Origin: Prochlorococcus sp. AG-347-I04
GTDB taxonomy: Bacteria > Cyanobacteriota > Cyanobacteriia > PCC-6307 > Cyanobiaceae
DNA: 64,000 nucleotides
Reading direction: 5' to 3'
Assembly: GCA_003281625.1 (NCBI GenBank)
Contig: QCBL01000004.1
Location: forward strand, 1 to 64,000
The notes beneath the pieces are model-generated. The model saw nothing but the letters and a program-made list of their open reading frames with translations, did not search any database and had not been told where the DNA came from. Each line of letters opens with the position of its first letter. Positions within the stretch are counted from its first letter, which is position 1. Positions 1-64,000 of the stretch are shown here, piece after piece. A program made the translations under genes and the position numbers.

Positions 1-20
1 TAGCACTATGGCATACATAT

Positions 21-299
21 ATGTTCCCAAGATTCTTTAATGAAGATAAAGGTTTAAATTCAGTTATCAATCAAGAGTTGAATATCTCAACTAAACCCAT
101 TTTAGGCAGCCTTGTCAAAAGTAACAATTTCATAAGTAGGAATAAGTATTCAATGAAAAATCTAGTTGTGGCAGATTTTTCATCAAGCAATAATTTCAGA
201 TTAAATAAACTCTATACAACGGTAATGATTGGCGTAACATTTGCAAGTTTTATATTTCTCACTTACGGATTAAGTAGTTCTATTACATCGATTAGTTAA
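21..299 (+). CDS. Small protein with C-terminal membrane segment, unknown function
   Basis: This 92-aa product is not recognised. Residues 1-65 are polar and Asn/Ser/Lys-rich. Residues about 67-87 form one hydrophobic helix (TVMIGVTFASFIFLTYG), so it is probably a tail-anchored or single-pass membrane protein. The ATG at 21 is the first in frame. A 27-codon frame begins directly after its stop codon. Typical of the short lineage-specific genes of Prochlorococcus; the reading frame is plausible but unproven. Confidence 0.5.
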   Translation: MFPRFFNEDKGLNSVINQELNISTKPILGSLVKSNNFISRNKYSMKNLVVADFSSSNNFRLNKLYTTVMIGVTFASFIFLTYGLSSSITSIS

Positions 300-383
300 A
301 TGGATTCTATATATGTAATTGTTTTCTTAATTTGCTTCCTTTATTTTATTTTCGACTCTTTAAAAAATACAGGTCTCAAATAA
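300..383 (+). CDS. Possible 27-aa single-pass membrane micropeptide
   Basis: An ATG immediately after the stop codon of the upstream gene opens a 27-codon frame. It encodes an almost wholly hydrophobic stretch (MDSIYVIVFLICFLYFIF) followed by a short polar tail. Abutment to the preceding membrane-protein gene is the only contextual support. Could be chance in such AT-rich sequence. Confidence 0.25.
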   Translation: MDSIYVIVFLICFLYFIFDSLKNTGLK

Positions 384-761
384 ATTGCTAATGCTTTTCA
401 CCCTTCAATAAAATTTTTCTCCTTATATAAAAGAAAACTAATGTAGTTATTATCATCACAGGGGGATGAAAAGAGATTGAATTAAGATATTCATAATAAC
501 TAAAGTTTTCCAATTACTTAAAAACAAACTTTAAAAACTATATCCTTTTTTTGAATATCAAATTGATATAAATAAACTAATCTAATGTATAAAATGTTTA
601 TTTAATTAATGAATTTATTCAAAGTTTTAATAAATAAAAATTTTAAATAGAATGATCATCTAATCCTTCTATTAAAAGAACTCAAAGTAAGTAAAAACCC
701 ATAAGTAAATAATTCTCTATCTGGGTATATAATTTTTAAATCTATTATTTACAATAATCAA
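384..761. other. Intergenic region with no convincing gene
   Basis: This stretch of about 380 bases is extremely AT-rich. I see no reading frame with a good start and no strong hairpin terminator. It presumably holds the promoter of the gene at 762. Confidence 0.5.
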
Positions 762-959
762 ATGATTAGTTCTGTTGATTTAAAAGATTTGCCTATTCAG
801 GATTTGGTTATCTCAGGGTTAATAATATTTATTATGTCGACAATTATTGCCAATATTTATGATCCATTATTAGGAATAATTTATGCATTTGGGAATATAC
901 TGGCTCTTACATTTTTGAGTTGGTTATACAAAGATACTTGGAATGATCCAAGTAAATAA
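762..959 (+). CDS. Small two-helix membrane protein, unknown
   Basis: The 65-aa product is dominated by two hydrophobic segments, about residues 14-32 and 36-55, with a short charged end (YKDTWNDPSK). No family is recognised. It stands alone with no operon partner on the same strand. Confidence 0.5.
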   Translation: MISSVDLKDLPIQDLVISGLIIFIMSTIIANIYDPLLGIIYAFGNILALTFLSWLYKDTWNDPSK

Positions 960-1027
960 ATCTAATATTAAAGATAAATAAAAACTACTTCTGTATTTTT
1001 AATTTTGAAGAATACTTTAAATTAACA

Positions 1028-1141
1028 ATGTATGTTGCAAGAAGAGATAGTATCAAAAAAAATAGTAAGCTTTCCAAGGTAGATTGGGGCATAACCATAA
1101 GTAGTACCAAAATGATATATCTTCAGAGAAACGAATTCTGA
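1028..1141 (+). CDS. Possible 37-aa basic micropeptide
   Basis: A 38-codon frame starting MYVARRDSIKK is rich in Lys, Arg and Ser and has no membrane segment. Nothing recognised. It is reported because it fills an otherwise empty interval, but a chance open frame is equally likely. Confidence 0.2.
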   Translation: MYVARRDSIKKNSKLSKVDWGITISSTKMIYLQRNEF

Positions 1142-1226
1142 AAAAAAATCAACCCTTTCATTATTTTTTATTTTCAAACTTGTAAATTTAATTTGTCTTA
1201 TAAAATCTCTAAGATTTAGATTGACT

Positions 1227-1583
1227 TTAATTTAAAAAATATTTTTCTGCCCTTCTAAAGGCTTTTATTGCACCTTTGTAATCACGACTTTTTAAGTTTT
1301 CCTTACTTTTTTGTTCCAACATTTTTACTATTTTATTTCTCTTTATTTCATCAATTTTCAGCTTATGATCGAATATAAGATCAAATTTTGAGGAATACAA
1401 TCTAGATAATTCTTCTCTATATTTTTCAATAATTTTTTCATCACAAGATTTGGATTTCAATATTGCATTAGCCTCCATTTTGTCATCTATTGCCCCTTTA
1501 AAATCTCCTAATTTAAATTTCTTTTCACTTGATCTCGTTAGCTTAATAATATTTCCCAATATCAAATCATTAGAATCTTTCAT
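1227..1583 (-). CDS. Small TPR-like helical protein, unknown
   Basis: The 118-aa product is strongly helical and charged. Two similar stretches stand out: KKFKLGDFKGAIDDKMEANA (about residues 21-40) and LKSRDYKGAIKAFRRAEKYF (about 97-116). Both have the spacing of a tetratricopeptide helix pair (xxxGDYxGAIxxxxxAxxxx), which suggests a protein-interaction role. No enzyme motif or signal peptide is seen. Confidence 0.55.
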   Translation of the reverse strand: MKDSNDLILGNIIKLTRSSEKKFKLGDFKGAIDDKMEANAILKSKSCDEKIIEKYREELSRLYSSKFDLIFDHKLKIDEIKRNKIVKMLEQKSKENLKSRDYKGAIKAFRRAEKYFLN

Positions 1584-1666
1584 TTATTTATCTGACCCTA
1601 TCTTTATTAATGCTATCAAAATAAAGAAAAAATAACTTATTTTTTAATACTCAATTAATTAAATAA

Positions 1667-1966
1667 TTAACCAATAACAAGTTCTTTTTCAAGTAATAAA
1701 TCGAAAACCTCCAGACTTTTCGTTTGCCCAAATTTTGGGCGCTTGTGTAAATCTAATATTTCAGCAAGACACATAATCCAATAAGTATCTTTTTTTAAAG
1801 ATAGACCTTCACAGATATGGGTGGGGGCCGATTCAAGACAGCCAAATTCTGATGATATATTAATGTTCATGATTTGAGTTTCAAGTTCTAGACTTAAAAG
1901 TTCTATTTCTTGCTCAGAAAGGGATGTCCCAAAAGAATATGATTCAATTAAAAGTTGATAATTCAT
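1667..1966 (-). CDS. Conserved small protein, paralogue of the gene at 18202
   Basis: This 99-aa soluble protein of unknown function shares a spaced pattern with the product at 18202-18492. Shared elements are EIxxLxxEL, then AP-x2-IC-x2-L-x-L, then W-x2-C-x-A-x2-LD, then K-x-GQ, then F-x2-L. The two Cys (IC and MC) and the Trp are conserved in both copies. No signal peptide is present. Likely a lineage-specific family; its role is not known. Confidence 0.65.
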   Translation of the reverse strand: MNYQLLIESYSFGTSLSEQEIELLSLELETQIMNINISSEFGCLESAPTHICEGLSLKKDTYWIMCLAEILDLHKRPKFGQTKSLEVFDLLLEKELVIG

Positions 1967-2301
1967 AAAAGATTTATTTTTTCAAGAAATCCATCGCCTT
2001 TTTTTACTAGCATAAATATGCTCTGAAGCTTCAACAATAGATTTTGTTTCAGGATTCATAAAAATATCTTATTGAACATTTTTTGGTCCTTGAAAATTTA
2101 CAGTTGCATTTTAGGGATAATATAATTAATAAAATATAAAATGTTTTACTGCGAAACCTTTTTTAGTAAATATTAAATTTTGACTCCTATTTAATAGCAA
2201 ACTTATCGGCAAAAGCCATCTCCAATAGAATCTATATAAAATATATAAAGGTATTTAATTTTAAGAAATTAGAAAGCCTTCAAGAATAGATAACAAATTT
2301 G
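1967..2301. other. Intergenic region upstream of selO
   Basis: This interval of about 330 bases is AT-rich and shows no convincing gene. A 25-codon minus-strand frame (1982-2059, starting MNPETKSIVEASE) is present but has no support beyond being open. The promoter for selO presumably lies in the last 150 bases. Confidence 0.4.
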
Positions 2302-4005
2302 ATGTCAACCAAATCTGATTCATTAAAAGGAAAGCTTACAGAAAATTTTTCTGAATTTTCTCAACTATCTGACTATTCTTTTATAGATTCTCTTAAAGCA
2401 GATCCTCAATCAACAAAAGATGGGAATGATCATAAACCGCGTTCAGTATATTCGGGTCATTACGTACCAGTTGTTCCAACTGCTATTCCAGAACCAGAAT
2501 ATATTTCACATAGCAACAAACTTTTTAAGGAACTAAGGCTAAGTTCAGAACTTACTAAAGACAAAAATTTTTGTCGTTTTTTCTCAGGTGATATTTCTGT
2601 TGCTAATTATCCAATGAGTCCTGTTGGTTGGGCAACAGGTTATGCATTATCAATTTACGGTACTGAATATACCCAGCAATGTCCCTTTGGCACTGGCAAT
2701 GGTTATGGCGATGGCAGAGCAATTTCTGTTTTTGAAGGTTTATTCAATGGGAAGAGAATGGAAATGCAACTTAAAGGCGGAGGTCCAACTCCCTACTGTC
2801 GTGGAGCAGATGGTAGAGCTGTCTTAAGGTCTAGCGTAAGAGAATTTCTTGCACAGGAATTAATGGATGCCTTTGGAATCCCTACCTCAAGATCTTTAAC
2901 ACTTTATGTCTCACGTTCAGAAATAGTTAGAAGACCGTGGTATTCCAAAGGGTCAAGGTATTTTGAACCTGACATCATGATTGATAATCTAGCGGCAATT
3001 ACTACAAGAGTCGCTCCATCTTTTTTACGTATAGGCCAGATTGAACTTTTTGCAAGACGAGTTAGAGATAATGCGCATGATGAGGCCCTCAATGAACTAA
3101 AGATGATAGTTAAACATCTTATTGATAGAAATTATAAAGATGAAATTGAATATGAGATTTCAATTGAAAGTAAGATAATAAAACTGGCATCTTTATACAG
3201 ATCAAGACTTATATCACTTATAGCCAACTGGATGCGAGTTGGTTATTGCCAGGGTAATTTCAATAGTGATAATTGTGCTGCTGGAGGTTATACCTTGGAT
3301 TATGGCCCCTTTGGATTCTGTGAATTATTTGATCCAAGATTTCAACCATGGACAGGTGGAGGTGAGCATTTCTCATTTTTCAACCAACCTTCTGCTGCGG
3401 CAATCAACTTTAAAACATTCTGTTCCTCTCTTAGTCCGTTACTTTCCGGAAACAAACAAGATCAAGAAAAGTTAGATCAAATCGAAAAGGATTTTTCAAA
3501 ATTGATGAACAAAGAGTTGAAGAAAATGTGGGCAAACAAGCTTGGTTTAGAACGTTACAACGAAACTCTAATAAATGAATTTTTTAATCTCATGGTCATT
3601 TCAAAAGCAGACTATACAATTTTGTTCCGTAAACTCTCTGAAATACCTGATAACTTAGATTCTTTAAAAGATAGTTTCTATTTTCCAATTGATGATGAGC
3701 TCAATAATAGGTGGGAAGTGTGGCTTAAAAACTGGCAATCAATCTTGAAGAAAGAGGGAAATATTAAAGCGAAATCTACCTCAATGAAATCCCTTAATCC
3801 AGTTTATACTTGGCGCGAATGGATGGTCGTTCCCGCATATGAAGAAGCTGAAAAAGGTAATTACAAAAAAATAAAAGAGTTACAGGATGTCTTTAGCAAT
3901 CCATATATAGAGCAACCCTCAGAAATAGATCAAAAATATAATCTACTAAAGCCAAGCCAGTATTTTAACTATGGGGGAGTATCTCACTACAGCTGTTCTT
4001 CATAA
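2302..4005 (+). CDS. selO: SelO-type protein adenylyltransferase (YdiU/UPF0061 family)
   Basis: SelO proteins have a pseudokinase fold that transfers AMP from ATP to Ser/Thr/Tyr of target proteins, linked to redox stress. Family signatures are clear: GYGDGRA near residue 137, a KGGGPTPYCRGADGRAVLRS block near 160-178, NSDN and DYGPFGF near 325-338. The C-terminus SCSS matches the end of the family, with Cys at the third-from-last position where human SelO has selenocysteine. I prefer the ATG at 2302 over a TTG three bases upstream. At 567 aa it is longer than the bacterial norm of about 480, through an N-terminal extension and internal insertions. No operon partner. Confidence 0.9.
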   Translation: MSTKSDSLKGKLTENFSEFSQLSDYSFIDSLKADPQSTKDGNDHKPRSVYSGHYVPVVPTAIPEPEYISHSNKLFKELRLSSELTKDKNFCRFFSGDISVANYPMSPVGWATGYALSIYGTEYTQQCPFGTGNGYGDGRAISVFEGLFNGKRMEMQLKGGGPTPYCRGADGRAVLRSSVREFLAQELMDAFGIPTSRSLTLYVSRSEIVRRPWYSKGSRYFEPDIMIDNLAAITTRVAPSFLRIGQIELFARRVRDNAHDEALNELKMIVKHLIDRNYKDEIEYEISIESKIIKLASLYRSRLISLIANWMRVGYCQGNFNSDNCAAGGYTLDYGPFGFCELFDPRFQPWTGGGEHFSFFNQPSAAAINFKTFCSSLSPLLSGNKQDQEKLDQIEKDFSKLMNKELKKMWANKLGLERYNETLINEFFNLMVISKADYTILFRKLSEIPDNLDSLKDSFYFPIDDELNNRWEVWLKNWQSILKKEGNIKAKSTSMKSLNPVYTWREWMVVPAYEEAEKGNYKKIKELQDVFSNPYIEQPSEIDQKYNLLKPSQYFNYGGVSHYSCSS

Positions 4006-4046
4006 AAGTTTAATCCTCATAGTGATAGAAAACTTTGAGAAAAATC

Positions 4047-4469
4047 TTATTTATTTATGGCCGTTGGCATTCCAACTACTGATACAACTCCCACATGAAG
4101 TATGACCGGCTTCTTTCCAACATTTTTCATATAGTGTGGGGCCCCATTATTACTCTCTATAAATGCATCACCCGCTTTAAAGAAATTAATTTCTTCACCC
4201 CTCACATACTTTAATCTTCCTCTGGTGACATGAATCAACATTGGAGAAGGATGAGTATGAATTGGAGTTTTCAAGCCAACTGGAATTTTTACTTTTAAGA
4301 GTCTTAATTCAGGCTTACCCTCGAGATAATTAAAATTTTTACCACTTAGTCCTTTTGAACTTTGAATAATAGGTATAACTTCAATCTTTTCTTCAGCAAG
4401 AGAAGCTTGTGGTAAAGCTAAAGTCCCAATAAAAAGGAAGCAAAATGGTATAAATTTTTTTAATTTCAT
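4047..4469 (-). CDS. Exported cupin-domain protein
   Basis: The 140-aa product starts with a signal peptide (MKLKKFIPFCFLFIGTLALPQASLAEE, cleavage likely after ASLA). A small beta-barrel cupin follows. Motif 1 is visible as IHTHPSPMLIHVTRGRLKY, with HxH metal ligands, and a GDAFIE segment precedes a second His (PHYM). It is probably a periplasmic metal-binding cupin of unknown substrate. It converges on selO, 41 bp from that gene's stop. Confidence 0.75.
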   Translation of the reverse strand: MKLKKFIPFCFLFIGTLALPQASLAEEKIEVIPIIQSSKGLSGKNFNYLEGKPELRLLKVKIPVGLKTPIHTHPSPMLIHVTRGRLKYVRGEEINFFKAGDAFIESNNGAPHYMKNVGKKPVILHVGVVSVVGMPTAINK

Positions 4470-4528
4470 TAGATATTTGAGTTTTACTAATAATAGGTAG
4501 GGTAGTTTTGCAAAAATAACAAACTAAT

Positions 4529-4690
4529 TTATTTTTTGTATAACTTTTCTAATTGCTTAATTTCCTCTCTTAAATCCTTACCTCTATTATTTAATTTATT
4601 ATTCTTAATAACTATTGGGATAATCCACCAGGCTTGAAGACCTAAAAATATAAATACTAGGATCAATAATTCAAAAGTACCAGGCTGCAT
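4529..4690 (-). CDS. 53-aa membrane-anchored small protein
   Basis: The product has one N-terminal hydrophobic helix (FELLILVFIFLGLQAWWIIPIVI) and a basic, helical tail (NRGKDLREEIKQLEKLYKK). It looks like a small inner-membrane protein with a cytoplasmic coiled coil. No family recognised. It lies between two other minus-strand genes. Confidence 0.5.
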   Translation of the reverse strand: MQPGTFELLILVFIFLGLQAWWIIPIVIKNNKLNNRGKDLREEIKQLEKLYKK

Positions 4691-4734
4691 TTGATAAATA
4701 ACCCTTCTTTATTAATAACATTATTCTAAAAGTT

Positions 4735-4770
4735 ATTAAACATTCATGAGATATTAAACATTCATGAGAT
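4735..4770. repeat. Perfect 18-bp tandem duplication
   Basis: The unit ATTAAACATTCATGAGAT occurs twice head-to-tail (4735-4752 and 4753-4770). It lies just upstream of the 53-aa gene and just downstream of the 60-aa gene. It looks like a recent slippage duplication, which could vary between strains. Confidence 0.9.
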
Positions 4771-4780
4771 ATTCAATATT

Positions 4781-4963
4781 TTAGGCTGCCTCTAATTCAA
4801 TGTTAAGTTCAATTCCCTTTGTAATTATTGCTTCTTTAAATTCAATAAGTTTGGAAATTATTCTTTTCTTCTCAGGATCAGTTTTATGGATATCATCTAC
4901 AACTTCCTGAATCGCAAGTGTTACTTTTTGTAGTTTGATTTCTAAATCTTCCCTGTAATTCAT
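4781..4963 (-). CDS. Small helical protein, unknown
   Basis: The 60-aa product (MNYREDLEIKLQKVTLAIQ...) is charged and predicted helical, with heptad-like spacing of Leu and Ile. It contains no Cys or Trp and no signal sequence. Not recognised; possibly a small coiled-coil binding protein. Confidence 0.5.
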   Translation of the reverse strand: MNYREDLEIKLQKVTLAIQEVVDDIHKTDPEKKRIISKLIEFKEAIITKGIELNIELEAA

Positions 4964-5058
4964 AAGCTTAAAGATATTATCTTATTTATTAAAATACAAA
5001 ATAATTATTAGTAAATAAGTACTTAACCTTAAAAGGATTGACAGCAAAACAAGGAGGA

Positions 5059-5082
5059 TATAATTTATAGTACAAATGTATC
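5059..5082 (+). promoter_or_regulatory. Promoter with LexA-like box over the start site
   Basis: A perfect TATAAT -10 element lies at 5059-5064, so transcription should start near 5071. AGTACAAATGTATC at 5069-5082 overlaps that point. It fits the cyanobacterial LexA consensus RGTAC-N3-DGTWCB at all but one position, suggesting repression of the downstream gene at 5113. Binding is inferred only. Confidence 0.45.
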
Positions 5083-5112
5083 AATAGTCAACCAGCCAAT
5101 TAAAGGTAATGT

Positions 5113-5382
5113 ATGGAGCCTAAGTACTCATTTGGTTGTAGCACAAGCAAACCCAACGGATGCCTACTAAATCCCGAAGGCAGCAGAATTATCTTTTTCG
5201 AAGAATGCAAAAATTCTTCTAAACCTAATTTAAAAATTCATACCCATCTTTTCTACACAAATCACCTTGGAGAACCTGGAGGGTACAAATCCTCTGAGAA
5301 ACTCAACATTGATTCAGCCTGGGAAAAGTGGCACGAACTGCACCAAAAAGGATGGACAGATGTATCTCATAATTACGGATAA
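5113..5382 (+). CDS. DUF1651-like small protein
   Basis: The 89-aa product has the form of the small DUF1651 proteins abundant in marine picocyanobacteria. It is a compact domain ending in a conserved SAWEKWHELHQKGWTDVS segment, with W-x2-W/L and GW residues. Four Cys occur in the first 32 residues, which is unusual. Function unknown. It has its own TATAAT promoter with a LexA-like box and precedes nirA, but probably is not part of that transcript. Confidence 0.6.
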   Translation: MEPKYSFGCSTSKPNGCLLNPEGSRIIFFEECKNSSKPNLKIHTHLFYTNHLGEPGGYKSSEKLNIDSAWEKWHELHQKGWTDVSHNYG

Positions 5383-5482
5383 GTGATCCGGCCAAGAAAA
5401 AGCCTTTATTTCTATAAGCTTAAGAGTTTCCTAAAATATGGAATTCGGTGTCAAAAATAAATAATCAATATTTATTGACATT

Positions 5483-5522
5483 TGTATATGAGGAAACATT
5501 AAATTGTCTAAAATCTCATAAT
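5483..5522 (+). promoter_or_regulatory. Candidate degenerate NtcA promoter of nirA
   Basis: TGTA-N8-AACA at 5483-5498 matches the TGTA-N8-TACA NtcA palindrome at all but one base. CATAAT at 5517-5522 could serve as the -10. The spacing of 19 nt is shorter than the usual 22-23, so this is a weak case. A start near 5529 would force translation from the ATG at 5544. Confidence 0.35.
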
Positions 5523-5543
5523 AATAAAAGAATAAAAATTTAT

Positions 5544-7067
5544 ATGCAATATTATTTAAATGATAAAAAATTAAATAAGATTGAAAAGCAAAAGGCGGAG
5601 AAAGATGGTCTGAAAATTTTTGAAGAGTTAGATGATTACGCTCTTAAAGGGTGGGAAGAGATGGATGAAGTAGATTTGCAAATGCGCTTAAAGTGGTATG
5701 GCCTTTTTTGGAGACCAAAAACTCCTGGAAGATTTATGATGAGGCTTAGAGTTCCCAATGGAATTCTGAACTCTTATCAGTTGAGAGTAATCGCGTCAAT
5801 AGTCGCTAGATATGGAGAAGACGGTTCTGCTGATATAACAACTAGGCAAAATATTCAATTAAGGGGGGTTTTGATAAATGATCTACCAGATATTATTAAA
5901 AGACTCAGAGAGGTTGATATTACCTCCGTTCAGTCTGGAATGGATAATCCAAGGAATGTTACTGGCAATCCACTAGCGGGAATTGATCCTGAAGAAATTA
6001 TAGATACAAGAAAATATACTTCTGAATTAGAAAATTACTTAACAAATTCTGGTAATGGCAACCCCGAATTCTCGAATTTACCAAGAAAGTGGAATACTGC
6101 AGTTGCAGGAGCAAAAGATAATTTTCTTCTACATAATGATCTTATCTTTCATCCTGTTTTTAAAAATGGAATACTAGGCTTTGGTGTCTGGGTAGGAGGA
6201 ATTTTATCCGCCACTTTGAACGCTTATGCTATACCTCTAGATGTCTGGGTAGAAGAAAAAGATATATGCAAAATAACTGGGATTATTTGTTCCCTTTGGC
6301 GAGATAATGGAGATAGATTTCTAAGAAATAAAGGAAGATTTAGATATTATTTGAACTCTATAGGTATCGAAAAATTTAGAAAAATTGTAGAAGAAAAATT
6401 TGGAACTTTATCGAACGATCCAGGCTCAATTTTCAACGAAAAACAAAGAAGTTTATTTGGAATTAATAAACAAAAACAGAATAATCTTTACTTTGCTGGA
6501 TTACATATTCCGGTAGGAAGATTATGCGTAGAAGATATACAAGAAATTGCAAGATTAAGTGAAAAATATGGACAGAGTGAAGTAAGACTAACCGAAGATC
6601 AAAATCTAATTATTGTTGGCCTGAAAGGTAATATTTTAGAAGAATTTGGTAATGAAGAAATTATTAATAAATTCAAATTAAATCCATCCCATTTTTCAGC
6701 GAGTACTGTTTCATGTACAGGAAGTAGTTATTGTAGCTTTGCTCTTGCAAATACCAAAGATATAGCAAGGAATATTTCTGAAAAATTAGATCGAGAACTT
6801 GAATTATCAGAGGAGATTAAAATCCATTGGACAGGATGTCCAAATAATTGTGGACAAGCTCATATGGGTGGTATTGGAATGACTGGTACAAAGGTAAAAA
6901 AAGAGGGAGGTGGAACTGAGGATGGATATAATGTCAGTATTGGAGGAAGGCAAGATCACCTGCAAACTTTAGGTGAAACCGAATTTAAAAAAGTTAGTAA
7001 ACATGAAATTTATAATTTAATCAAAGAAATTTTAATCAATAAGTTTAATGCAAAGTTAAAAACCTAA
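5544..7067 (+). CDS. nirA: Ferredoxin-nitrite reductase
   Basis: NirA reduces nitrite to ammonium with six electrons from ferredoxin, using sirohaem and a [4Fe-4S] cluster. The cluster ligands are plain: CTGSSYC (C391, C397) and CPNNC (C432, C436). The duplicated sulfite/nitrite reductase fold is seen in RPKTPGRFMMRLRVPNG near residue 55 and in HIPVGRLCVEDI near 318. I prefer the ATG at 5544. An upstream GTG at 5448 would add 32 residues that do not resemble the family's N-terminus, and a possible promoter lies between the two. A HEAT-like gene follows after 9 bp, so the two are probably cotranscribed. Confidence 0.95.
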   Translation: MQYYLNDKKLNKIEKQKAEKDGLKIFEELDDYALKGWEEMDEVDLQMRLKWYGLFWRPKTPGRFMMRLRVPNGILNSYQLRVIASIVARYGEDGSADITTRQNIQLRGVLINDLPDIIKRLREVDITSVQSGMDNPRNVTGNPLAGIDPEEIIDTRKYTSELENYLTNSGNGNPEFSNLPRKWNTAVAGAKDNFLLHNDLIFHPVFKNGILGFGVWVGGILSATLNAYAIPLDVWVEEKDICKITGIICSLWRDNGDRFLRNKGRFRYYLNSIGIEKFRKIVEEKFGTLSNDPGSIFNEKQRSLFGINKQKQNNLYFAGLHIPVGRLCVEDIQEIARLSEKYGQSEVRLTEDQNLIIVGLKGNILEEFGNEEIINKFKLNPSHFSASTVSCTGSSYCSFALANTKDIARNISEKLDRELELSEEIKIHWTGCPNNCGQAHMGGIGMTGTKVKKEGGGTEDGYNVSIGGRQDHLQTLGETEFKKVSKHEIYNLIKEILINKFNAKLKT

Positions 7068-7076
7068 AATATATTA

Positions 7077-7805
7077 ATGAGCAAAAGTGAATCTGAAATA
7101 TTAGAAGTTTTAAATGGATTAGGTTCAAAAAAATTAGATCTTGATATTCTATTTTCCTACTATTCATTGGAATTATCTTTTGAGATTCGTAAAGTTATAG
7201 CGGAAAAAATAGGAATGCAAGAAAGGAAAGGATATTTTTTACTTGAAAAGATGATAAAAAAATTTGGCCTTAAAGTTGAATTTATTGAGGCCCTTAAATT
7301 AACAAATGAAAAAAATGCAAAAGATCTTTTATTAAAAAATCTTTATCAAAATAATAATTTAAATATTCATATAATTAATGCTTTAGAGCCCTGGGGAGGA
7401 GAAATTGAACTTAAATTAATCAGAGAAATATTCGATATTTGCGAAATAGACTTTTGGATTGCAGGTCTTAATATTCTTCATTTCAAAGCTCATCAATTAA
7501 CTGATGAAATATTATTATCTTTTATTGATCAAATAAAAATTTACGATGATTTCAAAATCAACTACAAAATAATCTCTATCTTAAAAAGAAGAGAAAGCGA
7601 AATAGTTTGTAAATTGCTTTATAAATATTCTTTAAATAAAGAATTAGAAATCGCTAAATATGCAATTTTTTCTTTAGGGAGCATTTGGAATGATAACAGT
7701 TTCGAACAATTATCAAAATTAGAAAATGAGATAAAAGATTCTTCTCTACTTAAATGCATAAAAAATCAAAAATTGATCTCAAATCAATTTCTAATAAATA
7801 GATAA
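7077..7805 (+). CDS. HEAT-repeat-like protein linked to nirA
   Basis: The 242-aa product is helical with repeating units of about 30 residues, as in HEAT/PBS-lyase-like proteins (for example EIRKVIAEKIGMQERKGYF and KEIARYA-type spacing near ELEIAKYAIFSLGS). No catalytic motif is seen. It starts 9 bp after nirA and ends 10 bp before convergent moaB, so it belongs to the nirA transcript. Related scaffold proteins act as chaperones or lyases for tetrapyrrole proteins. A role in loading or stabilising sirohaem-containing NirA is my inference. The literature uses the name nirX for an unknown gene in such clusters, but I cannot confirm that it means this one. Confidence 0.6.
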   Translation: MSKSESEILEVLNGLGSKKLDLDILFSYYSLELSFEIRKVIAEKIGMQERKGYFLLEKMIKKFGLKVEFIEALKLTNEKNAKDLLLKNLYQNNNLNIHIINALEPWGGEIELKLIREIFDICEIDFWIAGLNILHFKAHQLTDEILLSFIDQIKIYDDFKINYKIISILKRRESEIVCKLLYKYSLNKELEIAKYAIFSLGSIWNDNSFEQLSKLENEIKDSSLLKCIKNQKLISNQFLINR

Positions 7806-7814
7806 ACTAGAGAA

Positions 7815-8309
7815 TTATTTTTTTAACTTATCAATGAGATTTATTAAATTACAAGGTTTTGTATTTTGATTAAGTTGATAAGAAATTATATCTTGCCAAC
7901 CTGTCATCACAGCATCCTTCGATCCAGGCAAAACAAATAAAAACTTACCATTTGCAGACCCTGCAATACACCTACTTTGTAAAGTACTAGTTCCTATCTT
8001 TTTAAATGATAAAAATCTAAAAGTCTCCCCAAAACCATCAATCTCTTTATCTAATAAAGGTCTAATAGCTTCAGGAGTAACGTCCCTAGCGGTAATTCCT
8101 GTACCACCTGTTGTAATAATCACATCAATATTTGGATCTGAGATCCAATCGCTTGTATATTTTCTGATTAAATAAATATCATCTTTGCAAATTATCTTAT
8201 CAACGATATTGTGTCCTGATCTCTCAGCCTCGTGAAGGAGATAATTTCCACTATCATCATTTTTTGTGTTACGAGTATCAGAAACAGTAAGCAAAGCTAT
8301 AGAAACCAC
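7815..8309 (-). CDS. moaB: MoaB/MogA-type molybdopterin adenylyltransferase
   Basis: This 164-aa protein adenylylates molybdopterin before molybdate insertion. Family motifs include TVSDTRN-x2-DDSG near the start, TTGGTGITARDVTPEA near residue 66-81, and the LPGS loop near the C-terminus. It converges on the HEAT-like gene and is divergent from moaD, with only 35 bp between the two starts. Confidence 0.9.
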   Translation of the reverse strand: MVSIALLTVSDTRNTKNDDSGNYLLHEAERSGHNIVDKIICKDDIYLIRKYTSDWISDPNIDVIITTGGTGITARDVTPEAIRPLLDKEIDGFGETFRFLSFKKIGTSTLQSRCIAGSANGKFLFVLPGSKDAVMTGWQDIISYQLNQNTKPCNLINLIDKLKK

Positions 8310-8344
8310 TTAAAATTAAACCATTAGTTACTAGATCACTATAG

Positions 8345-8596
8345 ATGGAAAGTGAAAAATCTAACAAAATTAAGGTGGTTTTATTATCTAGTATCGCTGA
8401 AGATCTAGGATGGAGTGAAAAGTTCCTTACAATTGAAGGGTCTCAAATGAAGGTTTTTTCTATATGGAATTTAATTAATACTAATTTACCGCAAGATAAT
8501 ATTATCGTTTCTATTAATCAAGAAATTACAGATATGGATGCGATGATTAATCCTGATGATGAGGTGGCATTTATGCCAATGTTTACCGGTGGATAA
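8345..8596 (+). CDS. moaD: Molybdopterin synthase sulfur-carrier subunit
   Basis: The 83-aa ubiquitin-like product ends in the required Gly-Gly (MFTGG), which is adenylated and thiocarboxylated to donate sulfur to precursor Z. A VAFMPMFTGG terminus is diagnostic. Its stop overlaps the likely GTG start of moaE, which indicates translational coupling of the two synthase subunits. Confidence 0.9.
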   Translation: MESEKSNKIKVVLLSSIAEDLGWSEKFLTIEGSQMKVFSIWNLINTNLPQDNIIVSINQEITDMDAMINPDDEVAFMPMFTGG

Positions 8597-9041
8597 TTTA
8601 AGAATAAAATTTAAAATCCTGGAAGAGACTTTTAATCCTTATAAAGAATTTGAACTTTGGGAAAAGGTAAATAAAAATTCAGCAAACTCATTTTTTATTG
8701 GGAGAGTAAGGCCCTTTGATCAATTTGGAAATGATTTAAAGAAACTAGAAATTGTTCATTATAAAGGAATGACGGAAAATTATATTAAAAGATATTTAAT
8801 GAAAATTTCTGAAAAACAGGATAATTTATGTATTTTCCTCTTGCACAGGATAGGTTTCATATACCCTAACGAGCCTATTATTTTAATAGCAGTAAGTGCT
8901 AATCATAGAGGCATTGCAAATAAATATCTCCAAGAAATACTTGAATTTACAAAATACAAAGTTCCTTTTTGGAAAAAAGAATGGACTTTCAAAGGATCCT
9001 CATGGGTAAAAAAGAATACTGACTTAGACTTTGAATTATAA
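8589..9041 (+). CDS. moaE: Molybdopterin synthase catalytic subunit
   Basis: MoaE binds precursor Z and converts it to molybdopterin using MoaD-thiocarboxylate. Recognisable parts are FFIGRVRPFD, the LHRIGFIYPNEPIILIAVSANHR core and the catalytic segment KYKVPFWKKE with its essential lysines. The GTG at 8589 overlaps the moaD stop and gives the normal family N-terminus. A longer frame from 8556 would only add moaD-overlapping residues. The stop codon overlaps the end of convergent moeA by 6 bp. Confidence 0.9.
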   Translation: MDNLRIKFKILEETFNPYKEFELWEKVNKNSANSFFIGRVRPFDQFGNDLKKLEIVHYKGMTENYIKRYLMKISEKQDNLCIFLLHRIGFIYPNEPIILIAVSANHRGIANKYLQEILEFTKYKVPFWKKEWTFKGSSWVKKNTDLDFEL

Positions 9042-10298
9042 AAAATTATTTTTTAAAAGTTGTGCCCATAATAAATTTCCTTTTTGACAAAAATCAATTT
9101 CAGAAGGTATTTCTATTAATAAATCTGAATTAGATATTGAACTAATCTTTGATGAGGATTGTTCTTCAGAAATATCAGCAATTAATTCACCTTCTTCATT
9201 AACGATAAGTTTTCCTCTAAGCAATTCAGGTCTCCCTTTGCTTCTTTTCAAATCAGAATTCAGCTTAACCTTAATCCTAAGAGGGAATTCAATATTAGTA
9301 ATTCCTTCAAGTTTCTGAAGTGCGGGCCAAACAAGTTGGATAAAAGTAATAGCTGCTGAAACGGGATTCCCAGGTAATCCAAAATAAGGAATTTTTTTGT
9401 TTATCAATCCAAAAGCAAAGGGTTTTCCTGGCTTTAAAAATAGTTTCCAAAATTTAATCTCTCCTATCTCGTTAATAATATCTTTTAAAAAATCTTTTTT
9501 ACCCACTGATATCCCACCAACTGAAATAACCACATCATTAGATTCAGAAATATTTCTAAGAGAATTTTTAATATTTTGATAATTATCTTTTTCTATATGA
9601 ATTTCATTAATTTCAAATCCAAGATTTTTTGCAATTGATTTTATCAAAATACTATTACTTTCCCATATTTCTCCTTTCTTTCTTGCAGTTCCTGATTTGA
9701 TAAGTTCATCTCCAGTAATTAGTAAACCTAATTTAGAAATTTTGCTAACTTTTATAGTTTTTATCCCACAACTTGCTAATTTACTTAAAATCCCAGGTGT
9801 AATCTTTACCCCCTTCTTGATTAATATTTCACCTTTAAATACTTGATCATTTTTTTCTCTAATCCAAGAGTTATTAGATGATGTTTCTTTTTTAACAATA
9901 TACTCATTTCCGTTTAAAAATTCTAAAGAAACTTGTTCTTGAGGTATCACAAAAAAACAATTATCTGGCACAAATGCACCTGTGCTAATAGTTACAGCTT
10001 CACCTTTTTTAAGAAGATCATTAAATGGCTTTCCGGGAAAAGACTCTCCTACAATTTTCCATTTATTCCCTTTAGTTGATTCTCCTAACGCATATCCATC
10101 CATAACCGATGATCTATAACCTGGCATATCTTCCTCAGATAAGATTTCCTCCATAGAAACTTTTCCAAGTGCTTCGTCTAAATTGATCTCTTCCTTATGT
10201 AAAATTTCATTATTCACTATTAAAGTATCCATCTCTTCCAAGATTTTTTTAATAGCATCGTTTAAATAAAGACCCTGATAATTGATATCAATTCCCAT
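9036..10298 (-). CDS. moeA: Molybdopterin molybdenumtransferase
   Basis: MoeA inserts molybdate into adenylylated molybdopterin. Signatures are SVMDGYAL near residue 66, LLITGDEL near 190, a VVISVGGISVGKKDF loop near 253-267 and PYFGLPGNPVSA near 305-316. Length of 420 aa is normal. It lies 12 bp downstream of moaC on the same strand, so the two are probably cotranscribed. Confidence 0.95.
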   Translation of the reverse strand: MGIDINYQGLYLNDAIKKILEEMDTLIVNNEILHKEEINLDEALGKVSMEEILSEEDMPGYRSSVMDGYALGESTKGNKWKIVGESFPGKPFNDLLKKGEAVTISTGAFVPDNCFFVIPQEQVSLEFLNGNEYIVKKETSSNNSWIREKNDQVFKGEILIKKGVKITPGILSKLASCGIKTIKVSKISKLGLLITGDELIKSGTARKKGEIWESNSILIKSIAKNLGFEINEIHIEKDNYQNIKNSLRNISESNDVVISVGGISVGKKDFLKDIINEIGEIKFWKLFLKPGKPFAFGLINKKIPYFGLPGNPVSAAITFIQLVWPALQKLEGITNIEFPLRIKVKLNSDLKRSKGRPELLRGKLIVNEEGELIADISEEQSSSKISSISNSDLLIEIPSEIDFCQKGNLLWAQLLKNNFL

Positions 10299-10310
10299 TA
10301 TTGTGAGTAC

Positions 10311-10796
10311 TTAACTTCTTTTTAATATTCCTTTTTTACCACCTTTTTTTTCTAAAAGGCGAATATTATCAATAGTCATAAAAGGATCTAAAGCTTTGAG
10401 CATGTCATATAGAGTGAGAAGGCCAATTGAAACTGATGTAAGAGCCTCCATCTCAACACCTGTTTTAGAATGAGATTTGCAAAAAGCAATAATTTTAATT
10501 GCTTTCATTGATTCACAAATTTCAAAATTAATTGTGATTTTATTCAATGATAAATTATGACAGAGCGGAATAAGTTCTGAGGTTTTTTTTGCACCATTTA
10601 TTGCAGAAAATCTAGCCGCTGCAAAAATATCACCTTTTTTAATTTTTTGATTTTTTATTTTTTCTAATATTTCTTTGTTTAAATTAATATATCCTTCTGC
10701 TAAAGCCTCTCTTTTAGTTTCTACTTTATCTGAAATATCAACTATGTTCATTTCTCCCCTTTCATTAATATGAGTTAAAGATTTATCCATTTTCAT
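10311..10796 (-). CDS. moaC: Cyclic pyranopterin monophosphate synthase
   Basis: MoaC works with MoaA to convert GTP to precursor Z. Visible family blocks are THINERGEMNIVDIS near the start, AARFSAINGAKKTSELIPLCHNL near residues 61-83 and KTGVEMEALTSVSIGLLTLYDM near 110-131, with the catalytic Lys and the dimer-interface residues. It is first in a moaC-moeA minus-strand pair and diverges from the gene at 10898. Confidence 0.95.
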   Translation of the reverse strand: MKMDKSLTHINERGEMNIVDISDKVETKREALAEGYINLNKEILEKIKNQKIKKGDIFAAARFSAINGAKKTSELIPLCHNLSLNKITINFEICESMKAIKIIAFCKSHSKTGVEMEALTSVSIGLLTLYDMLKALDPFMTIDNIRLLEKKGGKKGILKRS

Positions 10797-10897
10797 TTAG
10801 CAATTTATTCAATAATACAAAAAATAAAATTTTTAATAAAGCTAATATCAATTTTTTATACTTAGCATTAATTTATAAATAAAATATCAATTTAATT

Positions 10898-11359
10898 TTG
10901 GTTAACAGTCAATCAAATCATTATTTTAATTTCGAGGATGATTTTATTAAAGACTTAAGATGCATTCCTTTATGTGTAAGAAGGAAACTTGATTTAATTG
11001 GAATAAAATTAAAACTTACTCATTGGCAAGATTTTAATTTAATTGATAAAAATAAGATAGTAGATTGGCCAGATTCAAAAAACGATCTCATTGATTTAAA
11101 AACTTTTTTAAAAGAAATTACATCTAATTCAAAATATGGAGAAGCAAAAGAAATAGAAATTTCAATTAATCAACCTTGGCAAAATAAAAGTAAAGTTCCT
11201 GACCAAGTTTTAAAATCGGCACTTGCAAGGGGAATTAATATTTCAGTTGAAAAATGGAGAAATTTAAACGAATTAGATAGATTTGCTTTTTGCAAATTAG
11301 TTAGACCAAGTCATGAACACAACAATTTGGATAGAGCATTTGATGAGATTCTGAAATAA
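10898..11359 (+). CDS. Nitrate-reductase-associated protein (Nitr_red_assoc family)
   Basis: The 153-aa product matches the small cyanobacterial family found beside nitrate reductase genes. It has the signature FEDDFIKDLRCIPLCVRRKL followed by LIGIKLKLTHWQDF. Its biochemical role is unknown. The predicted start is TTG. It is convergent with narB (9 bp between stops) and divergent from moaC, which ties it to molybdoenzyme maturation or activity. Confidence 0.85.
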   Translation: MVNSQSNHYFNFEDDFIKDLRCIPLCVRRKLDLIGIKLKLTHWQDFNLIDKNKIVDWPDSKNDLIDLKTFLKEITSNSKYGEAKEIEISINQPWQNKSKVPDQVLKSALARGINISVEKWRNLNELDRFAFCKLVRPSHEHNNLDRAFDEILK

Positions 11360-11368
11360 GATTATTGC

Positions 11369-13480
11369 CTAGTTAGGAACAATTATTACTGAACATGCTT
11401 TTAATTCCGGTTGTTTTGATATCGGGCATGACTTTTCATGCATCAAAGAATTTACTTCACACATATTTTTTTGACTAAAACCCCAATGCATTGGTAAAAA
11501 AACTGTACCAACTTTAATTTTGTCAGTAATCTGAACTTTTGCTTGAACTTCCCCTCTTTTGGATTTAATTTTTACTATTTCATCATTTTTGATTTTTAAA
11601 GATAAAGCATCTTTAGAGTTAATTTCCAATAATGGTTCTGGATTCTTTTTTGTAAGTTTTTGAACTTTAGAAGTTCTTGTCATTGTATGCCATTGACTTA
11701 GATATCTTCCAATTGTCAAAATTAGTGGGTACTCATCTGAAGGGGGTTCAGCCAACCCTATAGGATCATCAATACAAAAATTTGCTTTGCCAGTCTCAGT
11801 TGGGAAAGAACCATCTTCATATAATCTTTTTGAAGATGTACTAGGTAAGCTGCCTTTAGGATAAGGCCATTGTTGAGGACCATGATTTTTTAATAATTGA
11901 TATGATAATCCGCTCATATCGCATAATCTTTTTGTAGTAGTTTTTAAAAATTCATCATAAACTTCCGATGAAGATTCATATTCAAATTGTTTGAAATAGC
12001 CTATCTTCTGTCCTAATTCAGCAAATATTTGCCAATCTGGTTTTGAATTTTTATTCGATTCTCTGAAAGATGGGCAAAGGGTTACTCTTCTTTCTGAATT
12101 TGTCATAACACCATCTTTTTCGCTCCATTGAGCTGCGGGCAATACTAGATGAGCATATTTAATTGATTCACTTTGTTCATAAGATTCGTTGAGGATAATT
12201 AAAGGACATTTTAAAAGTGCTTTTTTTACAAAGTTTAAATTAGGCATGCTAACCAAAGGGTTCGTAGCTGCAATCCACCAAATTTTCACAGATCCTTTTT
12301 TTATAGCTTCTATTTGTTCAAATGCAGATAGACCCTGTTTTGCAGATATCTTTCCCTCAGAGAACCCCCATATTTTTTCAATTTCATTCCTATCTATTTT
12401 ATTTTTTACAAACCTATATCCTGGAAGAAGGTGCGATAGTCCTCCTGCTTCTCTCCCACCCATAGCGTTTGGTTGGCCAGTTAAGGAAAAAGGACCAGAA
12501 CCTTCTTTGCCTATTTGGCCGGTCATTAAATGAAGATTTATTAGCCCATTTACTGCTGCTGTACCCTCTTGCCTTTGATTTAAACCCATTGACCAAAGAC
12601 TTAGAACATTTTTGCTTTCTCCCCATAATTTTGCAATATTAATAATTGTTTTCTCGGATATATTGCAAATTTCACTTATTTTTTTTAAATCCCATTTTTG
12701 TATATGTTTTACAAAATCAAAATAGCTTTCGGTCGACTTATCAATGAAATTTTGATCAGTTAATTGATTCTTATAAAGATAATTCGCAATCCCAATAAAT
12801 AAAAATAGATCTGTTCCAGAAGAAATTTGTAAGTAAAAATCTGCTATGGATGAAGTTTCAGTTTCTCTTGGATCAATTACTATTACTTTTAAATTATCAT
12901 TTACATTTCTTTTACGTTTTTTAATTCGATCAAAAAGAACGGGATGACATTCTGCAGTATTTGTCCCTATTAATAAAATTAAAGAGCAATGATCAATATC
13001 TTCATAACAACATGGTGGGCCATCAGAGCCAAAACTTCTGTTATAACCAGCCACTGCTGAGCTCATACATAGTCTTGAATTAGCATCAAAATTATTTGTG
13101 CCTATTGCTCCCTTGAGAAGCTTTTGGGCTACGTAATAATCTTCAGTATGAAATTGACCTGAACCATACATAGCGATTGAATCAGGTCCGTAATTTTTTA
13201 TAGATCTCAAAATGTTCTCTTTCAGAATTTCGTAGGATTCATCCCAGGAAATTTCTTTAAATTCTTCATTTAAATTTTCCCTATAAAGAGGTTCTCTTAA
13301 TCTCCCGTCTTTTAAAGTCTCACATACTGTTGCTCCTTTTACGCACAATTTACCTTGAGTTGAAGGACTATCCCTATCTCCACTTACTAACCATTTATCA
13401 TCAGAAACCGAACTTTTAGGCTTCATTTTTAAACCACAGCCAACACCGCAATATGGGCATTGACTTTTAGTAAAATTCAT
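11369..13480 (-). CDS. narB: Assimilatory ferredoxin-nitrate reductase
   Basis: NarB reduces nitrate to nitrite on a Mo-bis-MGD cofactor with electrons from reduced ferredoxin. The [4Fe-4S] ligands C8, C11, C15 and C46 lie in CPYCGVGCG and GKLCVKG. Molybdopterin-oxidoreductase blocks include LIGTNTAECHPVLFDR and TGQPNAMGGREAGGLSHLLPGYR. The C-terminal dinucleotide-binding domain contains LTIGRYLSQWHTMTRTSK. Length of 703 aa is normal. It is 35 bp downstream of nrtP on the same strand and presumably shares its NtcA-driven promoter. Confidence 0.97.
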   Translation of the reverse strand: MNFTKSQCPYCGVGCGLKMKPKSSVSDDKWLVSGDRDSPSTQGKLCVKGATVCETLKDGRLREPLYRENLNEEFKEISWDESYEILKENILRSIKNYGPDSIAMYGSGQFHTEDYYVAQKLLKGAIGTNNFDANSRLCMSSAVAGYNRSFGSDGPPCCYEDIDHCSLILLIGTNTAECHPVLFDRIKKRKRNVNDNLKVIVIDPRETETSSIADFYLQISSGTDLFLFIGIANYLYKNQLTDQNFIDKSTESYFDFVKHIQKWDLKKISEICNISEKTIINIAKLWGESKNVLSLWSMGLNQRQEGTAAVNGLINLHLMTGQIGKEGSGPFSLTGQPNAMGGREAGGLSHLLPGYRFVKNKIDRNEIEKIWGFSEGKISAKQGLSAFEQIEAIKKGSVKIWWIAATNPLVSMPNLNFVKKALLKCPLIILNESYEQSESIKYAHLVLPAAQWSEKDGVMTNSERRVTLCPSFRESNKNSKPDWQIFAELGQKIGYFKQFEYESSSEVYDEFLKTTTKRLCDMSGLSYQLLKNHGPQQWPYPKGSLPSTSSKRLYEDGSFPTETGKANFCIDDPIGLAEPPSDEYPLILTIGRYLSQWHTMTRTSKVQKLTKKNPEPLLEINSKDALSLKIKNDEIVKIKSKRGEVQAKVQITDKIKVGTVFLPMHWGFSQKNMCEVNSLMHEKSCPISKQPELKACSVIIVPN

Positions 13481-13515
13481 AAAATTTCTTTTATAAATAT
13501 CTAAATATTTATTCG

Positions 13516-15069
13516 TTAAACATAATTTTCAGCTTTTTCGCCTTCATAAGCATCCGCGAATGATCCTTGAGGTTCCTTTAAAAAGAAATAACAGAAGAAT
13601 CCAACTATTAATCCTGCTATACCTAAAACTTGGAAGAAGGCACTATTTGAAGCAGCAATTATTTCTGGAGAAGGATCTTTACCTCCACCCATCCATAAAG
13701 GTAAAAGGCTATAAATATTTAAATAAGTTACCGCACCAACATTTCCATAAGCCCCAACCAATCCAGCTATTTGTCCTGTTACTCTTTTTTTAACTAAGGG
13801 TACTAAAGCAAAAGTTGAACCTTCACCAGATTGTACAAAAAATGAACAAAGCATCGTTAAAAATACAGCCATAAGAATTCCTGCTGATCCTGTAAAAGTT
13901 CCAGGTTTTATTAAAGACATTAATAGATATCCAAAACCTAATCCCATAGTTAGGAATCCCATTGTATTTTTTCTATTGCCTGTTCTGTCAGATATCAATC
14001 CTCCGGCAGGTCTAGCTATTAAATTCACAAATGCATAACATGATGCAAGAATTCCGGCTACAGCTTTAGGTAAATCAAATGTAAATTCAAAGAAACTAGG
14101 AAGCATTGAAACTACTGCCAATTCTGATCCAAAATTTACGATATAAGTTAATTCCAAGATTGCTACTTGTTTGAATTCATATCTATCTTCTTTAGGGTAA
14201 ATTTTAGTTCCATTTAATAATTCAATATTAGTTCTTATAATTCCCCAAGTTTGGAAAATAAACCAAGCTAAAACTGCGATTAAAGCTATTGGATAAGTAG
14301 ATGAAGTAAGGAAACCTACTTTTTGAAGTCTCCAACATAGGACTGAAAGAATTGCTGCGAATGGGACATTCATTCCAATTAAACCCCAGAAATCTCTTAT
14401 ACTCGTTACTTCTAAACCAGCTGTTTTTGCAGGCCTTTGATAAGGTTTTCCTGGAGGAGTATCAGTCACACTAAAGAAATAAATAATTCCATAGACGAAA
14501 GAAATAATTCCTGTAAGAGCAATAGCTCCCCTCCAATTAAGTACAGCTCCAGTAGGCAACTCAAACCCTCCTGAAAAAGACAAGAATCCAGCTACGGCAA
14601 CAAGAGAAAGAGCAGAAAAAGCAGATCCAAAATTTCCCCATCCTCCATATATTCCCTCAGCCAAACCAATTTCTTTGGGAGGGAACCACTCAGAGACCAT
14701 TCTTATTCCGATAACAAAACCTGCTCCTACTATTGATAAAAGCAATCTCGCAATAACAAGTTGATTGAAGTCTTGAGCACTAGCAAATAATAAACATGGC
14801 ACGACAGAAAATATCAAAATTGTTGAGTAAGTTTTTCTTGGACCAAATTTATCCAATAACATTCCAATCAAAACTCTTGCAGGGATAGTCAAAGCAACAT
14901 TACATATTGCTACTGTTCTAATTTGAGCAACAGATAAACCTAAATCGGCTTTAACAGTAGTTGCAAGAGGTGCGAGGTTAAACCAAACAACAAAAGTAAG
15001 GAAAAAGGCAAACCAGGTGAGGTGAAGAGTTCTATATCTGCCATTTAAAGACCAAACGTCACTTAACAT
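13516..15069 (-). CDS. nrtP: Nitrate/nitrite permease, MFS family
   Basis: This 517-aa major-facilitator transporter (NrtP, also called NapA in marine cyanobacteria) imports nitrate and nitrite across the inner membrane. About 12 hydrophobic segments are present. NNP-family sequences include a first helix WFAFFLTFVVWFNLAPL, the loop RVLIGMLLDKFGPRKTYS, and the nitrate signature GWGNFGSAF and later GAYGNVGAV. It leads the nrtP-narB pair. A perfect NtcA motif and a -10 element at class II spacing lie upstream. Confidence 0.95.
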   Translation of the reverse strand: MLSDVWSLNGRYRTLHLTWFAFFLTFVVWFNLAPLATTVKADLGLSVAQIRTVAICNVALTIPARVLIGMLLDKFGPRKTYSTILIFSVVPCLLFASAQDFNQLVIARLLLSIVGAGFVIGIRMVSEWFPPKEIGLAEGIYGGWGNFGSAFSALSLVAVAGFLSFSGGFELPTGAVLNWRGAIALTGIISFVYGIIYFFSVTDTPPGKPYQRPAKTAGLEVTSIRDFWGLIGMNVPFAAILSVLCWRLQKVGFLTSSTYPIALIAVLAWFIFQTWGIIRTNIELLNGTKIYPKEDRYEFKQVAILELTYIVNFGSELAVVSMLPSFFEFTFDLPKAVAGILASCYAFVNLIARPAGGLISDRTGNRKNTMGFLTMGLGFGYLLMSLIKPGTFTGSAGILMAVFLTMLCSFFVQSGEGSTFALVPLVKKRVTGQIAGLVGAYGNVGAVTYLNIYSLLPLWMGGGKDPSPEIIAASNSAFFQVLGIAGLIVGFFCYFFLKEPQGSFADAYEGEKAENYV

Positions 15070-15097
15070 GAAAATTTTTCGAGATTATTTTTTAAGC

Positions 15098-15140
15098 AAT
15101 TTATATTTCTGTATATGCATTCATTTGTATTATTTAATAC
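15098..15140 (-). promoter_or_regulatory. NtcA-activated promoter of nrtP-narB
   Basis: GTATTATTTAATAC at 15127-15140 is a perfect GTA-N8-TAC motif. On the minus strand, 23 nt further along, TAAATT (15103 down to 15098) matches the TA-N3-T -10 element. This is the class II NtcA architecture. Transcription would start near 15091, leaving a leader of about 22 nt before the nrtP ATG. Confidence 0.75.
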
Positions 15141-15240
15141 GAAATCTAGTTTTTAAGAAATGCAACATTTTTAAAAGGCTAGAATTAATAGCCAGCACTA
15201 GTAAAATCAAAATTGAGGAAAATTAGTAATCTGATTATTG

Positions 15241-15268
15241 GTATTATCCGATACACGAAGTACTCGTG
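15241..15268 (+). promoter_or_regulatory. Second NtcA motif plus hairpin before mobA
   Basis: GTATTATCCGATAC at 15241-15254 is another perfect GTA-N8-TAC. It overlaps by one base a perfect inverted repeat, CACGA-AGTAC-TCGTG (15254-15268). The mobA ATG is at 15288. A canonical 22-nt spacing would place the -10 at about 15277 and the start site at or just inside the ATG. That geometry suggests a leaderless mRNA, a different start, or a non-class-II mode. Confidence 0.55.
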
Positions 15269-15287
15269 GAAAAATATTGCCTAAGTT

Positions 15288-15893
15288 ATGGAAATAAAAC
15301 TTAAAAAATTTAAAGCATTCATTTTGGCCGGCGGCAAGAGTTCAAGGATGGGATCTGATAAAGCACTAATTAAACATCATGAAGGAGGAAATTGGCTGAC
15401 TCACAAAATAAAAATATTAAATAACCTTAATTTAGAGACTTATGTAATAACAAACTATGCTTCTCATTTTAAGGAAGTTGATAAAAGGATTAATGTTGAG
15501 TTTATTTTAGATGCCCAACCCTTTGATGGACCATTAACTTGTATAGAACAAATTTTTTCATCTTTTAAAAAAACTACTAAAAATATCCTAATTGTCCCAG
15601 TCGATATGCCTAATTTGAATACAAAATTAATTTATTCACTTTTTAAATCATGGGAAGAAAATCAAAATTTTGCGTTAATATCCCACGATGGAATTTTTGC
15701 ACAACCATTATTTGGAATTTATCCCATCAATGAAGAAAACCATTTTAAATTAAAAAAAAAGTTATCCTCTAGGAAAAAAAATTTTCTAGGATGGGTTGAT
15801 CAAATTCCCCATGAATATTTCTATGCAAAAAATGGAGATTTAATTAATATAAATTCCAAGAGAGATTTCTTAAATATGAATAATGGGATTTAA
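15288..15893 (+). CDS. mobA: Molybdenum cofactor guanylyltransferase
   Basis: MobA links GMP to Mo-molybdopterin to make the MGD cofactor used by NarB. The nucleotide-binding signature FILAGGKSSRMGSDKALI sits at residues 11-28, and the VPVDMPNL metal-binding motif follows near 104. Length 201 aa is normal. Its 3' end overlaps moaA by 11 bp, indicating coupled translation. Confidence 0.93.
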   Translation: MEIKLKKFKAFILAGGKSSRMGSDKALIKHHEGGNWLTHKIKILNNLNLETYVITNYASHFKEVDKRINVEFILDAQPFDGPLTCIEQIFSSFKKTTKNILIVPVDMPNLNTKLIYSLFKSWEENQNFALISHDGIFAQPLFGIYPINEENHFKLKKKLSSRKKNFLGWVDQIPHEYFYAKNGDLININSKRDFLNMNNGI

Positions 15894-16944
15894 GCAATTG
15901 GAGGATAATAGAAAAAGAAAGTTAAAAGTTTTAAGGTTATCTCTTAAACAAAATTGCAATTTTTCGTGTATTTACTGTAAGCCTGAGAACTATAGTTTGG
16001 ATGTTCTAAATATTGAACAATTTAAAAAGTTAATTTTTGTCAGTTGTCGATTAGGGGTAAATTCTTTAAGAATCACTGGAGGAGAACCTTTATTGAGTTC
16101 TCAATTAGATGAACTTCTTTATGAAATTAAATCGCAAAGATTAGAAGAATCAAATCCAGTAGCTAATATACAGGATATTTCTCTAACCACAAATGGATAT
16201 TTGCTCTCTAAGAAAAAAGCTAATGAGCTTTTTAAAAATGGTTTAGACCGCATAACAGTAAGTTTAGATGCGATTAATCCTGATATTTTTTCAAACATGA
16301 TTGGAGAGGACAATAAAATTATTGGCAAAGAAAAATTATTTACTGTCCTTGAAGGAATAGATCATGCAATTAATGCTGGATTTAATCCAAAGGCGGGGAA
16401 ATTAAAAATAAATGCAGTTATAAAAAAAGAGATTAATGATAATCAAATTTTTGAATTAGTTGATTTTGCCAAAAAAAGGTCTATAGAAATTCGTTTCATT
16501 GAGTATATGGACGTAGGGATATCTAATAATTGGAAGCCATCAGATGTTTTTTTCTCTGAAAGAATTATTAGGCTATTAAAGAAGAAACATCGATTAACAG
16601 ACTACGGAAGAAAGGAGGGGAAAACTGCTAATAGATGGTACATGAGTGATTCAAATAGTTTTGTTAGTACAATCTCTTCAATAAGTAATCCTTTTTGTTC
16701 AGACTGTAATAGATTGAGGATAACTAGCGATGGTTATGCTTATACATGTCTTTTTTCTAATGAAGGTATAAATCTAAACCCATGGTTGACTCTACCAATT
16801 AATCTCCATGAATTGGAAAATAAAATTAAGAGCATTTGGGAAGCTAGAGAAGATAACTATAGTGAAGATCGATTTAAAGTATTAGAGAAAACAACTAACA
16901 AAAATCAAAAAATTCATCCATCAATGTCATATCTTGGGGGATAA
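15883..16944 (+). CDS. moaA: GTP 3',8-cyclase (radical SAM)
   Basis: MoaA catalyses the first step of molybdenum cofactor synthesis from GTP. The radical-SAM cluster motif CNFSCIYC supplies C25, C29 and C32. The second, GTP-binding cluster is supplied by C272, C275 (CSDCNRLR) and C289. The C-terminus ends in Gly-Gly (SYLGG), which is essential in the family. Overlap with mobA defines a mobA-moaA operon at the far end of the nitrate block. Confidence 0.97.
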   Translation: MGFKQLEDNRKRKLKVLRLSLKQNCNFSCIYCKPENYSLDVLNIEQFKKLIFVSCRLGVNSLRITGGEPLLSSQLDELLYEIKSQRLEESNPVANIQDISLTTNGYLLSKKKANELFKNGLDRITVSLDAINPDIFSNMIGEDNKIIGKEKLFTVLEGIDHAINAGFNPKAGKLKINAVIKKEINDNQIFELVDFAKKRSIEIRFIEYMDVGISNNWKPSDVFFSERIIRLLKKKHRLTDYGRKEGKTANRWYMSDSNSFVSTISSISNPFCSDCNRLRITSDGYAYTCLFSNEGINLNPWLTLPINLHELENKIKSIWEAREDNYSEDRFKVLEKTTNKNQKIHPSMSYLGG

Positions 16945-17019
16945 AAAATTATTTAGTATAAATAACAACATCATATATTTTTAATTCGAGGGAGATTAAA
17001 TTCAAATTTATATTCTTGG

Positions 17020-17160
17020 ATGCGTTTAGCAATCTTACTTGGTTTTATTTTTGGAGTAACTCACGGAACTGTTGTTTCCGAAAGTTATTCTGCAAACAAT
17101 TATGAAAATAATCAATTATTTTTTACTCAAAAAAATTCAAATATATTTTCTTCACTTTAG
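17020..17160 (+). CDS. 46-aa putative exported peptide
   Basis: The frame encodes MRLAILLGFIFGVTHGTVVSES followed by an Asn/Gln/Ser-rich polar tail. The start resembles a short signal peptide. No family recognised. It sits 75 bp after moaA on the same strand, with GAGGGAGA about 28 bases upstream. Confidence 0.4.
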   Translation: MRLAILLGFIFGVTHGTVVSESYSANNYENNQLFFTQKNSNIFSSL

Positions 17161-17227
17161 AATTTAATTTCTTTTTTTTTAATAAGTTTTTGTATTGCCA
17201 TTAACATCTTGTAAATTAAATTATACT

Positions 17228-17254
17228 TATAGTTAAAGTGTAGCGTAGACTACA
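17228..17254 (+). promoter_or_regulatory. Promoter with NtcA motif overlapping the start site
   Basis: A TATAGT -10 element at 17228-17233 predicts a start near 17240. TGTAGCGTAGACTACA at 17239-17254 contains a perfect GTA-N8-TAC and is also a 5-bp inverted repeat. A site overlapping the start normally represses, as known for gif genes of other cyanobacteria. The repeat could instead act as an RNA hairpin at the 5' end of the transcript. Confidence 0.5.
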
Positions 17255-17256
17255 TA

Positions 17257-17310
17257 AACGTTCATCTCGTTCTACGAGCCGCATTAAGATTGAAGCCAAG
17301 GAACGGGGAC
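17257..17310 (+). promoter_or_regulatory. Candidate glutamine-riboswitch-like leader (glnA/Downstream-peptide type)
   Basis: A closing stem CGTTC (17259-17263) with GAACG (17301-17305) encloses a hairpin CTCGT-TCT-ACGAG (17266-17278). The flanks CGTTCATC and AAGGAACG match the conserved 5' and 3' blocks of the cyanobacterial glnA/Downstream-peptide glutamine aptamers, which characteristically precede small-protein genes. The middle block (GCCGCATTAAG) matches only loosely. TGAAG at 17291-17295 can alternatively pair with CTTCA at 17310-17314, which offers a switching helix near the start codon at 17322. Confidence 0.5.
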
Positions 17311-17321
17311 TTCAGTCAAAA

Positions 17322-17651
17322 ATGAAATTTAGTCACATAACTATTATGTCTAATAACGTATCTACCTCAGTAAGTAGTAACAATATTACTGCTGTATTTG
17401 CAGGTTTTCTTGGAGCATTTATTGTTGGTTCTCTTGGAGTCCAACTTGTAAGAACCCAAAAGCCTTCTTTCCAATCTCAACCATTAAAAGTTCAACCAGT
17501 TATCGCTCATCAATCAACTTTATGGACAGCTTTAGGAGAACAAGATACTCCTATTGCTAGAAATAAAGTTTCTAATGTAAAAACAACAGGAGTTGTCCCT
17601 GTAATAGGTTCTGAAGCAACTCTTTGGGCTCCTCTAGGTTTAGGTAATTAG
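17322..17651 (+). CDS. Membrane protein with duplicated TLWxxLG motif, unknown
   Basis: The product of up to 109 aa has one membrane helix (about residues 24-44, AVFAGFLGAFIVGSLGVQLV) and a soluble tail. The tail holds an internal repeat: VQPVIAHQSTLWTALG and VVPVIGSEATLWAPLG share 9 of 16 residues. Translation may start at the ATG at 17346 (MSNNVSTS) rather than 17322, because neither ATG has a clear ribosome-binding site. The gene follows the candidate riboswitch and ends in a strong terminator, so it is monocistronic. Function unknown; nitrogen control is inferred. Confidence 0.7.
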   Translation: MKFSHITIMSNNVSTSVSSNNITAVFAGFLGAFIVGSLGVQLVRTQKPSFQSQPLKVQPVIAHQSTLWTALGEQDTPIARNKVSNVKTTGVVPVIGSEATLWAPLGLGN

Positions 17652-17677
17652 TAAATTAGGTCTTTTAATAAACCGAA

Positions 17678-17700
17678 GGGGGTTTTAACCCCCTTTTTTT
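17678..17700 (+). terminator. Rho-independent terminator
   Basis: GGGGG-TTTTAA-CCCCC followed by seven T residues, 27 bp after the stop of the gene at 17322. Confidence 0.9.
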
Positions 17701-17782
17701 ATTAATTCCATTAAAAAGATGATTGAAAATTTTTAATCCAATTCATGGATAATTATAAATTAAATCAGGGTTTGAAAACAAT

Positions 17783-17825
17783 GTAATCGTAGATACCAAC
17801 AGCTTTTTTATTAATTGATTATAAA
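17783..17825 (+). promoter_or_regulatory. Class II NtcA promoter driving an unknown transcript
   Basis: GTAATCGTAGATAC at 17783-17796 is a perfect GTA-N8-TAC. TATAAA at 17820-17825 follows after exactly 23 nt. Transcription would start near 17831. The first 50 nt can fold with AACGG (17831-17835) pairing to CCGTT (17875-17879) and AACC (17841-17844) to GGTT (17867-17870). The product could be a small RNA, a structured leader for the gene at 17952, or both. Confidence 0.6.
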
Positions 17826-17951
17826 TTAAAAACGGGAGTTAACCTATTTCAATTTGTTGACTCTGAGGTTTTAACCGTTGAATCCTTATCTACTTCAAGT
17901 TGTGACTCGCTAGTTTCAAGATTCAAAAACGGTATTTACACATATTAAATT

Positions 17952-18089
17952 ATGGAAAAAAAAATCTCAAAGAAATACGCCGATTTTATAGTCCAGGCTA
18001 ATAATTCAACTTTCAGAAAAGAAGCTTTGTCATTGATTAAACAAGCGACAAAATTAAAAACCAAACTTGATCAATACGAAATGATATAG
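17952..18089 (+). CDS. 45-aa basic protein downstream of an NtcA promoter
   Basis: The product (MEKKISKKYADFIVQANNS...) is Lys-rich, soluble and probably two helices. No family recognised. It would have a leader of about 120 nt from the NtcA promoter at 17783. Small basic proteins under nitrogen control in cyanobacteria include glutamine-synthetase inactivating factors, but I see no specific similarity and make no assignment. Confidence 0.45.
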   Translation: MEKKISKKYADFIVQANNSTFRKEALSLIKQATKLKTKLDQYEMI

Positions 18090-18201
18090 TCTCTTAAAAT
18101 CTACAGGATATTCAAGATGAGGTAGAAACTAGTTCCTTTTTTTTATCCTGCTAAAAAAAATACTAAGAGATTATTTAAATTCTCTGCTTTAATAAAAGAT
18201 C

Positions 18202-18492
18202 GTGGAATTAACTGAGCTAATTAAGGATTACGTTGCTACAGAATTATTATCAAGTATTGAAATTGATTTTCTTGAAGGAGAATTATGGGAAACCACTCAA
18301 CATATTGCAGAAATAAATACATTTATCAAAGCCCCAAAAAATATATGCAAGAAATTGGGACTAGATGAAAAATCTTGCTGGCAATTATGTTGTGCAGCCG
18401 TTCTTGACTCCTCAAGACCATTAAAAAATGGACAAAATAGAGTAGATGATTTTAAAAAATTAATTAATCGATATGAAATTAGCTACATATAA
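18202..18492 (+). CDS. Conserved small protein, paralogue of the gene at 1667
   Basis: The 96-aa soluble product begins at a GTG. It shares with the product at 1667 the pattern EIxxLxxEL, AP-x2-IC-x2-L-x-L, W-x2-C-x-A-x2-LD, K-x-GQ and F-x2-L. Four Cys are present, three clustered as SCWQLCCAA. It is followed after 12 bp by the gene at 18505, so a three-gene unit with the GATase is likely. Function unknown. Confidence 0.65.
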   Translation: MELTELIKDYVATELLSSIEIDFLEGELWETTQHIAEINTFIKAPKNICKKLGLDEKSCWQLCCAAVLDSSRPLKNGQNRVDDFKKLINRYEISYI

Positions 18493-18504
18493 ACTAAGGA
18501 ATCA

Positions 18505-18801
18505 ATGATACGTTTACTTATTGCATCAATTCTTTTTTTTACTCCACTAGGAGGTTTTGCTGATGAAAAGCAAAGAGAAATTGAAAATGAAGCTATAAAT
18601 CTTGTTATTAAAAAATATGGAAAAGGCTTAGAAAATAGATTAAAAGGTACGGGAGTAACTCCCAGTTATCGAAGTTGGTATGAAAATGATTGTTTTGTAA
18701 GTATTGCAGCAGGTATATACCAAGAAGACACTTGGTCGGCAATGAAGTGGTTTAGCGTTAATGTCTGTTCTGAATCAGCTGAAATAATGGAAAGTGAATG
18801 A
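18505..18801 (+). CDS. Secreted small protein, unknown
   Basis: The 98-aa product has a signal peptide (MIRLLIASILFFTPLGGFA, cleavage before DEKQ). The mature domain of about 79 residues contains two Cys (NDCFVS and VNVCSE) that could form a disulfide in the periplasm. Its stop overlaps the start of the GATase gene by 4 bp. Not recognised. Confidence 0.6.
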   Translation: MIRLLIASILFFTPLGGFADEKQREIENEAINLVIKKYGKGLENRLKGTGVTPSYRSWYENDCFVSIAAGIYQEDTWSAMKWFSVNVCSESAEIMESE

Positions 18802-19535
18802 AGGAAATAAAACGCCTATTAGTTTTGCAGCACTTAGAAATAGAGGGGCCTGGTCTTTTTGAACAATTTGCTAAAGAAAGAGATTTAAAAATAGAAATTA
18901 TTCGTTTAGATAATAACAATGCTCTGCCGCAAACAAAAAAAGGTGACTTAATTTTAATTATGGGTGGACCAATGGGTGTTAAAGATATTGGAAGCGAAAA
19001 ATATCCATGGCTTAAGTTAGAGAGAGATTTTATAAAAAAAGAATTAGAAAATGAGAGCCCTATAGTCGGTGTTTGCTTAGGTGCTCAGTTGCTTGCGAGT
19101 GCTGCTGGAGGAGATGTAGAAATTCTTAAATATGGATCACCTCCAAAAGCATTACCAGAAATTGGATGGTCTCAAATTTTTATAGACAAATCGAATAAAG
19201 ACTTTAAAGCACTGTTTGAAGACCCTTTTCATGTACTACATTGGCATGGAGATAGGATTTTATTACCTAATAAAGCAGTACTCATTGCTAGTAGCGCGCG
19301 TTGTAAGGAACAGTTTTTTAGGATTGGTAATTTTGCTTACGGATTACAATTCCATGTAGAGACGACGGGGGGAATGATAAATAACTGGATTAAAGAAGAT
19401 AAAGAGTTTGTCCTTAAAGGATTAGGCTTAAATGGTCAGGAAATTTTAAAAAAAGAGAATAAAAAGTATATTGATAAAACTTTTTCAAAAAGAAAGCATC
19501 TAATAAGTAAATTATTTGAAGTATTAGATAATTAA
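18798..19535 (+). CDS. Class I glutamine amidotransferase-like protein
   Basis: The 245-aa product resembles the stand-alone GATase domain of GMP synthase. The nucleophile elbow GVCLGAQ gives C93, the catalytic pair H186 and E188 sits in LQFHVETT, and an oxyanion-loop MGGPMGV is near residue 55. No synthetase domain is attached, so the ammonia acceptor is unknown. Related proteins act as gamma-glutamyl hydrolases or transferases on amines or peptides. Its ATG overlaps the previous stop (ATGA), and it lies near nitrogen-regulated genes. Confidence 0.85.
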   Translation: MKEIKRLLVLQHLEIEGPGLFEQFAKERDLKIEIIRLDNNNALPQTKKGDLILIMGGPMGVKDIGSEKYPWLKLERDFIKKELENESPIVGVCLGAQLLASAAGGDVEILKYGSPPKALPEIGWSQIFIDKSNKDFKALFEDPFHVLHWHGDRILLPNKAVLIASSARCKEQFFRIGNFAYGLQFHVETTGGMINNWIKEDKEFVLKGLGLNGQEILKKENKKYIDKTFSKRKHLISKLFEVLDN

Positions 19536-19552
19536 AAAGGGCATAATCCAGT

Positions 19553-19575
19553 AAAAAAGGGCTTGATAAAGCCCT
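19553..19575 (-). terminator. Terminator of the divergent hli gene
   Basis: On the minus strand, AGGGCTT-TATC-AAGCCCT is followed by a run of T. It lies 25 bp past the stop of the hli gene at 19600. The opposite side has G then six A, so it may also stop the GATase transcript weakly. Confidence 0.8.
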
Positions 19576-19599
19576 GAAAAAATTTAAAAGGGATTTTTA

Positions 19600-19728
19600 T
19601 TAGAAAATACCTGGAAGAATTTGACCAGTAAAATAGTAGGCTCCTACAAGAGCAAACATTCCAAGCATTGCTGCTTTACCATTAAGCTTTTCAGCTTTTT
19701 CGGTCATGATTTTTTTTGCGAATTCCAT
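19600..19728 (-). CDS. hli: High-light-inducible protein
   Basis: This is a 42-aa single-helix chlorophyll-binding protein of the Hlip/SCP family. It has the family core EKLNGKAAMLGMFALVGAYYFTGQ and the TGQILPGIF end, including the chlorophyll-binding E-x2-N-x2-A-M-x-G pattern. Such proteins protect photosystem assembly under light and nutrient stress. A class II NtcA promoter lies directly upstream, which predicts induction by nitrogen limitation. Confidence 0.9.
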   Translation of the reverse strand: MEFAKKIMTEKAEKLNGKAAMLGMFALVGAYYFTGQILPGIF

Positions 19729-19754
19729 AAAAAAGTGAAATAAATTATATCTAA

Positions 19755-19796
19755 AAAATAATTATTCAAATTTCAGAATGATGTAGTTTTTTCTAC
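19755..19796 (-). promoter_or_regulatory. Class II NtcA promoter of hli
   Basis: GTAGTTTTTTCTAC at 19783-19796 is a perfect GTA-N8-TAC. On the minus strand, TATTTT (19760 down to 19755) fits TA-N3-T at exactly 22 nt. A start near 19748 leaves a leader of about 20 nt before the hli ATG. Confidence 0.7.
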
Positions 19797-20032
19797 CAAA
19801 TTGATATCTTTCTAAGGATTTAAAAATAAATACTTAAACAACAAATTGAACTCTCAATAGTTTTCGAGCCAATCTGTAAAGCGTAGCAAGCCTAAAAAAC
19901 AACTATTTAAATATATACGTCACGAATCTGTCACAGTTATGTAGTAAATATCTTGAAAATAACTTAATTTCAGCTTAATACTTTACATTTGTTAATAGTA
20001 GTGTTACATTATTTAACAATTACACAATTTTA

Positions 20033-20239
20033 ATGGCTAATTCAAACGTTACTACTGAATCAGGTGGCAGACAAAATATGTTTCCTACTGAGACACGTCC
20101 TTACATAGATGAGTCTGTTTCTTACGACAGCTACCCACAAAATGCAGAAAAAGTTAACGGTCGTTGGGCAATGATAGGCCTTGTTGCGTTAGTAGGTGCT
20201 TACGTTTCAACCGGACAAATTATTCCTGGCATTTTTTAA
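20033..20239 (+). CDS. hli: High-light-inducible protein
   Basis: The 68-aa Hlip has a polar N-terminal arm of about 38 residues followed by the core EKVNGRWAMIGLVALVGAYV and TGQIIPGIF. The stop codon overlaps the ATG of the next hli by one base (TAATG), so the genes are translationally coupled. First gene of a four-gene unit closed by a terminator at 20864. Confidence 0.93.
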   Translation: MANSNVTTESGGRQNMFPTETRPYIDESVSYDSYPQNAEKVNGRWAMIGLVALVGAYVSTGQIIPGIF

Positions 20240-20499
20240 TGAGTCCACTTTCATGTTTCTTAGCAGTCATTGTATTCTTTACAGCCATCCTCGTTGCTTA
20301 TTTAACCAAGCAATTTCAAAACGAAAATTTAAACTATTCATCTTCTAATCAAATGAAAAACACAAACACAAAGGTCAAAACAATCGAAAAAGAAAAAGTT
20401 GTTGCTGAAACTCTTAACGGCAGATTCGCAATGCTTGGATTAATTGCTGCTGTTGGAGCATACTTAACAACAGGTCAAATAATTCCTGGTTTCGTTTAA
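20239..20499 (+). CDS. hli: Two-helix high-light-inducible-type protein
   Basis: The 86-aa product has an N-terminal membrane helix (CFLAVIVFFTAILVAYL) that ordinary Hlips lack. A polar Lys/Asn-rich linker and a standard C-terminal Hlip helix follow (AETLNGRFAMLGLIAAVGAY, TGQIIPGFV). The ATG at 20239 overlaps the preceding stop; upstream in-frame sequence to 20164 only shadows the previous gene. The extra helix may tether it to a partner or form a two-helix antenna-like unit. Confidence 0.85.
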   Translation: MSPLSCFLAVIVFFTAILVAYLTKQFQNENLNYSSSNQMKNTNTKVKTIEKEKVVAETLNGRFAMLGLIAAVGAYLTTGQIIPGFV

Positions 20500-20533
20500 A
20501 ACCTATTTTTTAACATCTCTACAAATCAGAAAA

Positions 20534-20662
20534 ATGGAAAATTCAAAAACAACTTATTGGCAAAACGCCGAGAGAACTAATGGAAGAATGGCAATGATGG
20601 GCTTATTTGCATTAGTTGTAAATTATGGCTTATTCGGATGGATAATCCCAGGAATTTTTTAA
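20534..20662 (+). CDS. hli: High-light-inducible protein, divergent 42-aa form
   Basis: The product carries WQNAERTNGRMAMMGLFALV, with the E-R-x-N-G-R-x-A-M signature, and ends WIIPGIF. The TGQ tripeptide of the other copies is replaced by LFG. The stop overlaps by nothing but abuts the next ATG (TAA then ATG). It is third in the hli unit. Confidence 0.9.
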   Translation: MENSKTTYWQNAERTNGRMAMMGLFALVVNYGLFGWIIPGIF

Positions 20663-20842
20663 ATGAATTTAGGCTTACTTTTTCTTAAGGTAAATACTTT
20701 AGGAGTTATAACTCTCTCTGAACTTGATTGGATAACTAACCATCAATCTGAATTTTCAAGGTTAGATATGGCTTTAGTTATTAAAATCGGCCGTCTTATG
20801 GATTCTGGAATAGTAGAAATTGATAATAGATTGCCTGTTTAA
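20663..20842 (+). CDS. 59-aa soluble protein at the end of the hli operon
   Basis: The ATG immediately follows the hli stop. The product (MNLGLLFLKVNTLGVITLSELDWITNHQ...) is soluble and predicted helix-turn-helix in shape, ending in a short acidic tail. It is not an Hlip. Position inside the operon suggests it acts with, or regulates, the Hlips, but the sequence shows no known motif. Confidence 0.6.
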   Translation: MNLGLLFLKVNTLGVITLSELDWITNHQSEFSRLDMALVIKIGRLMDSGIVEIDNRLPV

Positions 20843-20863
20843 TTTTAAAAAATGATCGTCATG

Positions 20864-20900
20864 AGTGTTTGTCAATAGGGATACTGACAAACACTTTTTT
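20864..20900 (+). terminator. Terminator of the hli operon
   Basis: AGTGTTTGTCA pairs perfectly with TGACAAACACT across a 10-nt loop and is followed by a T run. Confidence 0.9.
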
Positions 20901-20920
20901 ATGAGAAAAAACATTTGTAA

Positions 20921-20956
20921 AAAAAAGAGATTGTTTCTTAGCTAAAAACAATCTCT
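20921..20956 (-). terminator. Terminator for the minus-strand membrane gene
   Basis: AGAGATTGTTT (20926-20936) pairs with AAACAATCTCT (20946-20956). An A tract precedes it on the plus strand, so it functions for minus-strand transcripts arriving from 21265. Confidence 0.7.
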
Positions 20957-21049
20957 AAATTACCTAATTCTTACATGAAAATTTCAAGTAAGCTTTCAGA
21001 TCTTAACTGATTTGTTTTTATAGTAAATCCGTAAAAATGCTTTTGTAAT

Positions 21050-21265
21050 TTATCTTTTTAAACCACCTCTTTTTATCCAAAGAAACCATGTAACCCAAAT
21101 AGGAGGGAGGAATCTTATTAAAAAAGAAATTTTATACATATAAAATGGGGCATTTTCATTTTGAAATAAATTCATTAAAAAGGAAGATATAGTTACCCAA
21201 AGTAAAATTATTAATAAATTTGCTCCCAACAAGGCGAACTTATTTTGTTTGAATATTTTTGGCAT
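21050..21265 (-). CDS. Small two-helix membrane protein
   Basis: The 71-aa product has hydrophobic segments at about residues 12-33 and 42-63 and basic ends (MPKIFKQNK, IKRGGLKR). No family recognised. It is the last of three minus-strand small membrane-protein genes (21050, 21324, 21629). Confidence 0.5.
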   Translation of the reverse strand: MPKIFKQNKFALLGANLLIILLWVTISSFLMNLFQNENAPFYMYKISFLIRFLPPIWVTWFLWIKRGGLKR

Positions 21266-21323
21266 AAGTTTATTTTTTTATATTCTTAATTTTAAATAAA
21301 CTTGGGAAGTAAATTATACATTT

Positions 21324-21575
21324 TCAAAAAAACTTTAAATTTAAAATCCATATCCAAATAAAAAAAATACTAAATTTTAATCCCTCTCCAAATAATATTC
21401 CGAAAGTCATAGGAGGCGAAAATATTAAAAAAAGAATAGAGAATAAACTAAATAGAGCAAATGATCCTCTTAAAAAATAATTCTTTCTTTTTGTTCTTCT
21501 TAGATTTTTTAAGGTATTCCACTCCCATTGAATAAGCCTGTAGAACTTTTCTGATAATAAAAATAAATACTTCAT
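21324..21575 (-). CDS. Small membrane protein, unknown
   Basis: The 83-aa product has a basic amphipathic N-terminal half (LKNLRRTKRKNYFLRGS). Two hydrophobic helices follow (about 41-61 and 64-82). Not recognised. It lies between two similar small membrane genes. Confidence 0.5.
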   Translation of the reverse strand: MKYLFLLSEKFYRLIQWEWNTLKNLRRTKRKNYFLRGSFALFSLFSILFLIFSPPMTFGILFGEGLKFSIFFIWIWILNLKFF

Positions 21576-21628
21576 TAATATTATTAATTTCTATCGGCTT
21601 TTCTTATTTATAAAATTAATTTCACCTG

Positions 21629-21913
21629 TTAGCAATAAACTTTATCCCCTTCTTCAGAAAGATAGTAAATTTTATTTTCTGAACTTACGAAGAAAGTTAA
21701 TCCCTTATATTGTGATCTTTTAAATTTATCTAATCTAAGTTTGTGTAAATCCCAATTATCAGTACTTATGTCAGGATTAAATTCTTGTTCTTTTAAGAAA
21801 GGTACATAAGTTGGACTAATTGTTGTTTTTTGGGCTAACCCTCTATTTCGTTTTGAATAAAAAAGTAATAAAAATAAAAGTACAAAAAAAAGAATTAATA
21901 ATATATTTGTCAT
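21629..21913 (-). CDS. Membrane-anchored small protein
   Basis: The 94-aa product has one N-terminal helix (ILLILFFVLLFLLLFY). A soluble domain of about 70 residues follows, ending in a beta-rich stretch (GLTFFVSSENKIYYLSEEGDKVYC). The C-terminal Cys is the last residue. No family recognised. Confidence 0.55.
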   Translation of the reverse strand: MTNILLILFFVLLFLLLFYSKRNRGLAQKTTISPTYVPFLKEQEFNPDISTDNWDLHKLRLDKFKRSQYKGLTFFVSSENKIYYLSEEGDKVYC

Positions 21914-22056
21914 TGTAAATTTTTCTAATTTGAAAAAACTTTATTTGGATAATCAAGAACTTTTCACAATAAATTTCTTAATAAGTAAAAAATCCTATTT
22001 TTATATTCTTGTATTTTTGAATACTTATCAAGGGGTTACCTAAATCAGACTATAGA

Positions 22057-22218
22057 ATGAGTTGCATTTTCAACATGACTCAAAATTCCATGAATACTCC
22101 TTATGCAAAAAGAGTAGCTGAAAAATTTAGAGAGGCTCAAAACTATTTAAAAACTAATGGTTTTAGTAGATCAACTCAACATTTACTGGAAGATATTGAA
22201 AATTCTATTGAAAAATAA
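22057..22218 (+). CDS. Small soluble helical protein
   Basis: The frame encodes MSCIFNMTQNSMNTPYAKRV then AEKFREAQNYLKTNGFSRST..., a helical peptide of 53 aa, or 47 aa from the internal ATG at 22075. Its stop overlaps the ATG of the next gene (TAATG), a sign of coupled translation and therefore of a genuine pair. Function unknown. Confidence 0.5.
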   Translation: MSCIFNMTQNSMNTPYAKRVAEKFREAQNYLKTNGFSRSTQHLLEDIENSIEK

Positions 22219-22376
22219 TGCCAATACCTCCTCACTTATCACAACTACAATATGGCTATGATGATGGTTTTACAACCATTGTTTTTGGGTTAATAGGAAG
22301 TTGCTTAGGATGTATCTTAATTTTATTAATTTCATTTTTTGAATCTAAATTCAAAAAGCAAAATAGTAAGCCTTAA
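22218..22376 (+). CDS. 52-aa single-pass membrane protein
   Basis: The ATG overlaps the preceding stop. The product has a polar head (MPIPPHLSQLQYGYDDG), one helix (IVFGLIGSCLGCILILLISFF) and a Lys-rich tail. It converges on ychF with 8 bp between stops. No family recognised. Confidence 0.5.
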   Translation: MPIPPHLSQLQYGYDDGFTTIVFGLIGSCLGCILILLISFFESKFKKQNSKP

Positions 22377-22384
22377 GATACTTA

Positions 22385-23476
22385 CTAAACGTTAAATAAG
22401 AACTCCATTACATCACCTTCGTTAACAATATATTCCTTACCTTCACTTCTTAAAAGACCTTTAGTTTTTGCATTGGCAATTGAACCTGAATCAATTAAAT
22501 TTTGATACGAAATAGTCTGAGCTCTTATAAATCCTTTTTCAAAATCAGTATGAATTACTCCTGCTGCCTGTGGCGCAGTCATACCATTTTTTATTGTCCA
22601 AGCTTTTGTCTCCTTTTCACCGGTAGTGAAATAAGTTTTTAATCCCAATAATTTATATGTTGATCTAATTAATGAACTTAATCCCCCTTCTTCTACTCCT
22701 AAGCCAATAAGGTAGTCTTTTTTATCTTCTGGTTCTAAATCTATTAATTCAGATTCGACTTGCGCTGATATTTTTATACATTCTGTATTTTCATTGCTTG
22801 CAAAACTCTGAACTCTTGATGAAAAATCATTACCTTCAGCTAAATCATTTTCATTCAAATTAGTTGCGTAAATAATTGGTTTAGCAGTAAGGAAGCCTAA
22901 TTGCTTAATTATTAAATTTTCTTCTTCATTCAAAGATATTGATCTAACTGAAAGGCCTTTCTCTAGCTCTTCTTCAATTTTTTCTAGTAAGGTATCTTCT
23001 TTAGCTGCCTCTTTACTAGTTCTAACCTGTTTTTTAATTCTTTCTCTTCTTTTTTGGAGTTGAGATAAATCAGCTAAATTCAATTCCAGATTAATTATCT
23101 CAATATCATCCAGGGGATCTACCTTTCCAGAAACATGAATTACATCACTATCTTCAAAGCACCTTACAACATGAACTATTGCATCAACCTCCCTAATATT
23201 TGATAAAAATTTATTTCCCAAACCTTCGCCTTTACTAGCTCCTTTTACTAGTCCTGCGATATCTACAAATTCAATTTTTGTTGGGATAATATTTTGGCTA
23301 GAACTTAAATTACCTAACTCTTGCAACCTTTGATCTGGGACTGAAACTATGCCTTTATTAGGTTCTATAGTACAAAAGGGGAAATTAGCCGCTTGGGCCT
23401 TAGCATTTTCTACAAGTGCATTAAATAGAGTTGATTTTCCAACATTTGGTAATCCAATAATACCTGCTTTTAACAT
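22385..23476 (-). CDS. ychF: Ribosome-binding ATPase YchF
   Basis: YchF is an Obg-family P-loop ATPase that binds ribosomes and affects translation and oxidative-stress responses. The P-loop GLPNVGKST is at residues 8-16, FVDIAGLVKGASKGEGLGN is the G3 switch region, and ATNLNE is an altered G4. A TGS domain ends the protein (DFEKGFIRAQTIS, EYIVNEGDVMEFLFNV). Length of 363 aa is typical. Confidence 0.97.
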   Translation of the reverse strand: MLKAGIIGLPNVGKSTLFNALVENAKAQAANFPFCTIEPNKGIVSVPDQRLQELGNLSSSQNIIPTKIEFVDIAGLVKGASKGEGLGNKFLSNIREVDAIVHVVRCFEDSDVIHVSGKVDPLDDIEIINLELNLADLSQLQKRRERIKKQVRTSKEAAKEDTLLEKIEEELEKGLSVRSISLNEEENLIIKQLGFLTAKPIIYATNLNENDLAEGNDFSSRVQSFASNENTECIKISAQVESELIDLEPEDKKDYLIGLGVEEGGLSSLIRSTYKLLGLKTYFTTGEKETKAWTIKNGMTAPQAAGVIHTDFEKGFIRAQTISYQNLIDSGSIANAKTKGLLRSEGKEYIVNEGDVMEFLFNV

Positions 23477-23619
23477 TTGAAAAAACTTATGGAAAAATTA
23501 TTCAGAAAACATCTTCTAGTAATATAGTATTTACTTAACCAATCTTGGATAAGTTAATTATAATCGTCTTGATTATTTATTTAGTTCCTAAATATTCTCT
23601 ACTTCTGCTTTAAAAAGAA

Positions 23620-24681
23620 ATGTTTGATTTAATAAAAAAAAATATAAATCTAAGAAGTGGAATTATATTGCTTTCTTTAGCTATATTTTTCGTTTTTATA
23701 ACCAATTCCTTCAAGAAAAATAAGTCAAAAGATATTTCTGATTTTGTAGTTCAAGTTGAAAAAGGAATCCTCTCAGATTCAATTAATACTAGTGGTGAAG
23801 TAAAAGCAATTAGGACAAGCAATATTGGGCCTCGAAAGCAAGGCGTAATAAAAGAGATCAAAGTAGATGAGGGCGATCTTGTAAAAAAAGATCAGGTTTT
23901 AGCTTCTCTTGATGATGAAGATTTTATCTATAAAATTGAAGAACTTGAATTAAATGTAGAAAAACAAAAATCTGAATTTTTAAGAAGGGAATATTTATAT
24001 CAAGAAGGCGCAGTAAGTAAAGAAGACTATGAAAGTTATAAAAATAACTACAACATTAGTAGCGCAAAACTTAATGATGCAAAAGCTGAGAAAAGTTTCT
24101 ATTTAATTAAAGCTCCTTATGGAGGAAAGATAACTGCAAAATATGCTGAGATAGGATCTTATGTCACCCCAAGTGCAAACTTAAGTTCAGACCCTAAAAC
24201 CAAAAACTTTATTTTTGAACTATCAGAGGGCCTAGAAATTGTTGCTAAAGTTCCTGAGAGTGACATTGGCAGAATAAAAATAGGTCAAGAAGCCTCAGTA
24301 AGAATTGAGGCTTATCCCTCAAAAAAATATAGTGCCATAGTTAAAAAAATAGCTACAAGAGCTGTAAAAGATAATAATGTAACCTCATTCGAAGTAACTT
24401 TAAATTTTAAAGATATTTCTGAAGAAATTAAAATTGGAATGACTGCAGATCTTGAATTTAGAGTCGAAGGTAATGAAGAAAAAATCTTAGTACCGACAGT
24501 TTCTATTGTCACTGAAAAAGGTGAAAAAGGAATTTTGAAAGTTGATAAAAACAATTCTCCCAAATTTGAAAAAATCGAAATTGGTATTAGTAGTGGAAAT
24601 AAAACTTCAGTAATTGATGGATTAGAACCTGGAGAGCAAATCTTTATTGATATTCCACCTTGGGCTAAGAAGAGAAAATGA
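23620..24681 (+). CDS. Membrane-fusion (HlyD/RND-adaptor) protein
   Basis: The 353-aa periplasmic adaptor has one N-terminal anchor (GIILLSLAIFFVFIT). A lipoyl-like half (RKQGVIKEIKVDEGDLVKKDQVLASLDD), a short coiled coil (about 108-160) and a beta-barrel follow (KAPYGGKITAKYAEIGSYV). Such proteins bridge an ABC or RND pump to an outer-membrane channel. No pump gene is adjacent, so the partner is elsewhere. Its stop overlaps polA by 4 bp, an unexpected coupling. Confidence 0.88.
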   Translation: MFDLIKKNINLRSGIILLSLAIFFVFITNSFKKNKSKDISDFVVQVEKGILSDSINTSGEVKAIRTSNIGPRKQGVIKEIKVDEGDLVKKDQVLASLDDEDFIYKIEELELNVEKQKSEFLRREYLYQEGAVSKEDYESYKNNYNISSAKLNDAKAEKSFYLIKAPYGGKITAKYAEIGSYVTPSANLSSDPKTKNFIFELSEGLEIVAKVPESDIGRIKIGQEASVRIEAYPSKKYSAIVKKIATRAVKDNNVTSFEVTLNFKDISEEIKIGMTADLEFRVEGNEEKILVPTVSIVTEKGEKGILKVDKNNSPKFEKIEIGISSGNKTSVIDGLEPGEQIFIDIPPWAKKRK

Positions 24682-27608
24682 GTTTAAAATCAGAAAACTC
24701 TAAAAAACCAATTTTACTTTTAGTCGATGGCCACTCACTTGCTTTTAGAAGCTTCTATGCATTTAGCAAAGGGATTGATGGAGGTTTAACTACCAAAGAG
24801 GGATTTCCAACAAGTGTCACTTATGGATTTCTAAAAAGCCTTCTGGATAATTGTAAAAATATTAGTCCTGAGGGTGTTTGTATTACGTTTGATACCGAAA
24901 AACCTACTTTCAGACATGAATTAGATCCAAATTATAAGGCCAATAGAGACGTTGCACCAGATGTTTTTTTTCAGGATATTGAACAACTAGAAATCATTTT
25001 AGAAGAAAGCCTTAATTTACCAATTTTTAAATCTCCAGGATACGAAGCAGATGATCTCCTAGGCACAATTGCAAATGATGCTTCTTCTAAAGGATGGTGC
25101 GTGAATATTCTTTCTGGAGATAGGGACTTATTTCAATTAGTAGATGATCAAAAAGATATTTATGTACTTTATATGGGTGGTGGTCCATATGCGAAAAGTG
25201 GAAATCCAACTCTTATGAATGAAAATGGAGTAAAAGAAAAATTAGGTGTTGCGCCAGAAAGAGTAGTTGATCTCAAAGCCCTAACTGGTGATAGTTCTGA
25301 TAATATTCCAGGCATTAAAGGAGTAGGGCCAAAAACTGCAATTAATCTACTAAAAGAGAACGATACGCTTGATGGAATCTATCAGGCTTTGGACAAGATT
25401 CAGCAGAGCAACGATATGAAACATAAAGGATTCATCAAAGGTTCAGTTATAGAAAAGCTCAGAAAAGATAAACATAATGCTTTTCTTTCCAGGGATTTAG
25501 CAAAAATAAATACTGAGGTGCCTATAATTTTAAGTAACGGTTATGAATTAAAAAATATAAATCAAGAACTACTTTCAGAGTCACTCAAAAAACTAGAACT
25601 ATCAACACTACTAAGACAAATTGATATTTTCAATTCAACTTTCAGCAAAGGTGGTTTTGACAAAAATAATGTAGCTAAAGAGGAGGAGAAGGCGCCAAAA
25701 GTCGCAGGCAATAATGAATTAGAAAATAGTGAAAATAAAATCCCTAAAATCAACGTAACTGTTGTAAATGATTTCGAATTACTTGATAAATTAATTCAAA
25801 GATTAGACACTACTAATCAAATAGTTTCTTTAGATACAGAGACCAATAATTTGAATCCAATCGATGCTGAACTTGTTGGGATAGGGTTATGTCTTGGAGA
25901 AGAAAATGATGATTTATTTTATATACCTCTTGGTCATCAAACAAAAAAGGAGACCCCCAATCAATTATCAATTGAAGATGTTTTCTCAAAGCTAAGAAAT
26001 TGGATAGAAGATCCAAAAAAAGAAAAGGCACTCCAAAATTCTAAATTTGATAGGCAAATATTTTTTAATCATGGACTTGATCTTAAAGGCGTAACCTTTG
26101 ACACCTTGTTAGCAGACTACCTTCTTAATAATCAGGAGAAGCATGGGTTAAGTGAAATTAGTTTTAGATTATTTGGATTTAAGCCTCCTTCATTTAAGGA
26201 GACAGTCGGAAAAAATAAAGACTTTTCATTTGTCGATATTGATGAAGCTAGTATTTACTGCGGTTATGATGTTTTCCTAACTTTTAAGATTGTCAAAATT
26301 TTTAAGGAAAGTTTTTCAAAGGAAAAAGATGAATTAATCAAATTGTTCGAAGAAATCGAGCTACCTTTAGAGCCTGTATTGTCCCAAATGGAAATGAATG
26401 GCATAACCATCGACATCCCTTATTTGGATAAACTCTCAAAAGAATTAAAAAGTACCTTAGAAGATATTGAAAGTAAAGTTTATGAGTTAGCAGAGGAGAG
26501 TTTCAATCTATCTTCACCAAAACAACTTGGTGAGATCTTGTTTGAAAAATTAAATTTGGATAAGAAAAAATCACGGAAAACAAAAACAGGATGGAGTACA
26601 GATGCAGTAGTTCTTGAAAGATTAGTCGACGAACATGAAATAATCCAACATTTAATAAAACATAGAACTCTCAGCAAATTACTTAGTACTTATATTGATG
26701 CACTTCCAAATCTTATTAACGAAAAGACAGGAAGAGTTCATACAAACTTTAATCAAGCTGCTACAGCGACTGGGAGACTAAGTAGTAGCAATCCTAATCT
26801 TCAAAATATCCCGGTTAGAACTGAATTTAGTAGGAGAATCAGAAAAGCATTCTTGCCTGAAAAAAGTTGGAAACTTTTATCAGCTGATTATTCTCAGATC
26901 GAATTAAGAATACTCGCTCACTTAGCGGATGAAGAAATACTAATAAATGCGTTTCATAAAAATGATGACATTCATTCTTTGACGGCAAGATTAATTTTCG
27001 AGAAAGAAGAAATATCATCCGACGAAAGGAGAGTTGGCAAAACAATAAATTTTGGAGTTATCTATGGTATGGGTATAAAAAAGTTTGCTCGTTCAACTGG
27101 AGTAAGTACTCCAGAGGCAAAAGAATTCCTAATAAAGTACAAAGAAAGATATTCAAAAATTTTCAAATTTCTTGAACTCCAAGAAAGGCTTGCCTTATCA
27201 AAAGGTTATGTAAAAACAATTTTTGGTAGAAAGAGGGAATTTAAATTTGATAAAAATGGACTTGGAAGATTAATAGGGAAAGATCCTTACGAAATTGACC
27301 TGCAATCTGCAAGAAGGGCTGGCATGGAAGCACAGTCATTAAGAGCCGCAGCTAATGCACCAATTCAGGGTTCAAGTGCAGACATTATTAAAATTGCAAT
27401 GGTTCAACTAAATAAGAAATTCATAGAAAAGAATGTTCCTGCAAAAATGCTTTTGCAAGTGCATGATGAATTATTGTTTGAAGTTGAACCGGATTCTTTG
27501 GAAATTACGACGAAATTAGTAAAAAAGACTATGGAAGATTGTGTAAAATTAAATGTGCCTCTTTTAGTTGATATTGGTATTGGAGACAATTGGATGGAGA
27601 CAAAATAA
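24678..27608 (+). CDS. polA: DNA polymerase I
   Basis: PolA fills gaps and removes RNA primers. The 976 aa contain a 5'-3' exonuclease (residues 1-310; LLVDGHSLAFRSFYAF and LTGDSSDNIPGIKGVGPKTA). A 3'-5' exonuclease of about 360-560 keeps its catalytic residues (SLDTETNNL, YCGYDVF). The polymerase domain has motif A SADYSQIELRILAH, motif B RRVGKTINFGVIYG and motif C QVHDELLFEV. All three activities therefore look intact. The ATG overlaps the adaptor gene's stop. Confidence 0.98.
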   Translation: MSLKSENSKKPILLLVDGHSLAFRSFYAFSKGIDGGLTTKEGFPTSVTYGFLKSLLDNCKNISPEGVCITFDTEKPTFRHELDPNYKANRDVAPDVFFQDIEQLEIILEESLNLPIFKSPGYEADDLLGTIANDASSKGWCVNILSGDRDLFQLVDDQKDIYVLYMGGGPYAKSGNPTLMNENGVKEKLGVAPERVVDLKALTGDSSDNIPGIKGVGPKTAINLLKENDTLDGIYQALDKIQQSNDMKHKGFIKGSVIEKLRKDKHNAFLSRDLAKINTEVPIILSNGYELKNINQELLSESLKKLELSTLLRQIDIFNSTFSKGGFDKNNVAKEEEKAPKVAGNNELENSENKIPKINVTVVNDFELLDKLIQRLDTTNQIVSLDTETNNLNPIDAELVGIGLCLGEENDDLFYIPLGHQTKKETPNQLSIEDVFSKLRNWIEDPKKEKALQNSKFDRQIFFNHGLDLKGVTFDTLLADYLLNNQEKHGLSEISFRLFGFKPPSFKETVGKNKDFSFVDIDEASIYCGYDVFLTFKIVKIFKESFSKEKDELIKLFEEIELPLEPVLSQMEMNGITIDIPYLDKLSKELKSTLEDIESKVYELAEESFNLSSPKQLGEILFEKLNLDKKKSRKTKTGWSTDAVVLERLVDEHEIIQHLIKHRTLSKLLSTYIDALPNLINEKTGRVHTNFNQAATATGRLSSSNPNLQNIPVRTEFSRRIRKAFLPEKSWKLLSADYSQIELRILAHLADEEILINAFHKNDDIHSLTARLIFEKEEISSDERRVGKTINFGVIYGMGIKKFARSTGVSTPEAKEFLIKYKERYSKIFKFLELQERLALSKGYVKTIFGRKREFKFDKNGLGRLIGKDPYEIDLQSARRAGMEAQSLRAAANAPIQGSSADIIKIAMVQLNKKFIEKNVPAKMLLQVHDELLFEVEPDSLEITTKLVKKTMEDCVKLNVPLLVDIGIGDNWMETK

Positions 27609-27632
27609 ACCTTATGAAATACTTAATTTAAG

Positions 27633-29102
27633 ATGATCAAACTTTTTAATACTTTAAGCAAAAGAGTTGAGGTTTTTAAGCCTATTGATGATGTAGTAAA
27701 AATTTATTGTTGTGGAGTAACTGTATATGATTTATGTCATCTTGGTCATGCCAGAAGTTATATAGCTTGGGATGTATTGAGAAGATTTTTAATTTACAGT
27801 GATTTCAAAGTAAAGTATGTTCAAAATTTTACAGATATTGATGACAAGATCTTAAAAAGAGCTAAAGAAGAAAGCAGTTCAATGGAGGAAGTATCTGAAA
27901 AAAATATTATTGAATTTCATAAAGATATGGATTCTTTAGGAATAATGCGTCCGGATAGTATGCCAAGAGCAACGAATCATATATGCAATATCTGCTCCTT
28001 TATAGCGATCCTTGAGGACAAAGGTTATGCATACTCTAGGGATGGAGATGTTTATTATTCTGTTTTTAAAAATAAAAATTATGGAAAGCTAAGTAATCAA
28101 AATATACAAGAACAAAATATCAACCAGCAAGGAAGAATGGCTAATGATGAAAATAGTAAAAAACTTAATCCGCAAGATTTTGCACTATGGAAAAAAGCCA
28201 AAGATGATGAACCATTTTTTGATTCGCCATGGGGTAAAGGAAGGCCAGGATGGCATATTGAATGTTCGGCGATGGTTAAAGATGAATTAGGAGATACTAT
28301 TGATATCCATTTAGGTGGTTCTGATTTGATTTTTCCACATCATGAGAATGAAATCGCCCAATCAGAAGCAGCCAATGGCAAAAAGCTAGCTAACTATTGG
28401 TTACACAATGGGATGGTCAATGTAAATGGGCAAAAGATGAGTAAATCCCTTAAAAATTTTAAAACTATCAGAGAGCTAATTAAGTCAGGGATAAGCCCTA
28501 TGACTTTGCGATATTTTGTTATGACAGTGAATTATAGAAAACCACTTGATTTTACTGAAGAAGCCTTAAGGAGTGCTTCAGAAGCTTGGAAAAACATAAA
28601 TGTAGCCCTTTCTTTTATGGAACTTACAAAAGGTGCTTTTAGATCTATGGATAAAAATGAATATATCGAAGAAGAATATAAAGAGAAAATAAGCTTTGAA
28701 TTATCTCAAAAAAAGCTTAAATTTTCTGAGGCTCTCGGAAATGACCTTAATACAGCAGGTGCTATTGCAATTATTTACGATTTAGCAAAACCATTAAAAA
28801 ACTTTTTAAACCAATTTCAAAGGGTCGAAGGTTTTAAAATAGACCTAAATCAAAAATTCTTTCTACTTGAAAATTTTAAAGCTCTCGCAAACTTGACTGA
28901 GGTACTTGGTCTTAAAAAAGAATTTTTAGTAAAAGAAAGTAAAATAACAGAAGAAGAAATATCATCTCTTATTAATGAAAGATTGAAAGCAAAAATGGAA
29001 AAGAATTATGCGAAAGCCGATGAAATAAGGAATTTGTTAAACGAAAAAGGTATTGAACTTATTGATCAATCAAAGGAAATAACAACATGGATAAGGGTCT
29101 AA
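27633..29102 (+). CDS. cysS: Cysteinyl-tRNA synthetase
   Basis: This class I synthetase charges tRNA-Cys. The HIGH-type motif is HLGHARSY at about residues 36-43, the KMSKS loop is KMSKSLKNF near 268-276, and the zinc site uses CCGVTVYDLC, WHIECSAM and HHENE. Length of 489 aa is standard. It lies 24 bp downstream of polA on the same strand. Confidence 0.98.
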   Translation: MIKLFNTLSKRVEVFKPIDDVVKIYCCGVTVYDLCHLGHARSYIAWDVLRRFLIYSDFKVKYVQNFTDIDDKILKRAKEESSSMEEVSEKNIIEFHKDMDSLGIMRPDSMPRATNHICNICSFIAILEDKGYAYSRDGDVYYSVFKNKNYGKLSNQNIQEQNINQQGRMANDENSKKLNPQDFALWKKAKDDEPFFDSPWGKGRPGWHIECSAMVKDELGDTIDIHLGGSDLIFPHHENEIAQSEAANGKKLANYWLHNGMVNVNGQKMSKSLKNFKTIRELIKSGISPMTLRYFVMTVNYRKPLDFTEEALRSASEAWKNINVALSFMELTKGAFRSMDKNEYIEEEYKEKISFELSQKKLKFSEALGNDLNTAGAIAIIYDLAKPLKNFLNQFQRVEGFKIDLNQKFFLLENFKALANLTEVLGLKKEFLVKESKITEEEISSLINERLKAKMEKNYAKADEIRNLLNEKGIELIDQSKEITTWIRV

Positions 29103-29184
29103 ATTTTAAGAAAAAAACCAATTTGAAATTTTTGTTTTTTAAATACACCTTTAAATGGGAAGATATTAGAAATATCAGAGAAAA

Positions 29185-30420
29185 TTGAAATACATTACTG
29201 TGCTCGGTTCTACTGGTTCAATAGGGACTCAAACTCTCGAAATAGCTAGTGAGCAGCCTGATAAGTTTAAAGCCGTAGCTCTTTCTGCAGGAAGAAATAT
29301 TAATTTATTAACTGAACAAGTTAAAACACATAAACCAGAGGTAGTTGCAATTGAGGATGAAAGTCTTGTAGAAGATTTAAAAGATAATATTAATAACTTA
29401 GATTTGGATGATGCTCCCTTGGTTTTAGGTGGAAAGCAGGGGATTAACGCAGTTGCAGCATGGGATAAGGCAGATACTGTGGTAACAGGGATAGTAGGCT
29501 GTGCAGGCTTAATTCCAACAATGTCAGCAATTAATGCGGGGAAAAATATTGCACTTGCTAACAAAGAAACTTTAATTGCGGCAGGACCAATTGTTATTCC
29601 TGCATTAAAGAAAAATAATAGTAGACTTTTACCTGCTGATTCAGAACACTCTGCTATCTTTCAATGTTTACAAGGATTGCCCAATTATGAAAATGCAGAT
29701 TTTTCAACAGGAGAGATGCCTAAAGGTTTAAAAGCCATACATTTAACAGCTTCAGGTGGTGCTTTCAGAGATTGGGCCGTTGAGGATTTAAAACACGTCA
29801 CAGTGGAAGATGCAACTTCACATCCTAATTGGGATATGGGAAAAAAAATAACTGTAGATTCTGCAACTCTTATGAATAAAGGATTAGAAGTTATAGAAGC
29901 TCATTATTTATTTGGGACCTCTTACGAAAATATCGAAATAGTTATCCACCCTCAAAGTATTGTTCATTCAATGATTGAGATGGAAGATTCTTCAGTATTA
30001 GCTCAATTAGGTTGGCCAGATATGAAGCTACCTATTTTATATGCAATGAGTTGGCCTGAAAGATTTAAAACAAATTGGAAAAGATTAAACCTTAGTGAAA
30101 TTGGGAAATTAACTTTTAAAGAGCCAGATGAGTTTAAATATCCATGTATGGGACTTGCCTATGCTGCAGGAAAATCTTCTGGAACTATGCCTGCAGTCTT
30201 AAATGCTGCTAATGAAATGGCTGTTGAACAATTCCTAAAAGAAAAAATTTCTTTTCAAGAAATTCCAACATTTATAAGTAAAGCTTGTGAATCACATAAG
30301 GAGAATTTGAATTTGAGTCCAGAATTAGAAGATATTCTTGAAGTAGACAATTGGGCTAGACTTTTTGTTAAGCAAGAAATTAAAAAAGGGAAAAAATACG
30401 TAAGTATTGGACAAAAGTGA
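29185..30420 (+). CDS. dxr: 1-deoxy-D-xylulose 5-phosphate reductoisomerase
   Basis: Dxr makes 2-C-methyl-D-erythritol 4-phosphate in the MEP isoprenoid pathway, needed for carotenoids and the chlorophyll tail. It has the NADPH-binding [13 protein letters not shown] at residues 7-19, [12 protein letters not shown], the metal-binding [11 protein letters not shown], and [16 protein letters not shown]. The start is TTG. The last 4 bp overlap the next gene. Confidence 0.97.
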
Positions 30421-30761
30421 ATATTAAAAAGCATCTTCTACTGTGCGCAACACCTTCAAAACAGAAATGCTTTAAAGGAAATGAAGGACAAAAAACATGG
30501 GAATGTCTGAAAAAGACTTTAAAAAAATTTGAGAATGATCCCTCTACAAAAAACGTTCACATATTAAGATCAAAAGCTGACTGTTTAAGGGTATGTAAGA
30601 ACGGCCCAATTCTTCTTGTTTGGCCTGATGGTATTTGGTATGAGAAAGTTTCTCCAGAAAAAATTTCTGAAATTTTTACCTCACATATTATTAACGGTAA
30701 GCCAATAGAAAAATGGATTTTCAAAAAAACACCCTTTTTAAATAGTCCTACATACTCATAA
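30417..30761 (+). CDS. Thioredoxin-fold [2Fe-2S] ferredoxin-like protein
   Basis: The 114-aa product begins at a GTG overlapping the dxr stop (GTGA). It has the shape of the (2Fe-2S) ferredoxin-like thioredoxin family. Cys residues near 9 and 18 ([11 protein letters not shown]) and a second pair in [11 protein letters not shown] precede VWPDGIWY, as in the family. It probably transfers electrons; linkage to dxr suggests support of the Fe-S enzymes of the MEP pathway, which is inference. Confidence 0.85.
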
Positions 30762-31833
30762 ACCAGTTCTTTACGGCTTCGTCTGACCAGCAGCCATTAA
30801 TCGAATGAAAACCATTATGGCCTCCTTTTTCAGTTATAAAAATAGTAAATTTATCAATAAATTTTCCTCTTAAATTCAAAGTTGCATTATATGGAACCCA
30901 AGGATCATCCTTGGCATGAATAAAAAGCATTTGAGGTAATTTTTTTATTGAGTTTTGGATTCTAAATATTGGAGAAGCTTTAACATAATAATCTTCTAAA
31001 GAATTAAATCCCCAACTTGGAGCTGTAAATTTCTGATCAAATTCCCTTATACTTTTTAAACTTCTAATTTTTTTTCTTAATTTCTCATTATTAAGAATTT
31101 TGCCTTCATCATTAAATCCGTCCCATAACTGATTTTTTAAGCGGTGAAGTAACCATTTTTGGTAGATATAATTTCTAGATTTTTCAATACAGAGACTGCA
31201 TGATAATAAATCTAAAGGGCTACTCACACAGGCTAGGCCATCTAAAAGTTTTTCTCCTTTGTTTTCATCGTAATCTAAGCAGGCATTTAAAAGAATTGTT
31301 CCGCCTAAAGATAATCCAACTCCGTAAATTGGAATATTTTTCATCTTAATGAGATCTTTAAACTCTAAATTAATTAATTTTTTAAAATGATTAATTACTG
31401 GAATAACATCACTGGAGCATCTAGCACAATAATTTCCCTTAGCTAAATATCTCGCAGATCCAGATCCTCTTAGATTTAATTTAAGAACTCCAAAACCATT
31501 ATTTGCTAATTTCCTAGAAATTCTTCTTAAACCAAACCTTTTAGTTGAGCCTCCTAAACCATGTGCAACGATTACAAAACCTCTAAGTGAGTTTAAGTTT
31601 TCAGGTAATTCTAAAAACCCTAGAAGATAATCACATTCAAATTTTTTAGAAAGAATTTTATTAATCGGAAAGAATATTTTTTTGTTTTTTTTTGATTTAT
31701 CAAAATCAATAACAAAAGAATCTCTCAAAGTTTGTAAGTCGCCACCTATCCAAGGTAAGACTTCTCTAAATGGCTCATTTTTTAAGTAATCTGAAAAACA
31801 AGAAGATATACTATTATTTCTCTCCAACTCCAA
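30748..31833 (-). CDS. Alpha/beta hydrolase, YheT family
   Basis: The 361-aa protein shows the nucleophile elbow GVGLSLGG near residue 173, a VAHGLGGS oxyanion loop near 90, an acid in HAKDDPWVPY and the final His in GGHNGF. This arrangement fits the YheT-like esterases of unknown substrate. Its start overlaps the 3' end of pntB by 20 bp, so it is last in a pntA-pntB operon. Confidence 0.85.
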   Translation of the reverse strand: MELERNNSISSCFSDYLKNEPFREVLPWIGGDLQTLRDSFVIDFDKSKKNKKIFFPINKILSKKFECDYLLGFLELPENLNSLRGFVIVAHGLGGSTKRFGLRRISRKLANNGFGVLKLNLRGSGSARYLAKGNYCARCSSDVIPVINHFKKLINLEFKDLIKMKNIPIYGVGLSLGGTILLNACLDYDENKGEKLLDGLACVSSPLDLLSCSLCIEKSRNYIYQKWLLHRLKNQLWDGFNDEGKILNNEKLRKKIRSLKSIREFDQKFTAPSWGFNSLEDYYVKASPIFRIQNSIKKLPQMLFIHAKDDPWVPYNATLNLRGKFIDKFTIFITEKGGHNGFHSINGCWSDEAVKNWFMSM

Positions 31834-33253
31834 GATCCTTTAATTCTCCAATTAAATCATTCAGTACCTTTTTCGCATCACCAAAGACCATTGAGGTATT
31901 TGGCAGATCAAATAAATCATTTTTTATTCCAGAGTAACCTGCGCTCATACCACGTTTAATTACAAATACCGTTCTTGCTTCCTGTACATCAAGAACTGGC
32001 ATGCCATATAAAGGAGAAGAGCTATCATTTTTAGCTTGAGGATTAACCACATCATTTGCTCCTAAAACTAAAACAACATCCGTTGCTGGAAAATCAGGAT
32101 TTACAACGTCCATCTCTTTAAGTTGTTCGTAAGGAACATCTGCTTCTGCTAAAAGTACATTCATATGTCCAGGCATCCTCCCTGCTACAGGATGAATTGC
32201 GTAAACAACTTCAATACCATTTTGCTCTAGTTTTTTTGTCACCTCCCTCAAAGTATGTTGAGCTTGAGCTACTGCTAGGCCATAACCAGGAACAATAATT
32301 ACCTTGTTGGCTGCCTCTAAAGTCAATGCACATTCTTCAACACTACAAGAAGTTATATTTGTATATTCTCCTGAACCAGATAAGGCTGTACTTTGTGCCG
32401 ATAAAGATCCTCCAAAAAGAACTGAGACCAATGATCTATTCATACCCTTGCACATTACTTGAGTAAGTATTAGTCCTGCCGCTCCTACCATTGCGCCTGC
32501 TACTATCAAAAGCTGACTATCTACAACGAAACCTGCTGCTGCTGCTGCAATCCCTGAATAGCTATTTAATAAAGATATAACGACTGGCATATCAGCTCCA
32601 CCAATTGGCAAAGTAACTCCAATACCTAATAAAGACGAAACTATAACTAAAAGCCAAATAGAACTTGTATTGCCATTTATCAAATCAAAAAAGGCTATAA
32701 AGGAGGCAACTGCAAAAACAATATTTACAAAATGTCTAACTTTGCTCTGAGTCCATCCTGGAGTTGACAACCAACCTTGTAACTTTGCCATCGCCACAAT
32801 TGAACCTGTGAAAGTTATGGCCCCAACAAATATAGAAACAGATATTGAAACTTCGTTAATCAGTGACTTAAAAAAATCAAAATTTTCTTGGCCACTAGAT
32901 ATAGGAAAAATAGCTACTCCTAAGGCCACCAAAAGTGAAGACATTCCTCCACAGCCATTGAACAATGCCACTGTTTCTGGCATGGAGGTCATAGGTACTT
33001 TTTTTGCAAGAATTGCTCCGAATAGACTACCTATTATTGATCCAATTATTATCCAAATCCAAGACTGAATAGCAATTCCAGAAGTGCCTAAATAATAAGA
33101 AAGTAATCCTACTACTGATAGCGACATTGCAAATGCAGCTAATCTATTTGCATCCCTTGCTGATTTTACTTTTGACAATCCTTTTATTCCCAAAGCCAGT
33201 AAAAGTACTGCTAGAAGGTCAACAACGAATTTAATGATTACAGGTAGATTCAT
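31814..33253 (-). CDS. pntB: NAD(P) transhydrogenase subunit beta
   Basis: PntB holds much of the membrane proton channel and the NADP(H)-binding domain III. The 479 aa contain about nine helices. A C-terminal Rossmann domain follows with VPGYGLAVAQAQ, the VAGRMPGHMNVLLAEA segment and VLGANDVVNPQA. The enzyme couples hydride transfer between NAD(H) and NADP(H) to proton movement. It is 8 bp downstream of the small subunit gene. Confidence 0.97.
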   Translation of the reverse strand: MNLPVIIKFVVDLLAVLLLALGIKGLSKVKSARDANRLAAFAMSLSVVGLLSYYLGTSGIAIQSWIWIIIGSIIGSLFGAILAKKVPMTSMPETVALFNGCGGMSSLLVALGVAIFPISSGQENFDFFKSLINEVSISVSIFVGAITFTGSIVAMAKLQGWLSTPGWTQSKVRHFVNIVFAVASFIAFFDLINGNTSSIWLLVIVSSLLGIGVTLPIGGADMPVVISLLNSYSGIAAAAAGFVVDSQLLIVAGAMVGAAGLILTQVMCKGMNRSLVSVLFGGSLSAQSTALSGSGEYTNITSCSVEECALTLEAANKVIIVPGYGLAVAQAQHTLREVTKKLEQNGIEVVYAIHPVAGRMPGHMNVLLAEADVPYEQLKEMDVVNPDFPATDVVLVLGANDVVNPQAKNDSSSPLYGMPVLDVQEARTVFVIKRGMSAGYSGIKNDLFDLPNTSMVFGDAKKVLNDLIGELKDLGVGEK

Positions 33254-33261
33254 GTTAAAAA

Positions 33262-33555
33262 TTACTTTTTATTTGATGGTTTACGACTAAACATTGCGAG
33301 CATTCGATCAGTTACAAAGAAACCTCCTACAACGTTGAAAAGAGCAAATCCAAGAGAAACTGAACCAATGATTAAAAGTGGTACGTTACCTTCTGCTTTT
33401 ACAATTAAAGTCAAGGCTGCAAGCATTGTTATTCCTGAAATTGCATTTGCACCACTCATGAGAGGTGTGTGAAGAGTAGGAGGAACTTTTCCAATTAACT
33501 CGAGACCTAATAAACTACCAAGTAAAAGAACCCAAAGAAGACTTATAAAAGACAT
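33262..33555 (-). CDS. pntA: NAD(P) transhydrogenase subunit alpha, membrane part (alpha-2)
   Basis: In many bacteria the alpha subunit is split. This 97-aa part carries the three to four membrane helices of domain II (LLWVLLLGSLLGLELIGKVP, HTPLMSGANAISGI). It lies between the alpha-1 and beta genes. Confidence 0.95.
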   Translation of the reverse strand: MSFISLLWVLLLGSLLGLELIGKVPPTLHTPLMSGANAISGITMLAALTLIVKAEGNVPLLIIGSVSLGFALFNVVGGFFVTDRMLAMFSRKPSNKK

Positions 33556-33567
33556 AATTTTAAAACC

Positions 33568-34698
33568 TCAATTTTCAAAAACTTTATTTTGAAGAACAAC
33601 TCCTTCATCGCTTAACAAACATCCAGAAATGAGTTCATCCTCTTTATCTAATTTAATTACACCATCTTTTATAAATGGTGTAATCAAAGATGTTAAGTTC
33701 TTAGCATAAAGTGAACTTGCATCATAAGGAACTGAAGAAGGTAATTCGCCCGCTCCTATCAGTTTTACCCCATCTTTGATGATAGTTTCATTTGATTTTG
33801 ATCCTTCACAGTTCCCTCCCTGCGAAACTGCTAAATCAATAACTACAGCGCCAGGTCTCATTTTTTCAATCATGGGAGAGTCTATTAAAACAGGGGCCTT
33901 TTTACCTAGAACTTGTGCAGTACATATCGCGACATCAGCTTCAGATAAATATTTAGTTAAAGTTGCCTTCTGTTTTGATAGGAATTCGGGTGTTACAGCT
34001 TTTGCATAACCTCCTGCCTCTCCTGGCTTTTCCTCAACTTCAGGAAGTTCTATAAATCTTGCTCCGAGGGACTCCACTTGTTCTTTAACAGCAGGTCTAA
34101 TATCAGATACAAATACTATTGCTCCAAGTCTTTTTGCTGTCGCAACTGCCTGTAATCCTGCAACGCCACCACCAAGAACAACTACTTTAGCGGGTTGGAC
34201 TGTCCCTGCTGCAGTCATAAGCATTGGGAAATATCTATCTAACTCACTTGCAGCCAAAAGAACTGCTTTATATCCAGCAATATTGGCCTGTGAAGAGAGA
34301 ACATCAGATGATTGAGCTCTACTAATCCTAGGGAGCAACTCTAGTGATAAAGCTGAAATCTTATTACTATTTATGATCCTAAGAAGCTCCTTGTTACCAT
34401 ATGGGTTAAGAAGACCAAGAAGAACAGCTCCTTTCTTTAACTTAATTAAATTATCCTCTGATGGAGTTTGAACACAAAATATTAAGTCGGCTTCTCCCCA
34501 AATTTGTTGATCTAAGTTATGTATTATTGTTGCGCCCGATTCTTCATATGATAAGTCATTAAATCCTGATAATTTTCCTGCTGAACTTTCAATGTAAACG
34601 TCACATCCAAGGCTTTTTAATTTTTTTACTGCTTCTGGCGTAGCTGAAACTCTCCTTTCACCAGAGCTTGTTTCGGCAGGAATAAGTATCTTTGTCAA
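33568..34698 (-). CDS. pntA: NAD(P) transhydrogenase subunit alpha, NAD-binding part (alpha-1)
   Basis: This 376-aa soluble part forms domain I. It has the alanine-dehydrogenase-like N-terminus (PAETSSGERRVSATPEAVKKL), the Rossmann motif VLGGGVAGLQAVATAKRLGA near residue 176-195 and SPMIEKMRPGAVVIDLA. It is first in the pntA1-pntA2-pntB-hydrolase operon. Confidence 0.96.
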   Translation of the reverse strand: MTKILIPAETSSGERRVSATPEAVKKLKSLGCDVYIESSAGKLSGFNDLSYEESGATIIHNLDQQIWGEADLIFCVQTPSEDNLIKLKKGAVLLGLLNPYGNKELLRIINSNKISALSLELLPRISRAQSSDVLSSQANIAGYKAVLLAASELDRYFPMLMTAAGTVQPAKVVVLGGGVAGLQAVATAKRLGAIVFVSDIRPAVKEQVESLGARFIELPEVEEKPGEAGGYAKAVTPEFLSKQKATLTKYLSEADVAICTAQVLGKKAPVLIDSPMIEKMRPGAVVIDLAVSQGGNCEGSKSNETIIKDGVKLIGAGELPSSVPYDASSLYAKNLTSLITPFIKDGVIKLDKEDELISGCLLSDEGVVLQNKVFEN

Positions 34699-34825
34699 TT
34701 TATTTTTTTTTTAACATACTAAATATAAATTGAAGAAAGTCAAAAATCTTGGATTTTTGTTAAAAATATATTTTCTTTTCTATAAAAAATAGCTAACTAG
34801 AATATATGAGTTCTAATTAATCCTA

Positions 34826-35404
34826 ATGAGTATAAAAGCAATCGAATGTCCTGATGGAGTATGCCACAGTCATCATGGTGGTCATGCTGTTCCTAGGCAA
34901 GCTATGCAGAAAAACCTAGAAAAGCATGGTAAAGACTGGTGCGAGAAATTAGCAGAGAGGATTTATGAAATGTCAGTTGATACTTATTCACAGACAGTCA
35001 TGCCCAGTCTCCACTCGGCAGGTTGGCAAAGAAGACATCTAGATTGGGAATTTAAGCTAACAGAAAATGATTCTGAACCTGATGAAGCTCTTGTTGAAGG
35101 AATTATTAATGCCACAGAAAGCTTTCTTAGGAGTAGTGAGGTGCATCGATTATTTATTCAGGAATTAGTCCAGGGCACATTTGAGGAAGCAAATGACAAA
35201 AAAATAATTTCTAAAGCAATAAAATCTATCATTGAAGAAGAAATTGTTTGTTCACTAAGAGAAAAGAAAGAAGCTCTTTTAAAAAAAATATCGGCAAAAT
35301 TAATATCAGAAGAAAACGTCAGCGAGGAACTTGCAATAAATTCAGCTCATGAGGGTTTTGAGGAAGTTGAAAGGCTACTTGCAAATCATAGCGAGGCCGT
35401 TTAA
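34826..35404 (+). CDS. Conserved helical protein with Cys/His-rich N-terminus
   Basis: The 192-aa product is not recognised. Residues 8-19 (CPDGVCHSHHGGH) offer two Cys and four His and could bind a metal. The rest is helical and acidic (WQRRHLDWEFKL near 68, then long charged helices). It is divergent from pntA. A lineage-conserved soluble protein of unknown role. Confidence 0.65.
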   Translation: MSIKAIECPDGVCHSHHGGHAVPRQAMQKNLEKHGKDWCEKLAERIYEMSVDTYSQTVMPSLHSAGWQRRHLDWEFKLTENDSEPDEALVEGIINATESFLRSSEVHRLFIQELVQGTFEEANDKKIISKAIKSIIEEEIVCSLREKKEALLKKISAKLISEENVSEELAINSAHEGFEEVERLLANHSEAV

Positions 35405-35519
35405 CCCTTTTCCTTAATGTTTTCTTTATATTTTCCAAAAAAATTGGCTCAAATATAAACTAAAGATTAAAATATTGTTTGGAAGTACAAAGTTGTAACT
35501 TATTAGACAATACATTTGT

Positions 35520-35538
35520 TACCTAATGTGTTTAGGTA
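35520..35538. promoter_or_regulatory. Inverted repeat upstream of the 74-aa gene
   Basis: TACCTAA-TGTGT-TTAGGTA is a perfect 7-bp inverted repeat 21 bp before the ATG at 35559. It could be an operator or a hairpin at the 5' end of the mRNA. Confidence 0.5.
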
Positions 35539-35558
35539 TATACAACTAAAAACTTTCA

Positions 35559-35783
35559 ATGGAAAATTTCATTAGAAAAAGGATCGACATAGCAACCTGT
35601 TGGGCTACCAACAGAATCTCTGCTATGGACACTTTAGAAAGATATGAAGACAGTTATGCAATCGCAGAGGAATTTAGGGAGTGGATATTACATATTGGAG
35701 AAAAGAACGAAAATTTAAAAGATTCTGTTCTAAATTTTCCAAAGGAATTAAATAAGTTATTAGACCAAAAAGTCAACGATTAA
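35559..35783 (+). CDS. Small soluble protein, unknown
   Basis: The 74-aa product (MENFIRKRIDIATCWATNRI...) is helical and acidic toward the C-terminus, with one Cys and two Trp. No motif recognised. It lies 76 bp before the NTRC gene, with a separate upstream inverted repeat. Confidence 0.55.
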   Translation: MENFIRKRIDIATCWATNRISAMDTLERYEDSYAIAEEFREWILHIGEKNENLKDSVLNFPKELNKLLDQKVND

Positions 35784-35859
35784 AAAAAAATATCGAGTAT
35801 AATCCGCCCTACAAAATTCGGGTTTGTTTATTATCATAAAGAGTGATATTTGCAAATAA

Positions 35860-37236
35860 ATGGAAAATAAAGAAAAAAGTCCTTACGTTGAAAATGTTGT
35901 AATTATTGGTTCAGGTCCTGCAGGTTATACGGCTGCAATTTATGCAGCAAGGGCAAATTTACAACCATTGCTAGTAACAGGATTTAATTCTGGTGGGATT
36001 CCTGGAGGGCAATTAATGACTACAACCTTTGTTGAAAATTATCCAGGTTTTCCAGATGGAGTGCTAGGTCCTGAATTGATGGATTTAATGAAGGCTCAAG
36101 CAGAAAGATGGGGCACTAATTTACATGAAAGTGACGTTGTTTCAATAAATACTGATTCACATCCCTTTGAATTAAAAACTTTAGAAGGTAGTTTAAAAGC
36201 TAACTCAATTATTATTGCAACTGGGGCAAGTGCAAATAGATTAGGCGTGTTAAATGAAGATAAATTCTGGAGTAAAGGAATAAGTGCTTGTGCAATTTGT
36301 GATGGAGCAACCCCACAATTTAGAGATGAAGAATTAGCTGTTATAGGAGGAGGTGACTCTGCATGTGAAGAGGCAGCATACCTCACAAAGTATGGCAGCA
36401 AAGTGCATTTAATTGTTAGATCAGAAAAATTAAGGGCTAGCGCAGCAATGATTGATAGAGTAAAAGCTAATCCAAAGATAGAAATCCATTGGAACACAAA
36501 AGTTGATAAAGCTGATGGCTCTGAATGGCTTGAGAAAATAGAAACTATTCACTCTCAAGAAGGTAAAGGGGAAATCAATATAAAGGGTCTTTTTTACGCA
36601 ATAGGTCATACTCCAAATACGAAGTTTTTAGGCAACAAAATTGAATTAGATAATAAAGGATATATTGCTTGCAAATCAGGGAGACCGGAAACATCTATCG
36701 AAGGCATTTTTGCGGCAGGTGATGTTGTTGATTCTGAGTGGAGACAAGGAGTTACTGCTGCAGGAACTGGATGCATGGCAGCATTAGCTGCCGAAAGGTG
36801 GCTAGCTGAGAAAAACTTAGCAAAAACTATTGTCAGAGAAACACCCGAACCAGAAAAAAAACTTAATTCATCAGGTTTTAATGAAGAGGAAGTTAATGAA
36901 GATACTTTCGATTTAAATTCTGAATGGCAAAAAGGTAGTTATGCATTAAGAAAACTTTATCACGAGAGTAAAAAACCTATCTTAGTAATTTTTAGTTCCC
37001 CAAGTTGCGGCCCATGTCATGTTTTGAAACCTCAGTTAAAAAGAGTAATCAAAGAACTTGATGGTGCAGTACTCGGCGTTGAAATAGATATTGATAAAGA
37101 TCAAGCTATTGCAGAACAAGCTGGTATAAATGGCACACCAACAGTTCAACTTTTTAAAGAAAAATTATTAAAAAAACAATGGCAAGGTGTAAAACAAAGA
37201 AGTGAGTTTAAAGAAGCGATAAAAAATATCATCTAA
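35860..37236 (+). CDS. NADPH-thioredoxin reductase fused to thioredoxin (NTRC type)
   Basis: The 458-aa fusion passes electrons from NADPH to a built-in thioredoxin, chiefly to reduce 2-Cys peroxiredoxin. The reductase part has GSGPAGYTAAIYAARA at 17-32, the redox pair C144-A-I-C147, GGGDSACEEA and the ending FAAGDVVDSEWRQ. The thioredoxin part carries CGPC at C383-C386. Both active sites are intact. The gene converges on infA with 8 bp between stops. Confidence 0.95.
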   Translation: MENKEKSPYVENVVIIGSGPAGYTAAIYAARANLQPLLVTGFNSGGIPGGQLMTTTFVENYPGFPDGVLGPELMDLMKAQAERWGTNLHESDVVSINTDSHPFELKTLEGSLKANSIIIATGASANRLGVLNEDKFWSKGISACAICDGATPQFRDEELAVIGGGDSACEEAAYLTKYGSKVHLIVRSEKLRASAAMIDRVKANPKIEIHWNTKVDKADGSEWLEKIETIHSQEGKGEINIKGLFYAIGHTPNTKFLGNKIELDNKGYIACKSGRPETSIEGIFAAGDVVDSEWRQGVTAAGTGCMAALAAERWLAEKNLAKTIVRETPEPEKKLNSSGFNEEEVNEDTFDLNSEWQKGSYALRKLYHESKKPILVIFSSPSCGPCHVLKPQLKRVIKELDGAVLGVEIDIDKDQAIAEQAGINGTPTVQLFKEKLLKKQWQGVKQRSEFKEAIKNII

Positions 37237-37244
37237 ATTAACTT

Positions 37245-37511
37245 TTACTTATTATTCCTCTTTGGATTGTTTTTATTAGTTGTAGGTTTAGCACCCCCTG
37301 CATTTCTTTCTCTATAGGTTATCCTCCCTCTAGAAAGATCATAAGGACTTATCTCAACTAACACTTTGTCTCCAGCTAATAATTTAATTCTAAATTTAGT
37401 CAATTTACCTGCAGCTCTACATAAACATTGATGTCCTTCGGGTTGTTCTAAGGTAACCAAATAAAATCCATTACCTTGCTCTTTTTCAATTACACCTGAA
37501 GTTTCAATCAT
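37245..37511 (-). CDS. infA: Translation initiation factor IF-1-like protein
   Basis: The 88-aa product has an S1/OB fold with the IF-1 pattern VIEKEQGNGFYLVTLEQ, KLLAGDKVLVEISPYDLSRG and RITYRER. Like other picocyanobacterial IF-1-like proteins it has an extra basic tail of about 15 residues (KPTTNKNNPKRNNK). If the genome has a second infA in the ribosomal protein operon, this would be the paralogue; that cannot be judged here. Confidence 0.88.
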   Translation of the reverse strand: MIETSGVIEKEQGNGFYLVTLEQPEGHQCLCRAAGKLTKFRIKLLAGDKVLVEISPYDLSRGRITYRERNAGGAKPTTNKNNPKRNNK

Positions 37512-37598
37512 TAATTAATTTTTTATTAAATTCATTTTATCAGAAAAAGATTGGCCAAAATTGATTTAACAAAAATTACATACGTAGAAATATGAAAT

Positions 37599-37811
37599 TC
37601 AAATTGAAAATTTAATTTCATTTATAATTTGAAGTTGACCATAGTAAAAATTTGCTTTCGCAATTTTTTCTGAATCTTCTAATTGATCAAAGAAAACAAA
37701 GCCTAGGCTTTCCCATAATGAAGATCCGCAAACATTATTCAATTCATTTTTTGCTTCTTTTGCAAAGTTATCAAGTTTTCGTTCAAGATTTTTAGACTTG
37801 GATGCAGACAT
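37599..37811 (-). CDS. Small soluble protein, unknown
   Basis: The 70-aa product (MSASKSKNLERKLDNFAKEA...) is helical with a central GSSLWESLGFVFFDQL segment. No family recognised. A near-palindrome that resembles a LexA box lies 21 bp upstream of the start. Confidence 0.55.
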   Translation of the reverse strand: MSASKSKNLERKLDNFAKEAKNELNNVCGSSLWESLGFVFFDQLEDSEKIAKANFYYGQLQIINEIKFSI

Positions 37812-37828
37812 AGAACTTAATTAATATA

Positions 37829-37848
37829 TATAGTACAAATATACTATA
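37829..37848 (-). promoter_or_regulatory. Palindromic promoter element with LexA-like core
   Basis: TATAGTA-CAAATA-TACTATA is a perfect 7-bp inverted repeat. Its core AGTACAAATATACT (37832-37845) differs at one position from RGTAC-N3-DGTWCB. It overlaps the AT-rich likely -10 region of the gene at 37811 and shares TATAGTACAAAT with the element at 5067. Confidence 0.45.
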
Positions 37849-37867
37849 TAAGTCATGGATTGCAATA

Positions 37868-38830
37868 TTAAAAAGGTAATCTCTTTTTTTCTTCAATATT
37901 TAGATCTGCTTCCATTTCCCTTAATCTTTTAAGTATCTGTTGGTAGTACTCCTTTATATAGCTCTCTAATGATGTCATCTCTTCTTTTTTAAGTTCCAAT
38001 ATTTCGTAAGTTTTGCTCATGTCAGCATCTAATGATTCTCCACTACTTGTTACTTCAGCAAAAGCCAATCTTTCTGCAACACTTAAAGAGTCTTGGAAAA
38101 AAGAAACTACTTTTTGAGTTACATTAATCAGAAAGGGAGAAACTCTAAAAATTTTAGCTTTCTTTTCGCTAAATTTTTCACATAGGGATATGACTTCGTT
38201 TGAGTCCCATGCTTTGGGACCAACTAATGGTAATGATGTTCTATGAGTCTTTGGATTATTAACTGCTGCGACAATAACTTTGGCCATGTCTTGAGTGTTC
38301 ATGTATGCGATTTTTGTTGGAGTTCCACTCATCCATACTGCTTGACTGTCTAAAATTGGAATAGCAAATTGACCTATAACTCCCTGCATAAAAGCTGCAC
38401 ATTTGAAGATTGTATAATCAAGATTAGATTTCTCAAGAAGTTTTTCAGTACAATATTTAATATCCATTAACGGAACATTTCTAAATTTTTCCGTTAAAAG
38501 GATTGAAAAAAATATGACTCTTTTAACATCTAAAGATTCACAAGCATTGAACAAGTTTACCTTTCCATCCCAATCAATTTCATAAATACTTTTAGGATCA
38601 TCTGGTTTATTAGTAGCAGCATCAATAACAACTTCAATATCTTGTAATGCATATTCAATATCAGAAGAATTCAATAAGTTACCTTTTGTCAATTCACAAC
38701 CCCACTCTTGTAGAAAGGAAGCCTTTCTTGGGTTTCTTACAAAGCATCTAACTTCATGACCAACTTCAATAGCTTGCTTAGCTATTTGCCTCCCGAGTGT
38801 ACCTGTCGCACCTACTAAAAGAATCTTCAT
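37868..38830 (-). CDS. ycf39: Ycf39-type photosystem II assembly factor
   Basis: The 320-aa protein is an atypical short-chain dehydrogenase (NmrA-like). It has the nucleotide-binding motif LLVGATGTLGRQIAKQAI at residues 3-20 and the family blocks VRCFVRNPRKASFLQEWG and NLDYTIFKCAAFMQGVIGQFAIPIL. Ycf39 binds with Hlips to help deliver chlorophyll to newly made D1, so it fits with the hli genes in this window. Confidence 0.93.
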   Translation of the reverse strand: MKILLVGATGTLGRQIAKQAIEVGHEVRCFVRNPRKASFLQEWGCELTKGNLLNSSDIEYALQDIEVVIDAATNKPDDPKSIYEIDWDGKVNLFNACESLDVKRVIFFSILLTEKFRNVPLMDIKYCTEKLLEKSNLDYTIFKCAAFMQGVIGQFAIPILDSQAVWMSGTPTKIAYMNTQDMAKVIVAAVNNPKTHRTSLPLVGPKAWDSNEVISLCEKFSEKKAKIFRVSPFLINVTQKVVSFFQDSLSVAERLAFAEVTSSGESLDADMSKTYEILELKKEEMTSLESYIKEYYQQILKRLREMEADLNIEEKKRLPF

Positions 38831-38888
38831 ATTTTAAGATTTACTTAACCTGTAGACAATAACTTAATTTGTGATGTGTTCGTGAGAA

Positions 38889-38987
38889 TCAATCCCCTTG
38901 AAACTTTAATAATAATGCACCACCAACCAATCCTATCGGTACTAGTATCCAAAAAACTGCCGCAATACTAAAAATTTCTTTAGCCAT
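38889..38987 (-). CDS. petM: Cytochrome b6f complex subunit PetM
   Basis: The 32-aa product ([20 protein letters not shown] then [12 protein letters not shown]) is a single-helix thylakoid protein matching PetM of the cytochrome b6f complex. It is 58 bp upstream of ycf39 on the same strand. Confidence 0.88.
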
Positions 38988-39079
38988 AGTAAAATTCTAT
39001 CATTACTATAAATTTACATTCAATATACATTTATTTGTTAAAAAAGTAGATAATGCAAATATCTTGAAAATTTTAGTAT

Positions 39080-40024
39080 ATGAACAATAATCTTGAAGAG
39101 AAAAATATTAATTTTCCTAATTATTGGATTTGGAACGGTATTAAAGTTTGTTGGAGTGTTTCAGGAGAAGACAATGAAATTCCAATTATCTTTCTCCATG
39201 GATTTGGCGCAAGTAGAAAACATTGGAGAAACAATTTAGAGTATTTCGCGAAAAGGAATTGCGCCTCATACTCTTTAGATTTAATAGGATTTGGTGATTC
39301 AGATCAACCTGGGATAAGACAAATCGGAAAATTAAATAATGAGATTTGGTGCAATCAAGTGAAAGACTTTATCACACAGGTTATAAGACCAAAGAATTCT
39401 GGGAAAGTAATTCTTATTGGCAATTCCTTGGGATCACTAGTGGCTTTAACATGTGCTGTTTCATTAGAGGATCAGATTGCGACAGTTATTGCATCGCCGC
39501 TGCCAGATCAAATTCAAGAAAATAAAAAGTCTGTAACAAAAAAATCATCATTTAAAAAATTTCAAGATAAATTCATAAGAATATTTTTTATGTTTTTCCC
39601 TTTGGAGATTATTTTATTTCTAATAACCAAATTAGGGGTTATAAAACTGGGACTAAATTCTGCCTATTTCAAAAAAGATAATATTGATCGCGAACTTATA
39701 GATTTGGTGACAAAACCTGTTTTAAGGAGAACTTCAGCTAGATCATTAAGAGCGATGTGTATCGGAATGTCAACCAGAGATGAAAAATTTCAGGCTTCTT
39801 ACCTTTTGAGAAAACTTAGCATCTCAAAAAAAGTTCCTTTTTTATTGATTTGGGGAGAAAAAGATAATTTCATACCTTTGTTTGTTGGTAAAAAGATTGC
39901 AAATTTCCATAGATGGGTAAAATTAAAAATAGTATCTAATTCAGGGCATTGTATCCATGATGAAGATCCTTCAGTATTCAATAGAATCTCTTACGAATGG
40001 ATTAGAGATTTAAAAACCTTTTAA
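39080..40024 (+). CDS. Alpha/beta hydrolase fold protein
   Basis: The 314-aa product shows FLHGFGASRKHWR near residue 37, the nucleophile elbow IGNSLGSL near 113-120, an acid in GEKDNFIP and the final His in SGHCIHDEDP. It resembles the lipase/haloperoxidase-like hydrolases widespread in cyanobacteria. Substrate unknown. It is 3 bp upstream of ilvH. Confidence 0.88.
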   Translation: MNNNLEEKNINFPNYWIWNGIKVCWSVSGEDNEIPIIFLHGFGASRKHWRNNLEYFAKRNCASYSLDLIGFGDSDQPGIRQIGKLNNEIWCNQVKDFITQVIRPKNSGKVILIGNSLGSLVALTCAVSLEDQIATVIASPLPDQIQENKKSVTKKSSFKKFQDKFIRIFFMFFPLEIILFLITKLGVIKLGLNSAYFKKDNIDRELIDLVTKPVLRRTSARSLRAMCIGMSTRDEKFQASYLLRKLSISKKVPFLLIWGEKDNFIPLFVGKKIANFHRWVKLKIVSNSGHCIHDEDPSVFNRISYEWIRDLKTF

Positions 40025-40027
40025 AAT

Positions 40028-40552
40028 ATGAAACATACATTATCAGTTCTTGTAGAAGACGAATCTGGAGCCTTGAGTAGAATCTCAGGTCTCTTTGCTA
40101 GAAGGGGATTCAACATAGATAGCCTCGCAGTAGGGCCTGCAGAATCTAAAGGAATTTCAAGATTAACAATGGTAGTGGAGGGTGATGATGAAACTCTTCA
40201 ACAAATGACTAAGCAACTCAATAAGTTATTTAATGTACTAGGAGTTGTAGATTTTACTAATCTTGCTGCTGTTGAAAGGGAATTGATGTTACTAAAAGTT
40301 TCATCGAAAGAAGATACAAGGAGTAATATTCTTGATATAGTGCAAATTTTCCGTGCAAAAGTTGTTGATGTATCAGATATGGCCTTAACTCTCGAGGTAG
40401 TGGGAGACCCTGGGAAGTTAGTTGCCCTTGAGAAATTACTTGAGCCATACGGCATCCTTGAAATAGCAAGAACTGGTAAGGTGGCTCTTAAACGCTCTTC
40501 AGGAGTTAATACAGAAATGTTAAAAATAAACAAATATTCTCTAGAAATTTAA
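40028..40552 (+). CDS. ilvH: Acetolactate synthase small (regulatory) subunit
   Basis: This 174-aa subunit confers valine feedback inhibition on acetolactate synthase, the first common step of branched-chain amino acid synthesis. An N-terminal ACT domain is clear ([39 protein letters not shown]). Its end overlaps the convergent PPIase gene by 4 bp. Confidence 0.96.
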
Positions 40553-41205
40553 TTAGATATCTGGACTGTCTTAATGTAATCTTCTTTATTTAATTTTTTA
40601 AGTACACCTAATCCTTTAATGATCTTTCCAAAAACCGAATATCTTCCATCGAGTTCTGGGATCTTATTTGTTACAAAAAAAAATTGAGTCGATGAAGACT
40701 TATTCTTACCGTTTTTAACCATAGCGATTGAACCACTTTCAAAAGTATTAACTAAATTTTTAGTTTCATTAGGATTTTTTATTTGATAGTTATATCTTGG
40801 TTTAATTTCTTCTTTAAATTTTATTTCTAAAGGTATTGATCGACTAGTCTTATTAAAGTGTTGTTTTCGTTCAATATAAAATTCATTTTCTGGATTAACA
40901 CCACCATGTATAAAACTTATTTGTGTAAAGTTTATTATTTTATAAAATTTTTGATTTACGTAAATGTTATTTTCTATGTTTTCCAGAAAGTTTGATACTG
41001 TTACAGGGTTATCTTTACCAAATAATTTAACCTCAAAATCACCTTTTGTAGTTTTAAAAGACACTACCTTATTACTCTGAATACAAGTAAATTTAAGTTT
41101 TTGGCAGTAATAATTTGAATCAAACCTACTTTTATAACTACAAGCTTGTACCAAAAACAAAATCTGTATAAAAGATAATATTTTTAAAAAATATTTTTTT
41201 TTTAT
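40549..41205 (-). CDS. Cyclophilin-type peptidyl-prolyl isomerase lipoprotein, possible AUA start
   Basis: The domain has [35 protein letters not shown] and [18 protein letters not shown], so it is a cyclophilin. The usual start, TTG at 41160, gives a truncated leader (MFLVQAC). Extending the frame to an ATA codon at 41205 gives [21 protein letters not shown], a complete lipoprotein signal peptide. A GGAGGG ribosome-binding sequence lies at the right distance (41212-41217). No ATG, GTG or TTG exists between them. Either the gene uses a rare AUA start or the sequence contains an indel in the long A run. Probably periplasm-facing. Confidence 0.8.
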
Positions 41206-41759
41206 TTTAAGCCCTCCAAATTAACATCCAAAAACTTAGCCAAACGAGCCCCTTCTTCTTCAACTTGAAGCAGTGGTTTAAGTTCACCAGCTCCGCTTAA
41301 AGGGAGAGGTTTTTTTCTACCTTTTAAGACTAAAGCAATTCTCCTCCGTGGATTAAATCCCTCACTTATATCCAACTTAACCGACTTAATTTCATCGAAA
41401 TTTAATTTAACTTCAATATTTTTAAATAATCCTTTTCTTTTTATTTCTACAGATTTTGATGATTTATCGAAATAATTACTTCCTGAACCAAAGTTTATGT
41501 AAACCAAATACCACAAGTAAAAATTTAATAAATTGGCTATTATTCCATACGCTCCCATTATTATTCCTTGAGGGACAAACAATAAAGTTGAAGGATTTCC
41601 TAAAGGTAATAAATCTCTTCCTGTGTAGCTAGATATAGAAGCCAAAAGAAAACCAACACCTCCTATCGTCAACATTCCTCCAATAATATAATTTGAAATT
41701 TTTCTTGATCCACCAATTTTTTGTTCGATTTTATCGAAAGACGTGAGGTCTGAATTCAT
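41202..41759 (-). CDS. ycf4: Photosystem I assembly protein Ycf4
   Basis: The 185-aa protein has two membrane helices (about 27-47 and 63-90). A soluble domain follows with IKSVKLDISEGFNPRRRIAL and the LPLSGAGELKPLLQVEEEGA motif typical of Ycf4. Its last codons contain the ribosome-binding site of the downstream PPIase gene. It diverges from psbD. Confidence 0.95.
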   Translation of the reverse strand: MNSDLTSFDKIEQKIGGSRKISNYIIGGMLTIGGVGFLLASISSYTGRDLLPLGNPSTLLFVPQGIIMGAYGIIANLLNFYLWYLVYINFGSGSNYFDKSSKSVEIKRKGLFKNIEVKLNFDEIKSVKLDISEGFNPRRRIALVLKGRKKPLPLSGAGELKPLLQVEEEGARLAKFLDVNLEGLK

Positions 41760-41942
41760 TTTTATCTTTTTTTGGAGCCTAATCTAGATAATTTAACAAA
41801 CTAAGGGAGTATTCTTACCTATTTTTTAATAAAAAAGTCAGGAAAGCTTTACAAGGCATTTCAGATATACAAATATTTCCCCACATTACTCTCAATCTTT
41901 GTTACAGTCACTGCGTATCCCGAAGCTAAAAAACGATTTCTC

Positions 41943-43019
41943 ATGACGATCGCAGTTGGTAGCGCCCCACAAAGAGGATGGTTTGATGTCCTCGATGATT
42001 GGTTGAAGCGCGACCGCTTTGTATTTATTGGTTGGTCCGGACTACTTCTACTTCCTTGTGCATACCTTGCTATAGGTGGTTGGTTCGTCGGAACAACATT
42101 TGTTACCTCTTGGTACACACATGGAGTTGCAAGCTCATACCTTGAAGGTTGTAACTTTTTAACAGCAGCTGTAAGTACCCCTGGTGATGCCATGGGACAC
42201 AGTCTTCTTTTTTTATGGGGTCCTGAAGCCCAAGGTAGTTTCGTAAGATGGCTACAACTTGGTGGTCTTTGGAACTTCGTTGCATTACATGGAGTATTTG
42301 GCCTAATAGGTTTTATGCTTCGTCAGTTTGAAATTGCTGGCCTTGTTGGAATTAGACCATACAACGCATTAGCCTTCTCAGCTGTAATTGCAGTTTTCAC
42401 AAGTATTTTCCTTATTTATCCTTTAGGACAGCACAGTTGGTTCTTCGCACCTTCATTCGGTGTAGCAGCAATCTTCCGTTATATTCTGTTCATTCAAGGT
42501 TTTCACAATATCACTTTAAATCCATTCCACATGATGGGAGTTGCTGGAATTCTTGGTGGTGCACTACTTTGCGCTATACATGGAGCTACAGTACAAAATA
42601 CTTTGTATGAAGATACAAGTATTTACACAGATGGTAAAGTTCAAAGTTCAACTTTTAGAGCTTTTGATCCAACTCAAGAAGAAGAAACTTACTCAATGAT
42701 TACAGCTAATAGATTCTGGAGTCAAATCTTCGGTATTGCTTTCTCAAACAAGCGTTTCTTACATTTCTTGATGCTATTTGTACCTGTTATGGGTATGTGG
42801 ACATCTTCAATCGGTATTGTTGGCTTAGCACTAAACCTAAGAGCTTATGATTTCGTAAGCCAAGAAATCCGTGCAGCAGAAGATCCAGAATTTGAAACTT
42901 TCTATACAAAAAATATACTTTTGAACGAAGGTATGAGAGCATGGATGTCTTCTGTGGATCAACCACACGAAAACTTTGTATTCCCTGAGGAGGTTCTACC
43001 ACGTGGAAACGCCCTTTAA
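41943..43019 (+). CDS. psbD: Photosystem II D2 protein
   Basis: The 358-aa D2 protein carries the quinone QA and chlorophyll ligands of the photosystem II reaction centre. Recognisable blocks are [20 protein letters not shown] at the start, [19 protein letters not shown], and [21 protein letters not shown] with the His ligand, and [10 protein letters not shown] near the end. The last 17 bp overlap psbC. Confidence 0.98.
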
Positions 43020-44385
43020 TAGTTTACTTAGAGCCCCTAACCAGAGTATTGAAGAAACTGGTTACGCTTGGTACGTAGGTAACGCCAGATTAATTAATTT
43101 ATCTGGCCGTTTACTCGGAGCTCATATTGCACACACTGGTCTCATCGTTTTTTGGGCCGGTGCAATGATGTTATTCGAAGTAAGTCATTTCACATTTGAT
43201 AAACCAATGTGGGAACAAGGCTTAATTTGTATGCCTCACGTTGCAATGTTTGGATTTGGAATAGGTCCTGGTGGAGAAGTTACTGATGTATACCCATTCT
43301 TTGTGGCTGGTGTTATGCATTTAATTTCCTCTGCAGTTTTAGGATTTGGTGGTATCTACCATTCTTTAGCAGGTCCTGAAAAACTTGAGCAAGATTTTCC
43401 TTTCTTTTCAACAGATTGGAGAGATAAGAATCAAATGACTAATATCCTCGGTTATCACCTTATAGTTTTAGGCGTTGGTGCATTATTTTTCGTTTTTGAT
43501 TGGATGTTCATTGGAGGGGCTTATGACACATGGGCACCTGGTGGTGGAGAAGTTAGGTTAGTTAGTCCTACCTTAGATCCAAGAGTTATACTTGGTTACC
43601 TATTTAGGTCTCCTTGGGGTGGCGCTGGTTCAATAATCGGTGTTAACTCTATAGAAGATATAGTTGGTGGTCACGTATATGTTGGAATTACCGCAATAAT
43701 CGGTGGTCTTTTCCATATCTTTACTAAACCATTTGGATGGGCAAGAAGAGCATTCATCTGGAATGGTGAAGGACTATTAAGTTATGCTCTTGGTGGAATT
43801 TGTGTAGCAAGTTTTATTGCTTCAACATTCATCTGGTTTAACAACACTGCTTACCCTTCAGAGTTTTATGGCCCAACAAATGCTGAAGCTTCACAGGCTC
43901 AAAGCTTTACTTTCCTTGTGAGAGACCAAAGAATTGGAGCTAACGTAGGTTCAACAATGGGACCAACAGGTCTAGGTAAGTATCTCATGAGATCTCCTAC
44001 TGGTGAAATTATATTTGGTGGTGAAACAATGAGATTTTGGGATTTCAGAGGTCCATGGTTAGAGCCTTTAAGAGGACCTAACGGATTGAGCCTTGAGAAA
44101 ATTCAAAATGATATTCAGCCTTGGCAGGTAAGAAGAGCTGCTGAATATATGACTCATGCTCCTAACGCTTCTATCAACTCTGTTGGTGGAATCATTACAG
44201 AGCCAAATGCTGTTAACTTCGTTAATTTAAGACAATGGTTAGCTGCAGCCCAATTCTTCCTTGGATGGTTTACATTTATCGGTCACCTTTGGCATGCTGG
44301 ACGTGCTAGAGCTGCCGCTGCTGGTTTCGAGAAAGGAATCGACAGAAAGAGTGAACCAGCTCTAGAAATGCCAGATCTAGATTAA
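43003..44385 (+). CDS. psbC: Photosystem II CP43 protein
   Basis: CP43 is the 460-aa inner antenna of photosystem II, with six helices and one ligand to the Mn cluster. I chose the GTG at 43003 ([14 protein letters not shown]), inside the end of psbD. The GTG-start overlap with psbD is the classic arrangement in cyanobacteria. The upstream in-frame Met is psbD-overlapping sequence. Blocks such as [20 protein letters not shown] and [20 protein letters not shown] are typical. A terminator follows at 44406. Confidence 0.98.
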
Positions 44386-44405
44386 TTTCTATTTCATCTA
44401 AAAAG

Positions 44406-44430
44406 CCCTATCTTTAGATAGGGTTTTTTT
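44406..44430 (+). terminator. Terminator of psbDC
   Basis: CCCTATC-TTTA-GATAGGG followed by a T run, 20 bp after the psbC stop. Confidence 0.9.
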
Positions 44431-44442
44431 TGCTCAATTTTA

Positions 44443-45054
44443 TTATCTGTATAAATTTTCTCTGAGCCATGGCAAACTTAAACCCATTACATTACTAAAA
44501 CAACCCTCTATTTTTTCAATATATTTACCACCTATACCTTCCAAGGCAAATCCTCCTGCGCAATATAAAGGTTCATTTGTATCTACATAACTCTTGATTT
44601 CCCAATCCTCCAAATTAGAAAAATAAACTCTTGAACTTACTGTTTTTTTTATTATTTCAGTGATTTTAAAAATATTGGAGGTTATATCAAAATTCCCAAT
44701 TATTAGAGTATGACCAGTATGTAAAAATCCAAATTCTCCAGACATTTTTTTCCATCTAATAAATGCCTCTTCTTTATTAGATGGTTTTCCATAAGCTTCT
44801 CCTTTAAATTCAAAAATTGAATCGCACCCAAGTATTTCCACAGATCCATAATTAAATTCTTCGGGCAAAGATAAGTTTTGAATATTTTCAGATAAACTAT
44901 TAGCCTTTTGAAAAGATAATTCCAAAGCTAAATTAAATATATTCTTTTCTTGAATAGTAGTTTCATCAAATTTGCTTGCTATTTGGATAAATTCGATTTG
45001 ACAATTTTCTAGTAATTTCTTTCTAGATTGAGAAGCAGAGGCTAGAATTAACAC
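44443..45054 (-). CDS. maf: Maf-type nucleoside triphosphate pyrophosphatase
   Basis: The 203-aa protein hydrolyses non-canonical or modified nucleotides. It starts with the Maf signature [12 protein letters not shown], followed by FDE and the [22 protein letters not shown] block and [16 protein letters not shown] near the end. It converges on psbC. Confidence 0.93.
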
Positions 45055-45120
45055 AAATTTTTTACCAAATTATAATTCAATTTAATAATTAATAAATTTT
45101 AAAATTAATATAAATTACTA

Positions 45121-46650
45121 ATGGAGTTAGAAACAAAATTACACGAAATAAGGAAACCAATAATGGTCCTAGGTACTTCCAGTGGTGCAGGAAAATCATT
45201 AACGGTTACTGCTATTTGCAGGATTCTTAAAAATTTAGGAGATGAACCAATACCTTTTAAAGGACAAAATATGAGTAACAACGCTTGGGTTGATTGGGAA
45301 GGTGGAGAGATGGCATATTCACAAGCACTTCAAGCTTTTGCTTGTGGTATTAATCCCTCTACAGAGATGAATCCCATCTTATTGAAACCACAAGGAAACT
45401 CAGTAAGTGAGGTGATTCACCTTGGCAAAAGCATAGGCACCACAACCGCACAAAATTACTATAAAGATTGGTTTATTCCAGGGTGGGAAGTAATTAAAAA
45501 AAGTCTAAATTCTATTTATAAAAAAAACCCAAATTGCCGTTTAATTATTGAAGGTGCTGGAAGTCCAGTAGAAATGAATTTAATTCACAGAGACCTTACT
45601 AATTTAAGAATTGCAAAATATTTAAATGCAAATTGCATATTAGTCACTGATATTGAAAGGGGAGGAGTATTTGCACAAATAATTGGTACTCTTGAATTAA
45701 TGAAGCCTGAAGAGAGGAAACTTATTAAGGGAATTATTATTAATAGATTCAGAGGAGACCTTTCATTATTTGAAAATGGGAAAAAATGGATAGAGAATAA
45801 AACTCAAATCCCTGTTATTGGAATTATTCCTTGGTTAAATGATTCATTTCCTCCAGAGGATTCTTTAGATTTAATAGAAAAAAAATCACTCTTTAAAAAT
45901 CCTGAAATCAAAGTTGGAATTATAAAATTACCATCTATTAGTAACTTCTCGGATTTTGATCCCTTAGAAAATGAAGAAACAATATTAATTGAATGGATTA
46001 GAAAATCACAAAACCTAAGTAAGTATGACTTCATTATTCTGCCGGGCAGTAAACAAACGATTAAAGATCAAATTTTTCTTAAAAATTCTGGCTTATCTCA
46101 GGATATAAGGGACTATTCAAATAACGAGGGAAATATTATTGGAATATGTGGAGGTTTACAAATGTTAGGGACTAAACTTGAAGATCCTTATTTTAATGAG
46201 GGTTCTAAAGATTTTTCTGAACAAACTATTAAAGGTATTGGATTACTGCCATTAAAAACGACCTTCTTTAACAAAAAAATAACACGTCAAATCAACTCTA
46301 AATCTATATGGCCATGCCAATCAGAAATTAATGGATTTGAAATCCATAATGGTCGAACTGTATTAGATGAAATCCAAAGTTCATTAAAGATTAATCCTCT
46401 TTTTGAAGACTCAAATCTTGGTTGGTACAAAGAAAATAATAGAGGCGGAACTATCGCAGGAACATACATTCATGGGATCTTTGAAAATGACAGTTGGAGA
46501 GCTCAATATATTAATTTAATAAGGAAGAGTAAAAATCTACCAATATTAAATAAAAAATCAATATCTTATAAAGAGAAGAGACAATCCATCATTGACAATC
46601 TTGCAAGTGAATTCCACAAACATTTAAATCTCAAATCATTTTTAAGTTGA
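45121..46650 (+). CDS. cobQ: Adenosylcobyric acid synthase
   Basis: CobQ amidates four side chains of adenosylcobyrinic a,c-diamide in cobalamin synthesis. The N-terminal P-loop domain has GTSSGAGKSLTVTAICRIL at residues 18-36. The C-terminal glutaminase has the nucleophile in GICGGLQMLG and His in YIHGIFE. Length of 509 aa is normal. Its stop overlaps the TTG start of the ferredoxin by 4 bp. Confidence 0.97.
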   Translation: MELETKLHEIRKPIMVLGTSSGAGKSLTVTAICRILKNLGDEPIPFKGQNMSNNAWVDWEGGEMAYSQALQAFACGINPSTEMNPILLKPQGNSVSEVIHLGKSIGTTTAQNYYKDWFIPGWEVIKKSLNSIYKKNPNCRLIIEGAGSPVEMNLIHRDLTNLRIAKYLNANCILVTDIERGGVFAQIIGTLELMKPEERKLIKGIIINRFRGDLSLFENGKKWIENKTQIPVIGIIPWLNDSFPPEDSLDLIEKKSLFKNPEIKVGIIKLPSISNFSDFDPLENEETILIEWIRKSQNLSKYDFIILPGSKQTIKDQIFLKNSGLSQDIRDYSNNEGNIIGICGGLQMLGTKLEDPYFNEGSKDFSEQTIKGIGLLPLKTTFFNKKITRQINSKSIWPCQSEINGFEIHNGRTVLDEIQSSLKINPLFEDSNLGWYKENNRGGTIAGTYIHGIFENDSWRAQYINLIRKSKNLPILNKKSISYKEKRQSIIDNLASEFHKHLNLKSFLS

Positions 46651-46901
46651 AAGAAACAAAAAAAATAAAAGTAATATGGCCAAACAATAAAGAAACATTT
46701 GTTTCAGATGGTGATGACTGGTTTTCTTCTGCTGAAAAAGCAGGTTTAGAAATCCCTGCTGGCTGCCTCACAGGTAGTTGCGGTGCTTGTGAGATAGATG
46801 TAAATGGTGATACGAAAAGGGCTTGTATAAGTGTTATTAAAAGTAATAAAAAAAGTCTTTTAAAAGTTTCTTTAACTACAGATCCCTTTTGGGAAAGCTA
46901 A
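46647..46901 (+). CDS. [2Fe-2S] plant-type ferredoxin
   Basis: The 84-aa protein carries the ferredoxin ligand set CLTGSCGAC (C-x4-C-x2-C) near residues 40-48 and a further Cys in RACISV. It starts at a TTG overlapping the cobQ stop. The C-terminal half is shorter than PetF, so it resembles the small ferredoxins that serve specific enzymes. Coupling to cobQ suggests a link to cobalamin synthesis, which is inference. Confidence 0.88.
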   Translation: MKETKKIKVIWPNNKETFVSDGDDWFSSAEKAGLEIPAGCLTGSCGACEIDVNGDTKRACISVIKSNKKSLLKVSLTTDPFWES

Positions 46902-47060
46902 ATCTTAATACTTCAAAGTAAAATATTTAACAATAAGTAAAGTAAATAATAATTAATCAAATCAGAGTTAATAAAGTTGTTATTACTTTGAAAGATGTAA
47001 ATTTCAGACTACTATTATATTAAACTGAGATAGTCAAAAATAAATTTCATCCTTTTTTTT

Positions 47061-48311
47061 ATGAATTTTATAAAAAAAAACAATATCTTTAACTATAAAG
47101 CTAGCTCTCTAGAAAAGTTTTATTTTTCTATTCTCATTTTTTTTATAATATTAAGTTTTTTTATAACTATTCCTACGGATACTACCAACCTTGGAATCTC
47201 ATCTACAAATTTGGCTATTGGAGATAGACCCTTTTATATAAATAACACTCTTAAAGGTTATGGATATTCAAACTATAGTGGGAATATTCTTTATCCAACT
47301 GTCCTAAAAATAATTACATCAATAAGCAATCTATTTGGCGCAGATGAATATTCAAAATTATGGAATACTATAACTATTTTCATAACATCCCTCTTATCTT
47401 TAATAACTTTAAGATTATTGAGAGCATCATCATATTTAATTTTTAATGAAAAGGTTTCAAAAATTTCCTGTTGTATATATATCTTGAATCCATATACTTA
47501 TTTCTACTCTTTATCAGGAGGAATAACAAATTATATTGTTGTAGGGGTTTCATTTACAATGTACTTAATTTGTTATTTATATAAAAGAGGGAGTTTAATC
47601 ACTAACAAAGATAGTCTAATATCAAATATTTTTATAAACATATCATGTATATATTTATCATTACTTAGGCCTAGTGGCGGAATCTTTGGAACTGTTTTTT
47701 TAATAATAATTTTATCCAAATATATTAGGATTTATATTGAAAAGAGAAGCTTTAATATAATTAGATTTGCTAATATTCTTATTACTGTTTTTGGACTTAT
47801 AGTCGTTACATATAATTTTAAAACAGTACTTAATTATTCATTTGCTAATGTAAATATTTTTTTAAATGAGAAAGGTTATTACTTTGGATATTCAAGAGAA
47901 TTATTAAGATCAAAGCTAAAAATCGATAATATAAATATTCTAGAAAACTTAAAAATGGCATTATATTATCTTTCATGGAAAATAACTGACTTTGTTTCAG
48001 GCATATCAGATATAAGAGATAGTCATGATGCACAGAACATAAATAATCTTCTTCCATTTATACTTAGAACCTCAACAGGTATATTTTTTCTTTTCCCAAT
48101 AAATTTATTTAGTTTCTTAGGAATATTATTAAATATTAGATTAATTATTAAAACAGAACTATGGATCGTATTAATTTCCTCTTTCATAGCTATCTCTCCA
48201 AGTTTATTAGGAGTTGCCATGAGCAGATATTTGATAATGTTTTTCCCACCCTTTATATTGTTTGCCGCAAAAATCATTAATGATACATTACAAGGAGCAG
48301 ATATTTCATAA
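47061..48311 (+). CDS. Multi-pass membrane protein of surface polysaccharide synthesis
   Basis: The 416-aa product has about nine to ten hydrophobic helices with short loops. Its architecture resembles the GT-C glycosyltransferases or polymerase-like proteins of polysaccharide clusters, and it sits 5 bp before a GT2 glycosyltransferase. No conserved catalytic motif can be pointed to. Very rich in Ile, Asn, Lys and Ser, and more AT-rich in its codons than the core genes, as expected for an island gene. Confidence 0.6.
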   Translation: MNFIKKNNIFNYKASSLEKFYFSILIFFIILSFFITIPTDTTNLGISSTNLAIGDRPFYINNTLKGYGYSNYSGNILYPTVLKIITSISNLFGADEYSKLWNTITIFITSLLSLITLRLLRASSYLIFNEKVSKISCCIYILNPYTYFYSLSGGITNYIVVGVSFTMYLICYLYKRGSLITNKDSLISNIFINISCIYLSLLRPSGGIFGTVFLIIILSKYIRIYIEKRSFNIIRFANILITVFGLIVVTYNFKTVLNYSFANVNIFLNEKGYYFGYSRELLRSKLKIDNINILENLKMALYYLSWKITDFVSGISDIRDSHDAQNINNLLPFILRTSTGIFFLFPINLFSFLGILLNIRLIIKTELWIVLISSFIAISPSLLGVAMSRYLIMFFPPFILFAAKIINDTLQGADIS

Positions 48312-48316
48312 GAAGA

Positions 48317-49258
48317 ATGACAAAAATAGGGGTCGTCATACCATGCTTCATGGGCGGAGATATCACATTAAAATTGATTTCAGATGTACTGAATTATGCT
48401 GACATTGTTGTTTTAGTAGATGATAAATGTCCATTACACACAGGAAAGAAAGTAAAAGAAAGTAATATAAATTCTAAAGTCCACATTATCTTCAATGAAA
48501 GAAATATGGGTGTTGGAGGTTCTACAAAAAGGGGGTTTGAATGGCTTCTTAAAAAAGATTGTCAAATAATCATAAAAATGGATGCAGACTATCAAATGAA
48601 TCCATCTGACATTCCCAAAATGTGTAATCCAATCTTAAAAAATGAGTGTGACTCAACAAAAGGAAATAGATTTACAAACTTTGAGAAATTAATTAAGATG
48701 CCAAAAATTAGACTAATTGGGAATGTATTTCTTAGTTACCTAACCAAATTTTCAACAGGATATTGGGAAATTTTTGATCCCACAAATGGTTTTATTGCTT
48801 TTAATGCAGAAACTTTAAGAGAAATTAATTTTTCTAAAACAGATAATAGATTCTTCTTTGAAACGGAAATTTTATTTCGATGTGCTCTTCAAAATATAGT
48901 CATAAAAAATGTCTCTATTGATGCTAATTATTTTAGTAATTATTCATCTTTAAATCCTCTCAAAGAAATTTATCCATTCCTAATAAAAAATATTAAATTA
49001 ATAGTTAAGAGAATTATTTATCAATACTATATTTTAGACTTTAATGTTGGTTCAATAGAGTTATTTTTATCACTTATTTTCGGTATTTTTGCATTTATTA
49101 TCGGAATATATCTCTTTATAGTAAGCAATATCACAAATGTTTTGGCCTCTGCAGGAACAGTAAGTATTTTTATAATTCTCAGTATAATTGGAATACAATT
49201 TTTTCTTTCTTTTATATATTATGACTGCAGTACAAAAGTTTTCTTAAGAAAAAAATAA
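48317..49258 (+). CDS. Family 2 glycosyltransferase with membrane anchor
   Basis: The 313-aa product begins with VVIPCFMGGDITLKLISDVL and has the metal-binding acidic motif IIKMDADYQMNPSDIPKM near residue 95. Two C-terminal helices (about 238-305) anchor it. It resembles dolichol/undecaprenyl-phosphate sugar transferases. With the adjacent GtrA protein it may build and flip a lipid-linked sugar. Confidence 0.85.
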   Translation: MTKIGVVIPCFMGGDITLKLISDVLNYADIVVLVDDKCPLHTGKKVKESNINSKVHIIFNERNMGVGGSTKRGFEWLLKKDCQIIIKMDADYQMNPSDIPKMCNPILKNECDSTKGNRFTNFEKLIKMPKIRLIGNVFLSYLTKFSTGYWEIFDPTNGFIAFNAETLREINFSKTDNRFFFETEILFRCALQNIVIKNVSIDANYFSNYSSLNPLKEIYPFLIKNIKLIVKRIIYQYYILDFNVGSIELFLSLIFGIFAFIIGIYLFIVSNITNVLASAGTVSIFIILSIIGIQFFLSFIYYDCSTKVFLRKK

Positions 49259-49265
49259 AGTTATC

Positions 49266-49664
49266 CTACTTTCTAAAAATGAGAAACCGTTGAGAAAAAA
49301 AAGAAAATATTACAATAATAGGAATAGCTAGTCCTGCGCCAAAATTACTGGAAATAGAAAAATAGTTAGAAAAATAAACGATTAAAAATAGATTAATATA
49401 CCATATTGAAAGCGATAAAATTAGATACTTTAAAAGTCTAAATTTTGATCCTATTTTTACTTTAAATACATATTTTGAATATAAAAAATAACCTATAATA
49501 AAATTTAAAGATTGGCTAATTAAAGTTGCTAACCAAATTTTAAAAATAAATAGAGATACTTGCAAAACTAAATTTGTAATAAGAAAATTAAGAGTCCCAA
49601 ATAATAAAAAGTCTCTACCCTGCTTTATAAAAATATTATATTTTTTAAAATATTTTTTAAGCAT
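49266..49664 (-). CDS. GtrA-family membrane protein
   Basis: The 132-aa product has four helices and the GtrA pattern: FLLFGTLNFLITNLVLQV near the start, SQSLNFIIGYFLYSKYVF in the middle and FSFFSQRFLIF at the end. GtrA proteins are thought to flip lipid-linked glucose or other sugars for O-antigen modification. It is convergent with the GT2 gene. Confidence 0.85.
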   Translation of the reverse strand: MLKKYFKKYNIFIKQGRDFLLFGTLNFLITNLVLQVSLFIFKIWLATLISQSLNFIIGYFLYSKYVFKVKIGSKFRLLKYLILSLSIWYINLFLIVYFSNYFSISSNFGAGLAIPIIVIFSFFSQRFLIFRK

Positions 49665-49704
49665 TTAAATTTAAAATGAGTTCCACAAATCTATATAGAT
49701 CAAA

Positions 49705-50895
49705 TTAAATTTCATTTAAATAATTTAATATAAACTGTGCCGTTTTAAAAGCACAAGTCCAAGCAGGTGAGATTGAATTTAAAATGTGAATAGTGGAATC
49801 TTTAAATTCAATAATCAAATCATTCTCAAGATTTTGTTTTTTTAAATCATATAGTTGAGCTCTAATTCCGGGAGAATACCAATCAAAATCAATATCTTTT
49901 AAATTAAAATTTGTGATTTCTTGGGCTGATTTAACAATATTCTCCTTGAATAAATATCTAAACTCTCTTAGGGCAAGATCTCTAAATCTAAAATTATTAT
50001 TTATAAAAAGAGAGGATTGAAGAAATAAGATATCAGGAGTAAGTTTAATATCTAAGTTGTCAAATATTTTATAATTTTCTGGTGAAAATGCAGGGATTGC
50101 TGTTGGACCTAGCTTCAAATAATTATCAGAAGTTAGTGTTGTATGAACTCCTAAAAATGGCTGATTTATATCTGGGACAGGATATATGTGAGTTTTAAAA
50201 ACATCATTTTTATTTTTGCTTTTTAAATAAAGGCCCTTAAATGGGAGAATCTTATAACTAGTTTTAATACCAAAAAGCTTTGATATAGGCAAAGCATAAC
50301 CCCCTGAAGCATTTACTAAAAAATCAAATTTAATTTCATCGCCATTATCTAGAATTACAGATTTATTTTTTGTGCCTACCACTTTTCTTCCTAAACAAAT
50401 TTTGACACCGTATTCACAAATTTCATTTACTAAACAATTTAAAACCTCCTTAGGGGAAGCACTCCAAGTATTAGGCGACCATAGAAACAAATTATTTGTT
50501 TTAGCTTTAGGCTCATAATTTTTAATAAGTTTTGACTCTAATACCCTTACTTTACAATTGTTTTTAACGGCCCTCTTACCAAGAATTTCTATTATTTTAT
50601 CCTCTTTATCATTCTTTGAAACTACTACTTTCCCAGAGGCTTTATATGAAAGTGAATTATTTAGTACATATTCTCTCATTAAACTATTGCCTTCCGAGCA
50701 GAATTTTGCTTTAGTACTATCTGGCGAATAATAAAAACCTGCATGAATGACACCACTATTTCTACTAGTAGAGTGAAATCCAGGATATATTTCTTTATCT
50801 ATAATAGTTACATTATCAAATGTATCTTTTTTTTTTGCCTCCCTCGCGATACATAGTCCTACTATTCCAGATCCAATAATAACTAAATTTGGCAT
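49705..50895 (-). CDS. LhgO-like FAD-dependent oxidoreductase
   Basis: The 396-aa product has an N-terminal FAD motif (VIIGSGIVGLCIAREAKKK). It also has the signature STSRNSGVIHAGFYYSPDST, closely like L-2-hydroxyglutarate dehydrogenase/oxidase, and PVPDINQPFLGVHTT near residue 225. It probably oxidises L-2-hydroxyglutarate or a related 2-hydroxy acid. Its place inside a polysaccharide island is unexpected and may reflect island cargo. Confidence 0.85.
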   Translation of the reverse strand: MPNLVIIGSGIVGLCIAREAKKKDTFDNVTIIDKEIYPGFHSTSRNSGVIHAGFYYSPDSTKAKFCSEGNSLMREYVLNNSLSYKASGKVVVSKNDKEDKIIEILGKRAVKNNCKVRVLESKLIKNYEPKAKTNNLFLWSPNTWSASPKEVLNCLVNEICEYGVKICLGRKVVGTKNKSVILDNGDEIKFDFLVNASGGYALPISKLFGIKTSYKILPFKGLYLKSKNKNDVFKTHIYPVPDINQPFLGVHTTLTSDNYLKLGPTAIPAFSPENYKIFDNLDIKLTPDILFLQSSLFINNNFRFRDLALREFRYLFKENIVKSAQEITNFNLKDIDFDWYSPGIRAQLYDLKKQNLENDLIIEFKDSTIHILNSISPAWTCAFKTAQFILNYLNEI

Positions 50896-51195
50896 ATTTA
50901 ATTCATTATGTAGTGAGTTTTTTTTTTAATAAATCTCAATTTTTTATATTATCTCAATATTATTCAAAAATGGATAAGAAGTTAGGTTTTAATTTAATTT
51001 CAAATTTATTTTTATGATAATGAATACAAATATTTTGAAGTTTTCTATTGAAAATAGAATTTTAATTTCTAATCAAGAAATAAATTTTTTAAAGAAAAAA
51101 AATTTAAATTTACTGTATAAATAAGTCTCTTAAAATGCATAAAATAATTAAATGTATAATCAAAATAGGCCAGATTAAACTGATCCGAGTAATAA
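50896..51195. other. Intergenic region inside the polysaccharide island
   Basis: About 300 AT-rich bases between divergent genes. The only frame of note is a 36-codon plus-strand ORF at 51014-51124 (MIMNTNILKFSIENRI...), which I cannot support. No repeat or RNA structure stands out. Confidence 0.4.
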
Positions 51196-51201
51196 TATAA
51201 T
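51196..51201 (+). promoter_or_regulatory. TATAAT -10 element of the epimerase pair
   Basis: A perfect TATAAT lies 18 bp before the ATG at 51220, so transcription should start near 51208. No clear -35 is visible, which is usual here. Confidence 0.5.
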
Positions 51202-51219
51202 TGTAAAAGCTAAACTTAT

Positions 51220-52074
51220 ATGAACTTTTTTGTAACTGGTGCAACAGGCTTTTTAGGGCAATATATGTTAAGAGAGCTTTTAAAATTTGGCCATAATATT
51301 AAGGCAAATTATAGAGGGAATAAGGATATTAAAAAAAAAAATGATGGAATAAATTGGATTAAAAGAGATATCCTGGAAATAGATCAAAAGGATCTCAAAG
51401 AAACTGATATATTGATAAACTTAGCCTCCGCGGGAGTTAGCCCCAAAAAAACCACTTTAGAAGAAGCTATCAACATTAATATATTAAGTGCTTCAAGATT
51501 ACTCAAAATAGGAAATATTGCAGGTATTAAAAGATTTGTTTATGCAGGCACATGTCATGAATATGGACACACTGCAAATAGTTTCGAAAAAATCCCCCCA
51601 AATGCTGCATTAAATCCCCTTAGTTTTTATGGATCAACGAAGGCCTCTGGATTTCACCTCATAAATCATCTCTCAATTGAATTAAAGTTGGAACTAGTAT
51701 ATGCACGTATTTTTTCAGCATATGGTCCGGGTCAAAATAAATATAACTTTTGGCCCATGCTAAGAGAAGCAGCTTTATCTGGAAATGATTTTAAGATGAG
51801 TTCTGGTAAACAAGTTAGGGATTTTATACCAGCACAATTAGTAGCAAAACATTTATTGAACGCAAGCCAAAGGGATGACATCATAAAAGGTCAGCCTTTT
51901 TTAATAAATATTGGGACAGGAAATCCTATCAGCTTAGGAGATTTTGCAAAAAAAGAATGGAAGAGACTTGGAGCCAAGGGAAAATTAATGATTGGTGCAT
52001 TATCTGATAAAAAAAATGAACCCATGAATTTTTGTCCTGATATCTCTAACTTAAACTATAAGAAGATTTTATAA
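51220..52074 (+). CDS. NAD-dependent sugar epimerase/reductase (RfbS/RfbJ-like)
   Basis: The 284-aa extended short-chain dehydrogenase has FVTGATGFLGQYMLREL at residues 3-19 and the catalytic YxxxK in FYGSTKASG. A GTCHEYG block holds the third catalytic position. Its length and the following tyvelose-type epimerase suggest a 4-keto reductase acting on a CDP-3,6-dideoxy-4-keto sugar (CDP-paratose or abequose synthase). Its last base is the first base of the next ATG. Confidence 0.75.
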   Translation: MNFFVTGATGFLGQYMLRELLKFGHNIKANYRGNKDIKKKNDGINWIKRDILEIDQKDLKETDILINLASAGVSPKKTTLEEAININILSASRLLKIGNIAGIKRFVYAGTCHEYGHTANSFEKIPPNAALNPLSFYGSTKASGFHLINHLSIELKLELVYARIFSAYGPGQNKYNFWPMLREAALSGNDFKMSSGKQVRDFIPAQLVAKHLLNASQRDDIIKGQPFLINIGTGNPISLGDFAKKEWKRLGAKGKLMIGALSDKKNEPMNFCPDISNLNYKKIL

Positions 52075-53120
52075 TGAAAGTATTAATTACTGGTGGATGT
52101 GGTTTCTTAGGAAGTAATCTAGCTAAATCTTACCTTGAAGATGAAGCAGAAATTTATATAGTAGATTCTTTATTTAGAGATGGATCTGAAAAAAATTTAA
52201 ATTGGTTAAAATCGCTAGATACTAAAAATAAAATAAAGTTTTTTAGGATTGATATCTCAGATAAAGATTTAGTCAATAAAGTATTCAAACAATATGCTCC
52301 ATTTGATTTTACTTGTCATGTCGCAGGTCAAGTTGCGATGACAACATCTTTAAAAGATCCATGGAATGATTTGCGGACAAATGTAATCGGTACTTTCAAT
52401 ATATTAGAAGCGATTAGGAAATATTCTCCAAATTGCCTGCTTGCATTTAGCAGTACAAACAAGGTCTATGGTGATCTTGAGTGGCTAAGTTACATTGAAA
52501 CTGAAAAGAGATACAAACTAAAAGACTACCCAATAGGTCTTGACGAAAATATTCCTTTAGATTTTTCCACACCATACGGATGTTCAAAAGGTTCTGCAGA
52601 TCAATATGTACGAGATTGGGCAAGAGTATATGGTCTTAAAACAGTTGTATTTAGACATTCATCAATATATGGTGGAAGACAATTTGCTTCTTTTGATCAA
52701 GGTTGGATAGGTTGGTTTTGCAAAAAAGGACTAGAGCAAAAAATGCAAATAGAAGCGAAAGATCCAATAATACCTTTTACAATTTCTGGAAATGGGAAAC
52801 AAGTTCGTGATGTTCTTCATGCTGATGATCTAATTAATCTTTATAAAAAAGCTTTTTTGAATAAAGATATCCTTAATGGAGAAATTTTTAATATTGGAGG
52901 GGGTCAAACTAACTCATTAAGTCTTATAGAATTGTTTGAATTAATTTCAAAAATTCTTGATTTAGATGATCTTAAATTTAAAAAACTTCCAAGGAGAGTG
53001 AGTGATCAGGATTGTTTTATTGCTTCTATAGAAAAAGTGAAAAATTATCTAAATTGGGCTCCAAGAATAAATGCAGAAATAGGTATTAAAAAGATGATTG
53101 ATTGGACAACGCAATTATGA
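52074..53120 (+). CDS. CDP-paratose 2-epimerase-like protein
   Basis: The 348-aa extended SDR starts with VLITGGCGFLGSNLAKSYL. It carries the family's distinctive blocks FSSTNKVYGDLEWLSYIE, LDFSTPYGCSKGSADQYVRD with YxxxK, and SIYGGRQFASFDQGWIGWFC. These closely match CDP-paratose (tyvelose) 2-epimerases. Overlap with the previous gene by one base shows a two-gene unit. Confidence 0.85.
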   Translation: MKVLITGGCGFLGSNLAKSYLEDEAEIYIVDSLFRDGSEKNLNWLKSLDTKNKIKFFRIDISDKDLVNKVFKQYAPFDFTCHVAGQVAMTTSLKDPWNDLRTNVIGTFNILEAIRKYSPNCLLAFSSTNKVYGDLEWLSYIETEKRYKLKDYPIGLDENIPLDFSTPYGCSKGSADQYVRDWARVYGLKTVVFRHSSIYGGRQFASFDQGWIGWFCKKGLEQKMQIEAKDPIIPFTISGNGKQVRDVLHADDLINLYKKAFLNKDILNGEIFNIGGGQTNSLSLIELFELISKILDLDDLKFKKLPRRVSDQDCFIASIEKVKNYLNWAPRINAEIGIKKMIDWTTQL

Positions 53121-53214
53121 AAAAATAAAAAAAATAAATATTAATATCTTAAAAATTGTTTAAAAAAATCTCTTTATATTGTTTATTGTATAGTAAAACA
53201 ATTTAGATATTATC

Positions 53215-54162
53215 TTGAAAAAAAATATTGCTATCTGCATACCTTGTTACAATGAAATTGATAATATTGAGGAGCTTTACTTAAGAATTTGTAGTGCTAT
53301 AAAACCATGTCGAGATTATAATTTTTCTATCATATTTGCTGATAACTCATCAACGGATGGAACAAAAGAATTTATTGAAAAAATAAGCAATCATGATGAT
53401 CGAATAGGTTACATAAATAATCTCTCTAATTTCGGATTTGTTAGATCATCTGCAAATGTATTGATTGCTCCTGATGCTGATGCAAATATTTTTTTACTGG
53501 CTGATTTACAAGATCCGCCTGAGTTAATACCCAAATTAATAAAGAAGTGGGAGGAAGGAGAAGATCACGTAATCTTTGCAACGAGGAAATCAAGTAAAGA
53601 AAGTAAAATTCTTTTTATTTTTAAAAAAATATATTATTCATTACTTTCAAAGCTATCAGATTATAAAATGGTCAGAGATACAACTGGTTTTGGAATATAC
53701 GATAAGATTGTAATTTTAAATTTAAGAAAGGTTGTAGATTCCTATCCATTTATCAAAGGCCTTGTATGTGCAATTGGTTTTAAATGGTCCACAATTCCTT
53801 ATGTAAGTTCTGAAAGGAGAAAAGGGAAAAGTAAGGCGTCATTATCTCTGCTTGTAGATTTTGGAGTATTAGGAATAGTCACTCTTTCAAGAAAGCCTAT
53901 GCGAATAATTAATATTCTAGGATTCTCATTAGGTTCTTTTTCTCTTATTCTTTCAATGATTGTAGTTTTAACTAAACTATTATTATGGAATAGTTTTGCT
54001 TTTGGTTTAGCTATGTTGTCAACTTCTATGCTATTTCTGAGTGGTATTATCTTGTTTTCAATAGGTGTAATAGGTGAATATATAGGTTTTATAAATCAAA
54101 GATCTCTGCGTTTACCTTTGGTCGTTGAGGGAAAAAGAATAAATGTCCCTAAAAATGATTAA
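53215..54162 (+). CDS. Family 2 glycosyltransferase, GtrB/DPM-like
   Basis: The 315-aa product starts at TTG with IAICIPCYNEIDNIEELY, followed by FADNSSTDGTKEFIE and the acidic motif LLADLQDPPELIPKLI. A RDTTGFGIYD segment and two C-terminal helices (about 226-285) complete the polyprenyl-phosphate sugar transferase pattern. It may donate the lipid-linked sugar that the GtrA-type protein at 49266 moves. Confidence 0.9.
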   Translation: MKKNIAICIPCYNEIDNIEELYLRICSAIKPCRDYNFSIIFADNSSTDGTKEFIEKISNHDDRIGYINNLSNFGFVRSSANVLIAPDADANIFLLADLQDPPELIPKLIKKWEEGEDHVIFATRKSSKESKILFIFKKIYYSLLSKLSDYKMVRDTTGFGIYDKIVILNLRKVVDSYPFIKGLVCAIGFKWSTIPYVSSERRKGKSKASLSLLVDFGVLGIVTLSRKPMRIINILGFSLGSFSLILSMIVVLTKLLLWNSFAFGLAMLSTSMLFLSGIILFSIGVIGEYIGFINQRSLRLPLVVEGKRINVPKND

Positions 54163-54209
54163 AGGTGAGATAGAGAATATAAAAATATTTATTTATACTA
54201 GTATTATCC

Positions 54210-55427
54210 TTAAAACAAAAACTGGTGAATAGGTAAGACTCTCTCCAAAATAATTCCAAAAGGAGAGAGAAAAGAAAATATTATGATGGGATTCACGTTT
54301 ATTCTTTTAAAATCACTACTTCTTTGATTTGAAAGACGAATCAAAAATAAAATACTTAATATACAACTTAAACATGTAAATCTTATATATTCCGTAACCA
54401 GAGGGAAAGCTAAAAGAGGAGCTAAAAGAGATAAATAAATAATGATTTCAGAAAAAAAATCTACTTTTAATTTTAAATAGTTTTTAATAATAAAAAGTAA
54501 GCCACAAAGATAAGAAAAGGGTATTAGAAAAAGATGAATTTTTGGAAAAAATTCTAACTTTAAACCGTTAAGGTGATCTAAAACATATTCTGTCTTATTG
54601 GGGAAAATTTCATAAAAACCGCTCCAGTATGGGTGATTAGATTCATACGCTAAGGGAATCTTAGACTTAGCTATTTCTTCATAGGCAATTTTGCCAATAT
54701 TTTCTGATCCAAATATATGAGTAGATAGATAAACAGTCAAAGGTAAAATTATTAAGAATAAAAAATGCCTTTTAAAAATTAATGAACCGAATAGGCTTGT
54801 AATTTTCAGACTTTTATCTAAAAGAATTTGAACGAGTAGAAAGGGTAGGAAAAAGATATACAAATCATGAACTAAAACTCCAGTTGCTGATATAAATGAG
54901 ATTATGAAAATGTTCCTTATAAACAAACTACTTATTATGAGTAAGAAAATGCAAACAATATCACTGGAGCCGGTCGCATAAGAAATGTGAAAAAAGAATG
55001 AAGGGGAAAAGTAAATCAAACAAAGTTGTCCAAAATTAAATCTATCCAGACGATTAAAAATATATCTCGACAAAATCAGATAAATTAAAGTAAGTAAAAA
55101 AAAGTGAATGAAAATTGAATTTATATATTCGTTATTAAATAATTGGTTTAACTTTGTTATGTTAAGAAAAGTTCCCCATAACGATCTTCTTGCATATCCA
55201 ATTTCCTGATAACCAATATAGTTATGCCAAATTCTACCCATTGATTTCAACCCGATAGGTACAAAAATCCATCTGTTCAAGATAACTATCGAATATAAAT
55301 AAGAAATTGAAGTTATAAAAAATAATATCCCAGAATTCAATTCTTTAAACAAGAAAAACTTATTAAATTTTTCAAAAAGGCTCAACTTCATTGAAGAAAT
55401 ATATTTGTGAATTAAATAATTCAACAA
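54210..55427 (-). CDS. Multi-pass membrane protein, unknown glycosyl role
   Basis: The 405-aa product has about ten helices and a conserved-looking loop near residues 65-85 (KSMGRIWHNYIGYQEIGYAR). It resembles the EpsG-type or GT-C proteins of exopolysaccharide clusters. No catalytic residue can be assigned. It is convergent with the GT2 gene and divergent from rfbH. Confidence 0.6.
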   Translation of the reverse strand: MLNYLIHKYISSMKLSLFEKFNKFFLFKELNSGILFFITSISYLYSIVILNRWIFVPIGLKSMGRIWHNYIGYQEIGYARRSLWGTFLNITKLNQLFNNEYINSIFIHFFLLTLIYLILSRYIFNRLDRFNFGQLCLIYFSPSFFFHISYATGSSDIVCIFLLIISSLFIRNIFIISFISATGVLVHDLYIFFLPFLLVQILLDKSLKITSLFGSLIFKRHFLFLIILPLTVYLSTHIFGSENIGKIAYEEIAKSKIPLAYESNHPYWSGFYEIFPNKTEYVLDHLNGLKLEFFPKIHLFLIPFSYLCGLLFIIKNYLKLKVDFFSEIIIYLSLLAPLLAFPLVTEYIRFTCLSCILSILFLIRLSNQRSSDFKRINVNPIIIFSFLSPFGIILERVLPIHQFLF

Positions 55428-55581
55428 TATATCATATTTAGTAATTTCGATTTAAATTAATGTCCTATTAAGTGAAGTTTATTAATTTCAAATAAATAAT
55501 TTTGGAAAATTAAAATCAATTAACCAAATAAATAGATTTTTCATAGAATAAGATAAAAAAAAATGCCTTATAATAAAGAAG

Positions 55582-57087
55582 ATGAAAAGTATTAATGAGT
55601 TGAAAAGTGAGATTTTAAGACTAACGGGAGAATACTCCAGATTAGTGCATTCAGAGAATAGACCAGGATATGATAAAAAAAGAAGAATGTGGAAGGAAAA
55701 AGAAACCATACCTTATGCTGCGCGAGTTTTTCAAGAAGAAGAGGTTCAAGTCGCGGTTTCCTCTATCTTAGATTTTTGGTTAACACTTGGGCCAGAGGGT
55801 AAAAAGATGGAAACAGAATTAGCGGCATTTCTCGGAGTTAAAAATAGTCTTCTAGTTAACTCAGGTTCTTCAGCAAATTTAATCGCAATATCTACACTAA
55901 CATCACATAATATTGAAAAAGATAGAAGAATTCTCCACGGAGACGAAGTAATAACTGTTGCTGCCGGTTTTCCTACAACCGTTGCTCCAATAATACAAAT
56001 AGGTGCAATTCCTGTTTTTATTGATGCAAATCCAAAAACTGGTAATGCATTTTGTGATCAACTTGAGGAAGCTTACTCAAAGGGTAAAACTAAAGCTGTC
56101 ATGATGGCTCATGGGTTAGGAAATCCTTTTGACATAAAGCAAACATTACTCTTTTGCAAAAAATATAATCTATGGCTAATCGAAGACAATTGTGATGCTC
56201 TGGGGAGTAGTTATTCAATGCCGAGAAAACTTGCAGAAAGTTTGGGAATTAATGAAAATAGTCCTGGATTAGATGAAGGACCTGAAAGAATTGCTAGGTG
56301 GACAGGGACTTGGGGTGACATAAGTACGCAAAGTTTTTATCCACCACACCACATAACTATGGGGGAAGGTGGAGCTGTAAATATTATTAAGAATAAAAGA
56401 TTAAAAGTTATTGCAGAAAGTTATAGGGATTGGGGTAGAGATTGTTGGTGTCCTGCAGGAGTAGATAATTCTTGTAAAAAGAGATTTAACTGGAGTTTAG
56501 GTGAACTACCTCATGGTTACGACCATAAATACACTTATAGTCATCTTGGATTTAACTTGAAGCCATCAGATCCTCAAGCAGCTATTGGGAGAGTTCAATT
56601 AAAAAGACTCCCTGAATTTATTCAAGCAAGAAAAAGAAATTGGGAGCTTCTTAGAATAGGACTTGATTCACTCTCAGACATACTAGAGTTTTCCTTACCT
56701 ACCCATTCTGAAAGCTGGGATTCAAAAAGTGGTTTCCGATGGGATAAATCTTCTTGTAGAAGTACATGTTCTTGGTTTGGGTTTAAAATCTTAGTTAAAG
56801 ATAATGCACCTTTCTCCAGAACAGATTTAGCAAGAGAGCTAGATCGAAATAAGATAGGAAATAGAATGTTATTTGGCGGCAACTTAACAAGACAACCAGC
56901 TTTTGTAAATTTAATGAAAGATAATCCTCACGCAGTAAGAGTAGTAGGGTCCTTATCAGGCTCAGATACAATAATGAATAAAGTTTTATTTATTGGAACT
57001 TATCCAGGCCTAAATGAAGATATGATAAAGTCTGAAATTGAAATAATTAAAAATTTTGCTAATTTTTCTAAGTCAATAAAATCATAA
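55582..57087 (+). CDS. rfbH: CDP-4-dehydro-6-deoxyglucose 3-dehydrase (E1)
   Basis: RfbH uses pyridoxamine phosphate and a [2Fe-2S] cluster to remove the 3-hydroxyl in dideoxyhexose synthesis. The aspartate-aminotransferase fold is seen in LLVNSGSSANLIAIS and IEDNCDALGSSY. In SFYPPHHITMGEGG a His stands where aminotransferases have Lys, as required for the dehydrase. Cluster Cys appear in GRDCWCPAGVDNSC. At 501 aa it is longer than typical (about 437), with insertions near residues 210-230 and 380-400. Confidence 0.95.
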   Translation: MKSINELKSEILRLTGEYSRLVHSENRPGYDKKRRMWKEKETIPYAARVFQEEEVQVAVSSILDFWLTLGPEGKKMETELAAFLGVKNSLLVNSGSSANLIAISTLTSHNIEKDRRILHGDEVITVAAGFPTTVAPIIQIGAIPVFIDANPKTGNAFCDQLEEAYSKGKTKAVMMAHGLGNPFDIKQTLLFCKKYNLWLIEDNCDALGSSYSMPRKLAESLGINENSPGLDEGPERIARWTGTWGDISTQSFYPPHHITMGEGGAVNIIKNKRLKVIAESYRDWGRDCWCPAGVDNSCKKRFNWSLGELPHGYDHKYTYSHLGFNLKPSDPQAAIGRVQLKRLPEFIQARKRNWELLRIGLDSLSDILEFSLPTHSESWDSKSGFRWDKSSCRSTCSWFGFKILVKDNAPFSRTDLARELDRNKIGNRMLFGGNLTRQPAFVNLMKDNPHAVRVVGSLSGSDTIMNKVLFIGTYPGLNEDMIKSEIEIIKNFANFSKSIKS

Positions 57088-57227
57088 CTTTAAAAAAGTT
57101 AAATTTATAATCGATCATTCAACTCACAATTTAATTTAATAATTTTAGTTGTCGATTAACTTAAATGAAACATAATATTTAAGTCTTTAAAACATATAGG
57201 AAAATCGATAAAAATAAAGAGATTGAA

Positions 57228-57318
57228 TAAAAAAGACCCCTATAAAGAGGTCTTTCATGGAATTACCAAATGTAGTGTTTCCTTGTTTCCACTCTTTTGG
57301 TAAACCACTCCTTCACAC
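57228..57318 (-). ncRNA. yfr2: Yfr2-family small RNA
   Basis: On the minus strand a stem TTACCAAA/TTTGGTAA encloses AGTG/CACT, whose loop carries the duplicated GGAAACAAGGAAACA motif diagnostic of Yfr2 RNAs. It ends in a terminator, AAAGACC (57232-57238) pairing with GGTCTTT (57249-57255) and then a T run. A TAGATT -10 (57330 down to 57325) predicts a start near 57318 and a length of about 90 nt, as in known Yfr2 RNAs. Targets cannot be predicted here. Confidence 0.75.
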
Positions 57319-57520
57319 AGACTAAATCTATTTCATATTTTTCTTTTCCGTGGAAGTGGAAAATGGAATATTACTAAACTGTCACATGTGTCAGTTACCT
57401 CTTCCATGAAATTTTTCATCTAAGTTATCTCATTTAGAGAAGAGGGAGTTTACTTATCAGAATGAGTTCCCTGTAAAAATTTTTAAGGGAAATGCACAAA
57501 TATGTAAAGTATCAATTATT
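57319..57520. other. Intergenic stretch upstream of the Yfr2-like RNA
   Basis: This 200-base stretch contains the RNA's promoter and no supported gene. A minus-strand open frame running through the RNA (57263-57370) lacks a start codon and is explained by the RNA itself. Confidence 0.5.
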
Positions 57521-57714
57521 TTATCTTTTCCCAAAATAGATACAGTTTTGAAAATAGGTTTCTAGTATCTCTACCATCGCCGTACTTGTTGAGATCAACC
57601 TCCATCCCGCAGAATTACGATTTTTCATAATTGCAGCAATTTCATTTTCTTGTTTTTGAGTATTTGTATTCCCACTTCGTAATAAATATCAAGATCATTT
57701 TCTACTCTTGCCAT
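57521..57714 (-). pseudogene. Frameshifted small protein gene (DUF4177-like)
   Basis: Reading from the ATG at 57712-57714 gives MARVENDLDIYYEV, and a shift of one base then continues GNTNTQKQENEIAAIMKNRN, SAGWRLISTSTAMVEILETY and FQNCIYFGKR to a stop. The two parts make a coherent 64-residue protein if one base is missing near 57674. GWRLIS followed by YFG resembles the DUF4177 pattern. Either a recent pseudogene or a sequencing error. Confidence 0.6.
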
Positions 57715-57973
57715 TTTTAATATCCTTCTTTATTAAATTTAATATTACTTAATCTTATATCGATACTAAGATACCTTCGATAAGGTAATTGGAAATAAAT
57801 TTTATATGGTGTAACTTCACCATCATTGCGATTGGATTATTGCTAATGAGAATTGGAATAGTAGTTACTTTCGATATCAAAATTAATTTAATTAAAAATA
57901 AAAAATGAAAGAAAAAATTTGGCAAAAACCAACTAAAGATATTTTTTTGAAAAAAAATAATAATTATTCTTAT

Positions 57974-58579
57974 TTAGATTAAAAATAAAAAACATCCAGT
58001 AACAAATCCGCTTATGTGACCCAATAAGCTTATTCCTGGGAAGAAAGAGAAAATTAATCCTAAAAAGCATATTGTCCTTGACATTTTTTGAACTTCAAAA
58101 TTAGACTTTAAACCAATTTTTTTACCTAAAAAAAAACTCTTTCCGTAAAAAGAAGTTAATAGTATGAATCCAAATAAAGCATAAATTATTCCACTAAATC
58201 CTAAAGCAGCATAATTAGGATAGAAATCAAAAAAATACGATAGCATCTTTTCGTAAACCCAGATAATAAAAAAATTTAAAAAAGAACAAATTAAAATAAA
58301 TCTCAGATAAAAAAACTTGCTTTCAATTCCAAGTCTCATCAAAAAATATCTAGTGATGATTATTCCGCCAAGATTACTTAATAAATGATTTAAATCTGCA
58401 TGGATTAAAACTGATGTGATAATCCTATAGGGTTGATCACTAATTAATCTTGGTACAAAGTAAAAATATTCTTTATCAATAACTCCAACTAAATCACTAA
58501 GAATATAAACTGAAATTAAAAGAGATGCGCTTAGGATATATTGCCAATCATATTTAGATATCGAATTATTATTAGCCAT
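57974..58579 (-). CDS. Rhomboid-family intramembrane serine protease
   Basis: The 201-aa protein has six helices. The catalytic Ser is S129 in ALGFSGIIYA and the His is H188 in LLGHISGF. The HADLNHLLSN block supplies the conserved His and Asn of helix 2. It cleaves membrane proteins within the bilayer; the substrate is unknown. Confidence 0.92.
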   Translation of the reverse strand: MANNNSISKYDWQYILSASLLISVYILSDLVGVIDKEYFYFVPRLISDQPYRIITSVLIHADLNHLLSNLGGIIITRYFLMRLGIESKFFYLRFILICSFLNFFIIWVYEKMLSYFFDFYPNYAALGFSGIIYALFGFILLTSFYGKSFFLGKKIGLKSNFEVQKMSRTICFLGLIFSFFPGISLLGHISGFVTGCFLFLI

Positions 58580-58669
58580 GTTTATTTGATAATTATACTA
58601 AATGAATATCTCCTTACATAGAACGAAAGAACCTAGAAGAGTCTTTTAAATATTAAATTTATATTCCCT

Positions 58670-58834
58670 TTAGTAAAATTTGCAATGAGAACTTGTTGGA
58701 TGGTCTTTACATTCTTTTTCCCAATAGTCGTGTCTTGGATCTATTGGTAATTGATAATTAAAATCATGCATTCTCCAGATATCTGAAGTTGCATTTCTTA
58801 GGGCAGTAAATGGAGTGGTGAGTCTAATAAACAT
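58670..58834 (-). CDS. 54-aa small protein, unknown
   Basis: The product (MFIRLTTPFTALRNATSDIW then RMHDFNYQLPIDPRHDYWEK) ends in a Cys/His-rich tail (ECKDHPTSSHCKFY) that might bind a metal. The composition is not random-looking, and the frame has a clear start and stop. No family recognised. Confidence 0.5.
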   Translation of the reverse strand: MFIRLTTPFTALRNATSDIWRMHDFNYQLPIDPRHDYWEKECKDHPTSSHCKFY

Positions 58835-58889
58835 AAAAACTCCTATATCTATATTCCTTAATTATCCTCCTATTCAATTGAAATTAATA

Positions 58890-58910
58890 GAGTATTAATA
58901 CTCGAGTATT
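58890..58910. promoter_or_regulatory. Overlapping perfect palindromes
   Basis: GAGTATTAATACTC (58890-58903) and AATACTCGAGTATT (58897-58910) are both perfect 14-bp palindromes that share seven bases, forming three alternating half-sites. Just downstream, GTGG-TTG-CCAC (58919-58929) can form a small hairpin. The site lies 56 bp upstream of the minus-strand gene ending at 58670, so it may be its operator. Confidence 0.6.
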
Positions 58911-59079
58911 AGTGCCTTGTGGTTGCCACGAATATCTATTCCTATTCAAAAAGAGTATAAATAATTCAGTATTCAAAAGCACTTCATCGACTATATGGAC
59001 AGCGAGGTATATAAGACTCAAAGAGAGCAAATAAATACCCTCTTATTTATTTTTAGGACTTCCAGAAACTATAAATTAA

Positions 59080-59164
59080 CGGAGAGGGTGGGATTCGAAC
59101 CCACGAATAGTTTCCTATTAAACGATTTCGAGTCGTTCGCTTTCGACCACTCAGCCACCTCTCC
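59080..59164 (-). tRNA. tRNA-Ser (CGA anticodon)
   Basis: The minus strand folds as a type II tRNA. The acceptor GGAGAGG pairs with CCTCTCC. The D arm is GTGGCTGAGTGG. The anticodon stem AACGA/TCGTT holds the loop CTCGAAA, anticodon CGA. A long variable arm (TTTAATAGGAAACTA region) and a T loop GGTTCGAATCC follow. The discriminator base is G and CCA is not encoded. Confidence 0.93.
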
Positions 59165-59226
59165 GTCTGTTTATTAGTATGCACACAATAAAGAAAAAAA
59201 TTATGAACTATATAATTATCTTAATT

Positions 59227-60249
59227 TTAATTCCAACCTGCCTCTTTCATCAATTTAATAGCTAAAGAATTTTTTTCTCCAAGCTCCTCTACAGTTACTC
59301 TATCAGGCGTAAACTCTCCAAAGTTCTTTACTATTTCATTCTGATTAACTTCCTTCAAAGGATGTTCAAAAGTAGGAGCAGCTAAACCTTTACTTCCTGC
59401 GGGAGATGCTAAGAATTCAAGCAACTGAATAGCTTCATTTTTATTTGTTGCATATTTTGCAACACCACCAGCACTAATATTTACGTGTGCAGGATTAGGA
59501 GTAAGGACCTTTGTTTTTTTTGCGTACAAAGCATCTCTCCTTCCATTAACACCTGCTAACATTCTTGCGACGTAATAATGATTAACAATTCCTACTCCAC
59601 ATTTTTTCTTAGAAACTGCTCTAATTATTGCAATATCACCTGGGAAAAATGGTTGGGAAACGTTTGAAATCATTCCTGATAACCAAGCTTTAGTTTCTGA
59701 TTGACCTTTGTTAATTATTTGATTGGCAACTAAAGATTGATTATATGGACTTTTTCTATTTCTTAAACATACTTTCCCTTTTAGAGAAGGATCAGCTAAA
59801 TCAGTGTAATCATTAATCTTGCTAACATCTATCACTTTTGGATTCGCTATCATAACCCTTACTCTTCTGGTTAAGGCGTACCATTCCTTATTTGGATCTT
59901 TCAATCCAATTGGAACATCATTTTCTAAATTAGAAGATTCTATTGATTGAAGTAATCCAGCTTTGGCTGCATTAGTAATTCTTGCAGCATCAACTAATAA
60001 AATTAAATCTGCCTGAGAATTCCTACCCTCTCTCTTCAATCTCTCAATTAAAGATATACCTGCAGCTTCAATAAGCCTTACTTTAATCCCTGTTTCTTCT
60101 GCAAATTTTTTATAAACGCTCCTATCAGTGTTGTAATGTCTCCCTGAATAAACTTTGACTTCTTTTTCTGTGGAATTAGAGGGTAAATTAAAATTAAGTA
60201 AAAATGTGCATGTTAGTGCTGTATAAAGTAGTTTTTTAAAATTTTGCAC
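59227..60249 (-). CDS. futA: Ferric iron ABC-transporter substrate-binding protein
   Basis: The 340-aa FutA/IdiA-type protein has a signal peptide (LLYTALTCTFLLNFNLPSNS). It begins its mature part with EVKVYSGRHYNTDRSVYKKF, where the Tyr and His are typical iron ligands. GDIAIIRAVSKKKCGVGIVNHYYVARM supplies the later ligand Tyr pair. It carries periplasmic Fe(III). It diverges from piuC across a region with a strong palindrome. Confidence 0.95.
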   Translation of the reverse strand: MQNFKKLLYTALTCTFLLNFNLPSNSTEKEVKVYSGRHYNTDRSVYKKFAEETGIKVRLIEAAGISLIERLKREGRNSQADLILLVDAARITNAAKAGLLQSIESSNLENDVPIGLKDPNKEWYALTRRVRVMIANPKVIDVSKINDYTDLADPSLKGKVCLRNRKSPYNQSLVANQIINKGQSETKAWLSGMISNVSQPFFPGDIAIIRAVSKKKCGVGIVNHYYVARMLAGVNGRRDALYAKKTKVLTPNPAHVNISAGGVAKYATNKNEAIQLLEFLASPAGSKGLAAPTFEHPLKEVNQNEIVKNFGEFTPDRVTVEELGEKNSLAIKLMKEAGWN

Positions 60250-60317
60250 TTTTTCAAATTAGTATCTATGGTTACTTTATACCCATCAAAAGAGTTCAAA
60301 CTCTAAAAGCGATCTTA

Positions 60318-60335
60318 GATACATATAAATGTATC
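60318..60335. promoter_or_regulatory. Perfect palindrome in the futA-piuC divergent region
   Basis: GATACATATAAATGTATC has perfect 7-bp arms around ATAA. It lies 17 bp before the piuC ATG and its centre contains a TATAAAT -10-like element. Given the two iron genes on either side, a Fur or related iron-responsive operator is the natural reading, although it is not the classical Fur box. Confidence 0.6.
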
Positions 60336-60351
60336 ATTTTTTATATGCCGT

Positions 60352-61017
60352 ATGAATTATTTAACTCATCAGTTATTAAATGCTGAAGAAATAAATTTTA
60401 TAGAAAAAGAATTAGAACAAGAAAATAAAGGTTGGGAAGATGGTAAAAATACTGCAGGTAGCCAAGCTTCCAAAGTTAAAAATAATTTACAACTAAAGAG
60501 AAATTCTGATACCTCGAAAAAATTATCATTGCTAGTTAAAAAAAAGATTTCAAACGATGATTTAATTAAAAGTTTTACTTTACCGAAACATCTTCATGGA
60601 ATCATGTTCACTAAAGCTGCCAAAGGAATGAGCTATGGACGTCATATCGATAATGCATATATGTCAACTGGTAGAGCTGACTTATCATTTACAATTTTTA
60701 TTACAGAAAAAAATAAATACGAAGGTGGTGAACTATTGATTGAGAATTTGACCTCAGAGAGTAAATTTAAACTAAATAGTGGAGAAATCATAATTTACCC
60801 AAGCACATATTTACACTCAGTTGAAGAAGTTCTAAATGGAGAAAGAATAGTATGCGTTGGATGGATAGAAAGTTACATAAAAAGTATAGAAGAGCGAGAA
60901 TATCTATTTGATTTAGACGCAGGAGCAAAAAGTTTACTGGCCAAGCATGGCAGATCTGAAGAGCTTGATCTTATTTTTAAATCCTACTCAAATCTCTTAA
61001 GAGTTATGGGAGATTAA
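60352..61017 (+). CDS. piuC: PiuC-type Fe(II)/2-oxoglutarate-dependent hydroxylase
   Basis: The 221-aa protein has the cupin-like HxD...H iron site (H98, D100, H155) and R165 for 2-oxoglutarate. Its family blocks are SYGRHIDNAYM, GGELLIENL and YPSTYLHSVEEV. PiuC genes accompany iron uptake systems and are induced by iron limitation; the substrate is unknown. The divergent futA neighbour supports an iron role. Confidence 0.92.
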   Translation: MNYLTHQLLNAEEINFIEKELEQENKGWEDGKNTAGSQASKVKNNLQLKRNSDTSKKLSLLVKKKISNDDLIKSFTLPKHLHGIMFTKAAKGMSYGRHIDNAYMSTGRADLSFTIFITEKNKYEGGELLIENLTSESKFKLNSGEIIIYPSTYLHSVEEVLNGERIVCVGWIESYIKSIEEREYLFDLDAGAKSLLAKHGRSEELDLIFKSYSNLLRVMGD

Positions 61018-61046
61018 ATAAGAAACATTTTATACATCAAAAATGA

Positions 61047-61075
61047 TGTAATCCTGAAAATGATTACAATATAAC
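61047..61075 (+). promoter_or_regulatory. 22-bp operator-like palindrome abutting a -10 element
   Basis: TGTAATC (61047-61053) and GATTACA (61062-61068) form perfect arms around CTGAAAAT. A TATAAC -10 follows at 61070-61075, so transcription of the gene at 61092 should begin near 61082. The palindrome covers the -35 region, a typical position for a repressor or activator. Confidence 0.6.
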
Positions 61076-61091
61076 TAATAAATTTTTTCTA

Positions 61092-61331
61092 ATGCCAAAA
61101 AGAAGTTCCATTTCAATCTTTATCGCTGCAACAAGCGCACTTACTATTTCAGCAGCAAATACCAATTCAGTTAAATCAGGTGAAAATGACTTAGGCGGAT
61201 TGAAAGAATGGAACACTGATATGGCTTTAGATGCTGATTTTAAACTCGATTCTCGAGCTCAAGAATTGGCTGATGAGGCAGCAAAATCAAGTGTTTGTGT
61301 ACCCATCGGTGAAGGAGAAAATTGTTGGTGA
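61092..61331 (+). CDS. Secreted small protein with C-terminal Cys pair
   Basis: The 79-aa product has a signal peptide (MPKRSSISIFIAATSALTIS, cleavage likely after AAN). An acidic mature part ends in SSVCVPIGEGENCW, where two Cys near the end could form a disulfide or bind metal. No family recognised. It has its own palindrome-controlled promoter and a strong terminator, and lies between iron genes and a porin. Confidence 0.65.
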   Translation: MPKRSSISIFIAATSALTISAANTNSVKSGENDLGGLKEWNTDMALDADFKLDSRAQELADEAAKSSVCVPIGEGENCW

Positions 61332-61352
61332 ATAAATAATTCTAAAAGTCCA

Positions 61353-61384
61353 AAAAAAACACCTTAAAAGGTGTTTTTTTTTTC
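61353..61384. terminator. Bidirectional terminator
   Basis: AACACCTT-AA-AAGGTGTT flanked by A and T runs serves both the 79-aa gene (plus) and the porin (minus). Confidence 0.9.
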
Positions 61385-61412
61385 GACTAAATTTAATGAT
61401 TAAAACTTAAAT

Positions 61413-62723
61413 TTAGAATTTAAATGTTGTAGTTACAGCAGCACCAAAAATGTCATCAGCTGTTGAGTTTTCAACATCTGTACCGCCAAAAATAGCAGGT
61501 CTTACTTCCATTGAATCATTAGGCTTGAAAGCATAATAAGCTTCCCATACAAATGGATCAACTTCTGTAGAAGAACAAGTGCCATTACATTCAGTAACTT
61601 TAAGTGGTTGAGTGAAAGCTAAGCCTATTCTGTCATCAGGCTGGAACATATCCTTCCAAGTTAAACCAACCATGTAACTAGTAGCTTCTTTAGCAGCTCC
61701 AGAAGCTGCCTGATCTGCCAATTTAATATCGTATCCTACAGATATCTCAGGTACAGCAGTTCCTGATTCTTCTGGGATCCAATAAGTTCTGAGAGCATAA
61801 CCAGTAGTATCACCTGTAGAGCCTTTCATCGCAGCTCCTAGAGCTGTTGCATTATATGATTGTGATGACCAGTTTTGAGCATCAGACCTTGTTGCAGATA
61901 CGTGCCATCTATCAGTAGTATATGCAATTTGAGTATCCCATTTGCTAGTGCTAGCTTTACTCAATAAACCATTGCTAGAATCACCATCTTTATCAACAAT
62001 ATTAGAAGCGATAGCGAATCCACCATCAGTTTCGTATTTAAATCCGAAACCTACATCAGTACTTGCTCCAAAGTTACTATTTCCACCAAGCTTAAACGAT
62101 TTAAGTGCACCTGGTTTGTAAATAGATGGAGTGACATACATGTAATAGTTTTCAATCCTTGGGCCTGCAAAAACTGTAAGGCTGTCACCAATAGGGAATG
62201 TATACCAAAGCTTGTCGACGTTTAGTGCATCGCTTGTATCTTTAGTATCTATATGATAAGTCTCTTTGTACTTCCATTGTGGGCCATTCTCACCAGCTTT
62301 TAAGCGAACATAAAGATTATCATCACCGGTGAAACTTGTATTCAAGTTCATGGTGTATGTATAACCTGTTTGAACGTATTCTATACCATCCCCTAAGCTG
62401 GAATCATTAAGTTTGTGCGCTCCATCGACACCACCAATCCAGAAAATTGCTTTACCATCCATAGAAGTGGTTGATGAAAAAGCACCAGCTTCAAAATTAT
62501 TTTGTTGCGCTTCCAGGCCATCAACACGACCTTTAAGTATTGCAAGATCTTCACTAACTTCGTTAATGAATGTATTTTTGTCAAGTCTTGAAGATTGTTT
62601 TTTAGTGCTACGAACGTAGCTGTCCATTTCTTCTAAGTTGACAACATCGGAAGCTTGAGCAGCAATTGGAGCTAATAAGCTCAAAGACGCCCCTGCAACC
62701 AACATTTGTTGGAAGAGTTTCAT
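61413..62723 (-). CDS. Outer-membrane porin, SomA-like
   Basis: The 436-aa product has a signal peptide ending at AAQAS. A short N-terminal region (VNLEEMDSYVRSTKKQSSRL) and a helical segment (VSEDLAILKGRVDGLEAQQNNFEAG) precede a beta-rich barrel ending in phenylalanine (VTTTFKF). This is the order of cyanobacterial SomA-type porins, but the SLH domain seems shortened. It probably conducts small solutes and ions across the outer membrane. The 5' leader holds an unusual palindrome and a terminator-like hairpin. Confidence 0.92.
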   Translation of the reverse strand: MKLFQQMLVAGASLSLLAPIAAQASDVVNLEEMDSYVRSTKKQSSRLDKNTFINEVSEDLAILKGRVDGLEAQQNNFEAGAFSSTTSMDGKAIFWIGGVDGAHKLNDSSLGDGIEYVQTGYTYTMNLNTSFTGDDNLYVRLKAGENGPQWKYKETYHIDTKDTSDALNVDKLWYTFPIGDSLTVFAGPRIENYYMYVTPSIYKPGALKSFKLGGNSNFGASTDVGFGFKYETDGGFAIASNIVDKDGDSSNGLLSKASTSKWDTQIAYTTDRWHVSATRSDAQNWSSQSYNATALGAAMKGSTGDTTGYALRTYWIPEESGTAVPEISVGYDIKLADQAASGAAKEATSYMVGLTWKDMFQPDDRIGLAFTQPLKVTECNGTCSSTEVDPFVWEAYYAFKPNDSMEVRPAIFGGTDVENSTADDIFGAAVTTTFKF

Positions 62724-62736
62724 TTTACCTCACACG

Positions 62737-62780
62737 AAAAAAACCCAAAAAAGAATGGGTAGTTATACTGTATCGACAGT
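62737..62780 (-). promoter_or_regulatory. Porin promoter with palindrome and leader hairpin
   Basis: ACTGT-ATCG-ACAGT (62767-62780) is a perfect palindrome overlapping a TATAAC -10 on the minus strand (62767 down to 62762). Downstream, ACCCA/TGGGT with an 8-base loop (62743-62760) is followed by seven T residues, a weak intrinsic-terminator shape only 14 bp before the ATG. Operator control plus attenuation is possible. Confidence 0.45.
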
Positions 62781-62857
62781 AACCAAAAAAGAAAGAGCAA
62801 TAAGTTTCAAGATGGAGTATCATTTTATACGACCATTCTTTTACAGAAATTTCTAAT

Positions 62858-63727
62858 TTATTTTTTTAATAATGGATAGTCTAAAGATTCTCTTTCCTCT
62901 GCCCAAGATGAGGCAACATCTCTTGCTAATTTTCTAATCCTTTCAATATATTGTGCCCGATCTGTAACGGAAATCACTCCTCTTGCATCTAGCAAATTAA
63001 ATGAATGACTGCACTTAAGAACAAAGTCAAGCGCAGGGTAAGTCAATTTCTTTTCTGTTAAAGAAATTGCCTCGGCTTGATAAATTTCAAATAATTTTCT
63101 TAGATTATCAGAATTAGATTCAGTATAGTTATAAAAGCATTGACTCTTTTCAAATTGAAGCCAAATATCACTATATTTCAAATTTTTGTTCCAATTTAGG
63201 TTCCAAATACTATCTTTATCCTGCAAAAACATAGCAATCCTTTCCAATCCATAAGTAATTTCAATAGGGATTGGATTACAATCCAAACCTCCACACTGTT
63301 GAAAATAAGTAAATTGAGTAACTTCCATGCCATCTAACCATACTTCCCAACCCACTCCCCAAGCTCCAAGTGTTGGTGACTCCCAATTATCTTCTACAAA
63401 TCTAATGTCATGATCCCTAGGATTAATACCAAGAGACTCTAAAGAGGATATATATTTTTCTTGTATCCCCTCTGGTGAAGGCTTAATTATTACTTGATAT
63501 TGAAAGTAATGTTGCGCCCTATTTGGATTATCGCCAAAACGTCCATCTGTAGGTCTTCTACATGGCTCTGCATATGCAACCATCCAAGGTTCTGGTCCAA
63601 TAGACCTTAAAAAAGTATGCGGACTCATGGTTCCAGCACCCTTTTCGGTATCGTATGGCTGCATAATCAAACAACCTTCTTCTGACCAAAAATTATTTAA
63701 ATTTTGAACTATATCCTGAAAAAACAT
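62858..63727 (-). CDS. glyQ: Glycyl-tRNA synthetase alpha subunit
   Basis: The 289-aa catalytic subunit of the alpha2-beta2 enzyme shows the opening [58 protein letters not shown] and [22 protein letters not shown]. It makes Gly-AMP; the beta subunit gene is not in this window. Confidence 0.98.
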
Positions 63728-63757
63728 TAAATTAAAATTGTTGGAAAATTTAGATCA

Positions 63758-63901
63758 ATGCAAGTAGTCATAATAACAAAGGTTCAAAGTAAAAAAATAT
63801 TTTTAAATCCAATTTCTTCAAAATATCATTCAAAAAAAGTGTCATTAAATAAGATCATTGAAAATAAAATAAATGCGGAATTAATTATGAAAAAAATCTA
63901 A
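63758..63901 (+). CDS. Possible 47-aa basic protein
   Basis: A 48-codon frame (MQVVIITKVQSKKIFLNPIS...) is Lys- and Ile-rich. It overlaps the end of the minus-strand gene at 63881 by 21 bp, which weakens it. No family recognised. Confidence 0.25.
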   Translation: MQVVIITKVQSKKIFLNPISSKYHSKKVSLNKIIENKINAELIMKKI

Positions 63902-64000
63902 TGGCAAGGGTCCAAAAGTATTAGATTCTTTAGCATCTTCATCTTCTTCATATTGACATGTTATTAAAATTCCTTCTCCAAGACCATTTTCAGATCTGAC
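63881..64000 (-). CDS. C-terminal part of a protein that continues past the window end
   Basis: Forty codons are open from the window edge, ending ENGLGEGILITCQYEEDEDA then KESNTFGPLPLDFFHN and a stop. The acidic, soluble tail is not recognised. The start lies beyond 64000. Confidence 0.6.
   Translation of the reverse strand, partial: VRSENGLGEGILITCQYEEDEDAKESNTFGPLPLDFFHN

Follow-up and report, generated by a model that had tools for sequence, protein, structure and literature searches.

A conserved structured leader behind an NtcA-type promoter precedes a small-protein gene in Prochlorococcus and shows complementarity to another conserved element

The 64,000-nt stretch of Prochlorococcus sp. 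AG-347-I04 DNA analyzed here (the window) carries, on its plus strand, a 121-nt leader (17831..17951) that lies between an NtcA-type promoter and the gene for a 45-aa basic protein, and alignments, covariance models and covariation firmly identify it as a conserved, duplicated and structured element, limited to this genus in our sample and predicted to form a 5' UTR. The layout at 17783-18089 had been picked out from the letters alone (the sequence-only reading), and all positions claimed for it, including those of the box, the −10 element and the 45-aa frame, proved correct when the window was re-read. New beyond that reading are the duplication, the neighboring glutamine-II riboswitches and the complementarity between the leader and another conserved element.

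Genome scans with a covariance model built from 20 leaders (R1) listed 84 copies in 68 of the 151 Prochlorococcus genomes sampled, and in 25 of the 51 with a completeness of 90% or more. Of 201 genomes of the family scanned with a second model (R2), 3 carried the leader, each of them from this genus, and the 58 other genera sampled had none; both scans used strict filters, by which weak matches can be lost. Of the copies listed, 71 were fetched for comparison and 13 were left out. No Rfam family matched 17831-17951 above its gathering score. The leader is duplicated together with its ORF: in a DNA search with 17760-17951, the C1 copy of the same genome was 84% identical over 17761-17938, although the 2 proteins are just 60% identical. 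Representatives of the 3 copy classes share 72-81% leader identity (three pairs), compared to synonymous differences of 0.46-0.67 in the ORF between the classes, and the leader is thus constrained beyond the promoter, be it as RNA or as DNA.

The box, GTAATCGTAGATAC (17783..17796), is an exact GTA-N8-TAC and is followed after 23 nt by the −10 element TATAAA (17820..17825), both on the plus strand. On its own, GTA-N8-TAC is weak evidence: the window contains 12 such sites against 6.67 ± 2.61 in shuffles, 12 being reached in 2 of 100. The shuffles give about one chance site per 10 kb, rarer than the once in 3 kb that had been estimated. The suggestion that the −10 spacing strengthens the box holds in that GTA-N8-TAC-N22-23-TATAA has a single occurrence in the window, at this site, but the layout alone is only suggestive (at least 1 occurrence in 15 of 200 shuffled windows), and it is therefore conservation that decides the call of an NtcA-type promoter. 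An exact GTA-N8-TAC is present in 69 of the 71 leader copies, with a variable N8 that takes 13 forms (e.g., GTAATCGTAGATAC and GTAGTAATAAATAC), and 68 of these 69 have a −10 hexamer (TATAA, TATATA, TATGA and TAAATA types were accepted) 22 to 23 nt from the box, although the letters of the spacer change. The sequence-only reading had asked whether relatives that keep the ORF lose the motif; among the 69 copies whose ORF is intact, 67 have the exact box, the exceptions, L049 and L078, being the only two of the 71 without it. L073 and L082 keep the box and lack the 45-aa ORF. The site resembles class II NtcA promoters in its palindrome GTA-N8-TAC, in a sigma70-type −10 element at about 22 nt and in a box center near −41.5, transcription being expected to start near 17831 from the position of the −10 element. 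The usual −10 element of NtcA promoters has the form TA-N3-T. Of the "ideal NtcA activator layout" that had been claimed, the box and the spacing stand, whereas TATAAA shares 5 of 6 letters with TATAAT and is not TA-N3-T; a strict TA-N3-T search on the plus strand of the window did not return the 17783 site. These points, the departure from TA-N3-T and the appearance of similar layouts in shuffles, are what would speak for a chance box and a promoter outside NtcA control, which we nevertheless regard as a very slight possibility, considering that the ends of the box are kept throughout nearly all copies while N8 changes and that the spacing is kept with them. Sequence and conservation across copies thus firmly support the proposed NtcA-type promoter, at which NtcA would be expected to bind and to confer induction by nitrogen shortage.

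The 45-aa frame (17952..18089, plus strand, ATG..TAG) is intact after 69 of the 71 leaders; in L073 it is frameshifted and in L082 a different 92-aa ORF follows the box and leader. In six comparisons with 68 of the 71 copies, pooled dN/dS is 0.19-0.25 within the 3 copy classes, as defined from their sequences; between classes it is 0.12-0.20, with synonymous sites close to saturation. As had been proposed, the frame is a real gene, with purifying selection acting on the protein. Family members (E ≤ 0.001) were found in 142 of the 151 genus genomes, including all 51 of those at least 90% complete, and a protein search returned, among the matches listed, at least 78 titled Prochlorococcus and at least 2 from uncultured Synechococcaceae. 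The AG-347-I04 genome itself has 3 members, namely, that of the window, the C1 copy and a C29 copy with 47% identity (G000:C29:2609-2734), the latter being followed, 762 bp further on, by a glutamine-II riboswitch (3496-3558) and having no leader match by search and no box visible by eye. The protein alignment comprises 38 sequences, i.e., 37 of the 43 distinct ORFs and the C29 copy, and the predicted fold is a plain helical hairpin (helices 2-18 and 22-44; mean pLDDT 88.9), hydrophilic, lysine-rich and, judged by eye, not a membrane peptide. The protein had no match over the Pfam or NCBIfam cut-offs, DUF4278 included; the best matches below threshold (Pfam, E 0.11; NCBIfam, 0.011, far below cut-off), a PHROGs match (0.0074) that covers only part of a longer profile and a single match to a solved structure (E 0.05) were not taken. 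By analogy, the protein is perhaps a small interactor in nitrogen metabolism. The window copy deviates from the others at residue 21 (G to F; 18012-18014) and in the leader loop (17843-17850), and would be a decaying or diverging duplicate or else reflect sequence errors of the draft genome. A further ORF, mostly an open frame of 84-115 aa (e.g., G000:C8:55065-55163), matches the family weakly (E 5e-8 to 2e-6) in 20 of 20 genomes searched.

The comparison of leader copies reveals compensatory changes and indicates that the leader is structured. Stem-loop 1 (SL1; 17833..17865, plus strand), whose stem is formed around GAGTTAAC and GTTGACTC, has 10 pairs with 97.0% of the cells paired, 4 of which are changed on both sides, with U-G replaced by G-U in 12 rows; its loop reads CCCGTTCC in 63 of the 71 copies and CCTATTTC in the window copy. 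Helix 2 (17874..17933, plus strand) pairs ACCGTT (17874-17879) with AACGGT (17928-17933) and encloses a terminal arm; 98.1% of the cells in its 6 pairs are paired, and 2 pairs are changed on both sides, each compensated in one row. The terminal hairpin, which differs between the classes (71.8% of cells paired), is weakly supported. In the alignment of 63 distinct rows and 24 pairs, 93.2% of the cells are paired, compared to 89.8% in shuffles (none of 500 as high). Both sides are changed in 8 of 24 pairs (reached in 4 of 500 shuffles) and in 33 cells (0 of 500), whereas further pair types are not in excess (490 of 500 shuffles reach the count); the alignment was fitted to the covariance model, and such alignments lean towards the model. 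A first count with fewer pairs had given 6 of 16 changed on both sides (0 of 500 shuffles). Taken by itself, the window leader has no more stable a fold than expected by chance (z = −0.63; equaled by 51 of 200 shuffles), so that a structure drawn from this single sequence was rejected and the structure rests on comparison. The claim that the RNA begins with a stem-loop was right as a prediction, in that SL1 lies near the expected start and is supported by the comparison. Pairing of the SL1 loop with AACGGT within the leader was rejected on the changes in L078, where AACGGT has become AAAGGT and ACCGTT has become ACCTTT while the loop is still CCCGTTCC, which shows that AACGGT pairs with ACCGTT.

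The sequence-only reading had left a choice among an sRNA, a small regulatory protein and a dual-function RNA. The small protein is real, and a dual-function RNA is possible, the leader being under constraint of its own. However, because the same ORF follows in 69 of the 71 copies and the scan called no terminator between leader and ORF, the leader more probably serves as a regulated 5' UTR than as an sRNA on its own. A T-run 3' of the ORF (18137..18144, plus strand), present in the 30 aligned window-type loci, is a possible transcript end, deduced from the T-run itself since the scan called no terminator-like stem there. In L082 (2736-3122, minus strand), the NtcA-type box and a divergent leader precede the other ORF, and a Yfr11 match lies nearby (L082:2507-2652, plus strand); the leader may be a portable module. 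In this most divergent copy, the loop letters AACCCGTTCCA persist while the stem has changed.

The leader sits between a 109-aa ORF (17322..17651, plus strand) and a 96-aa ORF. The former, which has no Pfam match and nothing over the NCBIfam cut-offs, lies behind a glutamine-II riboswitch aptamer (17256..17315, plus strand; Rfam RF01704, 63.7 bits) in an upstream transcription unit and is followed by a terminator-like hairpin identified by the terminator scan (17675-17696). RF01704 matches 17256-17315 and nothing at 17831-17951, and the leader was therefore rejected as a glutamine-II aptamer. Further upstream are genes for a NarK-family nitrate/nitrite transporter and for MobA-type NTP transferase and MoaA-type proteins, the latter 2 over the Pfam and under the NCBIfam cut-offs. 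A second exact GTA-N8-TAC, GTAGCGTAGACTAC (17240-17253), lies directly 5' of the riboswitch and 3' of a likely −10 element, possibly in a repressor position. Elsewhere in the window, Rfam matches to IsrR (43417-43600), Yfr19 (20912-20993) and Cyano-1 (57254-57322), all on the minus strand, were obtained, and a cluster of short ORFs with the motif NGR.AM.G occupies 19600-20662; one of these (20534-20662) scores over the Pfam cut-off for Chloroa_b-bind, and we take the cluster to encode, probably, high-light-inducible proteins.

Several family members are close to glutamine-II riboswitches. Among 53 strong family ORFs from 20 good genomes, 22 have such a riboswitch within 1 kb, compared to about 0.3 expected by our estimate (the count excludes 21 of 74 family hits, whose E values were 5e-8 or weaker, and 1 of 93 riboswitch hits, which fell below the cut-off); the 22 fall into only three position types (C29 type, 15; C1 type, 5; window type, 2) and thus represent few independent events. 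The C29-type arrangement with the riboswitch is present in 15 of the 20 genomes compared. A riboswitch was found at 15 of 40 leader loci scanned, and none within the fetched flanks of the divergent copies L066-L082. This proximity would fit a reading in which the leader yields an NsiR4-like, nitrogen-induced trans-acting sRNA, whose loop CCCGUUCC invades the riboswitch string GGAACGGG and keeps the corresponding genes off when nitrogen is short. The loop is mostly unpaired (0.74-0.77) and is an exact 8-nt complement of 3 of the 5 glutamine-II riboswitches of the genome, but the match does not extend further and the other 2 riboswitches carry GGACGGGG, so that a general pairing of leader and riboswitch is not supported. 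In the genome as a whole, GGAACGGG, the complement of the SL1 loop, is not in excess (6 sites against 12 for the reversed pattern). The predicted riboswitch duplexes are also weaker than those formed by 2 leaders with the element described below (−29.0 to −34.8 versus −53.2 and −55.2), an uneven comparison, since the riboswitch pieces are shorter. Given these figures and the missing riboswitches around L066-L082, we consider such an sRNA improbable.

The 6 sites of GGAACGGG comprise 3 glutamine-II riboswitches, the antisense of the C1 leader, 1 coding frame and C8:44841. The last has the sequence TTGGAACGGGTT, which complements AACCCGUUCCAA perfectly over 12 nt, and belongs to a conserved structured intergenic element (G000:C8:44740-44920; L090:1400-1580), at a distance of 547 bp from the pstB 3' end (TIGR00972, 383 bits against a cut-off of 343.2). 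A DNA search, which may miss divergent copies, found elements of this type in 108 of the 151 genus genomes, and 70 loci from 68 of these 108 were aligned. Among the 70, GGAACGGG is present in 66, TTGGAACGGGTT in 63 and AGACCTCGAGACCTAACAGAAAA in 48, and 52 carry an exact copy of GGTAAGACCTC, the second pairing arm; 37 have a TATAAT among the initial 110 letters of the stretch fetched. The element folds better than most shuffles (z = −2.96; 2 of 200 as good), has no Rfam match and is presumably transcribed. Divergent second copies were seen in G104 (L221) and G110 (L240). A phage origin was rejected, there being no phage protein match and the core pattern of the element occurring in no viral contig; one viral contig, phage-like by eye, matches an 18-nt string of the leader, but within a 361-aa coding frame, and the match was taken as chance.

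Duplex folding places the complementary segment of the leader at 17841..17876 (plus strand). The duplex spans AACCCGUUCCAA, UUUGUUG, CUC and UGAGGUUUUACC, with 33 pairs in about 35 leader letters; a 5-nt bulge and small loops lie in the element strand. Pieces of 60 nt from 4 leader copies reached −43.8 to −50.2 kcal/mol with 95 nt of the element, and in each case none of 1,000 shuffled elements was as good; the window copy, which has lost part of the loop (CCTATTTC), reached −33.3 kcal/mol, a marginal result (15 of 1,000 shuffles as good). When a leader was used as the query against 464 kb of DNA from its own genome (400 kb and the window; 23,158 segments), the element came first after the leader's own antisense (−44.0, the next being −36.9). 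The second-best duplex, C8:39281, falls inside a 328-aa coding frame. The R2 leader model also weakly matches the antisense of the element in G042 (E 0.0051).

By energy alone, about 0.2 equally good matches would be expected per genome (an estimate extrapolated from the tail of the scan), which leaves room for an ordinary NtcA-regulated small-protein gene whose leader is conserved under other constraints and whose complementarity is a coincidence. Co-occurrence of the 2 elements does not speak against this: the element was found in 50 of 68 genomes with the leader and in 58 of 83 others (Fisher p 0.72), with 18 leader genomes lacking an element match and 58 element genomes lacking a leader match. 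Moreover, the linker is mostly paired (predicted unpaired 0.01-0.37 in 8 copies, compared to 0.74-0.77 for the SL1 loop in 7 copies and 0.55-0.84 for the element loop), and the window copy is degraded. Yet the complementary stretches are colinear and conserved in both leader and element, the leader carries compensatory changes and the loop AACCCGTTCCA is retained in L082 despite the changed stem. Conservation on both sides makes chance complementarity less likely, an argument to which no formal number is attached, and we rate coincidence as doubtful. Since co-occurrence is lacking and loop changes in the G043 and G021 leaders are not mirrored in their elements, leader and element are not filed as an established sRNA-target pair; pairing in trans is a plausible proposal.

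The region of the AUG is predicted to be unpaired at 0.33-0.72 in the free leader and at 0.33-0.66 when the pairing segment is blocked, a change of at most 0.13. Occlusion of the ribosome-binding site by the second RNA was rejected on this ground, and simple occlusion being unlikely, control from a distant upstream site, control of stability or titration are left. The same figures bear on a leader that would act in cis, as a riboswitch-like or protein-binding sensor of the 45-aa gene, with a historical or incidental antisense resemblance to the C8 element. Such a sensor would account for the structured, covarying leader, for the same ORF 3' of it in 69 of 71 copies and for their joint duplication, and the glutamine-II aptamers of the genus show that leaders of small ORFs can be sensors. 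However, helix 2 ends 18 nt before the AUG, the start region shows no consistent sequestration, the leader has no Rfam match, and both its SL1 loop and its linker, which are conserved, have their complement in a further conserved element. We regard a cis-acting sensor as possible but rather unlikely.

The explanation that we favor, and to which we would give an even chance, is an NtcA-activated small-protein mRNA whose 5' UTR is the target or the decoy of a C8-type RNA. Under nitrogen shortage, NtcA would bind the box at about −41.5 and a monocistronic transcript would start near 17831, consisting of the 121-nt structured leader and then the frame of the 45-aa basic helical-hairpin protein. 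The leader would be conserved because it is read as RNA: in SL1, the loop AACCCGUUCCAA and the 3' side (UUUGUUG..CUC), together with the linker GAGGUUUUACC, would pair in trans with the RNA encoded near pstB, which would either tune the stability of the small-protein mRNA or its translation from a distant upstream site, or be titrated. Both the encounter of the 2 RNAs and the direction of control are proposals. The more specific proposal that the leader is a nitrogen-induced decoy (sponge) for the pstB-side RNA, with the same CCCGUUCC loop also able to invade the pseudoknots of glutamine-II riboswitches, seems to us unlikely.

An mRNA for a peptide with a structured 5' UTR, bound far upstream of its start codon by a trans-encoded antisense RNA, is also the plan of a type I toxin-antitoxin pair. 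In tisB/IstR-1, the trans-encoded antisense RNA acts far upstream of the start codon, at the standby site of tisB. The pairing site about 75-110 nt upstream of the AUG, the structured leader, the peptide 3' of it and the several paralogues all recall that arrangement. A hydrophilic, lysine-rich product that by eye is no membrane peptide, an NtcA-type promoter and the many genomes in which leader or element occurs without the other do not, and a toxin-antitoxin-like pair is, in our judgment, highly improbable.

The favored explanation would thus, by analogy, work like an NtcA-controlled small-protein mRNA that is under the control of an sRNA or acts as a decoy. Among known systems, the sRNA NsiR4 is activated by NtcA. 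In other cyanobacteria, NsiR4 is highly expressed under nitrogen limitation and acts on the mRNAs of small regulators (PMC9196836), and the likeness lies in this mode of action, an RNA of nitrogen limitation acting on mRNAs for small regulatory proteins; NsiR4 is a free sRNA, whereas the RNA described here is the predicted 5' UTR of a small ORF and matches no Rfam family. In MED4, Yfr28 (72 nt, between ftsQ and ftsZ) rises in nitrogen starvation (PMC7368042); the leader was rejected as Yfr28, being located between the 109-aa riboswitch ORF and the 96-aa ORF. Yfr2 of MED4, which is regulated by a GntR protein, also rises in nitrogen starvation, and Yfr1 and Yfr2 have nearly complementary conserved motifs (PMC7368042, PMC6778093), which makes them, as far as the excerpts of these papers go, the closest precedent for a complementary pair of Prochlorococcus RNAs. 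Unlike the leader, none of Yfr28, Yfr1 and Yfr2 is described in those excerpts as leading into a gene for a small protein. Yfr9 of MED4 is a 290-nt RNA with a conserved 44-aa frame, found in high-light strains only; it is overlapped in cis by Yfr8 and has been discussed with phage infection, and Yfr6/Yfr14 and Yfr8/Yfr9 have been proposed as toxin-antitoxin candidates (PMC2518516). Compared by description, as excerpted, Yfr9 and the 45-aa gene are similar in size and plan and kinship is possible; the cis overlap with Yfr8 and the connection with phage infection set Yfr9 apart. Glutamine-II riboswitches (RF01704) occur with DUF4278 small proteins (PMC6316151), and the ORF behind the C5 riboswitch of the AG-347-I04 genome indeed matches DUF4278 (31.9 bits against a cut-off of 25.3). 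They, too, are nitrogen-linked structured leaders of small ORFs in the same genus, adjacent to the leader here, and share the string GGAACGGG with the C8 element; unlike in that system, the leader has no RF01704 match and the 45-aa protein no DUF4278 match. Cyanobacterial nitrogen control also involves the short proteins PirA, IF7/IF17, NirP1 and PirN (PMC6316151), which, so far as the excerpted account describes them, the 45-aa protein resembles in being short and from which it differs in its plain two-helix hairpin and its lack of a match over the Pfam and NCBIfam cut-offs.

Neither the leader nor the C8 element is in Rfam or was recognized in the literature surveyed; an earlier description elsewhere is possible. 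Prochlorococcus has few protein regulators, and the findings suggest, from sequence comparison, a nitrogen-linked RNA pair in this genus. The regulation of its glutamine synthetase has been described as unclear (PMC6316151, in the part excerpted). With the NtcA-type leader, the small protein and the complementary element placed at exact coordinates, the RNA pair becomes directly testable, and if the sponge reading were true, it would amount to a genus-wide RNA-RNA switch that joins the sensing of 2-oxoglutarate (through NtcA) and of glutamine (through the riboswitch) with a small protein.
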